The translations under genes were made by a program, and so were the position numbers. From Botryosphaeria dothidea (Eukaryota > Ascomycota > Dothideomycetes > Botryosphaeriales > Botryosphaeriaceae), in contig WWBZ02000011.1 of assembly GCA_011503125.2 (NCBI GenBank), forward strand, positions 1-64,000: 64,000 nt of DNA, written 5' to 3'. Under the pieces are notes generated by a model. That model did no database searches. It saw only the letters and a program-made list of their open reading frames with translations, and was not told the origin of the DNA. This document shows, piece after piece, positions 1 through 64,000 of the stretch (position 1 is the stretch's first letter; each line of letters opens with the position of its first letter).

Positions 1-14
1 GCTTTATCTCGTAG

Positions 15-493
15 TGTTACGGCGCAGCCTCCACAGGTTGAGGAAGTTAGGGATCAGCCCCGCCGGAACAACAGAAGTCGGGGGTCATAAAGATCCGAGG
101 TCACGTGACCTCGCGCTCAACTAGACCCACCGCTCAGATTGCCAAGGCTGCCTGAGCGGGCCCCACCTACTGAGCCATCCTGCTCAATCACAACAGCTCG
201 CTCAGAAGACTACGCGCCATTGAGCGCAACCCGCCTATTGAGCACATAGATTGTATAGAACTCTCCTACGTATATAAACCACGCTCTCTAGATAGCTTTG
301 GACCTTCGTGGTCAACTTCAATAACAATTCAGCACCAATTGTTAGTAACAAGGCCTTCGCACGCAGTGCTCAGTCTTCAGTCGTCTACTCGTTCCTCACG
401 TACCTCTTCTTGTACCCACTCAAGGAAAACCCTCGACAGGTTTCCACCCTCTTTGGTGTTTGGATCCTTAGAGGTAGAGGCCCGCTCGTTACA
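15..493 (+). repeat. 5' LTR of element A
   Basis: 479 bp, TG...CA ends. It differs from the 3' LTR only by three single-base length changes in short runs (about 84, 131 and 300), with no substitutions seen. It contains the promoter elements listed separately and is followed directly by the primer-binding region. Confidence 0.95.
96..277 (+). promoter_or_regulatory. LTR promoter of element A: CACGTG palindrome, GCTCA array, TATA box
   Basis: An 18-bp perfect palindrome with a TCACGTGA core lies at 96-113. Between 115 and 243 the pentamer GCTCA or its complement TGAGC occurs eight times. A TATA box (TATATAAA) starts at 271. The predicted transcript start, about 308, is where the sequence becomes complementary to the primer-binding region. 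CACGTG is the core site of bHLH factors such as the Cbf1/Pho4 type; its use here is an inference. The same block is repeated in the 3' LTR (palindrome at 7631-7648). Confidence 0.6.
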
Positions 494-503
494 CTTTGAC
501 CAC
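494..503 (+). other. Primer-binding region of element A (probable self-priming)
   Basis: No tRNA-type TGG follows the LTR. Instead, after 2 nt, TTGACCAC (496-503) is the exact complement of GTGGTCAA at 308-315 in the LTR, about 37 bp downstream of the TATA box. This is the arrangement of Tf1-like self-primed elements, where the mRNA 5' end folds back to prime reverse transcription. The complementarity is seen; self-priming is inferred. Confidence 0.65.
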
Positions 504-589
504 CATCCTTGCAAGGAGAGGGACCGTTCAGGAAGAACGAGTTATTAGGTTAAGTATCACCCGCCTAACGCGTTTAGGGAAAGCATACA

Positions 590-2419
590 ATGGCACCAGG
601 ATCTCAGATGGACGTCGACCCAACGGAGGGCCGCGCTGAGGGTGCCCCAGGGCGTGCTCCGCCCGCGCTGCAAACAGAGCCTACCAGAGCTGAGCTCTTA
701 CAACTCATCGAGGAGTTGAAAGCTCAGAACGCTCGACTGATCGAGCACACGACAAAGCGGAGCGCTACTAAGGTTAAAGTAGCGGCACCGAGAAGTTCGA
801 TGGGGACAGGAAGAAGCTCCAATCCTTCCTACTCCAGATGCAACGCTACCTCCAGTTTTAACCAAGCACAATTCGACAACGACGCCGAAGAAGTGCTCTT
901 CGCATCAACCTACCTCAGAGGAACGGCAGAAAGCATGGATGGAACCATACCTTCGCGACCACCTAGCCAACGAACACTCTCTCGAGAAGAGACGGGCAAA
1001 GACCAAGGAAATCTTCGACACCTACACGGGATTCGCAGACAACCTTAGGGCCACTTTCAACGATCGGGACGAAGTCCGCAAAGCCTCTAACGATATTATG
1101 ACCGTTAGACAGATGGGATCTGTAGCTGTCTACGCAACCAAGTTTCAGCAGCTTGCAGCCTACCTCGAATGGTCAGACGAGACTTTCCGCGACCTCTTCT
1201 ATAAAGGCCTGAAGGACGAAGTCAAGAAGAACATGATCACTCACGAATACCCACCTACCTTTCAGAAGATGGTAGACCTTGCGTCTCAGATCGACGGTCG
1301 CATGTACGAATGGAAGATGGGTTCTCGACAATCCAACACCTCGAAGCCCCGCCGTGAAAGAACAACCCTCGAAGGCGGAGACGCTATGGCCCTCGACGCG
1401 GCCAACAGACAGGATTCCAAGAAGGGCAACAATGGTCACAACAACAAGAAGCCCAAGGGACCTAACCCGAACTGGACGGATGAGCAGAAACAGCGCTATA
1501 AGGATCGACTCTGCATCACCTGCGGCAGTGACAAACACTTCTCTCCTAAGTGTCCCGCAGAAACCCTCGCAGCAAGAAGGACAACAAGCAGACTTCGAGC
1601 GCTCAGCGTGAAGCGTCGGTTGCATCTCGCCAAGACAACCACGATACGCTACACTGGACAGCCTGTTACGATGACGGCTGTCAGACGCACCAAACCAGCA
1701 AGGATATCTCTGGATGGTACCCCCACGAACCTCGAAACTTCGGTATGATGACCAGGACGAAGAAGTCATCGAAACGACGATATCATCGATAGTTTCCCTC
1801 TAGACGACGAACTTGTCAACAGCGAAACAGGAGAACTATACGAGAGTACTAGTGAAACGCAGTCAGATAATGCACCTATACCATCGGACAAACTAGACAC
1901 CCTCGTCTCGTTAGAAGTTCTCGCTGAAAGATACGGCCTTGGCAACCACCTACGGGACGAATGGGGCAATCTTAGTCAAACAATCTGGATTCCGCATCAG
2001 AAAGGCATCGCGCTTACGGTCATTTGGGGATGGCGTCAGAACACCCTTTGGGAAACCCGAATGAACAAGACGGGAAGAAGTACGAACTTCCGGTGACCAA
2101 AGAAACGACACTCGTCGAACGCCACCACCAAGGAACCTCAGCACGCGAGCAAGCAGACTACGACTCCCTCCGGGAACTAGCACGGATTCTCTGCCAGTAC
2201 GGCACGGCAACGATCCAGCATCGTACACTCCAGTGGATTCCGGACAAGAAGCTCAATCGACCAACCTTTAGATATCAGGTTCGAAAGGACAAAGTCTACT
2301 GGCGAAGGAAGCAGAACTCCGACAAATGGACCAACTGGAAGCAAGCATATCTCCAAGTCAACGAATGGGAAGACTATATGCACAGTGAAGTCTACGGCTA
2401 CCCTATGCCAAAAAACTAG
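590..2419 (+). pseudogene. gag of element A, frameshifted
   Basis: Structural Gag polyprotein. The start at 590 opens an acidic N-terminus, followed by a capsid-like segment (residue patterns such as YLRGTAES and EVRKASNDI) and a CCHC zinc knuckle C-x2-C-x4-H-x4-C at about 1510-1553. The C-terminal spacer is open at 2024-2419. The reading frame is not continuous. A missing base near 789, an extra T in the run 856-859 and an extra A near 935 each move the frame; another shift follows the zinc knuckle near 1553, and at least one more lies between 1740 and 2030. Homology continues across each shift, so these are single-base indels, not separate genes. They may be real decay or homopolymer sequence errors; the neighbouring pol is intact over 4.9 kb. 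Confidence 0.8.
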
Positions 2420-2433
2420 ACGGCCCTACGGCA

Positions 2434-5400
2434 ATGGGACCAACCCAGGGGCCACAGTCTAGGTCCCTTCATATGGTATCGCGCACATCGGAAACGGAAA
2501 CTCTTACCGGACCAAACCTATGGAAACAGTTCAAGACACAAGGAATACTCAACGGAGTACCCACTAGAATCCTGATCGATACAGGATCAAGCGGAAATTT
2601 CATCCACAACGAGCTTGTGCAGAAGATGAATATCCCATACCGCAAGAAACAGGAACCGTATCCCCTCAGTGGATTCGACGGATCCCAGGCAGCCTACGGA
2701 GAAGGCTGGGTAAAGATAGAAACGGAGGAAGCAACCCTCCAGATAGGGAACCATCAAGAACGGATTTCCCTCGACGTCCAACGTATTCCTGGGCACGATA
2801 TCATTCTAGGTATGCCCTGGATCCGGACACAGAAACCTATCTTCGACTTCGGAGAAGGAGACTCCATTATCTTTCGAGAGGAGCTCGAGGACCTCCTACG
2901 AAAACAAGGATTACAGAAGGAGAATGGGTTGTTGGATACCCTTCGAAAGCTCCTATCGACATCAACACGGGAAGTAGCCAGTGTAAGGCCTGAATGTGGC
3001 AACTGTGTAGGCGACTCCGATAGTGGTGTAAGTCAGCACCAGGACTGCGACGCAAGTAGCGAAGCCTCCTCGGTAAAATGCAACCCTATTGCAGGAATAA
3101 GCCCTACTAAGCGAAACGATACCCCCGACTTAAGATACGACTCTAGCCACGATGGCGTGAGGCCCAGTGACGGCAGCATCAACGGCAATGATGGCGTAAG
3201 GCCCAGCGACGGCAGCATCAACGGCAACCTTAAGGAAAGCGTAAAACAGGACCAGGACAGTAGCGTACGAGACGCCGCCTCCTCGGTAAAATGCAGCACC
3301 TCAAGCGGAGTAAGACCAACCGAGTCTAGTATTCCCGACGAACAAGTACAGCATACGTCACGAAGGACTACGAGGAAAAGGCATAAGGCTAAGAGTAAGG
3401 CTTCGCGTAAGCAATTAGCAGCCACTGAACCTCAAGTCGACGTCCAGACAATCTCAGGAGAGGCATTCAAGCGTATGAGACGCCAAGGCCAGCAGGTCTG
3501 CCTCATGTACATCAAACCCTCACAGGCGGTGCAACAGAGAGCACTAGCCAAGGCCGCACGGGAAAGGCTTAAGGATGAGGATAGTCCTACTCCCATTGGA
3601 GGAGACGATCCCGCGAGGATTAGAAGGGGACAACACGGTAGTTTGGAGACATGGAACAATCCATACGGAGAACCTCCAATACCGGAAATGGAAACGGTAC
3701 CCAGCGAGTACTGGGACTTAAAAGCCGTTTGCCAAGAAAGAGGAAAAGGAGATTTGCCGAAGCATCAACCATGGGACCACGAGATTCCACTCAAGCCGGG
3801 CACGAAGCCAGCTTATAAGCCCATCTACTCCTTATCAGCAAAGGAAATGGAGGCTTTAAGGGAATACATCGAGAAGAACCTCGAACGCGGATATATTCGG
3901 CCTTCAACGTCATCAGCCGGATATCCGATCCTTTTCGTCCCAAAGAAGAATGGCAAACTACGCCTCTGTGTCGACTACCGACAACTCAACGACATCACGA
4001 TCAAGAACCGCTATCCGCTCCCACGCATCGACGAGCTCCAGGACAAGTTAGGGAAAGCAAAGTACTTTACGAAGCTGGACCTCCGGGAAGGATATCACCT
4101 GGTTAGGATCAAAGAAGGGGAAGAATGGAAGACAGCCTTCAGAACGAGGCTAGGACTCTACGAGTATACGGTTATGCCATTCGGGCTTACCAACGCGCCA
4201 GCAACTTTCCAAAATCTTGTCAACGATACGCTGCGCGAATACTTGGATATCTTCTGCTTAGCTTACCTCGACGATATCCTCATCTTTTCAGAGACCCTCG
4301 AGGATCATAAGAAGCATGTCAGAAAGGTCCTAGAAGCCCTCCAGGCAAAGAATCTGTCTATCGCACCCGAGAAATGCGAATGGCACGTTCAAAGGACAGA
4401 ATTCTTAGGCTTTGTCATCACCCCAGGTCACGTCGGTATGGACGACTCGAAACTGGATTCCATTAGAGAATGGCCAGTACCCAAGACGATCAAGGAAGTT
4501 CAGTCTTTCCTTGGATTCGCGAACTTCTACCGAAAGTTCATTTGGAACTACTCAAAGGTCACGGAACCTTTAACGCGACTCACTCGAAAGGAGCATGGCT
4601 TCAAATGGGGAGACGATCAGCAGCAAGCCTTCGAATCGCTTAAACGCATGTTTTGCGAAGCACCGGTTCTAGGGATATATGATCCCGACAAACCTATCGA
4701 AGTAGAAACTGATGCGTCAGGATTCGCCCTCGGAGCATGTCTCAGCCAGCCTGACGATCAAGGTCGATGGCACCCAATCGCGTTTTACTCTAGGAAGTTC
4801 ACACCGGCAGAGCTCAACTACGATACTCACGACAAGGAGCTCTTAGCTATCGTCTCAGCATTCAAGCAATGGAGACACTATCTTGAAGGAGCCAGCTACC
4901 AGGTGGTAGTGCACTGCGATCATCAAAACCTCACGCGCTTCACCACGACTAAGGAGCTGAACCGACGACAGGTTCGCTGGTCTGAAGAAATGGCCTCCTA
5001 CGATTTTAAGATTACACATAGAAAAGGTGTAGATAACGCCGCCGCTGACGCACTCAGCAGAAGGGTAGACTACATGGAAGGACGAATCGAGCCGCACCCT
5101 GCAGTGTTCGCAGTGGATAGCGATGGATCGCTCACCCTTGCCAGACCGTCTTTCCCAATGCTTCGCATCGAGTCAAACCCATGGCATCTGAAGATCCGAG
5201 AAGCATACGCACAGGACTCCTTCGCGCAGGAACTTTTAGCGCTTGAGGACGACCCGCGTATTGCTCGAGATAGGGAAGGAACGCTTCTCTTCAAAGGATT
5301 AATCTATGTCCCGGCAAGACTGCGAGAAGTACTAGTCAAGGATATACACGAAGCACCCGCGCATGGACATCAGGGCATCGACAGGACAACCGAAAGGATC

Positions 5401-7350
5401 ACACGAAACTTCTACTTTCCAGGGTTACGGAAGACAGTCCAGCGCATAGTCTCGCAATGTGACCTTTGCATTAGAAGCAAAGCCGCGACACACGCTCCGT
5501 ACGGACAACTACAACCCCTAGAAGTTCCAGAACGACCATGGCAATCGGTTACGCTAGACTTTATTACGAAGCTGCCACAGTCTAGAGACTCGCTTACCGG
5601 AGTTAAGCACGACTCGATCCTAGTCTTTGTCGACAGACTCACGAAGTACGCTTACTTCTTGCCCTACCTCGAGGCATCGAATGCAGAGCAGCTAGCTCAT
5701 ACGTTCCTCCGATACATCTTCGCGGATTACGGAATGCCGGAAGAACTGGTTTCGGACAGAGATAAGCTAATGCGTTCTGAATTCTGGCAAACGCTCATGC
5801 GTCAACTTGGGGCTAAGAACAAACTCTCTACAACCGCACACCCGCAAACGGACGGTCAGACAGAACGGATGAACCGGACTCTCGAACAATATCTCCGCTG
5901 TTTCGTCAACTACCCACAGGACGATTGGGCCACATGGCTACCTATGGCACAGTTCGCCTACAACAGCGCCAAACAAGAGTCAACCAACGTATCCCCGTTC
6001 TTTGCCAACTATGGATTCGAACCAGACGCGTATAGAGAAGCCATCCCAAGTCGAAAATTGGCCCAACAAGGTGTTCTTAAAGCCGAGCAGCTAAAAGAAC
6101 TACACAAAGCCATCAGTCTCGACCTCGAGCACGTACGAATCATGATGTCCAAGTACTACAACAGACGGCACCAGGCGGCACCGAACCTAAAGAGGGGGGA
6201 TAAAGTATACCTCCTCACAAAAAACATCAAATCGAAGCGACCAAGCGACAAATTGGATTTCAAGAAAACCGGTCCATTCGAAATTTCAGAAAAACTTGGA
6301 AACGTTACGTATCGACTCAAATTGCCAGCAACGACACGAATGAATTCCACCTTTCACGTGGCATTGCTCGAGCCAGCACCAGAAAACGCCACAATCCCAG
6401 AAACTCCAGAAGAGATAATCCCAGAAAACCCAGATGCCGAAGAAGACGAATACCCAGTCGAGAAAATCTTAGACTGCAAAAGATTCGGACATCAGCTCAA
6501 ATATCTTGTCAAATGGGAAGGATACGGAAATGAGGATAACCAATGGGTACCCAAGGACGACATACATCCAGATCTCGTCACAGAATTCCACCGTCAAAAT
6601 CCCGACCTCCCACGGAAACGAGGTCGTCCCCGAACGAGAACGGCGAGAGACCCTCAAGATAGGGGGATAAACGGGCAGAATTCACAGGCTCAGGAGAGCA
6701 CGGAGATTTCGCACCAGCCACAGGCTCGCCGGCAGACTCGGCAGACTCAGCCACATGCGGCGCAGCAAGACCCACCGTCTCGTGACGTGGCCGTTTTGAC
6801 GCGGACGGACCCTCAGAATTCTCAGGGTCAGGAGCGTACCCCTCATCCTCGGCCAGCGCAGCCAGCAACTCCTCCGCTTCCCGACGATCATGCTCATCCA
6901 ACGCGGCCAAACTACCAGACTCAGCAAGAAGAGCCTTGTAACCACGCTCCTCCAACAAACGCTGGTTGGCCCGCAACCGTTTCAAACGAGCAGCAACAGT
7001 CCCTAGCTCTTTCTCCTGGCATCGCAGGACCTCCTCATGACGACGATGCATCTCCTCTTGCTCCCGCCGTAAGCGCACTCGCTCTTCCTCCTGAACAGCA
7101 CGGAGCCTATCAAGATCAGCCAGAGAAGCCAGAAACTTCTCTTGAGCCTCGGCCTCCTTGGCCTTTAACTTCTCCTGCTCGCGGCGAAGACTTAAGGCTA
7201 GAAAACGTGAGCAAGCATCCCGGACAGAAGAAAAGACCACCTACCTCCAGAAAGCGACATCTTCTTCGCATCACACATCGTAGTACCCTTCGCAATACAA
7301 GCACCACAACGATCGTGTTCCGGAGCAACCTTACACGGCCTACCGTTTAG
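2434..7350 (+). CDS. Pol polyprotein of Ty3 chromovirus A
   Basis: Intact 1638-residue frame starting 14 bp after the gag spacer stop. Domains in order: aspartic protease (LIDTGSSGNFI, residue about 50); reverse transcriptase with YLDD (nt about 4265-4276); RNase H (TDASGFALGA); integrase with an HHCC zinc finger (H-x3-H...C-x2-C, about 5350-5470) and a D,D35E core (LDFITKLP, SDRDKL, and the Glu of QTDGQTERMNR); and a C-terminal chromodomain (YLVKWEGY, about 6440-6600), which reads histone marks to guide integration in related elements. The last 250 residues after the chromodomain are low complexity. This tail lies opposite the antisense gene, so it may be open only because that strand is coding. 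All catalytic residues are present, so the enzyme set looks functional. Confidence 0.95.
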   Translation: MGPTQGPQSRSLHMVSRTSETETLTGPNLWKQFKTQGILNGVPTRILIDTGSSGNFIHNELVQKMNIPYRKKQEPYPLSGFDGSQAAYGEGWVKIETEEATLQIGNHQERISLDVQRIPGHDIILGMPWIRTQKPIFDFGEGDSIIFREELEDLLRKQGLQKENGLLDTLRKLLSTSTREVASVRPECGNCVGDSDSGVSQHQDCDASSEASSVKCNPIAGISPTKRNDTPDLRYDSSHDGVRPSDGSINGNDGVRPSDGSINGNLKESVKQDQDSSVRDAASSVKCSTSSGVRPTESSIPDEQVQHTSRRTTRKRHKAKSKASRKQLAATEPQVDVQTISGEAFKRMRRQGQQVCLMYIKPSQAVQQRALAKAARERLKDEDSPTPIGGDDPARIRRGQHGSLETWNNPYGEPPIPEMETVPSEYWDLKAVCQERGKGDLPKHQPWDHEIPLKPGTKPAYKPIYSLSAKEMEALREYIEKNLERGYIRPSTSSAGYPILFVPKKNGKLRLCVDYRQLNDITIKNRYPLPRIDELQDKLGKAKYFTKLDLREGYHLVRIKEGEEWKTAFRTRLGLYEYTVMPFGLTNAPATFQNLVNDTLREYLDIFCLAYLDDILIFSETLEDHKKHVRKVLEALQAKNLSIAPEKCEWHVQRTEFLGFVITPGHVGMDDSKLDSIREWPVPKTIKEVQSFLGFANFYRKFIWNYSKVTEPLTRLTRKEHGFKWGDDQQQAFESLKRMFCEAPVLGIYDPDKPIEVETDASGFALGACLSQPDDQGRWHPIAFYSRKFTPAELNYDTHDKELLAIVSAFKQWRHYLEGASYQVVVHCDHQNLTRFTTTKELNRRQVRWSEEMASYDFKITHRKGVDNAAADALSRRVDYMEGRIEPHPAVFAVDSDGSLTLARPSFPMLRIESNPWHLKIREAYAQDSFAQELLALEDDPRIARDREGTLLFKGLIYVPARLREVLVKDIHEAPAHGHQGIDRTTERITRNFYFPGLRKTVQRIVSQCDLCIRSKAATHAPYGQLQPLEVPERPWQSVTLDFITKLPQSRDSLTGVKHDSILVFVDRLTKYAYFLPYLEASNAEQLAHTFLRYIFADYGMPEELVSDRDKLMRSEFWQTLMRQLGAKNKLSTTAHPQTDGQTERMNRTLEQYLRCFVNYPQDDWATWLPMAQFAYNSAKQESTNVSPFFANYGFEPDAYREAIPSRKLAQQGVLKAEQLKELHKAISLDLEHVRIMMSKYYNRRHQAAPNLKRGDKVYLLTKNIKSKRPSDKLDFKKTGPFEISEKLGNVTYRLKLPATTRMNSTFHVALLEPAPENATIPETPEEIIPENPDAEEDEYPVEKILDCKRFGHQLKYLVKWEGYGNEDNQWVPKDDIHPDLVTEFHRQNPDLPRKRGRPRTRTARDPQDRGINGQNSQAQESTEISHQPQARRQTRQTQPHAAQQDPPSRDVAVLTRTDPQNSQGQERTPHPRPAQPATPPLPDDHAHPTRPNYQTQQEEPCNHAPPTNAGWPATVSNEQQQSLALSPGIAGPPHDDDASPLAPAVSALALPPEQHGAYQDQPEKPETSLEPRPPWPLTSPARGEDLRLENVSKHPGQKKRPPTSRKRHLLRITHRSTLRNTSTTTIVFRSNLTRPTV

Positions 7351-7452
7351 TTCACAATCAAAGCAGGGACGAATCGCGGGAAAGGAAATAGACTCCACGA
7401 GGGCCGCCAAACGACGTCGTTCCTCCGTAGTATCCCGCTTACGTTTAGACAT
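6578..7452 (-). CDS. Antisense gene in element A: Zn2Cys6-like cluster plus coiled coil
   Basis: Spliced gene on the strand opposite pol. Exon 1 is 7452-7245 and exon 2 is 7197-6578. The 47-bp intron 7244-7198 begins GTAGGT, has a GCTCAC branch-like site and ends TTCTAG; splicing joins the frames exactly and gives 275 residues. The N-terminus is basic (MSKRKRD). Cysteines at 30, 33, 40, 49, 52 and 60 are spaced C-x2-C-x6-C-x8-C-x2-C-x7-C, which fits the fungal Zn(II)2Cys6 cluster consensus although the usual Arg/Lys run between Cys 2 and 3 is weak. Exon 2 is a Glu/Arg-rich coiled coil of about 100 residues followed by an acidic tail. The same Cys spacing survives on the antisense strand of element C. 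The family resembles lineage-specific fungal proteins of unknown role; DNA or RNA binding is inference. Splicing is unproven. Confidence 0.7.
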
Positions 7453-7536
7453 GATGGACTTACGGAGAGAAAGTAAGCCAGGAAGAACCCACAAGGAAAT
7501 AGGCAATACGGAAGAATCTTCGGGCCGAAGATCCTT

Positions 7537-7550
7537 AAGGGGGGGGATAG
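7537..7550 (+). other. Polypurine tract of element A
   Basis: AAGG followed by a run of G and GATAG directly before the 3' LTR. This is the usual primer site for plus-strand DNA synthesis. Confidence 0.8.
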
Positions 7551-8028
7551 TGTTACGGCGCAGCCTCCACAGGTTGAGGAAGTTAGGGATCAGCCCCGCC
7601 GGAACAACAGAAGTCGGGGTCATAAAGATCCGAGGTCACGTGACCTCGCGCTCAACTAGACCCACCCGCTCAGATTGCCAAGGCTGCCTGAGCGGGCCCC
7701 ACCTACTGAGCCATCCTGCTCAATCACAACAGCTCGCTCAGAAGACTACGCGCCATTGAGCGCAACCCGCCTATTGAGCACATAGATTGTATAGAACTCT
7801 CCTACGTATATAAACCACGCTCTCTAGATAGCTTTGACCTTCGTGGTCAACTTCAATAACAATTCAGCACCAATTGTTAGTAACAAGGCCTTCGCACGCA
7901 GTGCTCAGTCTTCAGTCGTCTACTCGTTCCTCACGTACCTCTTCTTGTACCCACTCAAGGAAAACCCTCGACAGGTTTCCACCCTCTTTGGTGTTTGGAT
8001 CCTTAGAGGTAGAGGCCCGCTCGTTACA
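7551..8028 (+). repeat. 3' LTR of element A
   Basis: 478 bp copy of the 5' LTR, followed by the target duplication GTAG at 8029. Read on the minus strand, this LTR lies upstream of the antisense gene, whose start codon is 99 bp away, so it could supply that gene's promoter (inference). Confidence 0.95.
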
Positions 8029-8589
8029 GTAGCTAGACGGCTATCTCCTCGGCTATATAAATAAGGGCTTCTCTTTAGAAGTACTATTAGTTATCTTAGT
8101 AGAATCGGGAACTAAGCTTTCCGTTATCTATTTAGTATTACTACGTAGAAAGATTTATTCTTAGCGCTAGTATCTAGGTAATTATAGGCGTTAGGCTAGG
8201 TTTTACGCGTCTTATATCTCCGTATTAGCTTAGATATTCTATAATTCGCGAGAGTATAGCTTAGTTCTACTATTATTCGGTACTTTCTATCTCGCTAGAT
8301 TCTAGAATACTATTATAGAGCTCGCCCGTATTACTATTAACTAGCTCGTCGTTATACGGAAGATTATCGATTAGGTCGTCGATTTCTAATACTTTCTCGT
8401 TACGAGTCGCTAGGTTTAGTTATCGGGGCTTAGAAGGATACTATCCGGTAGCGTTCTTATTACTCTTATAGATTTAGTAGCTATCGTTAAAGTAGATAGT
8501 CTAGCTAAGTACTACGTAATTAACTTCTCTACTTATTATAGACGTCGAGCGAGGCTCTTCTTCGTCTTACGCGGTTATTTCGGCGGCCG

Positions 8590-9400
8590 TAGCGGTCTTA
8601 CTTTTTCTATTTCTTTATAAATAGCGGTGTCCGGGTTTCTATTTAGTAGTATAGCGAGTATATAGTTTCTTATTATAGAGGTCCTTTTCTTCTTAGGTCT
8701 ATTAGCGTCGACCTCGCTTCCCTTTTTTATCTTATTTTCTCTTTTCGGCGGCGTTAAGTTCTATAGCGTCGCCTCCTTCTTAGATATAGCGAAAGCACCT
8801 TAATTTAGACGTATTAGTATAATATTCTTTTTTATTAAACTATCTCTCTAAGCGACGCTTATCTATAAGTACGGCTAGCTTAATTATATTATTAAAAGTT
8901 TCTAGTTCTTCGTAGTAGGTTATAGCTTTCTTAATTTCGTTCTTTAGCCCTTAGTAGTAGAAAGTACGTAGAGTAAAATCGAAGTATTCTTTAGCGGTAT
9001 AGGCTACGTCTTAGAACCTAGTAGTATAGTTTTAGACTATTTTCTTTTATTTAAGGCTTATAAGAGTACGTATAGCTAAGCGAGTTTCGTCGATACCGCT
9101 AAAGGCTCTCTTAAGTTACTTTATAAAGTTACGGTAGTCGCTAAAGACGACCGTAGTAGTCTCGGACTATAGATACTAGGGCTTTTCTTAATATTCGCGC
9201 TTAAAGAAGCGGAACTACTATTTAGCCGATCTTCTAAGATAGATACTTACGTATAGAACTTAGTTAGCGGGGCTAGCGAAGTCGCCTTAGATAAAGTAGA
9301 TATAGTCGTCTAACTATATAATAAAAGCTTAGATCTTTTTCCGGTCGCCGTAATAGAGGTCGGGCTTAGAGACCTTAATCTTAGTTACTAGCGGTAGGCG
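8590..9400 (-). pseudogene. gag remnant of element H
   Basis: Reading the minus strand through its RIP stops gives a Gag-like chain. It contains a capsid-like segment followed by a knuckle at about 8650-8605 that reads Y-T-R-Y-T-T-K-stop-K-P-G-H-R-Y. If TAY is read as former TGY and TAG as former TGG, this is the C-x2-C...KW-x-PGH-x-C knuckle common in chromoviral Gag. The region is non-coding now. Family placement is fairly safe; exact limits are not. Confidence 0.6.
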
Positions 9401-9659
9401 AAAGACCTAGTTAAACTAGTTACGTAGAACTACGTTTTCGTTACGAAGCTTTAAGATTATATTAAGAAGTTACTCGTTAGTAGATATAGCCGGGGCTTAA
9501 TTTCCGGTCTACGTACTCTATTATTATACTTATTATAGCTACTATTACGGACTAGGCGCTTAAGACGCTTCCGGAGCTAGTCCGTTACTTTATACGTCCG
9601 CTATACTAGTCGTAGGAAAACATAACCATACTAAAAAATCGACCCCAAGCTACGGCGCC

Positions 9660-11181
9660 GGGAGAGGGCCCTAGGGACTCTCCTAGGCTTCGCGAGTCCC
9701 AAAATAGTACTCAAGACAACTGCAGCCGCGAAGTAGTTAATATAGAGGACACAGGAAGAGGCGAACAGCCTCCCCCAGTGACTACCTCTACCCAGCCCCA
9801 ATACACCCCCAAGAAACCGCAGAGCACCTAGTACAGCGTAGAATACGTTAAGAGAGCCTCAAAAACAGCAGACACCCTCCTCTAAGCCCTACAAACATCC
9901 GCTAGCCTCCCTTTAGTCCTCTCCAGCCAGGTGAAAAATTTTCTCGACATTGCCAAGATAATCTTCTAGGATCATATTACTATCTGCCAGGAGGCAGCCA
10001 CCAAGGAGCCAGGCCTTAAGGACATCCTCAAAGAGGTCCAACAGGTCCAAAAGACAGTCAACCGTATCCAGGCTACCTCTACACCCACACCCAATACTCG
10101 CAGCTAGGCACAAATTACAGCCCAAGCAGCCCCGAAGCCCCCTACCCCCCCAGCCACCACTAAACTTACCCTCCACTTCCCAGAGACAGCAAATAGATAA
10201 GAAATAGCCAAGCTCTTAAATGAGGTAATTATCAGAAAGATCCAGGCAGGAAAAAGCTGGGCGTGCAAGAAAGTACTTGCTGCTAAGAAGCTCCCCAGTA
10301 GAGACGTTAAGATCTTTATACCGGATGAAGCAACCAGAACAGCCCTTCTCTAGGACCAGGAATGGACTATAGGACTAGGAAAAGAAGTCAGGCCTAACCA
10401 GCAGCTATACTCAGTGCTAGTACACAACGTCCCTCGAGAAGGAATCGACACTACAGACCCCCAAACCATCCAAACCATCTAGGAGCAGAACCTATCTCTA
10501 CACCTAGGACTACGTATCAGCAAGCTAGCCTAGCTAAAGAGGAAGCTCCCAGAGGGGAAAACTCACTCGGCCATCATCCTTAGCACCACAAACCCCGAAA
10601 CCGCCAACCAGATTATTAATAAGGGGCTTGTTATTAACTTTGCTATCCATATAGCGCAGTACTATAACGTAGCCTTTATAGTAACCCAGTGTTTTAAGTG
10701 CCAGGCCTACGGATATATCACCAACCATTATAAAAAGGAGGAAAAGTGCGAATAGTGCAGCAAGGCATATAATACTAGGGACTACCCTAAGGAAAGCATA
10801 TAGTGCGCAAACTACTCTTAAAAGCACACAGCCTAGAGCAACTCCTGCCTAGCACGCAGAGCCTACTATACTAAGGCCGCCTAGGCCCGCCTAGCAGCAC
10901 CAGAAAGGCACCGGGAAGGACCCCTAATAACCAAAATACAGCCTTAAACTAACTAGTTAACCGTTGGACCAAGGAAGAGGATTAGGGAGGAGGAGCCGGT
11001 CAAGAGGGGACCAGGCAGGCTAAGAGACTTAAGCCGCCCCCCGCCTCCTAACCAAATAAGGTTCACCGGACTTAACAGCTCACAACACGCCTTAGAGGAG
11101 CCCGCGGGAACTCCCTCCTCACAGCCTACACCACTAGCCCCCTCGCAGCCGGACCTAGAGATAGAAGGAAGTCAATGTTAG
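9660..11181 (+). pseudogene. LINE-1 ORF1 (Gag-like, zinc knuckles)
   Basis: Nucleic-acid-binding ORF1 protein of a LINE, RIP-mutated. The C-terminal half is readable through TAG stops. Knuckle 1 is C-F-K-C-Q-A-Y-G-Y-I-T-N-H at about 10690-10730 and knuckle 2 is C-E-stop-C...N-T-R-D-Y at about 10748-10790, each with Cys/His partly turned to Tyr or stop. The frame ends TAG at 11179-11181 and overlaps the ORF2 start by 7 nt. The 5' limit is approximate. Confidence 0.7.
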
Positions 11182-14100
11182 ACATAGGCTCTCTCTCTAT
11201 TATATAGTATAACGTCCATAAGAGCAAGGACAGGGTAATGCTCCCGCTCTTCAAGGAAGTGGACCCAAAGATCCACTATATCCTAGCTATCTAGGAACCT
11301 TAGAGGAACCCGAGGGTCAAGACAACAGCAAGACACCCTGCCTACTATATAGTTTTTCCCTAGGAGGGAGTGGCAAGAACCTGCTTCTTTATAAGTAAGG
11401 CCATTAGCCCCGACTCCTAGCAAGCAACAGTCCATTCACCAGATCTTATCATACTATCCCTCATTACTAGAACATATACAATCTACATCTATAACTGCTA
11501 CAATCCCCCGCCAGCCTCTTATACTAGTATAGCGCTAGAAACCCTATCTCTTCTACCGGAAGTTCTTAGAAAACTAGGGGAGCACATTCTCCTAGGGGAC
11601 TTTAACCTCTACCATCCTATCTAGGGAGGTATAACCTCCCTAATATACTACACCCTAGCGGATAACCTAATTAAGATAGCTACCGCAGCTAATCTTAACC
11701 TAGCCCTTCTAAGGGGCACTATTACTAGACGAGATAGTAGCAGCGAGAGTACTCTAGACCTTATCTTTATATCACGGTAGCTAGAGGAGAGAATCCTTAG
11801 CTATAGAGTTAGCTAGAAGCTCGAATCATCCTCTGACCACCTACCTATCCTTACTATACTTGATTTTTCTCCTACCCCCGCAGAACTACGCCCCCTAAGG
11901 CCCTAGTGGAAGAAAGTAGACTGGAAGAGAACTAATAATATGCTCCAATTAAAGCTCGAACACCTTAAAGCAACCCCTCTTAACACTAAAGCAGACCTGG
12001 ATCACTTTACTATACTACTCTAGGAGGCTATCCAAAGGACAATCTAGGAGACTATCCTAGTAGCGAGACCCTCGCCCTAGGCCTCTATACAATAGACAAA
12101 GGAGTGTTCGGACCTAGTGTACCAGGCTAGAGTAGCTAGAAGGAAGTAGACGGCCACAGGGAGGGAGGAGGACTGGGTAGTATACTAAACTATTGCTAAT
12201 AGCAAGAAGAGGCAGATCAGAAGAGATAGAACAAAAGCATAGCGCAGAACAGTAGCTAAGATTACTTCGGACCCATCTACACTCTGGAAGCTCTCAAAGT
12301 GGGCAAGAACAAGGGCACTGGAACCTCCAGCCCCACCTCAGTTCCTACCCCTTTAGGGAGCAGATGAACAACTATATTACGATAACCAGTCCAAGGCAGA
12401 AATCCTTACCAACCAGTTCTTCCCACCTCCCAGGGCCACCGACCTCTCAGATCTGGATGGGTGTATATACCCAGTGCCAGTAGAGATTCCCCAAGACCTT
12501 ACTGAAGAGCAGGTCCTCCACACCATTAAGAAGCTTCCCCTAGACAAGGCACCAGGCCCAGACAAGATCACCAATAGGTTCCTAAAGCAATGCGCTGAGA
12601 CACTAAGGGGACCCCTTACCAGGCTCTTCCAGGGATGCCTCGCACTTGGATACCACCCTAGGTAGTTCAAAAGCTCTATTACCGTAGTCCTTAGGAAACC
12701 ACAGAGGGACGACTATACCAAAGCCAAGTTATTTAGGCCGATTGCTTTACTTAATACGCTAGGGAAGCTACTTAAGAGGATTATAGCAGATAGAATCTCC
12801 CAGGCTACTAAAGCATACGGCCTGCTCCCTAATACATAGATGGGAGCTAGGAGAAACAGATCCGCAGTAGCAGCTCTTAACCTACTCATAGAATAGATCT
12901 ATACTATCTAGGCACAAGACCCAGGGCTAGTAGCTTTAGTCCTTAGCCTAGATATCTCGGGAGCATATGACCACGTATCTTATAGAAGGCTTCTCTACAA
13001 TATAAGGATAGCAAAACTCCTAGAATAGGTAGAAAGATTTACCCGATCCTTTCTATAGGACCGTACTACTCAGCTATCCTTCGGAGACTTCACTAGTCTA
13101 CTAATCTAGATCTTAACCGGGATTCCCTAGGGATCCTTACTATCGCCGATACTCTACCTATTCTTTGTATCTAACCTACTTACATAGCTACGTAGGGGTA
13201 ATACCTTCCCCCTTAGATTCGTCGATAATACTAATATTCTAACCTTTAGTAGATCTATAGAATAGAACTATAGGATACTAGAGGGAGCATATTAAATTTG
13301 CGAGCACTAGGTAGCTACCCACGGGTCAGCTTTCTCGCCCGATAAGTATTACCTTATTTATTTTATAAGGAAACTAAGGAGATTTAATATAGCAGCAGGG
13401 ATCCGTATCCCTGGATTTACTGGATGCCTAGAGCCTATAATTAAGATTCTAGGAGTCCACGTAGACAATAAGCTTAGATGGGGACCCTATATTAGGGAAA
13501 CAGGAGCTAAGGCAATTAAACAGTACACATCTCTCTCTAGACTCGCGGCGTCTACCTGGGGAGCCTTATTTACTAAAGCCCGTTATATCTATACGGCCGT
13601 GGTAAGGCTAGTCCTCACCTACGGCTGTAGGGTATAGCATACCCTAGAGGGAATCCCAGGGTAGAGAAAAACAACCATCCAGCCACTAAAGAAGATCTAA
13701 AACCAGTGCCTACGCACTATCTCAGGGGCGTATAAGTTAATTAGTATATAAACCTTAGAGCATAAGACAGGGATTCCCCCACTCTTACTACACCTAGACG
13801 AACTAGCACTGGCCCAGGCTATTAGAGCTAGGGATAGCCCAGTCGCGATAGTAGTAGAGGAAACTTACCAGAGTATTAAATAGATAGCTCGGGCTACTCT
13901 AAGTACTAGAGGCGCCACTAGCCCTACTAGAAGAACCCTGCTTAGAAAAAAGGCAAACTTACTTCTTAACTACTACCCCTCTACCTACTAGAGTCTCCCG
14001 GAGCGAACGAAGCTACGTATAGCATATAGGAATAAGTGGAAGGAGAGATGGATAAAGTCTACTAGCTAGGGAAGACAAGACAAGCTAGTAGCCTAAAGCA

Positions 14101-14531
14101 CACAGTGGAACCTAAAAATCAGACAAATTCACAGCGAACTATCCAAGCCACAGAGCATACTCGCCACCCTACTACGTACAGAGTATATTAGACTAGAGGA
14201 CTTCCTCTCAAGGCGCAAGGTGCCAGGGCACCCTAGTCCTGCCTATCTATGCGGCTAGCATAGACAAACCCCAAAGCATATCCTCCTCTTCTGCCCCTAC
14301 TTCCAACAGGGCAGGGCACAGATGCTCCAAAGGGCAGAGACCACGGACTACTACTCCCTCCTCTTAATAAAGAAGGGGATTAAAGCAGTAACAGACTAGT
14401 TCTTACGCCTAGGGCTGCTCAAGCAATTTAGCCTGGTAAGGGAACTAATATAGGAAGATAACCAGGAAGAGGAACTAGGAGGATAACTAGGACCACCAGG
14501 ACCACTAGGACCCGGACAACTACGAGGATAA
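11175..14531 (+). pseudogene. LINE-1 ORF2: endonuclease and reverse transcriptase, RIPed
   Basis: The frame opens MLDIGSLSII and continues into an AP-endonuclease-type domain (Q-Y-N-V-H-K, then LLGDFN near 11590). The reverse transcriptase includes KAPGPDKI (about 12548), LSLDISGAYD (12945-12970), GIP-stop-GSLLSP (about 13120-13150) and a catalytic box altered from FVDD to FVDN (about 13217). A C-terminal Cys/His motif follows (C-G-x-H-R...K-H-I-L-L-F-C, about 14250-14300). No RNase H domain is apparent. The end at 14531 is inferred from the less mutated copy, which lacks the earlier TAA. Nearly all in-frame stops are TAG at former Trp or Gln codons. Inactive. Confidence 0.85.
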
Positions 14532-14877
14532 GGACTAAAGAGATAGGTCTAGCAGGTAAATATAGGGCTGCTACAGCAGCCGCTACTAGTAAGAAGGAAA
14601 AATAAGAACTAGTATAGGATAGCATGCCCAGAGAGAGAGGAGGGGTTTTTGCCAGGCGAAAAGGTTTTCCCCCTCGTGTAAAATAACTATAGATAGCTAG
14701 CCCCGCATGGACCCGTAAGGGAACTATATCGGGAAGAAATAAATTTATCTATCTATCTATCTATACTAGTCGTAGATATTATAATTAGTAGTATAGAATA
14801 ATACTACCTTATACTTAAGTATTTCTATTCTCGGAACTACTCTTTCTTATAAGAATAGTAGTTAAAGTATAACGACG

Positions 14878-15636
14878 AGCCTCTTCTACTAGGCTTTAGA
14901 GTTACCTAGTAGGTTTAAATAATTAAAAAATTTATCTTAAATAATAAGAGAAGAGTAAAAAATAGAAATAACGGGTAGAAATTACGTAATAAGTAAGTAT
15001 ATAGTATACGAAAGGCTCGTTATCTTTAATAAGATTATATTAGAACTTTAAGTTAACTACGAAGGTTAAAGTACTATTTAATAAGTATAGTTATATATAA
15101 GTAGAAAAGCTATAATAATCTAGTATAGTATTTAGATCTCTTTTAATCTAGTAGATATTAGATTAATAGAGATCTAAAGATAGATCTTAGATTAGTTCTA
15201 ATCTAAGATAGGTTTTTACGTAATACGGGCGCTTAGACTTCTCTCTCGGATCCCGTTTTTTAATCTTATAAATTAGACGCGATAACTACCTTTCTCTTAA
15301 CCGCTTTCTATATCTCTTATCGATTTCCCGGATTCTACTAGCCTAATCGTTTAGCGTTACTAGCGGCTCTTAGTCGCGTTATTCCTCTACGAATTCTCTA
15401 ACTTATCGGCGCTTCGCTAGTTTTCTTATACCTTATAGACTTTTCTTTCGTACGGGCCTTAGTCTTAGTAACTAATTCTTTAAGCGCCGACTTTCTTAGA
15501 GCTAATCTTTCCGTACGAGATCTCTTATAGTACGACTCTACTAGCCGTACGAAAACTTAGTTTCTACGGTATTTTCTTCCGTATAGGTTTCTTACTCTTA
15601 GAGTATTAAAGTCCGTATAGCCTAGAATTCGTAATA
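14878..15636 (-). repeat. 5' LTR of element H (759 bp)
   Basis: On the minus strand it begins TATTACG (RIPed TGTTACG) at 15636 and ends GTTATA at 14878. It has a TATATATAA box near 15100-15090. GTAGTTAA (plus 15060-15053 read on minus) is complementary to 14868-14875, which lies exactly 2 nt beyond the LTR end. Two strong hairpins occupy 15131-15209. Confidence 0.7.
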
Positions 15637-16100
15637 GCTTACCTAGACGGTAAGTAATAGTAAAGTTAAATCGGCTTAGAATTAGCTACTATCTTATTTA
15701 TCTCTTAGAGAGCCGTCGGACTATTATAAAGTATTCGAGATTCTTATAGTCCGTAATAATCTTAAATTCTTTTACGCTTTATAGCTCTATATTCTACTAC
15801 TAAAGATACTTAATAATTATAAAAAGCTTCTTATCGTAGATCTCGTAGTTATACTCTACTAGCGAGTTCTTCTTTAAGAAGTAGATAACTAGCCGGAGTA
15901 CTCTATTATTATCGTATTAGAATAAAATTTCTTCTATATAGTATCCTAAGAAGTTAGTCTTAAGAATTATCTTTTAGTCTAAGTTAAATTAGATAAGAAT
16001 TAGTGCCGTAATAAAGGCCTTCTTTAGCTTTCGAAACGCTCTTTCTACTTCTTCTATCTAATAGAACGAAACGTCTTTTTTTATAAGTATATATAACGGA

Positions 16101-16623
16101 GGACGGGATAGTATATTAGTAGGGTATACTTCTACGGTAACCTAGCCTTTCTAGGGTAGTATAGGTTCTAAGTTTAAATCTTAGACCGCTTACCTACTCG
16201 TAGTATATACGTTCTACGTTAAAAGTATACGTACCCGCGTTCTCTCTAGCGGTAATAAGAGGGAGAAGGGCTAGCTAGGCGCTTCTAAAAATAAATTTTA
16301 AGAGCGCTTTACTAGCGCTTATAAATAGATAAGCCGGAACTTCTTACGGCTTAGTCTTAAGATTTATAGTTACCTCTCTCTATAGTTCCTCCCTCTTAGC
16401 TACTCTTCCTACTTTAGATACCGCTACCGGTATATAGAAAAAAACTATACTAAATAGAGTATCTACGAATACTACTATTATAGATAGGAAAGGTTTTTAC
16501 CCGGGCTATCCTAAGAAAGTAGCTACGGTTTTCCCTTCTATATATACTCTTATAAATAGCTATAGCTATATAGACCCTTCGGGGAGCTAAATTAGCTTAA
16601 TTAAATTTATCTATCTATCTATC
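16101..16623 (+). mobile_element. SINE with tRNA-derived head and LINE-like (ATCT)n tail
   Basis: 523-bp insertion in the RT/RNase H region of element E with a 13-bp target duplication TATATATAACGGA (16088-16100 and 16624-16636). It has no coding capacity. Eight bases from its start, 16109-16119 matches the Pol III A box TRGYNNANNNG exactly. At 16168-16184 there is a perfect 5-bp stem CTAAG/CTTAG around a 7-nt loop TTTAAAT, i.e. a T-arm and B box (TTCAAAT before RIP). The spacing fits a tRNA with a long variable arm. The last 100 bp resemble the LINE-1 3' end (AGCTATAG block, GACCC...GGG, then AAATTTATCTATCT). It was probably mobilised by LINE-1. Confidence 0.75.
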
Positions 16624-17060
16624 TATATATAACGGAGCCGTAGTCTTCGAGTATTTATTAATAAAGCGCCGGTAGAAGTTCGTAAAGCTAAGAAATCTAA
16701 GTACTTCTTTAACTATAGTTAGTATTTTCTATTTCTAAATAGCTTTTACCTTAGCTAGGTTTATATAGATATCTTTTCTAGCTTCGATAATAAATCTAAG
16801 ATACTTTATTAACTAAACCTCGAATTCGTACTTATCGATATTAAGTTATAGTCCCGCTACTTATAGCTTTTCGAGAACCTTAGTTACGTACTCTCGGTAT
16901 TAAATACGGGATCCCTTAGTAAAAATAAGTATATTATTAATATAAGCCGATATAAAGTCGTCTAGGAAGTTCTATAGAGTCTAGTTAATATATCGTTAAA
17001 AGATACTTAGTATATTAGCTAGTCTAAAGAAAGTAATAAGCTACTTAAATAGTTTAAAGC

Positions 17061-17310
17061 TATTACGGTTTAAACCCTAAGGGTGCCTTAGATAGATTCT
17101 ACGGCGAGACCTTAGGTTAAGAGGACTCTAAAGCTTAATAAAGCTTAATAAGAAAACTCTATAACTCGCTACTAGTAAAAGAAACTCTAGAGAGATATAT
17201 AAGTAGCGCTATCTTACTTAAATCTTTCTTTCTTTTCTCTTTAGCTTAGTCTTCTCGTAGATAGTAATACTACTATATTTCCGCGAGTATACTAGATATA
17301 AGCTATTATA
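17061..17310 (+). repeat. 5' LTR of element D
   Basis: 250 bp, TATTAC (from TGTTAC) to TATTATA (from ATTACA). The primer-binding region follows: TT, then AGACTAAGCT (17313-17322), complementary to AGCTTAGTCT at 17243-17252 in the LTR. Confidence 0.9.
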
Positions 17311-17335
17311 TTAGACTAAGCTTATCTTCTTCCTC

Positions 17336-17460
17336 TATACGCTATAGCTTCTACGTAAGTACTACGTTCTTATTCTTCTTTTCTCTATACGCTATAGCTC
17401 CTACGTAAGTACTACGTTCTTATCTCCTTTCTCTATACGCTAGAGCTTCTACGTAAGTAC
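17336..17460 (+). repeat. Leader tandem repeat of element D (three units of about 50 bp)
   Basis: Units beginning TATACGCTA at 17336, 17386 and 17434, each containing the CTACGTAAGTAC core. Same repeat as in elements B and E. Confidence 0.8.
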
Positions 17461-17664
17461 GGCTTCTCTCTACTAAAGTTACTAAGAAGTTTAGAATAGT
17501 AGCTAGGCTCGTTACTAGTTAACTATACCTAGGAAATCGTTTAAGAAGATATCTATATAGGCACTTAAGAAGGTTCCTAAAGAAAGTTCTTTAATAAAAC
17601 GACGGTATAGCGTTTAAGAAGACACGAAGAAGTTTCTAAAAGAAGATCTAAAAGAAGATCTTAG

Positions 17665-19400
17665 AGAGGATATCTAAGAAGATATCTAAGAAGATATCTA
17701 AGAAGATAACTAAGAAAGATATAGAATAATATTTAAGACTAAGGGGCTTCGGTAGCTACCGAGAATAACGAGTAAAGCCTACTATAGTAGCTCGTCTAAC
17801 TACTAGCTAGACCTACGTCCCTAAGAAAGAATAAACCTACGAAATAACTCGGCCTATTAGCTAAATATAGAGGAGACCGAGATTAACTCGAACTATAGAT
17901 TGCTTAAGCTAATATAAAACTAAACGTCGACTATACTAACTATACTAAAGTAACGAAGTTCTTCGCGTTATATAACCGGTTAAAAGGAGAAGCTACTCGC
18001 TAACTATAGCCCTAGATTTAAGCGGTTACGATAATAAGTAATGCTACGGTTACTAACCTTATTATATAGCTACGTCTATTCTTTAACGACCCGTATACTA
18101 AGAAGAAGGCCTAATATAAGCTTTATTAACTCCGTTAAGCTAGTAAGTTCTTTATAGAGTACTTTACTAAGTACCGGAAGCTCCTACTAGAAGTAGAAGG
18201 TACGGACTAGCTAGACGAAATTAAGAAGTTCTATCTCGAGGCTAGACTTAGTAGAGAGCTTTAATAATAAATAATCGGCCTTATAAAACTAAACTAGTAG
18301 TTCGAGAACTACTATATAGAGCTTAAGCGAGTAAGTAACTAGTTAGAAGCTTTTTAACTACGTACCTAGAAGTTTAGAAATAATCTCTAGAAGACGCCGG
18401 CAACTATAATAAAGACTACTACGTATTTAAAGCCCTCTTAAAACGACTAAATAGACTAGGAACTAACGGGCCTAGCTAAAGCCGTACTAATCTAGAGAGC
18501 TAAATAGATAACTTAAGATAAGATTAACCGACGTCGTTAGAATAGGCTTTATACGCGTTATAGTACTTTAGGATACTAGAAGTATATATACTCTTATACG
18601 CCTACCCGTCGCCTAGCTTAAGCTACTAATATTAAATAGTCGGAGTAGAAAGTTTCTTCGTAATTAGAGGAGGATACTAAAGTATTAGAGGTTAATAAGA
18701 ATTTAGAAAAAGAGTAGCTTTTAATAAAATTCGCCGTTAGAAGTAAAAGAAGTAAAGTAAGCTTTAAGTAGATTAGAAGTAATTTAAGAATAAGTATATA
18801 GAAAAATTATCTTTCTTAGTTTTAGTACTTATTAATAAAAAGATTTCTACTTAAACCCTTATTAATTCTAGGTACTTATTTTATAGCTTTATCGATACTT
18901 AATTCGCTTAAAGATATAAACTCTAGCGTATCTCTATCCGACTAAAATAAATCTAGTTAGTTAATACTATTACCGACTTCTAGATTACTAAAGTAGTAAT
19001 TACTAAGATCGATATCGGCGGATACTAAACGAAAAGAGCTTACTTCTATATAGCTCTAAAAATTAAAGGCTATAAAGTTATTCTTAGCTTACTATAGTTA
19101 GTAAAAGAGAGAGTAAAACTAAATATAGAAAAATAAATCCTTAGATTTAAGGACTCTAGCCTAGTAGTATAAAGCTAGAGAGAGAGAAAAGAACTCGACT
19201 ATAGAAGGATCGGAGCCGCTAGGTTCCGCCTTTTTACGAGAAAGAAACGACTTAGTTACTAGGTTTTCTTAGTAAGTCTAGCTAATATTAATAAAATACT
19301 TACTAAAAAGAAGTATACGGACCTAAGAACGAAACTACTAACCTAGTTAGATAAACGGTTTCTTAATATCTTCGATAGAAGTAAAGCTAATAAGTTATCT
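17665..19400 (+). pseudogene. gag and protease remnants of element D
   Basis: RIPed gag begins after four 12-bp repeats (about 17665-17712). A zinc-knuckle region at about 18550-18610 corresponds to the C-T-R-C knuckle of copy B with Cys turned to Tyr. The protease region lies at about 18815-19080. It breaks at 19414, where element C is inserted. Non-coding. Confidence 0.75.
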
Positions 19401-19414
19401 CTATACCGACCTAG

Positions 19415-19832
19415 TATTACGGGCCTAGGAAGTAGAGTAAGCGGTATAGTAGAAACTTATAAGCGGGATCGGATTATTACGTGCCGAACCCCGAAACACG
19501 CTTAACCTATTTAGGCGGCTAGTAAGCCCGACCCTTAGAAGTAGATTACCCTTAGCTATTAGCTACTCTACTATCTATACTAATACTATAGTCTAGCTAA
19601 CTACCGGCTAATTATAGTATATAGACTATATTCGTTTATAGTAGATAGGACCTTCGTAGTTAATTCTAATTATTACTTAACACCTATCTTATTTACCTTT
19701 CCTACCTAGCTACGGCTACTATCCTCTTATATAAGTAATATTCCGATAGCGGTAGCAAAACCCCTAGACGCTGCGTACCTTCCCGACGCCTAAGCCCCTC
19801 GGACTCTCTTATTTCTAAGGCCTAGCGTAATA
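19415..19832 (+). repeat. 5' LTR of element C
   Basis: 418 bp, TATTAC...GTAATA (RIPed TGTTAC...GTAACA). GTAGTTAA at 19656-19663 is complementary to 19835-19842, which starts 2 nt after the LTR. Confidence 0.9.
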
Positions 19833-22800
19833 CTTTAACTACTACCTTACAGGCACCGAAGGTAAGAAAAACCCTCTACGATAAAACTAACTATAATAAC
19901 CTAGACCGAGATTCGCGCCTCGCTCCCTAATAAGGAGGACTAAATAAATAATATTAGACCGATTATCTCTAGCACACCTAACCTAGAAACCCGTACTCTT
20001 ATTACGGAGGCCTATACTATAGGCGTCGCCTCCCTATCTCGCGATATTAGTAGACCGCGACTCCTACCGGACGCATCGGAAGATTACGGCCAAGTTCTTC
20101 TAGAGTATTTTATTAGGGGATAAGCCTTCTCTATTAACCGTACTATACGAATCCCTACGCTAACCCCCACCGAAAATACTTCTACCTAGACGTATAACCC
20201 TAAGTTTAAAGTTAAGGAACTAGATACCTTTAACGGCACCCGAAGCAAGCTAGACGAGTTCTTACGCCAACTAAATACCTATTTCTACCTATTCGGAACG
20301 GCCTTCTAAAATAATACTTAGAAAATCTTCTTCGCTAGGTTATACCTCCGCGGTAACGCAGCCCGATAGTTCGAACTCTACTAAGAAGACTTCGGAAAGA
20401 TAGACTAATATAAAGAAATAACTAAGCTCTTCCTTAGCTTTAACACCTTTATAAAAAACCTCCGAGAAACCTTCGAGGATAAGGACTAATACTAAGACGC
20501 GGTATATCGAATCTAGACCCTTAAGTAAACTAGCTCCGCGGCTACCTATACGACCTAGTTCCGTCTATACGCCTCCCGACTCTAATAGCCCGACCCCGTT
20601 CTAAGAATAATATACTACGAAGGCCTTAAGAATAATATTAAGGATAAATTTACTAGGACTAAACTACCCGAATCCTACTAAGAGGTCACTCGCGTAGCTA
20701 TCTAACTCGATACGCGCCTATATAATTAACGACGGGAAATAGGAAGGACGCCTCGGCCTACCGCCAATACTAGATAACTAAGATATACTACCCCCCTAAG
20801 CGACCCTATAGACCTCGATAGTACTAAAATAAGGGGACCTCTATCCTAGGAAGAGAAAGACCGCCGCCGTAAGGAGGATCTCTACCTCCGCTACGGTAAA
20901 AAGAGATACTACGCGCGATAATATAAGGAAACCTCTAACTCTAGGAATATACGCTAGACTATAGCCACTTAGGTAGCCGAACCCGAGGACCCTTACCCTA
21001 AATAGCACTAGGCCGACTATACTAACGATAAGTGCGAAGTCTACTAAGAAGCTAAAGAATCTAGTAAATACTAGCCTAAGGTAAAAAACTAAAAGAGCCT
21101 CTAACCTAGGGGCGGGTAGAGGCGTAGCCCCTAGCGCCCCTTTAAGTAACTATAACTACGACCGGTAACTCTATTAGATTATCCTATACTATACTACTAG
21201 ACTAGAAACCCCTAGCCGAATACGCTAAATACCTAGTTATTAATATACTCGCTAACGGACGACGAGTAAGAGTTTTTATTAACTTAGTAGACGGAGGAAA
21301 CTATATTAACCCCCGCTTTATAGAAAAATATAATATACGATACCGAGAGAAGAAATATTTCTACGAACTTATTACTATAGATAGCTCGCCTAGTATATAT
21401 AGAGAAGGGCTAATTCTTATAGAAACCTAAGAACTAGTACTATCCCGAGGAAAATACCGAGAAAGAATCTATCTAGATATTATAAAAACCCTAGAATACG
21501 ATATTATCCTAGGGCTCCTCTAGCTCCGGAAATAGAAACTCTATATCGATTAGAAAACCGGAGAAGTAAAGTTTAGATCTAGAGAAAAGAACGAGGCGCG
21601 GTAGCTATTTAGTACTATAGCGGCGTTAGTATATCTATAAATAACCCGGAGTAAGCTAGTTCGGGTTAGTAAGATCTCTAAGAAAGCCCTTCGAAAAGAA
21701 GTTAAGAACGGTAACCCTACTAAAATATTTTAGGTACGCGCTACCCTCTAAGGAATTAAGATTAAGATATAATAACCCCTAGAAGTTCGGTAGGCCTATA
21801 GAGTCGCCTACCTTCCCCGTAGAAAAACCTAGAGACTTTAGAAAACCCCGAAACCCCGAGAATCCTAAGAACGTATAAGATACGACTTAAGATAAGTTAG
21901 CTCCGCTAAACTAGAGAACCTCCTAGACCACGTACCCCTTCGGTATCGATACTTCGATCTTTTTACGGAAAAAACCGAAGAGGATATATTACCTAAATAC
22001 TAGCCGTAGGATTATAAGATATCCCTAATCCCCGAAATAATACCTAAATTCGGACCCCTATACTCCCTATTAGAAAAAGAACTCTAAGTACTTAAGAAAT
22101 ATATCGAAACCTACCTTTAGAAAGAATATATATAGCCCTCGCAGTCCTTAGTAGTATTTCCTATCCTATTTATACCAAAACTAGGAGGTAAACTACGACT
22201 ATATATAGACTACCGAGCCTTAAACGATATTACTATTAAGAACCGATACTCTCTACCCTAGATTAACGAGCTACGCGACCGCCTACGGAAAGTAAAATAC
22301 TTTACTAAACTAGATCTCCGAGACGGCTATTATCTAATTAGGATTAAGAAAGAAGAAGAATAGAAAATAGTATGGCGAAGCCGATTTAGACTATTCGAAT
22401 ACCTAGTTATACCCTTTAGACTTACGAACGCTCCCGTAACCTTCTAAGCTATAATTAACGATACCCTCCGCGAATATCTAGACGTCTTCTATACCGTATA
22501 TCTCGACGATATTTTAATCTACTCCGAAATACTCGAAGAATACTAGAAATACGTAGAGAAGGTACTAAAGAAGCTATAAGAACGGAAGCTATAGGTTAAA
22601 CCCGAAAAATACGCCTTCTATATTTAAGAAGTAGAGTTTCTAAGATTTATTATCCGACCCGGCGAAGTTATAATAGACTCTAAGAAAGTAGACTCTATTC
22701 TTAGCTAGCCTATATCTAAGAACCTTCGAGAAGTATAATTATTTCTAGGCTTTACTAACTTCTATCGGCGATTTATCTAAGATTACGCCAAACTCGTAGA

Positions 22801-24005
22801 ACCTTTAACCCGGCTTATACGAAAGAATACTCGCTTTAACTAGTAAGATCTATAGAAGAAAGCCTTCGAGCTACTTAAGAAGGCCTTTACGGAAGCCCTA
22901 GTCCTAGTACTATTCGATCCCGATAAACTAATATACCTAGAAACTAACGCCTCCGACTATACTATAGAAGCCTATCTTAGCTAACCTAATAACTAGGAAC
23001 GACTTTACCCCGTAGCCTTCTATTCTAGAAAAATAACCCCGGTAGAACTTAACTATAATATCTACGATAAGAAATTACTTACTATCGTTATCGCCTTTAA
23101 AGAATAGAGATACTACCTAGAAGAAGCGAACTTTAAAATAATAGTATATTCCGACTACTAAAACCTAGGAGCCTTTATAACGATAAAAATTCTTAACCGA
23201 CGGTAAGTAAGATAGGTAGAATAACTAGCCTTATTTAACTTTAAGATAGTATACCGTAAGAAATCCGAAAACGGGAAGGCAGACGCACTTAGCCGAAGAT
23301 ACGACTATACTCTTAACCGGCCCGAACTATCTCCCGTACTCTTAGAACGAAATAATAAAGAAAATATTAAACTTAACCGTCCGTAACTAGAACTAGCGGC
23401 AATCCGTCTCTTAGTACTAATTACGCGAAATTAGATAAGAAGCTAAAATAGGCTAGAATTCTAAAACTAAGAAACCTAAAACAACTAAAGATCGCGAAAT
23501 CTTTAAGAATTACTAAATTAATAAATATATAATCTAGAAGAATTTTAAAATTAAGGAGAATCCTTAAACTAGAAATTACTAAACTAAGTAGAACCTTAAA
23601 ATCCGGAGGGAATCCTAAGCACGGACCTTCCTTAAGAAATTAATCTCTTAGAAATTACTTAGGAAGAGTATATTCGAGTAGCCTACGAAAACGATACTAT
23701 AGTATAATAACTCCTAAAGTAAATCCGCGAATACCCCGATAAAGATTCTAATCTTATACTAAGTCTAGAAGAAACTATCCTCTTTAAGGGGCTAGTCTAC
23801 GTATCTTAATAACTTAGGCGATAAATAATTAAGGATATCTATATACCTCTAGCCTACGGCTACCGCGGTATTAATCCTACTACGAAACGAATAGAGCGAT
23901 TATTCTATATACCGTATCTTAGGAAGAAAGTACGCTAGTTTATTATAGAATATAAGGACTACGCCCGAAATAAGGTAGCGCGTTACGCTCTATACGAAAA
24001 ACTAT

Positions 24006-24255
24006 TGTTACGGTTTGAACCCTAAGGGTGCCTTGGATGGATCCTACGGCGAGACCTTAGGTTAAGAGGACTCTAAAGCTTAACGAAGCTTAACAAGAAA
24101 ACCCTACAACTCGCTACTAGTAAAAGGGACTCTAGAGAGATATATAAGCAGCGCTATCTTGCTTAAACCTTTCTTTCTTTTCTCTTTAGCTTAGTCTTCT
24201 CGTAGATAGTAATGCCACTACATTTCCGCGAGTGTACCGGATGTAAGCTATTACA
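24006..24255 (+). repeat. 5' LTR of element B with promoter and self-priming signals
   Basis: TGTTACGG...ATTACA. TATATAA box at 24141. AGCTTAGTCT at 24188-24197 is complementary to AGACTAAGCT at 24258-24267, which lies 2 nt after the LTR. Confidence 0.92.
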
Positions 24256-24412
24256 TTAGACTAAGCTCCTCTTTCGAACTACTAAAGCTCGATAGCATAG
24301 TAGGGGTCAACTACAGATAGCCGCCTTAGGGCCTCGCTTAGTCAGTAAAGAGTACGACAATAACCGAACGATGCGATAATACGATACGATACGCAACGAC
24401 TACGACGGTTCC

Positions 24413-24605
24413 CCTTCCTCTATACGCTATAGCTCCCACGTAAGCACTACGTTCTTATTCTCCCTTCCTCTATACGCTATAGCTCCCACGTAAGCACTGC
24501 GTTCTCATTCTCCTTTCCTCTATACGCTATAGCTCCCACGTAAGCACTATATTCTTATTCCCCTTTCCTCCGTGCGCTAAAGCTCTCACGTAAGCACGGC
24601 TTCTC
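24413..24605 (+). repeat. Leader tandem repeat of element B (four units of 50 bp)
   Basis: Units start TATACGCTAT at 24421, 24471 and 24521 and CGTGCGCTAA at 24571, exactly 50 bp apart. Each holds GCTC-CCACGTAAGCAC. It lies in the untranslated leader between primer site and gag. Copy number differs among family-2 elements. Confidence 0.9.
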
Positions 24606-24873
24606 TTTATCTAAGTTACCTAAGTTACCTAAGGAATAGGATAGTGGCTAGGCTCGTTGCTAGTTGACTATACCTAGGAAATCGTTTAAGAAGGTGTCCG
24701 TATAGGCACTTAAGAAGGTTCCCGAAGAAAGCCCTTTAATAAAACGACAGCGTAGCGTTTAAGAAGGCACGAAGAAGTCCCTAAAAGAAGATCTAAAAGG
24801 GAGATCTTAGAGAGGGCACCTAAGAAGACACCCAAGGAGACGCTTAAGAAGACACCCAAAGACGCGTCCTAGA

Positions 24874-26125
24874 ATGGACGACTAACTAATAGATGAACCG
24901 CAAGAGGCCCCGCAGCGCGAACAAGAGGACCCACCGTAATAGGCGAACTAACTATTTACAATAGTTACTTAGCTACAGGCACGAATAGATAGCCAGGCTA
25001 CTATACTAACAACAAGGCAGCCTAGCGTAGGAATAGCTACGTCTACCCCGACGGCTTAAGTATAAACCCTACCAACCGTAATTACTAAAGCGGTTACTTA
25101 AGCGCTTACGGCAAGTCAAAGGCTAAGAAAAATTCTACCCGAGCTAGTAGAATTTAAAGGAGAACGAAAGGAGCTAGAAGCCTGGATTAATCAAGCAAAT
25201 CAGAAACTTCGAATTAATTACGTAAGCTACCCAGAAACGACACAAGCAGCGTTGCTATTCAATCAGCTACGAGGAACCGCGCTTACCTACTTACAACTAT
25301 AGTAGAGATCCTTAAGCTAGACGGCTATAACCTAGGACCTATTCGAACAGCTAAGGGCCGTATTTGGCGACCTATATCGCGAGGAAAAAGCACGTCGCGA
25401 GCTCCGAGCCCTACATCAAAAAGGTAGCCCCTTTAGAGAACACTTTGTAAAGTTCCGCCACCTAATGCTTAAATCTAGCAAAAGTACTACATGGGACGAT
25501 AAGCAAAAGAAAGACTCTCTTTGGGACTCAATTAGCTAGGAACTGAAAGACCAACTAGTTGGCAAGAGCTTAGAAGATCTTACGTTCCACGAATTTGCTA
25601 ACTTGCTGGCTAGAACTAGTGACGATATAGAGGCTATTAATAAGGCTAAGAAGTTAGTTATACGAAGTGGGTATTAAGGAAGGAGAAGCCCAAGTCCTCA
25701 AACCGATAAGAGATCTACTCGATCAATGACGACTACCAGACCTACTACGTATCCAAAGCCTCTTCAAAACGACCAAATGGACTGGGAACTAATAGGCCCA
25801 GCCAAAGCCGCACTAACCCGGAGAGCTAAATGGGTAACTTAAGATGAGATCAACCGACGTCGTTAGAACAGGCTTTGCACGCGTTGTGGTGCTTCAGGAC
25901 ACTGGAAGCATGCATGCCCTTATGCGCCTGCCCGTCGCCCAGCTTAAGCTGCTGGTATTAGACAGTCGGAGCAGGAAGTTCCTCCGCAATTAGAGGAGGA
26001 CACTGAAGTGTTAGAGGTCAATAAGAATTCGGAAAAAGAGTAGCTCCTGATAAAATTCGCCGTTAGGAGCGAAAGGAGCAAAGTAAGCTTCAAGCAGATT
26101 GGAAGCAATTCGAGAATAAGCATAT
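24874..26125 (+). pseudogene. gag of element B
   Basis: The frame from ATG 24874 reads as one Gag protein if TAA and TAG are taken as former CAA, CAG or TGG codons. It has a Gln-rich N-terminus, then a retrotransposon Gag capsid domain (PELVEFKGERKELEAW at about 25140, through FGDLYREEKAR and FREHFVKFR), and a CCHC knuckle C-T-R-C-G-A-S-G-H-W-K-H-A-C at about 25875-25920. The frame ends near 26125, where pol continues in another frame. Disabled by RIP stops only. Confidence 0.8.
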
Positions 26126-29100
26126 AGAAAAACCACCTTTCTTAGTTTCAGTACTTATTAATAAGGAGATCTCCACTCAAACCCTTATTAATTCTGGGTG
26201 CTTATCCTATGGCTTTATCGATGCTCGATTCGCTCGAAGATATAAACTCCAGCGTATCCCTATCCGACCAAGACAAATCCAGTTAGTTAATGCTATTACC
26301 GACTCCTGGATTACCGAAGTAGCAATTGCCGAGATCGATATCGGCGGATACTAAACGAAAAGAGCTTACTTCTATGTAGCTCTAAGGATTAAAGGCTATA
26401 AAGTTATTCTTGGCTTACTATGGTTAGTAAAAGAGAGAGCAGAACTAGATGTAGAAAAACAAATCCTTAGATTTAAGGACTCTAGCCTAGTAGTACAAAG
26501 CCAGAGAGAGAGAAAAGAACTCGACTATAGAAGGGTCGGAGCCGCTAGGTTCCGCCTTCTTACGAGGAAGAAACGACTCGGTTACCAGGTTTTCTCAGCA
26601 AGTCTAGCTGATATTAATAAAGCACTTACTGAGAAGAAGCATACGGACCTAAGGACGAAACTACCAGCCTGGTTAGATAAACGGTTTCTCGACACCTTCG
26701 ATAGAAGTAAGGCCGACAAGTTACCTCTACACCGACCTGGAATCGATTATTAGATTAAGCTTAAGAAAGATAAGAATGGGAGGATACCAGTGGCCCCATG
26801 GGGACCCTTATATAACATGTCCAGAGACGAACTACTAGTACTCCGGAAAACGCTTACAGAGCTACTCGATAAAGGCTTTATCCGTGTAAGCAATTCTCCA
26901 GCCGCAGCGCCAGTCCTCTTTATAAAGAAACTAGGTAGAGGCTTACGATTCTATTGTAACTACCGAGCCCTTAATCAACTTACACGGAAGGATCGATATC
27001 TACTACCTCTTATCCAGGAGACCCTTAACCGGATTAGTAAGGCAAGATGGTTTACGAAACTCGATGTAATCGCAGCATTTAATAAGATTCGGGTTAAACT
27101 AGGAGATGAATGGCTTACAGCCTTTCGAACCCGCTTTAGACTATTTAAGTGGCTTATTACTCCCTTTGGACTAGCTAATGCACCAAGCACCTTTCAACGA
27201 TATATCAACTAGACCCTACAGGACTTCCTAGACGACTTCGTATCGGCTTATGTCGATAATATGCTTATTTTTACCGAGGGATCCCGTACCTAATACCGAG
27301 AGCACGTAACTAAGGTTCTCGAAAAGCTACAAGCAGCGGGACTACAGCTTGATATCGATAAGTACGAATTCGAGGTTCAGTTAACAAAGTATCTTGGATT
27401 TATTATCGAAGCTGGGAAAGGTATCCGCATGGACCCAGCTAAGGTAAAAGCTATTTAGGAATAGGAAACACCAACTATAGTTAAAGGAGTGCTTAGATTC
27501 CTTGGCTTTGCGAACTTCTACCGGCGCTTTATTAATAAATACTCGAAGACTACGGCTCCGTTACATGCACTTACAAAGAAAGACGTTCCGTTCTATTAGA
27601 CAGAAGAAGCAGAAAGAGCGTTTCGAAAGCTAAAGAAGGCCTTTATCACGGCACCAATCCTTGCCCAATTTAACCCGGACCGAAAGACAATCCTCGAGAC
27701 TAACTCCTCAGGATACTATACAGGAGGAATTTTATCCCAATACGATAACAATGGAGTGCTCCGGCCAGTTGCCTACTTCTTAAAGAAGAACTCGCCAGTA
27801 GAGTACAACTACGAGATCTACGATAAGAAGCTCCTTGCGATTATTAAGTGTCTTCAGCAGTAGGATGCAGAGCTACGAAGCGTAAAAGAATTTAAGATTG
27901 TTACGGACCATAAGAATCTCGAATACTTTACAATAGTCCGACGGCTCTCTAAGAGGCAAATAAGATAGTAGCTAATTCTGAGCCGATTCAACTTTACCAT
28001 TGCTTACCGTCCAGGCAAGCTTAGGGCTCAGCCTAACGCACTTACACGAAGAGACCAAGACTTACCAGTATCTCAAGATAATGAGAGGCTTCAATATCGT
28101 GTCGCACGACTCTTAAGCCCAGATAAGGTTCAAGCCAACTGTTGGAGAGTTTTGGCAACACCAGTGCAAACAAGACGACAAGCTATAACCGAACAAGGAG
28201 CAGACGAACAAGCAGATAAACCAGCAGATGAACTAGTAGACGAACTATCAGACAGATCTATAGACGAACCAGTATACGAACAAGGAGCAACGTCAATCGA
28301 AGACCATTTACGGCAGCTCTGGCAAGAGGCAAAAGCAGCGGATCCGGACCATGGACGTCTTATAACAGCAGTAAGAGAGGGTAGAAGAACACTACCAAAC
28401 GATTTAGAAGAACCAGTTAAGCTCTCAATTGCTAATTGCTCCTTAAATAATTAAGGAGAGTTGCTATTCCGCAGCAGACGTTAGGTACCAAACCACGAGC
28501 CTTTAAGAACCAAGCTGATCCAGATACTCTACGATTCAATAATAGTAGTTCATCCTAGACGCACTGGAACAATAGCCCTTATCGCAAGACAGTTCTTCTA
28601 GCCGAACTTCGTATCTAATATACGTAGATTCGTACGTAACTATAACGTCTACGGAAGGACTAGAGTCTAGAGAGACCGTAAACAAGGACTACTACGGCCG
28701 TTACCAGTACCAAACCGTCAGTAGAGAGAGATCTTAGTCGACTTTATTAGACCGCTACCCGAGAGCCAAGGATGTCGGATGCTTATAGTTATTACTAATC
28801 GATTAGGTAAAGGAGTCATCCTTAAGGCCTGTAAGGATATTAAAGCAGAAATAGTTGCTAGGATATTTATTCGCTGCTTCTACCGCCACCATGGAGTCCT
28901 AACCGCTATTATCTCTAACCGGGGAAGCCAATTTGTTAGCCAGCTATGGAAGAGGGTTTGCCAATTACTTAGGATCGAAAGACGAATCTCAACAGCCTAC
29001 CATCCAGAAATAGATAGATTAACGGAGCGTGCGAACACCGAGATAGAAAGGAAGCTCTGCCGGATAGTTAACTACGCGCAAGATAACTGGGTTAACTAGT

Positions 29101-29783
29101 TGCCAGCAACAGAGCTTGCTATAAATAGCCAAGAATCCTCATCGATAGGTGTTAGCCCCTTCTTCCTCTCTTATAGATACTACCTCGAGCCACTACAGTT
29201 ATTCGAGGATCCTTAACCAGTCCCGAACCCTATATTACTAATATAAAAAGGAGAAGTAATCGTGGTAAAGATTAAAGAGATAACCGAATGGGCAGAAGCA
29301 TTAATGGCGAACGCACAATAGGATTAGGAGACCCAAGCAAATCGACATAGGGACCTATCACCAGCGTATAAAGTAGGGGATAAAGTCTAGCTAAATCTTA
29401 AGAATATACGAACGGACCGCCTAAGCCGGAAGCTTAATAATCGAGTAGCAAAGTTCACAGTTATCGAGGTCATTAGCCCTCATAGCTATAAACTAGACGT
29501 ACTAACTAGGATATATAACGTCTTTAACGTCGATCTCTTACGCCCAGCTAGAATAGATCCTTTACTAAGCTAAGAATAGGACGATTATTAACTACTAGCT
29601 ATACTCGTTGATGGAGAAGAAGAATAGAGGGTTGAAGCTATCTTAGGTGAAAAACTAGGAAGACGGCCAGGCCAGCGGAAACGGCAGAAACTCTATCAAG
29701 TTAAGTGGAGAGGATACGCGCGGCCAACTTGGGAACCAGCAAGCGCTTTAGAAGACACTAAAGCCCTAGAGACCTACCTTTAA
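26126..29783 (+). pseudogene. pol of element B: protease to chromodomain
   Basis: One frame with scattered RIP stops. The protease active site has changed from D-S-G to N-S-G (about 26190). The reverse transcriptase is uninterrupted from 26790 to 27212 and its catalytic box reads YVDN instead of YVDD (about 27250-27261). RNase H lies at about 27690-28040. A 303-nt open stretch at 28152-28454 covers the RNase H-integrase linker. The integrase core (about 28730-29080) keeps VDF, S-N-R-G and the late Glu region. The chromodomain (VKWRGY, about 29700-29780) ends at TAA 29781. The Asp-to-Asn changes are TpG-to-TpA on this strand. Inactive. Confidence 0.85.
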
Positions 29784-29800
29784 AGCCGGGAGGGGGGTAA

Positions 29801-30050
29801 TATTACGGTTTAAACCCTAAGGGTGCCTTAGATAGATCCTGCGGCGAGACCTTGGGTTAAGAGGACCCTAAAGCTTAACGAAGCTCAATAAGAAAACCCT
29901 GCAACTCGCTACTAGTAAAAGGGACTCTAGAGAGATATATAAGCAGCGCTATCTTGCTTAAACCTTTCTTTCTTTTCTCTTTAGCTTAGTCTTCTCGTAG
30001 ATAGTAATGCCACTATATTTCCGCGAGTACACCGGATGTAAGCCATCATA
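29801..30050 (+). repeat. 3' LTR of element B
   Basis: 250 bp, TATTAC...CATCATA, preceded by the polypurine tract at 29788-29800 and followed by ACTAT. It is RIPed at sites different from the 5' LTR, so the two LTRs mutated independently. Confidence 0.92.
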
Positions 30051-31559
30051 ACTATAGCTAATTACCCCGCTAGACCGACTATAGAAAGTTATCGCACTAG
30101 ACTTTATTACTAAACTACCTAAGTCTAAAGAACCCCTTATTAGTACGCGTTACGATTCTATCCTAGTAATTACGGATAGACTCTCGAAATAGGGGTACTT
30201 TATTCTCTATAAAGAAGCCTCGAGAGTCCCTAAGCTAGTATATATCTTTCTACGCTATATCCTCGCAAACTACGAAATACTAAAAATAATTATCTTAGAC
30301 TAAGATACCCGCTTCCGCGTATAATTCTAGTAGACTCTAATAAATAAACTCGGAATAAAGTATAAGCTATCTACCGCCTACTACTCTTAGACGAACGAAT
30401 AAACGAAACGGCTTAATTAAATATTAGAAGAATATCTACGAAGTTACGTAAACTACTAATAAAACGACTAAGTAGAATTTCTACCTCTAGCCTAATTTAT
30501 ATATAATAGTATAATCGTAGAAATAACCTAAGAAACGCCGTTCTACGTTAACTACGGTTTCGAACCCCGAGTCTATAGAGAACCTATTTCCTAGGAAAAT
30601 ATAGCGTAGAAAGAAATACTCTAAGTAGAATAACTAAAAGGACTATACTAAAGCCTCGCTTAAGATATCGAATTTATTAACTACCGTATAGCTATATACT
30701 ATAACCGAAGGCGCTAGAAGCCGCCATCCTTAGAAGAGGGAGATAAAGTCTAGCTACTTACTAGAAATCTTAAAACTAACCGACTAAGCCCTAAATTAGA
30801 TTATAAGAAAATTAGTCCCTTCGAAATTAAATAAAAACTTTCCTCTATTATATTTAAACTTAAATTACTAAAGAATATACGCCGAAGTCTAGTCTTCTAC
30901 GTAGTACTCCTTAAACTAGTACTCTAAAACGCCTAAATACCGGAATACCTCGAGGAAGAAATCTAACCCGAAGACGCGTAGGAATAGAATATCGAAAAAA
31001 TCCTAGATAGCAAAAGAGACTCTAACGGTTAGCTTAAATATCTTATTAAATAGAAAAACTACGAAGACTTAGAAAATATCTAGGAACCCTTACTAAATCT
31101 TAGTTACCTAGAACTTCTCGCGGACTTCTACCGATAAAACCTAGATCGTCTAGTCCTAGAGCGTCCTTCTAGGACGTAAAACTAGGAGAAGAATCTAGTA
31201 ATACCTAAAGCTAATCTACGGGAGCCTACCGGAAGATTACGCTATCGGCACCCGCTACGTTACTACCGGACCTACTAAATAAATACGGTATAGCCTTTTC
31301 GATAGAAACCTCGGGAACGTTCTAAGAAGGACGGCCCTCTTAAATAGTAGTCTTCCGCTCTACCCGCTCCTCCTACTTAAGCTACCGCATTTTACGAGAA
31401 AATAGAGCTATATCGCGCTACTCTACGGACCGGAGTAATAAACGTAACCGCCGCTTCTTCTACTACCGAGTTCGTAATCGCTTCGCTACGCGACTAGTAT
31501 ACTAAGCCGCTACTAACGCCGTCTAAGCCGCCGTATTAGTAGTAGTAGTAGTAGTATTA

Positions 31560-31900
31560 GCGGCCTCCTTATCCTAATTAATCTCTATAGCTACCTCTTA
31601 AAGCTAGCGCTCTAAACTCTTACGAGCCCGATCTAAGCGCCGAACTAAGAAATAGTTAGCTACTACGATAAGAAAAGGAAGAAAGGCCTAACTTATACTC
31701 CGTATTAACGGAAGAAGCTATAGCCTCGTACGACGTAAGATCTTTTCTAGTATAGCCGGAATAGGTAGGATAGAAAGAAGCGGCGTAATAAACTAAATCT
31801 AGACGAATATAGCGGGTATAAGAAGAAGCCGTAGGGACCCTACGATAACGGACTATAATACGCTAGACTAATATAATACGACGCTAGGTACGAGCTAAAA
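31560..31900 (-). pseudogene. Antisense six-cysteine gene remnant in element C
   Basis: On the minus strand downstream of the chromodomain, one frame reads tyrosine codons at exactly the six positions of the cysteines in the antisense gene of element A: 31820-31818, 31811-31809, then with spacings x6, x8, x2 and x7 to 31730-31728. Each TAY equals a RIPed TGY. A proline five residues before the first position, and Lys and Thr inside the last loop, are also shared. About 70-170 bp further along the minus strand, a frame reads an Arg/Glu-rich helix (R-R-L-D-R-A-R-K-S-L-E-R), matching the coiled coil of A. Non-coding now, but it shows the gene belonged to the ancestor of A and C. Confidence 0.65.
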
Positions 31901-32005
31901 CTATAATAAGGAAATTAGTATTCCTAATAAAAAAAAAAGACCTTAGGAGTATATATATACTTATAAGGAAGCTTTCGGGCCGAAAGCTACCTAGAAAAGG
32001 GATAG

Positions 32006-32423
32006 TATTACGGGTCTAGAAAGTAGAGCAAGCGGTATAGTAGAAACTTATAAGCGGGATCGGATTATTACGTGCTAAACCCCGAAATACGCTTAACCTA
32101 TTTAGGCGGCTAGTAAGCCCGACCTTTAGAAGTAGATTACCCTTAGCTATTAGCTATCCTACTATCTATACTAATACTATAGTCTAGCTAACTACCGGCT
32201 AATTATAGTATATAGACTATATTCGTTTATAGTAGATAGGACCTTCGTAGTTAATTCTAATTATTACTTAATACCTATCTTATTTACCTTTTCTATCTAG
32301 CTACGGCTACTATTCTTTTATATAAGTAATATCCCGATAGCGGTAGTAAAACCCCTAGACGCTACGTACCTTCCCGACGCCTAAGCTTCTTAGACTTTCT
32401 TATTCCTAAGGCCTAGCGTAATA
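32006..32423 (+). repeat. 3' LTR of element C
   Basis: 418 bp copy of the 5' LTR, directly followed by CCTAG and then by element D sequence. Confidence 0.9.
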
Positions 32424-32428
32424 CCTAG

Positions 32429-35400
32429 AATTAATTATTAGATTAAGCTTAAGAAAGATAAGAATAGAAGGATACTAGTAGCTCTATAGGGACTCTTATA
32501 TAATATATCTAGAGACGAACTACTAATACTCCGGAAAACGCTTATAAAGCTACTTAATAAAGGCTTTATCCGTATAAGTAATTCTCTAGCCGTAGCGCTA
32601 GTTCTCTTTATAAAGAAACTAGATAGAGGCTTACGATTTTATTATAACTACCGAGCTCTTAATTAACTTATACGAAAGAATTAATATCTACTACCTCTTA
32701 TTTAGAAGACTCTTAACCGGATTAGTAAGATAAGATAGTTTATAAAACTCGATATAATCGTAGTATTTAATAAGATTCGGGTTAAACTAGAAGATAAATA
32801 GCTTATAGCCTTTCGAATCCGCTTTAGACTATTTAAGTAGCTTATTACTCTCTTTAGACTAGCTAATATACTAAGTACCTTTTAACGATATATTAACTAG
32901 ACCCTATAGGACTTCCTAGACGACTTCGTATCGGCTTATATCGATAATATACTTATTTTTACTAAGGAATCCCGTACCTAATACCGAGAGTACGTAACTA
33001 AGATTCTCGAAAAGCTATAAGTAGCGGGACTATAGCTTAATATCGATAAGTACGAATTCGAGGTTTAGTTAATAAAGTATCTTAGATTTATTATCGAAGC
33101 TAGAAAAGATATCCGTATAGACTTAGCTAAGGTAAAAGCTATTTAGAAATAGGAAATACTAACTATAGTTAAAGGAGTACTTAGATTCCTTAGCTTTATA
33201 AACTTCTACCGGCGCTTTATTAATAAATACTCGAAGACTACGGCTCCGTTATATATACTTATAAAAAAAGACGTTCCGTTCTATTAGATAGAAGAAGTAG
33301 AAAGAGCGTTTCGAAAGCTAAAGAAGGCCTTTATTACGGCACTAATCCTTGCCTAATTTAACCCGGACCGAAAGATAATTCTCGAGACTAACTCTTTAGG
33401 ATACTATATAGAAGGAATTTTATTCTAATACGATAATAATAGAGTACTCCGGCTAGTTACCTACTTCTTAAAGAAGAACTCGCTAATAGAGTATAACTAC
33501 GAGATCTACGATAAGAAGCTTCTTACGATTATTAAGTATCTTTAGTAGTAGAATATAGAGCTACGAAGCGTAAAAGAATTTAAGATTATTACGGACTATA
33601 AGAATCTCGAATACTTTATAATAGTCCGACGGCTCTCTAAGAGGTAAATAAGATAGTAGCTAATTCTAAGCTAATTTAACTTTACTATTACTTACCGTCT
33701 AGGTAAGCTTAGAACTTAATCTAATATATTTATACGAAGAGACTAAGACTTACTAGTATCTTAAGATAATAAGAGGCTTTAATATCGTATCGTACGACTT
33801 TTAAGCCTAGATAAGATTTAAGCTAACTATTAGAAAGTTTTAGTAATACTAGTATAAATAAGACGATAAGCTATAATCGAATAAGAAGTAGATAAATAAG
33901 TAGATAAACTAGTAGATAAACTAGTAGACGAACTATTAGATAGATCTATAGACGAACTAGTATACGAATAAGAAGTAATATTAATCGAAGACTATTTATA
34001 GTAGCTCTAGTAAGAGGTAAAAGTAGCGGATCTAGACTATAGACGTCTTATAATAGTAGTAAGAGAGGGTAGAAGAATACTACTAAACGATTTAGAAGAA
34101 CTAGTTAAGCTCTTAATTACTAATTACTTCTTAAATAATTAAGAAGAGTTACTATTCCGTAGTAGACGTTAGATACTAAACTACGAGCCTTTAAGAACTA
34201 AGCTAATCTAGATACTCTACGATTTAATAATAGTAGTTTATTCTAGACGTACTAAAATAATAGCTCTTATTATAAGATAGTTCTTCTAGCTAAACTTCGT
34301 ATCTAATATACGTAGATTCGTACGTAACTATAACGTCTAAGGAAGGACTAGAGTCTAGAGAGACCGTAAATAAAAACTACTACGGCCGTTACTAGTACTA
34401 AACCGTTAGTAGAGAGAGATCTTAGTCGACTTTATTAGACCGCTACCCGAGAGCTAAGAATATCGGATACTTATAGTTATTACTAATCGATTAGATAAAG
34501 GAGTTATTCTTAAGGCCTATAAGAATATTAAAGTAGAAATAGTTATTAGAATATTTATTCGTTGCTTCTACCGCTACTATAGAGTCCTAACCGCTATTAT
34601 CTCTAACCGGGAAAGCTAATTTATTAGCTAGCTATAGAAGAGGGTTTACTAATTACTTAGAATCGAAAAACGAATCTTAATAGCCTACTATCTAGAAATA
34701 GATAGATTAACGGAGCGTACGAATACTAAGATAGAAAGAAAGCTCTACTAAATAGTTAACTACGCGTAAAATAACTAGATTAACTAGTTACTAGTAATAG
34801 AGCTTGCTATAAATAGCTAAGAATCCTTATTAATAGATATTAGCCCCTTCTTTCTCTCTTATAGATACTACCTCGAGCTACTATAGTTATTTAAGAATTC
34901 TTAACTAGTTCTAAACTCTATATTACTAATATAAAAAGAAGAAGTAATCGTAGTAAAGATTAAAGAGATAACTAAATAGGTAGAAGTATTAATAGCGAAC
35001 GTATAATAGAATTAGGAGATCTAAGTAAATCGATATAGAGATTTATTACTAGCGTATAAAGTAGGAGATAAAGTCTAGCTAAATCTTAAGAATATACGAA
35101 CGGACCGCCTAAGCCGGAAGCTTAATAATCGAGTAGTAAAGTTTATAGTTATCGAGGTTATTAGCCCTTATAGCTATAAACTAGACGTACTAACTAAGAT
35201 ATATAACGTCTTTAACGTCGATCTCTTACGCCTAGCTAGAATAGATTCTTTACTAAGCTAAGAATAGAACGATTATTAACTACTAGCTATACTCGTTAAT
35301 AGAGAAGAAGAATAGAGAGTTAAAGCTATCTTAGATAAAAAACTAGAAAGACGGCTAGGCTAGCGGAAACGGTAGAAACTCTATTAAGTTAAGTAGAGAG

Positions 35401-35480
35401 AATACACGCGGCTAACTTAGAAACTAGTAAGCGCTTTAGAAGATACTAAAGCCCTAGAGACCTACCTTTAAAGCTAAGGG
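32429..35480 (+). pseudogene. RT, RNase H, integrase and chromodomain remnants of element D
   Basis: Direct continuation of the D pol sequence after element C, collinear with 26739-29783 of element B. The reverse-transcriptase box is at about 32940, and a chromodomain-like end lies just before the polypurine tract (35475-35488). Stop codons occur every few residues, mostly TAG. Non-coding. Confidence 0.8.
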
Positions 35481-35488
35481 GGGGGTAA

Positions 35489-35738
35489 TATTACGGTTTA
35501 AACTCTAAGAGTATCTTAGATAGATTCTACGGCGAGACCTTAGGTTAAGAGGACTCTAAAGCTTAATAAAGCTTAATAAGAAAACTTTATAACTCGCTAC
35601 TAATAAAAGAAACTCTAGAGAGATATATAAGTAGCGCTATCTTACTTAAATCTTTCTTTCTTTTCTCTTTAGCTTAGTCTTCTCGTAGATAGTAATACTA
35701 CTATATTTCCGCGAGTATACCGGATATAAGCTATTATA
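35489..35738 (+). repeat. 3' LTR of element D
   Basis: 250 bp, heavily RIPed, preceded by a G-rich polypurine tract and followed by the target duplication AAAGC. Confidence 0.9.
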
Positions 35739-36511
35739 AAAGCGGGTTCGAAAGGCTATAAGCTATTTATCTCCTAGTTTAACCCGAATCTTATTAAATA
35801 CTACGATTATATCGAGTTTCGTAAACTATCTTACCTTACTAATCTAGTTAAGGGTCTTCTAAATAAGAGATAGTAGATATCGATTCTTTCGTATAAGTTA
35901 ATTAAGAGCTTAGTAGTTATAATAAAATCGTAAGTCTCTATTTAGTTTCTTTATAAAGAGGACTAGCGCTACGGCTAAAGAATTACTTATATAGATAAAG
36001 TCTTTATTAAGTAGCTCTATAAGCGTTTTCCGGAGTACTAGTAGTTCGTCTCTAGATATATTATATAAGGGTCCCTATAGGGCTACTAGTATCCTCTTAT
36101 TCTTATCTTTCTTAAGCTCGATCTAATAATTAATTCTAGGTCGGTATAGAGGTAACTTATTAGCTTTACTTCTATCGAAGGTATCGAGAAACCGTTTATC
36201 TAACTAGGCTAGTAGTTTTATTCTTAGATCTATATACTTCTTCTTAGTAAGTACTTTATTAATATTAGCTAGACTTGCTAAGAAAACCTAGTAACCGAGT
36301 CGTTTCTTCCTCGTAAGAAGGCGGAACCTAGCGGCTTCGACCCTTCTATAGTCGAGTTCTTTTCTCTCTCTCTAGCTTTATACTACTAGGCTAGAGTTCT
36401 TAAATCTAAGGATTTCTTTTTCTATATCTAGTTCTACTCTCTCTTTTACTAATTATAGTAAGCTAAGAATAACTTTATAGCCTTTAATTCTTAGAGCTAT
36501 ATAGAAGTAAG

Positions 36512-37960
36512 TGGGCAGCTACCTACGGGTTAGCTTTCTCGCCCGATAAGTATTACCTCACTTATTTTATAAGAAAACTAAGGAGATTTAATATGGCAGC
36601 AGGGATCCGTATCCCTAGATTTGCTAGATGCCTAGAGCCGACAATTAAGATTCTAGGAGTCCACGTAGACAACAAGCTTAGATAGGGACCCTATATTAGA
36701 GAAACAGGAGCTAAGGCAATTAAACAGTGCACATCTCTCTCCAGACTCGCAGCGTCTACCTAGGGAGCTTCATTTACTAAAGCCCGCCATATCTATACGG
36801 CCGTGGTAAGGCCAGTCCTTACCTACGGCTATAGGGTATGGTATACCCCAGAGGGAATCCCAGGGTGGAGGAAAACAGCCATCTAGCCACTAAAGAAGAT
36901 CCAAAACCAGTGCCTACGCACCATCTCAGGGGCGTATAAGTTAACCAGCATACAAACCTTGGAGCATAAGACAGGGATTCCCCCACTCTCACTACACCTG
37001 GACGAACTAGCACTAGCCCAGGCTATTAGAGCTAGGGATAGCCCAGTCGCGGCAGTAGTAGAGGAAACTTACTAGAGTATTAAATAGATAGCTCGGGCTA
37101 CTCTAAGTACTAGAGGCGCCGCTAGCCCTGCCAGAAGAACCCTGCTTAGAAAAAAGGCAAACTCACTCCTCAACTACTGCCCCTCTACCCACCAGAGTCT
37201 CCCGGAGCGAACGAAGCTACGCATAGTATATAGGAATAAGTGGAAGGAGAGATGGATAAAGTCTACTAGCTAGGGAAGATAAGATAAGCTAGTAGCCCAA
37301 AGCACATAGTGGAACCCAAAAATCAGATAAATCCACAGCGAACTATCCAAGCCATAGAGCACACTCGCTACCCTACTACGTACAGAGCATATTAGACTAG
37401 AGGACTTCCTCTTAAGGCGCAAGGTACCAGGGCACCCTAGTCCTGCCTGTCCATGCGGCTAGCATAGATAAACCCTAAAGCATATCCTCCTCTTCTGCCC
37501 CCACTTCCAACAGGGCAGGGCACAGATGCTCTAAAGGGCAGGGACTACGGACTACTACTCCCTCCTCTCAACAAAGAAGGGGATCAAAGTAGTAATAGAC
37601 TGGTTCTTACGCCTAGGGCTGCTCAAGTAATTCAGCCTGGCAAGGGAACTAATACAGGAAGATAACCAGGAAGAGGAACTAGGAGGACAACTAGGACCAC
37701 CAGGACCACTAGGACCCGGACAACTACGAGGATAAGGACTAAAGAGATAGGTCTAGTAGGTAAATATAGGGCTGCTACAGCAGCCGCTACTAGTAAGAAG
37801 GAAAAATAAGAACTAGTATAGGATAGCATGCCCAGAGAGAGAGGAGGGGTTTTTGCCAGGCGAAAAGGTTTTCCCCCTCGTGTAAAATAACTACAGATAG
37901 CTAGCCCCGCATGGACCCGTAAGGGAGCTATATCGGGAAGAAATGAATTTATCTATCTAT
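36512..37960 (+). mobile_element. LINE-2: 5'-truncated copy of LINE-1
   Basis: 1.45-kb copy of the LINE-1 3' part, flanked by CTATATAGAAGTAAG (36497-36511 and 37961-37975), inside the protease region of element E. It begins within ORF2 after the RT core and ends in the same ATCT run. It keeps many Trp and Gln codons that LINE-1 has lost, so it is less RIPed and shows where the original ORF2 ended. 5' truncation is usual for target-primed reverse transcription. Confidence 0.93.
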
Positions 37961-38219
37961 CTATATAGAAGTAAGCTCTTTTCGTTTAGTATCCGCTAAT
38001 ATCGATCTCGGTAATTACTACTTCGGTAATCTAGAAGTTAGTAATAGTATTAACTAACTAGATTTATCTTAGTCGGATAGAAATACGCTAGAGTTTATAT
38101 CTTCGAGCGAATTAAGCATCGATAAAACTATAGAATAAGTACCTAGAATTAATAAGGATTTAAGTAGAGATCTTCTTATTAATAAGTACTAAAACTAAGA
38201 AAGATAGTTTTTCTATATA

Positions 38220-39290
38220 CTTATTCTCGAATTACTTCTAATCTACTTAAAGCTTACTTTACTTCTTTTACTTCTAACGGCGAATTTTATTAGAAGCTAC
38301 TCTTTTTCCGAATTCTTATTAATCTTTAGCACCTCCTCTAGTTATAGAAGAGTCTTTTACTCTAGTTATCTAGTACTAGCGGCTTAAGCTAGACGGCGGG
38401 TAGGCGTATAAAAATATACCTACTACTAGTATTCTAAGACGCTATAACGCGTATAAAGCTTATTCTAACGGCGTCGGTTAATCTTATTTTAAGTTACTTA
38501 TTTAGCTCTCTAGGTTAGTACGGCTTTAGCTAGGCCCGTTAGTTCCTAGTCTATTTAGTCGTTTTAAGGGGGCTTTAGATACGTAGTAGTCTTTATTATA
38601 GTTACTAGCGTCTTCTAGAGATTATTCCTAAACTTCTAGATACGTAGTTAAAAAGCTTCTAACTAGTTACTTACTCGCTTAAGCTCTATATAGTAGTCTT
38701 CGAACTACTAGTCCGGTTTTATAAGACTAATTATTTATTATTAAAGCTTTCTACTAAGTCTAGCCTCGAGGTAGAACTTCTTAATTTCGTCTAGCTAGTA
38801 CGTGCCTTCCGCTTCTAGTAGGAGCTTCCGGTACTTAATAAAGTACTCTATAAAGAACTTACTAGCTTAACGAAGTTAGTAAAGCTTACGTTAGGCCTTC
38901 TCCTTAGTATATAAATCGCTAAAGAATAGGCGTAGCTATATAATAAGATTAGTAACCGTAGTATTACTTATCGCCGTAACCGCTTAAATCTAGGGCTATA
39001 GTTAGCGGGTAGCTTCCCCTCTTAACCGGTTATATAACGCGAAAAACTTCGTTACTTTAGTATAGTTAGTATAGTCGATATTTAGTTTTATATTAGCTTA
39101 AGTAATCTATAGTTCGAGTTAATCTCGGTCTTCTCTATATTTAGCTAATAGACCGAGTTATTTTATAGGTTCGTTCTTTCTTAGAGACGTAGGTCTAGCT
39201 AGTAGTTAAACGAGCTACTATAGTAGGCTTTACTCGTTATTCTCGGTAGCCGCCGGAGGCCCTCGGTCTTAAGTATTATTATATATCTTT
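38220..39290 (-). pseudogene. gag remnant of element E
   Basis: Minus-strand counterpart of the gag of elements B and D, with RIP stops throughout. The knuckle region lies at about 38400-38470 and the capsid domain at about 38700-39080. Non-coding. Confidence 0.65.
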
Positions 39291-39300
39291 CTTAGTTATC

Positions 39301-39396
39301 TTCTTAGATATCTTCTTAAATATCTTCTTAGATATCTTTTTAGATATCTTCTTAAATATCTTCTTAGGTATCTTCTTAAGTATCTTCTTAGGTGCC
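39301..39396 (-). repeat. 12-bp minisatellite in element E leader/gag start
   Basis: Eight near-identical 12-bp units of the TTCTTAGATATC type. The matching place has about four units in element D (17665-17712) and a degenerate form in element B (24810-24865). Confidence 0.8.
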
Positions 39397-39754
39397 CTCT
39401 CTAAGATCTTCTTTTAAATCTTCTTTTAGAAACTTCTTCGTGCCTTCTTAAACGCTATACCGTCGTTTTATTAAAGGACTTCCTTCGGGAACCTTCTTAA
39501 GTACCTATACGGATATCTTCTTAAACGATTTCCTAGGTATAGTTAACTAGTAATAAGCCTAGCTACTATTCTAAACTTCTTAGTAACTTTAGTAGAGAGA
39601 AGCTATACTTACGTAGAAGCTCTAGCGTATAGAGAAAGAGGATAAGAACGTAGTACTTACGTAGAAGCTATAGCGTATAGAGAAAGAGAATAAGAAAAGC
39701 CGTACTTACGTAGAAGCTTTAGCGTATAGAGGAAGAGGAATAAGCTTAGTCTAA

Positions 39755-39957
39755 TATAATAGCTTATATCCGGTATACTCGCGAAAATATAGTAGTATTA
39801 CTATCTACGAGAAGACTAAGCTAAAGAAAAAAGAAAGAAAGGTTTAAGTAAGATAGCGCTACTTATATATCTCTTTAGAGTTCCTTTTACTAGTAGCGAG
39901 TTATAGGGTTTTCTTATTAAGCTTTATTAAGCTTTAGAATCCTCTTAACCTAAGGTC
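39755..39957 (-). repeat. Truncated 5' LTR of element E
   Basis: 203 of the expected 250 bp of a family-2 LTR. On the plus strand it starts TATAATAGC and stops after AAGGTC, lacking the outer 47 bp. Its inner side keeps the self-priming layout: AGCTTAGTCT at 39743-39752, then 2 nt, then the LTR. Leader repeats of about 50 bp lie at 39600-39740. Confidence 0.85.
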
Positions 39958-39989
39958 GGATAATAAATCTTTATAACTAGGCTACTTAA

Positions 39990-42470
39990 AGGTAAGAAGA
40001 ATTCTCTAAGATATTAGAAAGAGTTCTAAAGTACTTAAGTATTCTCGAACCCTCTATAATTCTCGGGGACTTTAACGAATACTACCTATAGTAGAACCCT
40101 CTTACCCGACTAATATAAGAAGCTTCTAGGCTAGTTAAATAGATAGAAGTAAATAATCTAGAGCTACTAAATACGGTAGAAGAAACTATCTTCTTTAAAC
40201 CGGATCTAGTACGCCCTACGGTTCTTAATCTAACTATAATAACCTAAAATTTATCTAATAAGATAAAGGACTAATAAGTTCTCGACGACTTCGGCTTAGA
40301 TTACCGTCCGATATTCTTTAAGATAGAAACTAAAGGCCCTATAGCGGATTCTCCTACTACTACGGCCCGATTTAATACTATAAAAGTAGACTAGAAAAAG
40401 TTCTTCTTAATTTTCTAAGAGAAAGTTAAAGAAAAGCTTCTAAACGTGCTAGTAATAGCTCGTAATCTAGAATCTTTCTTCTCTCTTTCGAAAGAGATAG
40501 TAGCCGCTAAACTACTAAAGATACTAGCGCTAGATAATTTAGAAGATACGCTAACTAAAGCTATCTTCTACGCTACGAATCTTACTATCCCCCGTCTTAA
40601 ACTAGAACTAAAATCGAAACCGTAGTAGAACGATAAGCTATCTACTAAACGGTAAGAGCTAAAACGAAAGGCTCGCCTTCTCTTTTACCTTTCTACGAAG
40701 AAAGATAAGTAAGAATATCTAGAAACCCGGAAAACCTTCGTTAACGCGATTAAGTAAGCTAAACGTTAATACTAGAATTAATTTCTCTCGTTAAACTCCC
40801 CCTAAGATATATATAAAGCTATATCCTATACGAAGCCGCGATTCTACGATTAAATTCCCTCTATAAAGAAGAAAGATAGCTAAGTTAAGACTAGCTTTAA
40901 GGGGTAGTACTCTACCCTAAGAGAGGGCCTCTTTCTTATATCTCTCTTAGCTCTCCCGTTTAAGTAGAATAGCTACTCCCCCTCTAAGAACTAGAAATAG
41001 CCTACTCTTAGCTATACGGAACTAGAAAAAATATACTTAAATTAAATAAAAGGTACGACTCTAGGCCTAGACGCTATAATATAAGAGATAATTACCCGAG
41101 CGTTTAAAACTATCCCTAACGCCTTCTATTAGATATATAGCCTACTTTTTATATATAGATACTATCCGTTATACTAGAGAAGGGCTACCGATATAATTCT
41201 AAAGAAGCTAAATAAACCCGACGAATCTACCCTAAAGGCTTATAGGATAATTTTACTTCTTAATTATTTAGGAAAAACTCTTAAACGAATACTAGTAAGA
41301 AGGCTAGACTTTTTAATAGAAACGATCTCTCTTCTAGATCCCTTCTAAATCGGGGGAAGACTAAAGAAATCTACTATTAATACCGCCCTACTACTAATAA
41401 ATATCGCCGAGAAGAATCGCCGTAAAAAGCGTAAAATCTCGGCCTTATTCCTTAATATAAAAGAAGCCTTTAACTATATCGTCTAAGAATAACTACTAGC
41501 TATAATAGTAAGAATAGGCCTACTAGTTAATCTACTCGTATAGATTAGGTCTTTTCTTAATCTACGAGTACTAGGCCTCGCCTTTAACGGAGAAAATAAG
41601 AATTTTAATAGAATAGAGACTAGAATTCCTTAGGGAAGCCCGATCTTCTCTATACTATTTCTTATATATATTCGTAAGCTCTTTAAGATAAGTAAAATTA
41701 TCTACTTATTCTATATAGACGATATTACTCTAATAGCTAGTTCTTCTAGCTATAAACGTAATAAACGTCTATTAGAGAAAGAGGTAAAATAGCTCTATAA
41801 GTAGGGCTAAGAGAACGGAGTAGAATTCGACCTTTTAAAGACTAAACTTCTATACTTCTCTAATAATAAAGAGGCTAGCTAAACCTTTATTATTTTACTA
41901 GACGGTAATATAGTAGAACCTTAAAAACTCGTCCGTTAGCTAGGGATCTTCTTCGACTTAAAACTAACTTTTAAGAAGTACGTCTCTATAAGAGTTAGCT
42001 AAGCCCGTTTAGCCTTCTAACGCCTCTCTAGACTAGCTAATATCGAACGGGGTTTATTCCTCTACGCGGTTAGATAGCTATATATAGCCTATATTACTAG
42101 CGTAGCCGATTATAGCTATTAAATCTTCTAGAAAAATTAGGCACAGTTTAAACGCTAATATATACTACTCTAAAACCTTACTCTACGGAAGATTCTAGGA
42201 GTTTTTAAAACTACTTCTATTATTTCTTTAGAATTAGAGACGGTAATTCTACTCTCCGAGCTCCGTCTAGACGATATTCTAAAAAAGTATACGTTTAGAA
42301 TAAGATAGCTCGAAAAGAAATATCTAATCCGCTACGAAATAGAGAGAGAATCTAACCGAAACTTTAGTAGTATACCCCCTATATAGATAGAAAGAATAAG
42401 AAGAATATACTCTAAAATCTCTAAGGAGATAGAAGAGATAGACCCCTTTCTTTTTAAACCGTAAAGCGGT
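39990..42470 (+). pseudogene. LINE F endonuclease and reverse transcriptase
   Basis: The endonuclease end is seen as I-I-L-G-D-F-N-E at about 40057-40080. Reverse transcriptase motifs follow: GKTLKRIL near 41275, N-I-K-E-A-F-N-Y near 41455-41480, R-I-P-stop-G-S-P-I-F-S near 41620-41655 and FYIDD at about 41710-41724, so the catalytic aspartates survive. The downstream region to 42473 is interrupted by element G and continues at 48502. Stops are mostly TAG and TAA. Inactive. Confidence 0.75.
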
Positions 42471-42473
42471 AGC

Positions 42474-42657
42474 TATTAGGGCTTAACCTTAGGATAATCG
42501 CTAAAAGGTATATTGCGCTATATACGTTAAGCTAGACTTAAGGAGAAAGAAGAGAAGACGTAGAAGAAAGGAAAGAGTTATATACAAGGGAGGCTTGGCG
42601 TCACGTGACCCGCCGATGATCCTCTGAGGCTTGATCCTGAGGCTTCAGACTCTAACA
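42474..42657 (-). repeat. 3' LTR of element G
   Basis: 184 bp. Differs from the 5' LTR at seven sites, all in its outer 49 bp and all CpA/TpG to TpA. It contains GTCACGTGAC (42600-42609). A purine-rich tract lies at 42658-42680 on the minus strand. Confidence 0.93.
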
Positions 42658-42679
42658 TCACTCCCCCCCTCCTCTTCCC

Positions 42680-42739
42680 GGTTCGAGAGGTTGCGGGTTC
42701 GAATCCGGGTGGGGACTGTTGCTTTTTTTTTTTTTTTTT
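42680..42739 (+). other. tRNA T-arm-like sequence followed by T17
   Basis: GGTTCGAATCC at 42696-42706 matches the Pol III B box and sits in an imperfect stem. Thirty bases downstream is a run of 17 T (42723-42739), as in a Pol III terminator. No A box is seen upstream. It may be a captured tRNA 3' half at the end of element G, or chance. Confidence 0.35.
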
Positions 42740-42767
42740 GACCTTTCTCTGTTTTTGACCCTTCCTG

Positions 42768-42830
42768 CCCTGCTTGCCTTGCTTGCCCTGCTTGCCCTGC
42801 TTGCCCTGCTTGCCCTGCTTGCCCTGCTTG
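42768..42830 (+). repeat. 9-bp tandem repeat (CCCTGCTTG, seven units)
   Basis: Nearly perfect array in the 3' non-coding part of element G, un-RIPed. Confidence 0.9.
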
Positions 42831-42999
42831 TTTGTTGGTCGCGTTTTGGTGGGTGTGGGTATATGGGTTGAAAAAGCGAACCCTGAATCATCAAACGGCT
42901 ACATGGCGTAGTTGGAAACTTGGCTGACCGACAGCAGGTGCGGTGATACGTGCCTTGGGGTGGCGACATCCCTCAGTTGACTGGCTCCTATGAGCTTGT

Positions 43000-45900
43000 C
43001 GACTAGCTGTCGAATTGAGGGCCTGCCTGTTGGCAGGAAGAGGGTTATCCGGCACGGGACTAGGTCCTGTGGTCTATAATGCCCACACTAGGTGACCGCT
43101 TGTGCCTCGCTCGCCCTCGGGGCGGGTGGTGTAGTGCTCATCTGGTGTGTGCAGGCTCGGCTCCGGCCGGGCCAAACCGCTTGACTTTTATCCACTGGTA
43201 GTCTACGCTTGGTTCCCTCCTAGTCCTATTCTAGTTCCCTTAGAGCTCTTGTCGGTCCTTCTATTTTAGGTACGTGTCCAGCGCTGCTGTGTCCTGTAGT
43301 ACTAATGCCGGTTCCCATGTTGGCCTTATATACCCTTCCTATTTGACTTGGTACTGGAGTTGGCGCCTCCTTTACCCTGGTTTTCTTGCCATTCGTTTAC
43401 TTAAGACTGCCTCCACTCTCTATTCGTCTTAACCATCTACTTAAACTGGTGGAGGTTAGTAGTCGTCTTGTTCTTAGCTTGGTAAGGGGTCTGTTCCTGC
43501 TGGCCGGAGTAGGTCTACATTAAAGACGTTATATACCGCTCCAGGGATATTTAATTTATAGCTATAGGATCTAACTACCTCGATAATAGTAAACTTAGCT
43601 GCCTTATTATCGAGCTTCTTGCTTAGCCTATCCGTCCTTAGATTCTTTAGGTATAGCTAGACCTTATTACCTACCTTATACGTAGGGGATAGGTTTCTTC
43701 GCCGGTTTGCTTGCCGTTTCTATTCTTATTAGGTATCTGCCATAGCTATCTATGCCTAGTCCGTTACCTCTTTAATCTTTGCCACGATTACTTCTATCCT
43801 TACTACTAGAGAGTCCCTCTAGAGGTCGCCGGGCTAGAGGTCTTCGGATAACTCTAGAGGCTCGAGGTGATATCCGTGGGAGAGAAAGAACGGGCTTACC
43901 TGTGTTGTAGCCGAGGTCCTCCTATTAAGAGCTAGCTAGACTATCGGTAGCTAGTCCGCCTAGTCTTGTTAGTAGTGGTCTACGAATAGTGCTAGCTTCC
44001 TTTCTACTTTAGTGTTCATCCTCTCCGTTAATCCGTCCGTTTAAGGGTAGTAGGCCGTTAAGATGCGCCTCTTAATCTTAAGCAGTTAATAGATACGTTA
44101 CTAGAGAAGGCTAACGAACTACGTTCCCCTATTAGATATAATTGCCGTTGGGATTCCGTAGTTCCGGTAGAAGTATGTAATAAAGAGCCTTGCAATGGTT
44201 TCCGTCTTAGTATTCGGGCAGGCCTTAAGGGTCACTTCTTTCCCTAGCCTATCGGTAATTACTATAAGCATCTCGCACCCGTTGCTTAATAGTAGGGGCC
44301 CAATAAAGTTAATAGAGATCTCTCTCTATTGACGACTTGGTACTGGTAACGGTTTAAGTAACCCTTGCTTCCGATCCCTCTAGACCTTAGTCCTTCCACA
44401 GACGTCATAGTTCCTATAAAACCTCCGGATATCGTTAACGAATCCTGGCTAGAAGAAGTGCCTTACCACGAGGGAGGTAGTTTAAACGCGTCCGGGGTGT
44501 GCCGAGAGGGGAGAGTTATGCATCTCTTGGATAATCCTTGTTCGTAGTGGCTCGGAGTCCGGTACCTATTTCCTTTCCCTAAAGAGGAGGTTTCCTTGAT
44601 AGTCTAGTGAATACTCCGCGATCGAGATCTTAAACTTAGTTGCAAACTCCGGTGGGAAGGTCCCTTCTCCTCGTTGTACTGCTTCCCGGAGTTGCTTTAG
44701 TACTTGGTCTTATTGGAGTGCCTCTTGCCATTGTTCCTTAAGGGGAGGTGGTTCTTGTCCGAGTTGTCCTGGTCGTGCCTGTCGAGGTTCGACTACTATG
44801 GCTTCTTCTGATAATAGCAGGTCTCCGTTATCCTAGTTTCCTTACTCTTCTGGGTCTTCCGGTGAGCCTATGTTCAGCACGAGTCCTTAGGCCGTTATTT
44901 AGAGCAGTTGAGCCGTCCTTTGTTCGAGCCTTTCGTCCATATCCGTGGTTGGTAGGTCCTGGTCCCTTCTTGTCAATGCGTCCGCTAATCCGTTAGTCTT
45001 TCCTGGCGTATATTCAATAATAAAGGAGAAGCGGCTAAGCTCTCTCTACTATCGAATCTGCCTCTTAGAGAGTCTCCTCGTAGTAGTAAAGTACTCTAAG
45101 TTCTTATAATTAGTAAGGATCTTAAACTGGTGTAGCCCCTTTAGTTTAGTATCCCACTAGCGTAAGTACTTAACTACTACGAGTAGTTCCTTATCGTAGA
45201 TTAGGTAGTTGCATTCCGCGGGTAGGTTCTTTTTCGAGAAGAACGCTACGGGCCGTAGAAAACCATCGTTATCGAACTATTGGAGCACTCCTCTAGTACA
45301 GTATCCTAAGGAGTCCGTAGCGAGAATTATCTCCCGTTCCGGGTCGAATTGTATAAGGACCGGTACCGTAATAAAAGCCTTTTTTAATTTCCTAAACGCG
45401 AGCTCGGTTTCCTAGTTCCATTGGAAGGGTACGTTCTTCCTCGTAAGTGATACTAGAGGGGCTACTAGGTTAGAAAAGCCCTTAATAAAACGCCGATAGA
45501 AGTTCGCAAAACCGAGGAAACTGAGTACGCCCTTTGCCGTGATAGGAGCTTTCCATTCTTGAATTGCTTTGATCTTTTCCGGGTCCATATAGATACCTTT
45601 ACCTGCTTCGATAATATACCCAAGATACTTAGTCGACTAGACTTCGAATTCGCATTTCTTTAGGTCGAGTTATAGACCTGCAGCATCCAATTTCTCTAAG
45701 ACCTTATCGACCTTTTCCCGGTGCTCCCGGCGGGATCCGTCCGTGAAGATTAGGATGTTATCTACGTACGCGGAGACAAAATCGTTAAGGAAGTCCTTTA
45801 GGATCCAATTAATATACCGTTGGAAGGTACTCGGGGCATTTACTAGTCTAAAAGGTGTTACTAGCCATTCGAAGAGTCCAAATCGGGTCCGGAATACTGT

Positions 45901-46950
45901 TAACCACTCGCTTTCCTCCGCGATTCGTATCCGATAGAAGGCAGTAGTTATATCTAGTTTCGTAAACCATCTTGCTTTGCTAATCCGATTAAGGGTCTCC
46001 TAGATTAGTGGTAGGGGATAGCGGTCCTTTCTCGTAATTCGATTAAGAGCCCGGTAGTCATAGCAGAAGCGTAGGCCTCCGCCTAGTTTCTTAACAAATA
46101 GTACGGGAGCAGCAGCCGGGGAATTGCTTACCCGGATAAACCCCTTATCGAGTAGTTCGTTAAGAGTCTTCCTAAGTACTAGAAGCTCGTCACGGGATAT
46201 ATTGTATAGGGGTCCCCATGGGGCGTCCGGTGTTTTGCCGTTGCTATCCTTTTCCAATTCGATTTAGTAGTTAATTCCAGGCCGGTGCGGTGGGAGTTTG
46301 TCTGCCTCCTTCTTGTCAAATAGGCGTATCCATCGAGGGTCTACCTAGCTAGGTAGCCGGGCCTGAGTATCCGTGGGGGTTTTCTCTTGAAGAGCCTTAT
46401 TAATATCCGCTAGGCTCGCTATAAAGACTTAGTACCCTTTCTTTTCTCGGTTCCTTAAGAGGTAACTGAAGGTAGAGGCTCCGATAAGCTTGCCCTGAGG
46501 GCTAGGAAGATCTATTGCTTATTTTACTACTAGCCCTGTGTCCTTAAAGGTAATAGTCCGTTTACTTTGATCGAGTACCGCTTTTTCCTGTACCATCTAT
46601 AGGCTTCCCAATATTAGGTCGCAACCGGAAAGCCTAGGCACGATGTAGAAGAATATGCGCTTCTGGCAGTGGCCTCTAATGTCTACCTCAGCCTAGGTAA
46701 CCTCGTCTATTTTCTATCCTGTAGGTGTAAGTCCGTTCAGTGTCCTTGGGGAGATCTTTATACGCGGGAGGTTGCAGCGTTTAGCAAAACCGTGGCTTAT
46801 AACAGCGTAGAATTCATAACCAGTATCGGCGAGAGCTTTACCGAAAGACTCTTTATTGATCATAACTGGGGTAAGGAGTAAATCTTGTTCTAGCTTACGT
46901 TGCTGCTTGCGCCATTCGTTCCGCACTTCCTACTTTTCCTCCACTATGGG
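43000..46950 (-). pseudogene. pol of element G
   Basis: Minus-strand pol remnants in order from the right: protease (about 46900-46680), reverse transcriptase (uninterrupted 46257-46000, then with stops to about 45500; catalytic box YVDN at about 45755-45765), RNase H (about 45300-45000) and integrase (about 44300-43950, with L-I-V-I-T-D-R-L-G and S-N-R-G). No chromodomain could be made out with confidence. Stops are RIP-type TAG/TAA. Inactive. Confidence 0.75.
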
Positions 46951-47348
46951 CTCCTGCCTGCGATTTTCGACAGGAGCTTTTAGTTTTCCGACTGCTGGGA
47001 GGAGGACTCGTCCTCCAAGTCTTCCAGTTCCGGTCCCACGTGTTCCTCCTGTTGGGTAGGCTTTGCGAGCCTTGCTGGCCTCCTTGGTGGCAGCCATGGG
47101 CACTAGGCAACCCTATGCATAGAGTCGCCACAGCGTAGGCAACGACCCTCATCCTTGCGTCTTTGCATCTCTTGCTCGTCTACCTACTTAATACGACGTC
47201 CTTGGGCGGCCCTTGCAGGCCCTGTAGGTTCCTATTCCATTTTATCTTGCTGGGGCGTGGTCGGCTTTGGCTTGGACCCTGGCTGCCTGCCAGTAGACCC
47301 TGCCGAGCCAACTTTATTCTGACCACGCTACCAGTCTTGTTGCCAGCC

Positions 47349-48176
47349 CTACTGGGGCTTCTTGCCCGTATTGCGTAGGTTGAACGCTTCCAGTTGGTCA
47401 CTAACACGTTTTAACTCCGTGCAGTAGTCCTCGAAAGACTGGCTAGTATTCCCAAGGCCGATCATACTTCGCTGGAGCTCCTGGCTAAGCCCTGCTTCTA
47501 GGTAGGCCTTAAGGATCTCGTCCGGCCAGTTGGTGCCTCCCGCCTCTAGTACGAGTTTGCGGAATTCGGTGAAGTACTCCATGAAAGGCTTGTTAGTTTG
47601 GCGTAGCTTATGCAGCTTACGTTGGGCCTTCTCTTGCACGTGGGGGTCGCCAAATGATAGGCGTAGCTGATCTAGTAGGCACTGAGCAGTCATGCTAGTC
47701 GTGTTGGTGCTGGCTTGTACCCAGGGCTGTAGCTGACGAGCTGCTTCGCCCCTAAGCCGATTGTGAAGCATAAAAAACTTCGTAGCTTTAGTGCAACTCG
47801 TGTAGTCCACGACGAGTTTGGCTTGGGCCTGGGCAATCCAAGGCTCGAGTTCTTCTCTATTACCCGAAAACTCGGCGAGAGGGCCGAGGTTCTTCGTGGG
47901 GCCTGTCTTGGTGGGGTGGCTGGTGGGTCCTGACTTAGGGGCAGGGGGGTCCGAGGCAATTCCGGCTACCCTAGCCTCCTTTTCTCCGGCCTCCCCTAAG
48001 GGTTGTGTAGAAGGGGTTTGGGCGCCTCCCACCTTCAAGAGTTCCTCCTTCTCCTCCTTAAGCTGCATAACCTCTTGGGTAAGAGTATCCATTCGTGCCA
48101 TCATTTGTAGCAGTAACCGCTTCGTTTCTTGGTTCTCTTGAGCCTGTAGCTCTTGTCCATGCTCTTGAGGACTCAT
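47349..48176 (-). CDS. Gag of element G, truncated by a TAG
   Basis: Open frame of 275 residues from ATG at 48176. The N-terminus has a Leu/Gln/Glu coiled coil (about residues 8-50), followed by a Pro/Thr linker and then the retrotransposon Gag capsid domain (residues about 95-260, with F-S-G-N-R-E-E-L-E-P-W and S-F-G-D-P-H). It stops at TAG 47351-47349. The frame continues beyond this stop to a CCHC knuckle C-L-R-C-G-D-S-M-H-R-V-A-Q-C (about 47145-47105), so the stop is most likely a RIPed Trp or Gln codon and the product lacks its nucleic-acid-binding knuckle. The start is 136 bp inside the 5' LTR edge. Confidence 0.75.
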   Translation of the reverse strand: MSPQEHGQELQAQENQETKRLLLQMMARMDTLTQEVMQLKEEKEELLKVGGAQTPSTQPLGEAGEKEARVAGIASDPPAPKSGPTSHPTKTGPTKNLGPLAEFSGNREELEPWIAQAQAKLVVDYTSCTKATKFFMLHNRLRGEAARQLQPWVQASTNTTSMTAQCLLDQLRLSFGDPHVQEKAQRKLHKLRQTNKPFMEYFTEFRKLVLEAGGTNWPDEILKAYLEAGLSQELQRSMIGLGNTSQSFEDYCTELKRVSDQLEAFNLRNTGKKPQ

Positions 48177-48180
48177 ATCG

Positions 48181-48252
48181 AGTGATTCCGGTGATTCCGG
48201 TGATTCCAGTGATTCCAGTGATTCCAGTGATTCCAGTGATTCCAGTGATTCT
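48181..48252 (+). repeat. 9-bp tandem repeat (GTGATTCCA, eight units)
   Basis: Near-perfect array directly upstream of the element G gag start, in the leader. Un-RIPed. Confidence 0.9.
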
Positions 48253-48300
48253 AGTGCGCAACTGTGCCAGTGATCCGATGTCCAGTAAGTCCAATATGGG

Positions 48301-48310
48301 AAGTCTAGCT
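48301..48310 (-). other. Primer-binding region of element G (probable self-priming)
   Basis: On the minus strand the 5' LTR is followed by TT and then AGCTAGACTT (48310-48301), the exact complement of AAGTCTAGCT in the LTR (48378-48369). The TATA-like GTATATAAC lies about 40 bp upstream of that site (48425-48417). Same 2-nt offset as in the other Ty3 families here. Confidence 0.65.
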
Positions 48311-48312
48311 AA

Positions 48313-48496
48313 TGTCAGGGCTCAACCTCAGGATGATCGCTGAAAGGTATATTGCGCTATGTACGTTAAGCTAGACTTAAGGAGAAAGAAGAGAAGACGT
48401 AGAAGAAAGGAAAGAGTTATATACAAGGGAGGCTTGGCGTCACGTGACCCGCCGATGATCCTCTGAGGCTTGATCCTGAGGCTTCAGACTCTAACA
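48313..48496 (-). repeat. 5' LTR of element G
   Basis: 184 bp, un-RIPed, TGTTAG...CTGACA on the minus strand, with GTCACGTGAC at 48439-48448 and target duplication GTAGC at 48497. Confidence 0.93.
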
Positions 48497-48501
48497 GTAG
48501 C

Positions 48502-49273
48502 CCTTCTTATTCGGTTAGAATATCTATACTAGAGAAGGAAGCCGAATCGAAAGTATATAATAAGGCCGTCCTAGAAGCCCCGAATAGTTAAGTATCTATA
48601 TATTCCGACGCCTTATAACTTCCTAACGGAAAAGAAATAGAAATAGGAATAGAAATACTAGACCTTAGCTAATCTCGAGACTTAATATAATAAGAACTAG
48701 TTAGGAACTACGGTCCTAACTATCTCGTTTATAACGGCGAACTAGAAGGTATTATAAATACCCTCGAATTTACTAGTAAACGTAGATATAAAAACCGAGA
48801 AATAAGAGTCTATACGGATAACTAAGCCGTACTCTTACGGCTATAAACCCTAGCTAATACTCCTAGCTAAGACTAATAAATCCGGGTAGTAAAAGTAGCA
48901 AAAATCCTATAGGATAAGGGGAACAAAATCTCTCTAGAATGGGTACCTAGATATAAAGATATCCTTAGAAATAAAACTACGGATAAACTAGCAAAAGAAG
49001 CTACTAGACTACCTATATCGAGCTCGAAAAATAGCGTAGCCTTCTACGGAATATAGCTAAAGGAAGAGCTTTATAAAGAGTAGGAAAAGAAGCTTAAAAA
49101 CACCTTAGCCTCTACCTATAAGGAACTATACGGCTATTAAGTTAAACGGAAACTAAAAGCCCCTTTAAAAGAGCGAGAATTAGCCTCCGCCTTTTACTAA
49201 CTAAAGATAGGATACGGATACTTTAGATCCTATCTCTTTAGGTTTAAACACGCCGAAACCGATAGGTGCCTAT
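48502..49273 (+). pseudogene. LINE F RNase H and C-terminal region
   Basis: Continuation of LINE F after element G. It has an RNase H-like domain with Asp residues in Y-S-D-A (about 48602), Y-T-D-N-stop-A (about 48813-48830) and T-A-D-K-L-A-K-E-A (about 48980-49005), the usual order of the catalytic carboxylates. It is followed by a C-terminal H-A-E-T-D-R-C-L segment that a solo LTR interrupts at 49273. LINE-1 has no such RNase H domain, so the two LINEs are different families. Confidence 0.75.
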
Positions 49274-49523
49274 TGTGATGGCTTGCATCCGGTGCACTCG
49301 CGGAAATGTAGTGGCATTACTATCTACGAGAAGACTAAGCTAAAGAGAAAAGAAAGAAAGGTTTAAGTAAGATAGCGCTGCTTATATATCTCTCTAGAGT
49401 CCCTTTTACTGGTAGCGAGTTGCAGGGTTTTCTTGTTGAGCTTCATTGAGCTTCAGGGTCCTCTCAACCCAAGGTCTCGCCGCAGGATCCATCCAAGGCA
49501 CCCTCAGGGTTCAAACCGTAATA
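49274..49523 (-). repeat. Solo LTR of family 2
   Basis: Single 250-bp LTR of the B/D/E family with its own 5-bp duplication CCTAT (49269-49273 and 49524-49528) and no internal region, so it arose by LTR-LTR recombination. It is the least mutated family-2 LTR in the window and sits in heavily RIPed LINE F sequence, so it is a recent event. Confidence 0.95.
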
Positions 49524-49983
49524 CCTATACACGAACATAGCAAAACAAGCACCTAGATATCTCTTACTAAAATGCCTAAAATACTCCTACGAAAGAAGGA
49601 GTATAAAGGATATACTTAGAAGAGACTATCTAGACCTAAAGGAGCTTCTTATATCGATAAAAGGAATATCTAGTACGCTAGATTTTCTAAAATAAATAAA
49701 GATATCTATACGGAGATGGTATCTAGAAAATAGCTCGGCGGAGCTCTAAATAAACGTATACCTACCGTATTTTCTTTTACTTTCCTTATATCTATTTCTC
49801 CTTTATTTCCTTTGGCTACTAGCCTATTTAGGCGATAGACGCCATACCGTTTACTATACCTAAATAGCCCACCTTTACTAAAAAGAGGTATTACCCTTCT
49901 ATAGCTACGAGTTCTAGAAACTCCGTCTTTAATAGTTATAGGCTGAAAAAAGGACGTAAAACTAAATAAATAAATAAATAAAT

Positions 49984-50294
49984 ATAGTACGTAGAGATAT
50001 AAGTTTACTACGTAGCTTTAGAGCGAGACTATTATATTAATTAGCTAACTATTTAAGAACTTTATCCTCTTTTATAACGTAAATAGTAGTTCCGGCCGGC
50101 CGAATTAAGTCTTTAATATTATTATATAACTCGCTTACTTACTCTAAAGTCTTTAGAGATTAAATATTAGAACCGATGCCCTCGTATATATTGTTATAGA
50201 TATCTAGAAACTTCTTCGACACACGAACACCAAAATTAACAAACTGAACTATGCTGGCCGCTAACGAGAGCGCTGTGAGTGGATCGAGCGCCAT
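49984..50294 (-). pseudogene. 5' fragment of an NLR/STAND gene, cut by LINE F and RIPed
   Basis: ATG at 50294 opens M-A-L-D-P-L-T-A-L-S-L-A-A-S-I-V-Q-F, the hallmark start of the N-terminal domain of fungal NLR-type STAND proteins (signal-sensing NACHT/NB-ARC proteins of heterokaryon incompatibility and defence). The frame is open for 43 codons, then carries TAA/TAG stops at former Gln-like positions (first at about 50165-50163). It still reads on through V-S-E-L-Y-N-N-I-K-D-L-I and L-A-N-stop-Y-N-S-L-A, matching the second half of that domain. It ends where the TAAA tail of LINE F begins. No NACHT, ankyrin or WD part is present in the window. The domain call is by recognised pattern, not a search. 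Confidence 0.7.
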
Positions 50295-51958
50295 GTCGCC
50301 TAGTGATTTCTGCCTAAGCTCGGGAATGCCGTGCAGCAGGAGAGTATGTATTATTGTTTAGACGAATGGTGCTGCTGATAAGTTGTTAAGCGGGGTTTAT
50401 CAGGCAGCGGCCGGTCTAGATCTCGGCACGTTGTACAAGACGCAAAGCCTTGCGACGTGCATATGCATTGCTCTCCTCGCTACGGGTATCTGCGGAATCC
50501 TCGACATCGATTAAAGTGTGATCGTTAGTGTTGCATAACAGAACGCCTCGCCGTTCAATTCATTTAGCACATTCACGTAAGTATGTAACATTTTGGATGG
50601 GTCTCCGTAGATAAGCGGAGAAAGTGGCGCAGTTGTGTTCAGCTGGAATCGAAGGATCACGGGCGCAACGCGACCCGCCTTCGCAAAAGCCTCCATACAT
50701 CATCCATATGGCTATGCTCCTCGAGCACCTCAGAGCACCCTGTTTTTCGTTACATTATAAACTTCTACATCATTACGTTTAAAGTCAACTTTGGGTCATC
50801 GCCGGGTATTGAAGTCGTGCTCCATACGGACTTCTGTTGAATCCAGAACACTTTTGGGCACTGCTTGGTCTGGCAATAATGGTTGACGCGGCGATTCCAT
50901 TTCCAGTACTCTGAGATGGTATAGATATCATCTTGCAAAGATTTTGGGGTTGATAGTAGTGCAAGGATATAGGTGGAGGCTGGGCTAGCTTTGCACTGCC
51001 CCGCACACGCTGGGAAGCTAGAGCGCTTTAAGGGCTGTACACTCTCTTTTGGTCATTCCCCACAGTTCCTCACCTCAGCACAAGTTATCTACGGACTTTC
51101 TCCTCCTGACGCAATGCAAAGAAGCTCCATTATCAAATCAATCTCACACAGCCGATGCTCAAACATCGCCGATTCCAGAAATTAAATACAGCCCTCGACA
51201 GAGCTATGGCAGGGCTAGGCCAGTGACACATTCTCAATGTCGTGTTTTTAAGCCGAGAGTGAGAAGCGCTTGGATCCGGCTGATACGAGATTGACAAGCC
51301 CAACAGGGAACGTTCATGAAGTAGCGGCAGGCCATCCGCTGCTGCGATGCAGGAAGTATCGAGAGGCGTGGATTAGAATCCAAGGACCTTAAAAGATCGC
51401 CGGGAGGATGAGATTTGGATTCCTCTGTAAAGAAAAAACATTGCAGGCATTTTCGTGCCAGAGGCAGCTGGCAAAAATCTTCGCGCCTTGGCGGTAGAAA
51501 GTATTACCCATCATCCATCCATCCCTACATGCAGAGGGCCATTTTTAGCTCTGGCTGGAGATAGTCTTCAGTGGCGTGAGGCAAACGCGCAATTTCGCCG
51601 GGTGCGTTTGATAGGCTGTGTAACAACTTTGCTGAGCCTCGTCATTCGGCGGTGCACAACCATTGGCGCCTGCGAGGATGTTAGAAATGCGCCAGCCTCA
51701 ATCCTTCGGCTGGCCGGACGACTTGCTAAAATCCTCTTGTAGATGGTTGAAGCTAACTCATTTGGCTGGAAACTTTCTGCTTCTGCGCAAGCCCTTACCT
51801 CAGCCTTAGAAGGGGTTTCTTGGCAGTCAGACCAACAACAGCCACGGCGCCACAGCTGAAACTGTTTTGCGGTGCACAATTAAATATCTCTTCGTCCCTC
51901 CGATCCTCGAATTGATGCTATACGTGCATGATTTCACTCACAAACGCCAACAACAGCC
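50295..51958. other. Intergenic, un-RIPed, no gene seen
   Basis: 1.66 kb of normal composition between the NLR fragment (leftward) and the DUF3433-like gene (rightward), so a divergent promoter region. A 61-codon minus-strand frame at 50511-50696 and other short frames show no recognisable pattern. Confidence 0.6.
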
Positions 51959-54399
51959 ATGCAAGCAGTGGGACATTACTCGGGTGTTCCTCAAGACGAG
52001 CCTGCTCGTGAGTACCGTACGCACCCTTTGCATACACCATCCCATTGGGAAAGGTAATAATGCTGATAACCACTGCCAGAATCACAGAATTTGCCTAAGA
52101 AGCACCATGTCCCTGTACCTGTCAAGACGGCCACACTTCTCGGGTTTTGTGCCGTCACAGTATCAATCTTTAGTCTCGTGCTCTGGACTGCATTACCTGG
52201 GAATCGACGTGATGACGGAGACTTGCATCGACGACATGAGCTGCCAATAGTCAAGCATTACATCCGGGCGACCTCGGATCCTTCGGCGGACAACGCATCA
52301 GCACCAATAACCAGCGATGTAGTCGTCATCACTCCGTCGACCACCCAGACATCGGATGAGGGTGGTGTTACAGCAACAACCAACCCTGATGCTTTCGTTC
52401 CTCTTAAACCAACCACCACAATAACAGCCGGATCAACAACCTCAGATGCATTCATCCCTCTTGACCCAAGTCCTGCAGAGACGGAGTCAACTGCTACCAG
52501 CGCGTTCATCCCTCTTGACCCGAGCGAAAAGACGGCCACCGCCCCAGGCACCACTGCCCTGGGCACGACCGCTCCCGACGCTTTCATTCCACTTGGGCCA
52601 AGTGGAAGCCCAGTCACCAAGCCAACTGCCGGAACATTTGTTATTACGACGAACGTACCAGGTGGCACTGCGATGGTGGCTGCTACAATCACAGGCACAC
52701 TGAGGCCAAGTGAGCCCCTTCTCTTCACGGCCACCGGATCTAACATTCCTGGTGGAACATTGGTCATTACCAAATCGGATCCTCTCGTTGCCAACCCTAC
52801 AGCTACAGCGAAGAACTCTGGAGGAACGGCAAACAGCGCCGACACCATTCCACCGGGAGACAGCTTCGACATATACGATGGTAGATTCACCATAGGACAT
52901 TATTTCCTGGGTGCTTATTTCCCGACGCTGCTTGCAGTCGTATACGGTATGCTGTGGAACACCATCCTTGCCGGGATTACTGAAATCACACCTTTCCTCC
53001 AATTGACGAGGCCGGGTGGAGCTTCAGCCAAGGAGTCGCTGTTCCTTGAGTATCAAAATGCCAGTTTGTGGCATTTGCTTGTCAGCAGCATCAAGCATCA
53101 CAACGGTTTGGTATTCGCAGGTACTATGGCAACCCTCATTATCACGGCAGCGATAGCTCTCGCTGCGGAGGTATTTTACATCGGTATCAGCGGCACATGC
53201 AGAGAGACTGGGAAGGGATCTGATTGTACCCGCTACCTTGGGATAAATCGGAATCTTGCCTGGGCTGAATGCGGCATGCTGCTGATCATCCTGGTGGTCG
53301 TGGCATTTGTGATCTTCGCCATGCGGAAGAGGAGCACCGGTCTCTTCGCTGAAGCCACCAGCATTGCAGGCATAGCAACCCTAATGTCAAATCCTCAAGC
53401 TGTGGCTCTGATCCGTGAGGCTTTGGAGGACCGCAGATTCCTGGGTAGCAGTAGGGAGACAACTTTCGGGATCGGACGGTCATATGACGAAGCATCTGGC
53501 TGGACATACGGCTTCACAGTCCTCGAGAAGACTAAAACCACCGAAAGCAAGGATGCAGGAATCATCATGTTCGAGGAGGACCTAGTAAAAGAAAGCAGCA
53601 ACGTATTGCCGTTTCTTCTCCTCCCGGCGATGATCATTGTATTCGAATTAATTCTCCTCGGCCTCCTTACCATTATCCTCTACTACTGGTTCAACGGCTC
53701 GCCTTCCGCCCTCGAGGACTTCATGAACAGCCAGACATTTGGCCCCAAGCTGATGATGTCCTGCTTCGGCATTGTCATCCGCATCTGGTGGTCCGAGATC
53801 TCCAGAGGTAAATTTGTTCTCACATCTTTGATCCTGAAGCGTTTTTACTGACAATTCCATCGCCTACAGCTGTCCACACAATTGAGCCCTACCATCGCCT
53901 CGTTCTAGGCCAGGCTACTCCACGCGAGAGCTTGCTGGCGCCGACAAGCTCACACGCCGTGTCCACAATCTTCACCGCCCTGACTCGACGGCATTTCTTT
54001 GCCGCATTCGTCGCACTTCTGGCCATATTGAGCGAAGTTCTGATTGTTACATTGGCGGCTATTCCATTCAATCTTGCCATTCTGCTGGACGCTTTCAGAA
54101 TATCCGTTTTCATCAGCGTTGGAATAATCGGGCTCATGATTGCCACGCTTCCGTTTGTATTACTTCGATACAAGGATAGCCTCATAGGCCCGCCGGGCTG
54201 TATAGCCGACACGGTGAAGCTTCTGATGAATCCAGGAAATGAGGTTGTTCATGCACTTGGGGGAATGGGTGGACTCAAACGGGCAGAAAGAGATTCAGCG
54301 ATCGAAGGTTTGCGCAGAAGGTATCGTCTCGCCGAACAAAGCGGCACGCACCCTGCAAAACTCCACATTGTTTTTGAGCATGCGGACTGGGTTGGGTGA
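51959..54399 (+). CDS. DUF3433-like multi-pass membrane protein
   Basis: Three-exon model: 51959-52007, 52080-53807, 53870-54399, giving 768 residues. The large frame has no ATG of its own. A 49-bp first exon joined by a GTGAGT...CCAG intron (CTGAT branch) supplies one in frame. The second intron (GTAAAT, TACTGAC branch, TACAG) rejoins the domain exactly. There is one hydrophobic segment near residues 33-51, then a Ser/Thr/Pro-rich region with four D/S-A-F-I/V-P-L-x-P repeats (about residues 118-200). The core follows, with G-A-Y-F-P-T-L-L-A-V (about 300) and several membrane helices; its second half repeats V-H-T-I-E-P-Y-H-R-L and more helices after the second intron. This is the plan of fungal DUF3433 proteins, likely plasma membrane and of unknown function. 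First gene inside un-RIPed DNA. Confidence 0.8.
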
Positions 54400-55820
54400 T
54401 TATGATTCATATCGCTTCCTCAAGTAGTGCAGACTCCCTGCAGTCCCCGACAGAATCATCAAGTAAAAAGATCTCCTTTGAGAATTTATTCTTTTAGTTT
54501 TCCCCCGTCGTTTTGCATATAAATTTCCAACATAAATGACCAAAACGACGGCCTCAAGTCAGTCACCACTGCCAAGAAACTTTACCGGCATCCAACCCGA
54601 TCTTCTCAATACACGTTCTCGGCTTCCTCGAATATTCTTCCCGTCAGTCAACTGACGATGCCATCTCCTCCTGTGCCTGGAAAGCATCTATGAACTAAAG
54701 CAGTGTATTCTACTGCAAACTGGCTCAAGCTACATGCATCACTCTTTCTTATCATCACATGCGTCTGATAGGTTGATTCCATGAGCATTTACTCGTTGTA
54801 GAAGTTGACTGATCTATGTTACACGGAAAAACAACTTTGGGCCTTCCTTTCGCTACGCAATCAGTAGCTTCCCCGAGCGTTACACGAAAAAAATTGTTAG
54901 TCCAGCACTAGCGCTGGGCGCATATCACGCGCGCCGCCAAGATCTCAGACCTCAGCTCCAAGGAAGGGGTGTCGTGAATTAAGGGCTCCACGGTCCGCCA
55001 ACCACAGTTCCATGACCATTGTCATGGCATCTGCATGACCGGGCGCCATTTTCGCTAGCACCACTTTTCTTTTCCCCTGTAGCGACAGATGGTTTGGTTC
55101 CTTTTCTTACACTGCGGAACTACCCGGCTCATGGAAGACGCTATCACCCAGTGCAGGTCTCGGGTAGGCGGCCTGCGAGACATCAGACCAACCCCTCTCT
55201 AGATGTAGTCCCATACAGGCAATGAAATCCCAATCGTGACGAAGGAGTAACTGACCGTGAATTCATAGCTCGTTAGCGTCAAATGAATGATAACACCGGA
55301 TTGAACACCCTTCTCAAAAATTCAAAAAGGTGAGCTGCGGATGACGTACACTTTTTCCATATTCTTGATAGGCACAGCCAGTCCGGCCATTTCGAATTTC
55401 AGGGAGGGTTTATATCAACACTTGCAGAAAACGTGGGTAATGTGGCACACGCGCACACATCCTCCGATCATAATCAATGCATTCTGCCACACCTCCTTGA
55501 CGCCACCTGCTCAGATCAGCCATCATCTGGTAATCCAAATGTTTTGTACCACAGGAAGGACAACAGTGAAGGAAAACCAGAACACAAAGGATCAAGAATG
55601 ACGGAACTGCTTCCATCGCGTCCTCAAGCCATTGCAGAGAAGTGATCATCGAGAGCTCAAGGCTTTCAGCCTCCTACGCAACATCAACCACACTATTAGT
55701 CGAGCAGTGAAAATAAATACTGCCTTGTGTTCGCTTTCTCGCTTATCGTTAGAGCTTCTAAACCAGCATCAGTACCATCAGTCTGAATTCATCAATTTTT
55801 CCCTGCAGATTCTTACCGCC
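54400..55820. other. Intergenic, no gene seen
   Basis: 1.4 kb between the DUF3433-like gene and the esterase. It has several short frames but no splice-linked coding pattern. AAATAAATAC at about 55709 could be a TATA-like element for the esterase gene. Confidence 0.5.
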
Positions 55821-58137
55821 ATGCTCCTCCCTTCATCTCTCTTCTCTTGCACCGTCATATCCTTTGCATCCCTCTCACGAGGCTTTCCCCAGCAGCCCTC
55901 ACCATCGGCTACTCCTCGGCCCGCCCCCCGCGTCGCCACCCCACAAGGAACTTACGTCGGTGATGCAAATGTCCCGGGCGTCGACCAATTCTTGTCGATT
56001 CCTTACGCCGAACCTCCACTCGGACAGCTGCGCTTCGCAGATCCCGTACCATATCACTCGGGGGCTGTGGGTCGTGAGGTAAATGTCTCAAGCTATGGTC
56101 CTGGGTGCTTACAAGACCCAACCTTGGCCAGTGACAATGGATTGAGTGAGGACTGCTTGACTTTGAACGTGATCCGGCCTGCAAGCAATGGCAGTGAGCC
56201 GGAGGTACTGCTGCCGGTGATGGTATTCATCTTCGGAGGAGCCAATTTCCTCGGTGAGTTCCTGCATCTTTTCTGCTCTGCCCTTTCTCGTCACTCAATT
56301 CTCCCTTTCCCAACTTGAATCATTCATTGACTCTCTTTCCACTTGCGAAGGCCAAATCAAACAGTACAACTCAACGGGACTTGTCCAGACATCCAGCACC
56401 GCCGGCAAACCCGTCATCTACGTTAGCATGAACTACCGCCTCGGCGGCTTCGGCTTTCTGTACAACTCACTCTTCCAACGTTCCGGCAACCTGCTGAACA
56501 CTGGACTTAAAGACCAACATCTCGCACTGCAGTGGGTACACAACAACATCGCTCGCTTCGGCGGCGACCCCAGCAAGGTGACTCTCTTCGGCCAGAGCGC
56601 GGGCAGCTTCAACGTCTGGATGCAGATGCGTTACGCCGCCTCGCACAATGAAACGGGCGATAAGGCGCTGTTCCACGGAGCAATCCTGGAGTCTGGCATG
56701 CCAGCCAGCTTGGCTTTGAAGGGACAAACGCCAAGCAACGGAGACGGCTATCTGAACGCTACTCTGGCTTTGGTCGGATGCCTTCCGCTCCCACTGATTG
56801 AGAATGGAAGTGATCAGGCAATTCTGCAGTGCCTGCGAAATTTGCCAGCCCAGCGGCTGAGTGATGTGTGGTTCAACCCGGTGAGCCCTCTGAAACATCA
56901 AGTGGATATACTTGTGCAAGAACAGGTCGGCTTCGGGGTGGACGGGGTGTGGATCAACACACCGTACTATTGGTCGGAGGAGGTGGTACCAATTCCACTA
57001 GTAAGTCCTGCTTGGGAATATCAAAGCTGGATGCTGATGAGGTTATGCTTGCAGATAACAGGCACTACATTGAATGAAGGAAGCCTGTATGGTCTCGTGC
57101 CCGCAGGTACTGCGACGGAGCGTGCGTACCTAAACGCTGTGGTTGCCAGTAAGCACTATGTTGATCTATTTAATTATTCTTTCGATATTAATACCCAGCA
57201 GCCAATCTCAATAGAACTAACCCAGCGCTCACTAATCCCGTCGTCTTGACCTATTATGCACATAATGCCGCTACAAACGGGAAAGGGTATAACGCGGATC
57301 CCACACAGCTCGACACGTACTATATCGGCGAAGCAGTACTGGGCGACGCAGTGCAGAACATCCCTCGTCGCGTCCTGCTCGGACAGCACTCATCCTCTGC
57401 CAATGCTATCGGCGGACGCAGTGCCCCGACTTGGGGTTACATGTTCAAGCAGAGGCCACCACTCAGCGTGTTCCGGCAGGCATTTTATCCGCTCCCCGCT
57501 GAGACCCCGGATATACTATTTAGCAGAGCAGGTGTTGCACACGCTACGGAGCTAGCATATGTGTTTAGAAGTATTTACGGGCTGAGAGGCAGAACGTCGG
57601 GAGATGTCGAGTTGGGGAGGAAGATGCAGGCAATGTGAGTCTTTACTTTCCATGTCAATACATATGTCTTTGGTCGGTCGGAAAGCCGGCTAGATGAGAG
57701 CGTTGGACTGACTGATGGCTGCAATACCAGGTGGTTTTCCTTTGCATACAATAAGGACCCAAATTTTCATAACTGTAAGTCTTGTTATCAGCTGAAACCG
57801 GTTCTCATACTCAAAAAAAAAAACACATCCAGTACCCAATATTCCCAGATGGGATCAGTATAATCCTCAGAACGCTCGTATATTCCACTTCGAAGAGCAA
57901 GGAAGCGCCACCTCGGGCATGGCATCGGACAACATGAGGTTGGATAGCTATGTAAGTTTCGTCGTCTGAAGAAACATGTTGAAGAATCAAAATTGCGTCA
58001 ATATTACCATACCAACGTTGCTGTAATACTGGAACCCCGATGCTAACTTAAAATTCTAACTTCCGAAGAATGCATACCGCTCGGCCATCTCGCAGGCCAG
58101 CTTACCGCCACTTCCAGAAATAAGGGCCTCGGCGTAA
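55821..58137 (+). CDS. Secreted type-B carboxylesterase/lipase
   Basis: Seven exons: 55821-56253, 56351-57000, 57055-57148, 57226-57634, 57731-57774, 57833-57951, 58069-58137, giving 605 residues, the usual family size. All introns are GT-AG and rejoin the frame. An N-terminal signal peptide (MLLPSSLFSCTVISFASLS) points to secretion. Hydrolyses carboxylic esters. The early G-x-F/Y-x-G motif, L-S-E-D-C-L-T-L-N, the oxyanion G-G-A-N-F, the nucleophile elbow G-Q-S-A-G (Ser about 227), the acidic residue in G-T-T-L-N-E-G and the His in G-V-A-H-A-T-E-L make a complete Ser-Glu-His triad. Exon 5 is only 44 bp. Intron 2 (54 bp) has no stop and a length divisible by three. Substrate is unknown. Confidence 0.88.
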
Positions 58138-58580
58138 GATGATTTTGGATTCACAGGAATTGTCAGCTAGGGGAGGAGTGAAAGGGAAACATGATCGGCC
58201 TCAGTCTCTTCGTTTTTCTCAAGGTTTTGGTATTTGTGTTATCATCCTCGCTCTCGTTTCCGTTCTTGGTCCACACTCTTTTGAAATACGAAACACGTAA
58301 CGTCAGGCTCTCGGGAGCGCAAAGTATGAAACAGCAGCGCTGCACACATGTGAGAGACCAACCAAATTTGTGCACTCAAGCCCACTCCCCATCGGGACAC
58401 AGATTTACGACTTTGAGCTTACTTTGGGAGGCAAGTCCAGGATCATCCATACAACTCTACGCACGAAAATATACCCACGTCCTTTTTAGAGCATTTAACG
58501 CATCAGCCTGGAGGGTCAAAAGATGGCCTGTCGCCATGTTGACTGACTGTCCTCATCTTGCCTGTCCCTACGCAGTCAGA

Positions 58581-59885
58581 ATGCAACTCTTTTCCAACAT
58601 CAGGTATCCATCCAGCCAGCTGGGTGATCGCGCAGATCATGGTGAAGACCGCAGCGGAATGGTAATTGCGGTGGTGACATCCTCTTCAATTCTTTCGGTT
58701 ATTGTCGTATCCATGAGGTTCTATGTTCGGTTGGCCATCCTACGAAGTCCGGGGTGGGATGATTTCTTACTTCTTCTCGCCACCGTATGAATTTCTCTGG
58801 CTCTCATTTTCATCCGCGCTGACAATCCCAGATGTGTTCCATAGTGCTTGCTGCAATGATTGTCAAACAAGCAGAGTCTGGGCTTGGAAAACACACATGG
58901 GATCTCACATCGCTTATGGCCTCCAAAAGCGCAATGGTACGCGACAAAGCTACTCAATTCATCACGTTCTAGAAATTACACTGACCTTATCATAGTACTG
59001 GCTTTTTGGCTCTATTTTCTATACGCTTACCCTCGGACTAACGAAGATTTCCCTCGTTGCCCAGTATCTTCGAATCTTCTCCGCAATACGCACAACTCGC
59101 CTCACATGCATTTGTGCCTTGTGCTTCCTGTCAATGGCCCTTATCCAAGCCGCCTTTTTCTCAATATTCCTCTGCGTACCGGTGTCATATTTCTGGACAA
59201 GGCGTGAGCCGGGCCAATGCTTGGATGTACAGAAGCTGTACATGTCTCAGGGCATACTCAATGTGATCGGCGACCTTCTCGTCATCGTGTTGCCAATTCC
59301 AGCACTTCGATCTCTCAAGACATCCAGGAAAGAGAAGATCGCTCTGATGGCGATTTTTGCGTTGGGATCTTTGTGAGTTTCTACTCACCCTCTTTCTTCT
59401 TTTTTTGCTCGTGAGTCCGCTAACCATCACCACCGTTCAGCGGCTGCATCACTTCGATAGTGCGTCTGCAGTATGTCATTACCTTCACCGAGCTTGTCGA
59501 CTTATCGTGGACCACTGTTGACGTCAACATTTGGTCCGGGCTCGAGGCCTTTATAGCCATAACTTGTGCCGCTCTTCCTGTGCTCAAGACTGTCTTTCAG
59601 CGCGTATTTCTGTGTCTTCTCCAGGGTTCCAGGTCTTCCACAGCACGGTCTCAACCGGGCGAGAGTTTTCTTGTTGATCAGAGCGGACTACCGAGTAAAG
59701 GGCGGATACCCCTGGGCTCGCTCAGCGGGGAACGGGTTATTGGCGAGGTTGAACAATTTTCAACGAGCGCTAAAAATGCCTTTCCCGAGGACGTAAAAGG
59801 AGACAACAGTCCCCGACAGTACACACAGTCGACAGAAAGTAGAAGCTTGTCAGAGAGTGAGCGGGACATTTTCGTACAGATATAG
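58581..59885 (+). CDS. Pth11-type fungal rhodopsin-like 7TM protein
   Basis: Four exons: 58581-58784, 58832-58936, 58996-59372, 59441-59885, giving 376 residues. Introns of 47, 59 and 68 bp have CTGAC or CTAAC branch sites and join in frame. Seven hydrophobic helices span about residues 25-290. Family marks are R-F-Y-V-R before G-W-D-D-F-L-L-L-L-A, an extracellular G-L-G-K-H, T-K-I-S-L-V-A-Q-Y-L-R-I-F in helix 3-4, a Cys after the fourth helix, and D-L-L-V-I-V-L-P-I-P in helix 5. The cytoplasmic tail of about 90 residues is polar. Such proteins act as G-protein-coupled-receptor-like surface sensors. There is no CFEM domain. An in-frame ATG at 58536 is an alternative start. Confidence 0.82.
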
Positions 59886-59979
59886 AGCCTGTATATATAC
59901 TCTCGATTTTACTCCAGACCGAGAGCAGATTTCAGATGGGGCTACGACAGCCTTACGTGGGGGCAACGCTTGTTTACGT

Positions 59980-60525
59980 TCAACGCCATCTACTTTGCCC
60001 TCTCTTTGCGAGCCACGAGTTTATGTTCGCATTAGTAGACCAACATAACCAACTAGTATTCGTCTTGAATTTTGGTGAAGAAAAAAAAAGATTAGAGCAC
60101 GTATGACTAAATGTTAATATTTTGTCAAAGGTGAAACGGAATTTGTTCCTGGCTTGCCGCAGGAGGGCTGTGCCTACCCGGACCATGGATGGTTTCAAGC
60201 GGCAGACCACTCTGACGACTCGCAATACGAGAAGTTGCGATCGAAGCACTGCCCGGTGCAGGGGATCTTTTTTCACCGAAATCCGCATCATAGTAGCTTT
60301 GTGAGCGGAAATAGGATGTATAAGGACGGCGTGAAAATAAAAGAGAGTTTCAAAGAAAGCGTCTTTGGATACTGTTGAAGCAACAGCGTCGACTGTTGAA
60401 GGGATTGCTGGGTCGGCCTCGGAGTCGGGGAGGATGGAAGAAGCTTGAGTCAGAGCTGATTCAAATGCCGCACGTGAGATCCAGCTGGATATTCCGCCCG
60501 GTCCGGCGAACTCATCAACTCTCAT
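59980..60525 (-). CDS. Doubtful hypothetical ORF
   Basis: 181-codon frame starting MRVDEFAGPGGISSW. The first 90 codons look protein-like (Ala/Ser-rich). The rest is basic and low quality, so a real gene, if any, would be shorter or spliced. On the other strand, 60110-60378 also has a plausible-looking but start-less frame. I recognise neither. The region lies between the 7TM gene and the next promoter. Confidence 0.2.
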   Translation of the reverse strand: MRVDEFAGPGGISSWISRAAFESALTQASSILPDSEADPAIPSTVDAVASTVSKDAFFETLFYFHAVLIHPISAHKATMMRISVKKDPLHRAVLRSQLLVLRVVRVVCRLKPSMVRVGTALLRQARNKFRFTFDKILTFSHTCSNLFFSSPKFKTNTSWLCWSTNANINSWLAKRGQSRWR

Positions 60526-60540
60526 TCTGCGCTGACGCCC

Positions 60541-61386
60541 GGGCTTAAATGCCGTTCGTCAAGGGTTCGATCTTGAAGCCCGCAGGGCTAGTCTTATTTG
60601 AAGTGCTCTGATGGCTGATCCGGTGTCGTCATGGCTTCCCCTGGAATACGAGCTTTTCCCCTGTGGCGACGGCGAGAGCACGATCGCATTCCGCAAATCC
60701 ACCCGACCGAGCATGTCGCGGGGCGCCACAAAACACCGTAACGCCCCTTGGATGCTTGACTCGCAGTGCGAAAAATGAGGGATGAGGATCAGCTTTGCCA
60801 CGTAAGTTGATCCAGAAGAATGAGGTGAAGAGCAAGGGAACAATGGGTGGTCTGATCAAGAGTCGGGGTTGACGGCGGGTTAGTCTCGCGTGTAAAGATG
60901 CAACGGTCGCACCTCTAGTCTCCGCGCCGGTCATCCCAAGAGCTTGGAAGGAAGAAGGTCTTTTGTGGCGCAGCTTCCTCATGGGGCTTCAATCGCAGCA
61001 GAGCATCCCTTCTGGCCAGCAAATTCGCCGCAGATCCCAAGGTGTCCTTGGATGGCGATGACCAGCCTGTGGTCACTGTTACATGATCGTCTTGAGTCGC
61101 TAGCGCACAAGCTTCAGACGTCGCGTGCGATAAGATCACGGCGCCCGTCTCTCTGCCGCCATGCCCTTCCACCGCCGTTGTTATTGCTCTTGTTGTTCTC
61201 GCTCGTCTCTCGTTTTGTCCGCCGGCCGTTGACGTCAAGCGCGCTCTACTAGTATCAACCAGATAATACCTCCGCCCTCCCCCCTACCACGCTCGTTTCA
61301 ACTCGCTGCCTCTGCCGCCCACGCCCGACCGAGTCTGACCGGTCATCTTGCACTTCCGCGCGACCCGCAAGTGAAATCCAGGTCCA
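60541..61386. other. Intergenic, no gene seen
   Basis: About 850 bp upstream of the surface-protein gene, GC-rich, with overlapping short frames on both strands and no recognisable domain. Probably promoter and untranslated leader. Confidence 0.5.
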
Positions 61387-62711
61387 TGACCAGCACCACC
61401 CTCGATTCCACCTCCCTCCCGCGAGGGGCAGGGCCGCTCACCACTGTCTTTTGTACGCTGTTTGGCTATTTCTTTCTGGCAAGGAATTGCATACTGATAA
61501 CTGTCAAGCCACTCCGGAATTTTGCGCTCAGACTGCATGGTGCGTTCCTAGACAATTCTCTGACAGCATCGTATCCTTGACCGCGAACTAGGAACAATTA
61601 CGACACCCTACCACTCTCTAGTTCCATATGTATGCCAAATGGGTTCACAACATACTGGAATTACAAATATGGGTACTTGGCGGCTTCCCTACCCGGCTTT
61701 TGCCGATAATTGACATCCCCAATAGATTCTATAGTCCTGGGATTTGCCCGCAGAGCTACACAGCTGGATGCAGTTGGCCTACCTCCTTCGCAACGGTCAG
61801 CAATGGGACGCCTTTCATTGGTGGGCCTCTCGAAGCTGGAGAGTCGGGCATTATCTGCTGCCCCGTGTGAGCTTTTCTGCTTCACAAGGTCCCCTAGCGC
61901 CTACCATCCAGCTGACTTCTCATTCAGAGGTTACACCTGCATGAACAACCCGACCGACGAGTACAACTTCAGCAAGTGTATCGCCACCACTGCAACAGTG
62001 TTAACGATGCCTGCCACCACTCAACCGCTGATAACTACGACGCCTCTTGTCTACGCCATACAAGTTCGATGGAAATCTTCCGACTTGAACGCACTTGAGA
62101 CGAACCCAACCCGGTCAGGCGTGACTATTACTCCAACACCAACGTCCACAGACGCAGACCAAACATCCACCGCCGCGTCCACGGGTAACACGGCGTCGGC
62201 AAACTCGACCGCAAGCTCCAATTCTTCGTCAGATGGTAGCAGCTTTTCCACAGGTGCAGCAATCGGCGTAGGGGTGGGCGTGGGTGTTGCAGCTGTAATT
62301 GTGGCGATAATAGCCTTTGCGTTCTGGAGAAGGTCAAAGAGCAGGAAGAGGGCTGCTTTGTCGTCGGCGGAAGGCTCTGAGGCTGGCGGCGGCGGAAAAC
62401 GCGGCAACAAATTCACGGAATTGCAAGATACTCAAATCAGCCGGGGAAGTACGCATGCACCTGCTGAATTGCAATCAGAAGAAGGGACGGGGACCTGGCA
62501 GTCGAGTAACTGGGGAGGCTCAACAATTGTTTCTCCGCTTTCGCCAAGACCGGGGACGGCTACGACGGCGGGGGCCACGGAAATGGAGGTGCCGAATACC
62601 AGACATGAACTTTGCGGGCATGCCACCGACTTTGCGGAGATGCCTGCCAGCAGCCAGTTTGTAGCAGAGCTACCTGGGGATACGCCGGGAAGAACGAGAG
62701 AAAAATGGTAA
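61387..62711 (+). CDS. Single-pass Cys-rich, Ser/Thr-rich surface protein
   Basis: Well-supported part: an exon ending 61866 and an exon 61928-62711, joined by a 61-bp intron (GTGAGC, GCTGAC branch, TTCAG) that produces I-C-C-P-V-G-Y-T-C-M. The ectodomain has F-Y-S-P-G-I-C-P...C-S-W-P, two Cys pairs and an A-I-Q-V-R-W-K-S-S-D-L motif, then a Ser/Thr linker, a membrane helix (about 62245-62330), and a basic then acidic cytoplasmic tail. This layout is common in fungal wall-sensor-like or exposed membrane proteins of unknown ligand. The 5' part is uncertain: the ATG at 61387 (T-T-L-D-S-T-S-L-P...P-L-T-T-V-F) fits the family start, but I could not find one set of introns that joins it in frame. 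Around 61673-61725 either a 50-bp intron or a 1-base indel is needed. Confidence 0.6.
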
Positions 62712-62949
62712 TTGATGTAATGACGTTTAGAAATAATAACCTTAATATTCCGCAACACTCCCAGCTACCCCGGAACGCGCCAGGAACGCAGCCAGTGCTG
62801 GAAGATTATGGTACTCCGCCCGATCGAAGTCCAGGGACCAGATCTTGTACCTTGAGATCCATTGCGATTCCTTGTATTCCGGAATGGAATCCTGATACGG
62901 ATTTCTTCCTCTCCAAATCTGGTTATAAGTTTGGAGCCTTGGCGTCCGT

Positions 62950-64000
62950 CTACAACGTTACTCTGTCCGTCAACCAGTCAAGATCAACAGCGGGGATACT
63001 ACTATTATCCTCTGCAATGAAACTCAGGATTCGGTTCGTTACCCATTTCGGATTCTCGTCCACTTGGATCCAGCAGTCAGAATTTGCATCAACAACAACT
63101 TCAGACAGATGGTGACTTACAAAGCCGATGCCCGGCTTTCGGGACCACTTCAGCAACCACGTTTTGACCAACAGACCCCCAGATTTGTCCTGGCGTGGCA
63201 ACACTGGCCTCGCCACCCAGCGCGAGAACCGGCATTGGGAGAGGATTTTGCCGAATCGTCTCGTTGAAGAACCGTGCATCCTGTGTCACAGTCGAAACGC
63301 TGAAGACATTAAGCATGGACCTGAGGAATCCTGGCTTGCTGATTGACCGGGTGTATGCGTTCAGATGAGCTTCAGAGATTGCATCGTTGCCGGAATATGA
63401 GCCATGAAAAAAGTACCATGCCAGCATTTCTTTTTCCCGACCGCTGATGAAATATGTGGCGGCATCCGGGACGGAGAAGAAGCCTAGCTGCCAGTTTTTG
63501 TACAGGCCCCATCCAATTCCACCGCCAGATGAAGGTACCCAGAAAGACTCATAACCGAAGCCAAGCAGAAGGTATTCAAAGAAGCCGACGCGGCGGGTTG
63601 AAGATGGGTACTTGACAGCAAATGCAGCGGCAAAGCCAGCGCCTTTGTCATGAGAAAAGACGTACGCGGTGTTAACCCCGAGAAATTCTAGGACAGCTTT
63701 CAAGTCATCGGCATGAGCCGCGGCCGTGTAGTTTCCATCTGGAGGTATCGTCGAATCCCCAGCACCTCGATTGTCCGGAACGATGACCGTGAAGTTTTGC
63801 GCTAGAGTGGGGGCAATTGCGTGCCAGCAAAGCTTGAGACTTTCAGCGCTCATTTTCTCTCTGTGTGGAGGGGTTACTCACGCTGTGTTGTGGGTTGCCG
63901 TGCAGCAGCACGATGGGCGGCCCTGAACCTGCGTACCGCAAGTGGATGCTGATGTCTTCGTTCACAGCCACACGTTGATGAGGCCAATCATCCCATGGTA
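62950..64000 (-). CDS. Alpha/beta hydrolase, epoxide-hydrolase-like (5' end outside)
   Basis: Minus-strand gene entering from the right edge: exon to 63882, exon 63832-63121, exon 63062-62950. Introns 63881-63833 (49 bp, GTGAGT...CAAG) and 63120-63063 (58 bp, GTAAGT, TTCTGAC branch) restore the family sequence exactly. It has the oxyanion motif H-G-N-P, the strand V-I-V-P-D-N-R-G-A-G-D-S, the nucleophile motif S-H-D-K-G-A-G with Asp in the nucleophile place (as in epoxide hydrolases and haloacid or fluoroacetate dehalogenases rather than Ser esterases), a cap region with several Tyr/Trp, and the catalytic His in K-A-G-H followed by L-D-E-N-P-K-W. Convergent with the surface-protein gene, 238 bp apart. 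Substrate is unknown. Confidence 0.85.

Follow-up and report, generated by a model that had tools for sequence, protein, structure and literature searches.

Lambdoid phages exchange their immunity regions as cassettes in which a regulator travels with its operators, the foamy virus protein Tas is a DNA-binding activator of its own LTR, and HTLV-1 produces the antisense coiled-coil regulator HBZ from its 3' LTR. The proteins and hosts of these systems are unrelated to those described here, and no regulator-operator cassette in an LTR retrotransposon was found described in the open literature. The source paper for brtn, an antisense gene, is reportedly that of Zhao et al. (2011). This gene is carried by the Boty elements of Botrytis cinerea, with its function given as unknown (PMC8365987, PMC4227169), and the accessible part of a review lists as unknown what antisense genes do in LTR retrotransposons and mentions an antisense promoter in HTLV (PMC7264820). 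Boty resembles the element analyzed here: both are Ty3 chromoviruses of fungi that carry an extra gene on the antisense strand. The available text of the brtn descriptions mentions neither a zinc cluster, as predicted for our element, nor a U3 array, and the two are likened by description, not by sequence. None of the homologues listed for the antisense proteins (7, 4 and 13) comes from Botrytis. A further parallel is offered by VANC of the Arabidopsis VANDAL elements, an element-encoded protein with short motif arrays of its own and joint divergence of the two, as far as the accessible text describes it (PMC5735166). In the Tnt1 superfamily, U3 differs between subfamilies and the coding part is conserved; in contrast to our element, no accessory gene is mentioned in the part of the source available (PMC1838419). 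The VANC comparison is functional and made by description: VANDALs are DNA transposons with unrelated domains and demonstrated anti-silencing, whereas the present case is an LTR element with a predicted Zn2Cys6-like protein and an operator-like array that, as far as examined, is limited to U3.

Here, we examined a 64,000-nucleotide stretch of DNA (the window) from the plant-canker fungus Botryosphaeria dothidea, together with the genome assembly (51.7 Mb, 78 contigs).

Results

An LTR retrotransposon occupies the start of the window; it is a young Ty3 chromovirus that encodes RT, RNase H, integrase and a C-terminal chromodomain, has TG..CA LTR ends and is flanked by a target-site duplication (Table 1). 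Its two LTRs are 99.4% identical over 483 aligned columns. The pol frame stays open to 7350, and the last recognized domain, the chromodomain, ends near residue 1387 (~6594). The two overlapping frames of gag may reflect a frameshift of the window copy or a programmed frameshift, and the spacer separating protease from RT holds a 38-bp direct repeat (95%; 3151-3227). The rest of the window (8101-64000) contains many nested, RIP-mutated repeats.

Table 1. Positions of the element and its parts in the window
Feature	Position	Strand	Basis
Target-site duplication GTAG	11..14; second copy 8029-8032		sequence reading
5' LTR	15..493	+	self-match to 7551-8028
Operator-like array, 5' LTR U3	115..243 (GCTCA 115, 132, 182, 200; TGAGC 153, 171, 221, 239)		word search
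gag region, two overlapping frames	590..1748 (590-1048, 939-1748)	+	ORF reading
pol: protease, RT, RNase H, integrase, chromodomain	2434..6594	+	ORF and domain search
Antisense gene, 275 codons, two exons	6578..7452	-	ORF reading, copy comparison
Exon 2: Glu/Arg/Leu-rich coiled-coil-like stretch, KRPR stretch, acidic/aromatic C-terminus	6578..7197	-	translation
Exchangeable cassette: N-terminal half of antisense gene, leader, U3	6834..7782		copy alignments
Candidate intron, 47 nt	7198..7244	-	length and ends compared among copies
Exon 1: basic KRKR start, Cys6 cluster	7245..7452	-	translation
Cys6 cluster, aa 30-60, C-x2-C-x6-C-x8-C-x2-C-x7-C	7273..7365	-	translation, structure model
3' LTR	7551..8028	+	self-match to 15-493
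CACGTG palindrome (E-box) in U3	7637..7642		sequence reading
Operator-like array, 3' LTR U3	7650..7779 (GCTCA 7650, 7668, 7718, 7736; TGAGC 7689, 7707, 7757, 7775)		word search
TATATAA, probable LTR TATA box	7807..7813	+	sequence reading

The preliminary description had claimed a two-exon antisense frame of 275 codons with a 47-bp intron, and re-reading of the coordinates and ends returned the same structure, with the ATG at 7452-7450 of the minus strand, a TGA terminating exon 2 and a joined product of 275 aa. The candidate intron (GTAGGT...TTTTCTAG) measures 47, 46 and 49 nt in element classes A, B and C, respectively (classes defined below), and its ends are GT..AG in the five copies set against the window. 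Gene models from B. dothidea (P0001) and Macrophomina phaseolina (P0003 and P0006) are continuous over the same exon junction; all three are predicted models that start inside exon 1, and Macrophomina is represented by protein models alone. Two B. dothidea protein records are identical to parts of antisense genes. Within exon 2, the coiled-coil-like Glu/Arg/Leu stretch spans ~6911-7189 (a long helix is predicted in a structure model of the homologue P0020), and the KRPR stretch and C-terminal part lie at ~6581-6838. The C-terminus (aa 206-275) includes aromatic residues and carries a net charge of -6.

Several irregularities were observed around this gene. In classes A, D and F, but not in G1, a donor-like GTAAGT lies immediately 5' of the start codon of the antisense frame (window 7453-7470, minus strand; L031; L038), perhaps marking a leader intron or an alternative splicing that skips the cluster exon. 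In L037, a 99.9% copy, indels of 1 bp in both gene and intron yield a single 360-aa open frame spanning both exons, and an old A copy carries an insertion of ~5.6 kb within the gene (L024, 3122-8764). The B. dothidea model P0002 (SLS57_006002), a fusion or an annotation error, begins with an NAD-binding, NmrA-like portion and continues into the C-terminal part of the antisense protein.

Zn(II)2Cys6 domains follow the pattern C-x2-C-x6-C-x(5-12)-C-x2-C-x(6-8)-C. The cysteine spacing proposed for the antisense protein was confirmed at residues 30, 33, 40, 49, 52 and 60, and it satisfies this pattern, as do L044 (x6/x8/x6) and P0020; F, with a second gap of 16, and L055, with a third gap of 15, depart from it. 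Searches of the antisense proteins against Pfam gave no family above cut-off, and the scores for Zn_clus (PF00172; curated cut-off 21 bits) were 10.9 bits for window exon 1 and 10.0 bits for L044. AlphaFold models of the cluster placed a helix after each CxxC pair, as in Zn2Cys6 domains, with weak fold resemblance. The cysteine pattern recurs in classes whose DNA is not alignable to that of the window. Like the fungal Zn2Cys6 transcription factors Gal4, HAP1, Leu3 and Pho7, to which the fold match is weak, the protein has a six-Cys cluster followed by a coiled coil; unlike them, it scores below the Pfam cut-off, its putative half-sites are not CGG triplets and its gene lies within a retrotransposon. 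In three copies (L036, L041 and L042), RIP-direction change has turned 5, 6 and 6 of the 6 cluster cysteines, respectively, into tyrosine.

A genome search with the gene DNA gave 41 matches (40 of 62 candidates scored), of which 20, the window included, were ~100% identical and the others ranged down to 72%, and a search with the antisense protein gave 112 exon-wise matches. The loci compared comprised 42 further loci plus eight from the gene-DNA search; one, L043, is a 101-base leftover. Over 1,644 to 2,561 bases, the pol of same-backbone elements showed 2 to 9 transversions relative to that of the window (0.08-0.43%; 16 tabulated copies, leaving out L034 with its 91 aligned bases), and R-U5 was alignable in all same-backbone elements tabulated. 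A block at ~6834-7782 sorts these same-pol elements into classes, with A being the class of the window. Classes B and C differ from A by 29-57 transversions in ~600 bases of the gene, and in classes D, E1, E2, G1, G2 and G3 the block has no DNA alignment to the window, the alignable portion of the G classes stopping already near 6640. Within the gene, exchange affects the half with the cluster and the coiled coil; the C-terminal part is common to A to E. The same division was seen beyond this backbone: in L053 and L055, whose pol has ~56-67% protein identity to that of the window, the antisense protein shares the C-terminus with that of the window, as judged by eye, and not the N-terminal half, and P0009 and the F protein have only the C-terminal part in common. 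Similarity of the cluster domain is uncoupled from that of pol, at 25% between A and G1 (pol 94%, with RIP) and 35% between A and F (pol 66%).

When each copy was assigned to its best class, the gene class equaled the U3 class in 43 of 46 copies, nine of which define a class, and in 34 of 37 when class-defining copies were excluded; since many copies derive from few insertions, the 43/46 count overstates independence. The exceptions are both elements of L012 and L034; two combine an E1 gene with an A-type U3, and in one an A gene is paired with a U3 of a third type in its distal part, while defining E1 by those two would make L035 the exception. Apart from these three exceptions, the gene and U3 types are inherited together on the shared backbone, as would be expected of a regulator-operator cassette. 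A U3 at L012 (5951-6235) shows a third kind of array, with TGCCCTTAA three times at a 28-bp period.

In the 3' U3 of the window, the half-sites run >> << twice, with spacings 18-21-18, 11, 18-21-18, between CACGTG (7637) and TATATAA (7807); in the 5' LTR the first spacing is 17 instead of 18. Testing every 5-letter word for the >> << >> << plan in 15 U3 sequences returned 7 or 8 of 8 exact sites in seven of them (A, two C copies, D, G1, G2 and G3). Six classes have eight half-sites in this order with class-specific words: besides A, these are C (CAGTT, spacing 18-14-18), D (GTTCA, 8-19-8), G1 (TGATC, 9-22-9), G2 (TGCTC, 9-32-9) and G3 (TGATC, 9-31-9). The words are nearly restricted to their own class, except that GCTCA is common to A, B and C. 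One B copy has 4 of the 8 exact sites, and the exact-word search did not find the plan in the U3 of B (L014), E1, E2, X, H, F or L053; L014 shows eight positions in A-like order once one mismatch per site is allowed, and the E1, X, H and F U3s have repeated words in other arrangements. Shuffling of the A, C, D, G1, G2 and G3 U3s produced the plan in 0 of 600 sequences, and of 449 control windows two scored 4 and the others gave no score. Repeated words by themselves say less than the plan does: a 6-mer recurs at least 5 times in 37 of 1645 GC-matched windows, and in 241 of 2226 windows from the RIP-mutated rest of the window.

Many copies carry RIP-direction mutations (C to T, G to A), which dominate the older copies; therefore, only transversions were counted for omega. 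In the N-terminal part, A versus B gave 15 synonymous and 10 non-synonymous transversions (omega 0.14, p=2.7e-6) and A versus C gave 23 and 39 (omega 0.36, p=2e-4; exon 1 alone, p=0.064), with p-values that assume independent sites and are based on five copies of B and C. Across the overlap at 6836-7195, where antisense third positions are pol second positions, the transversion omega was 0.31 for the antisense frame versus 1.72 for pol; against two other pol lineages, the core of pol gave 0.21. Purifying selection acts on the antisense frame and not on the overlapping frame of the pol tail. The antisense frame is thus neither neutral nor fully explained by pol constraint, two outcomes that the preliminary description had named among those counting against its proposal.

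Discussion

Based on these comparisons, we consider it likely that the antisense gene encodes a Zn2Cys6-like coiled-coil regulator that would bind the U3 array of its own element, most likely activating it; gene and array are inherited as a cassette in 43 of 46 copies. The earlier proposal that the element encodes its own regulatory or nucleic-acid-binding protein gains support from the constrained frame, the recurring cysteine pattern, the helices predicted by AlphaFold and the class-specific arrays that travel with the gene. Since gene and array differ together among copies, the protein likely reads the array and switches its own element on or off. Eight symmetric half-sites with exchangeable letters and spacings, placed upstream of the TATA box and beside a co-exchanged cluster-plus-coiled-coil gene, are what is expected of a dimeric regulator and its operator. 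The protein would dimerize through its helix, and dimers or tetramers could contact the opposite-oriented half-site pairs (>> <<, twice). By occupying the array of the 5' LTR, which lies upstream of the TATA box, the protein would raise gag-pol transcription, while the regulator itself may be made from an antisense transcript that begins in or near the 3' LTR. Template switching during reverse transcription could produce new combinations, with one switch in R, at strand transfer, and the other in the conserved 3' part of the gene. Should the protein bind as proposed, we moderately favor an activator, with repression or copy-number control as a lesser possibility and anti-silencing as a slim one.

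The alternatives differ in what they leave unexplained. It is highly improbable, and disfavored, that the antisense frame arose by chance or as a side effect of the pol frame and yields no protein: pol is indeed open across most of it, but the low omega belongs to the antisense frame and not to pol, the cysteine pattern is retained where the DNA is not alignable, and gene models exist in two genera. Mere adjacency is rather unlikely; here, gene and U3 would co-vary as one recombination block, host factors would bind the arrays and the protein would act otherwise, e.g. in nuclear import of the pre-integration complex. It can draw on the three copies with broken pairing, on Tnt1, whose U3 diversifies on a conserved coding backbone without an accessory gene in the text available (PMC1838419), and on the nuclear roles proposed for plant antisense ORFs in the accessible part of the review (PMC7264820), but it accounts neither for the exchange of the Cys6 and coiled-coil half while the C-terminus stays common nor for an identical plan with different words in six classes.

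Both remaining alternatives retain binding to the array and change its effect. A repressor for copy-number control, by which each copy shuts off elements with a matching array and cassette exchange founds escaping groups as in lambdoid phage immunity, would equally suit the cassette architecture, the class-specific arrays and the cassette turnover on one backbone, and the ~20 near-identical A copies show the recent spread of one class; a self-encoded factor also controls Ty1 copy number, according to the available text (PMC7055915). Nevertheless, we regard it as unlikely, as an array upstream of the TATA box rather than over it and an acidic, aromatic C-terminus fit an activator better, neither point being decisive. 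Anti-silencing of the VANC type is quite improbable, although VANC targets are described, in the part of the source at hand, as short and often tandem motifs that vary with the protein between related elements (PMC5735166), and silencing pressure is plausible in a fungus whose repeats bear RIP-direction changes. The protein would bind motif arrays of its own element and remove or block heterochromatin or DNA methylation, with joint change of motif and protein limiting host damage; yet VANC belongs to a different protein family in plant DNA transposons, and the arrays are restricted to U3 as far as examined.

Taking the reading of a self-encoded regulator and its operator further, we tentatively envisage a switch that resembles an immunity region, in which every copy has its own zinc-cluster regulator and an LTR operator of eight half-sites. 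Cassette exchange would then found mutually blind regulatory groups and let a worn backbone start again with a different specificity, as groups that are silenced or limit themselves disappear. The copies offer a natural cassette series, in which different predicted DNA-binding domains stand beside matching changes of the promoter array, and the question of the antisense gene thereby reduces to a simple matrix of binding and reporter assays. If the proposed reading is true, fungal Ty3 elements govern themselves with a transcription factor of their own, regulator and operator are exchanged jointly by recombination, and new DNA-binding specificities of the zinc-cluster type would be open to study.
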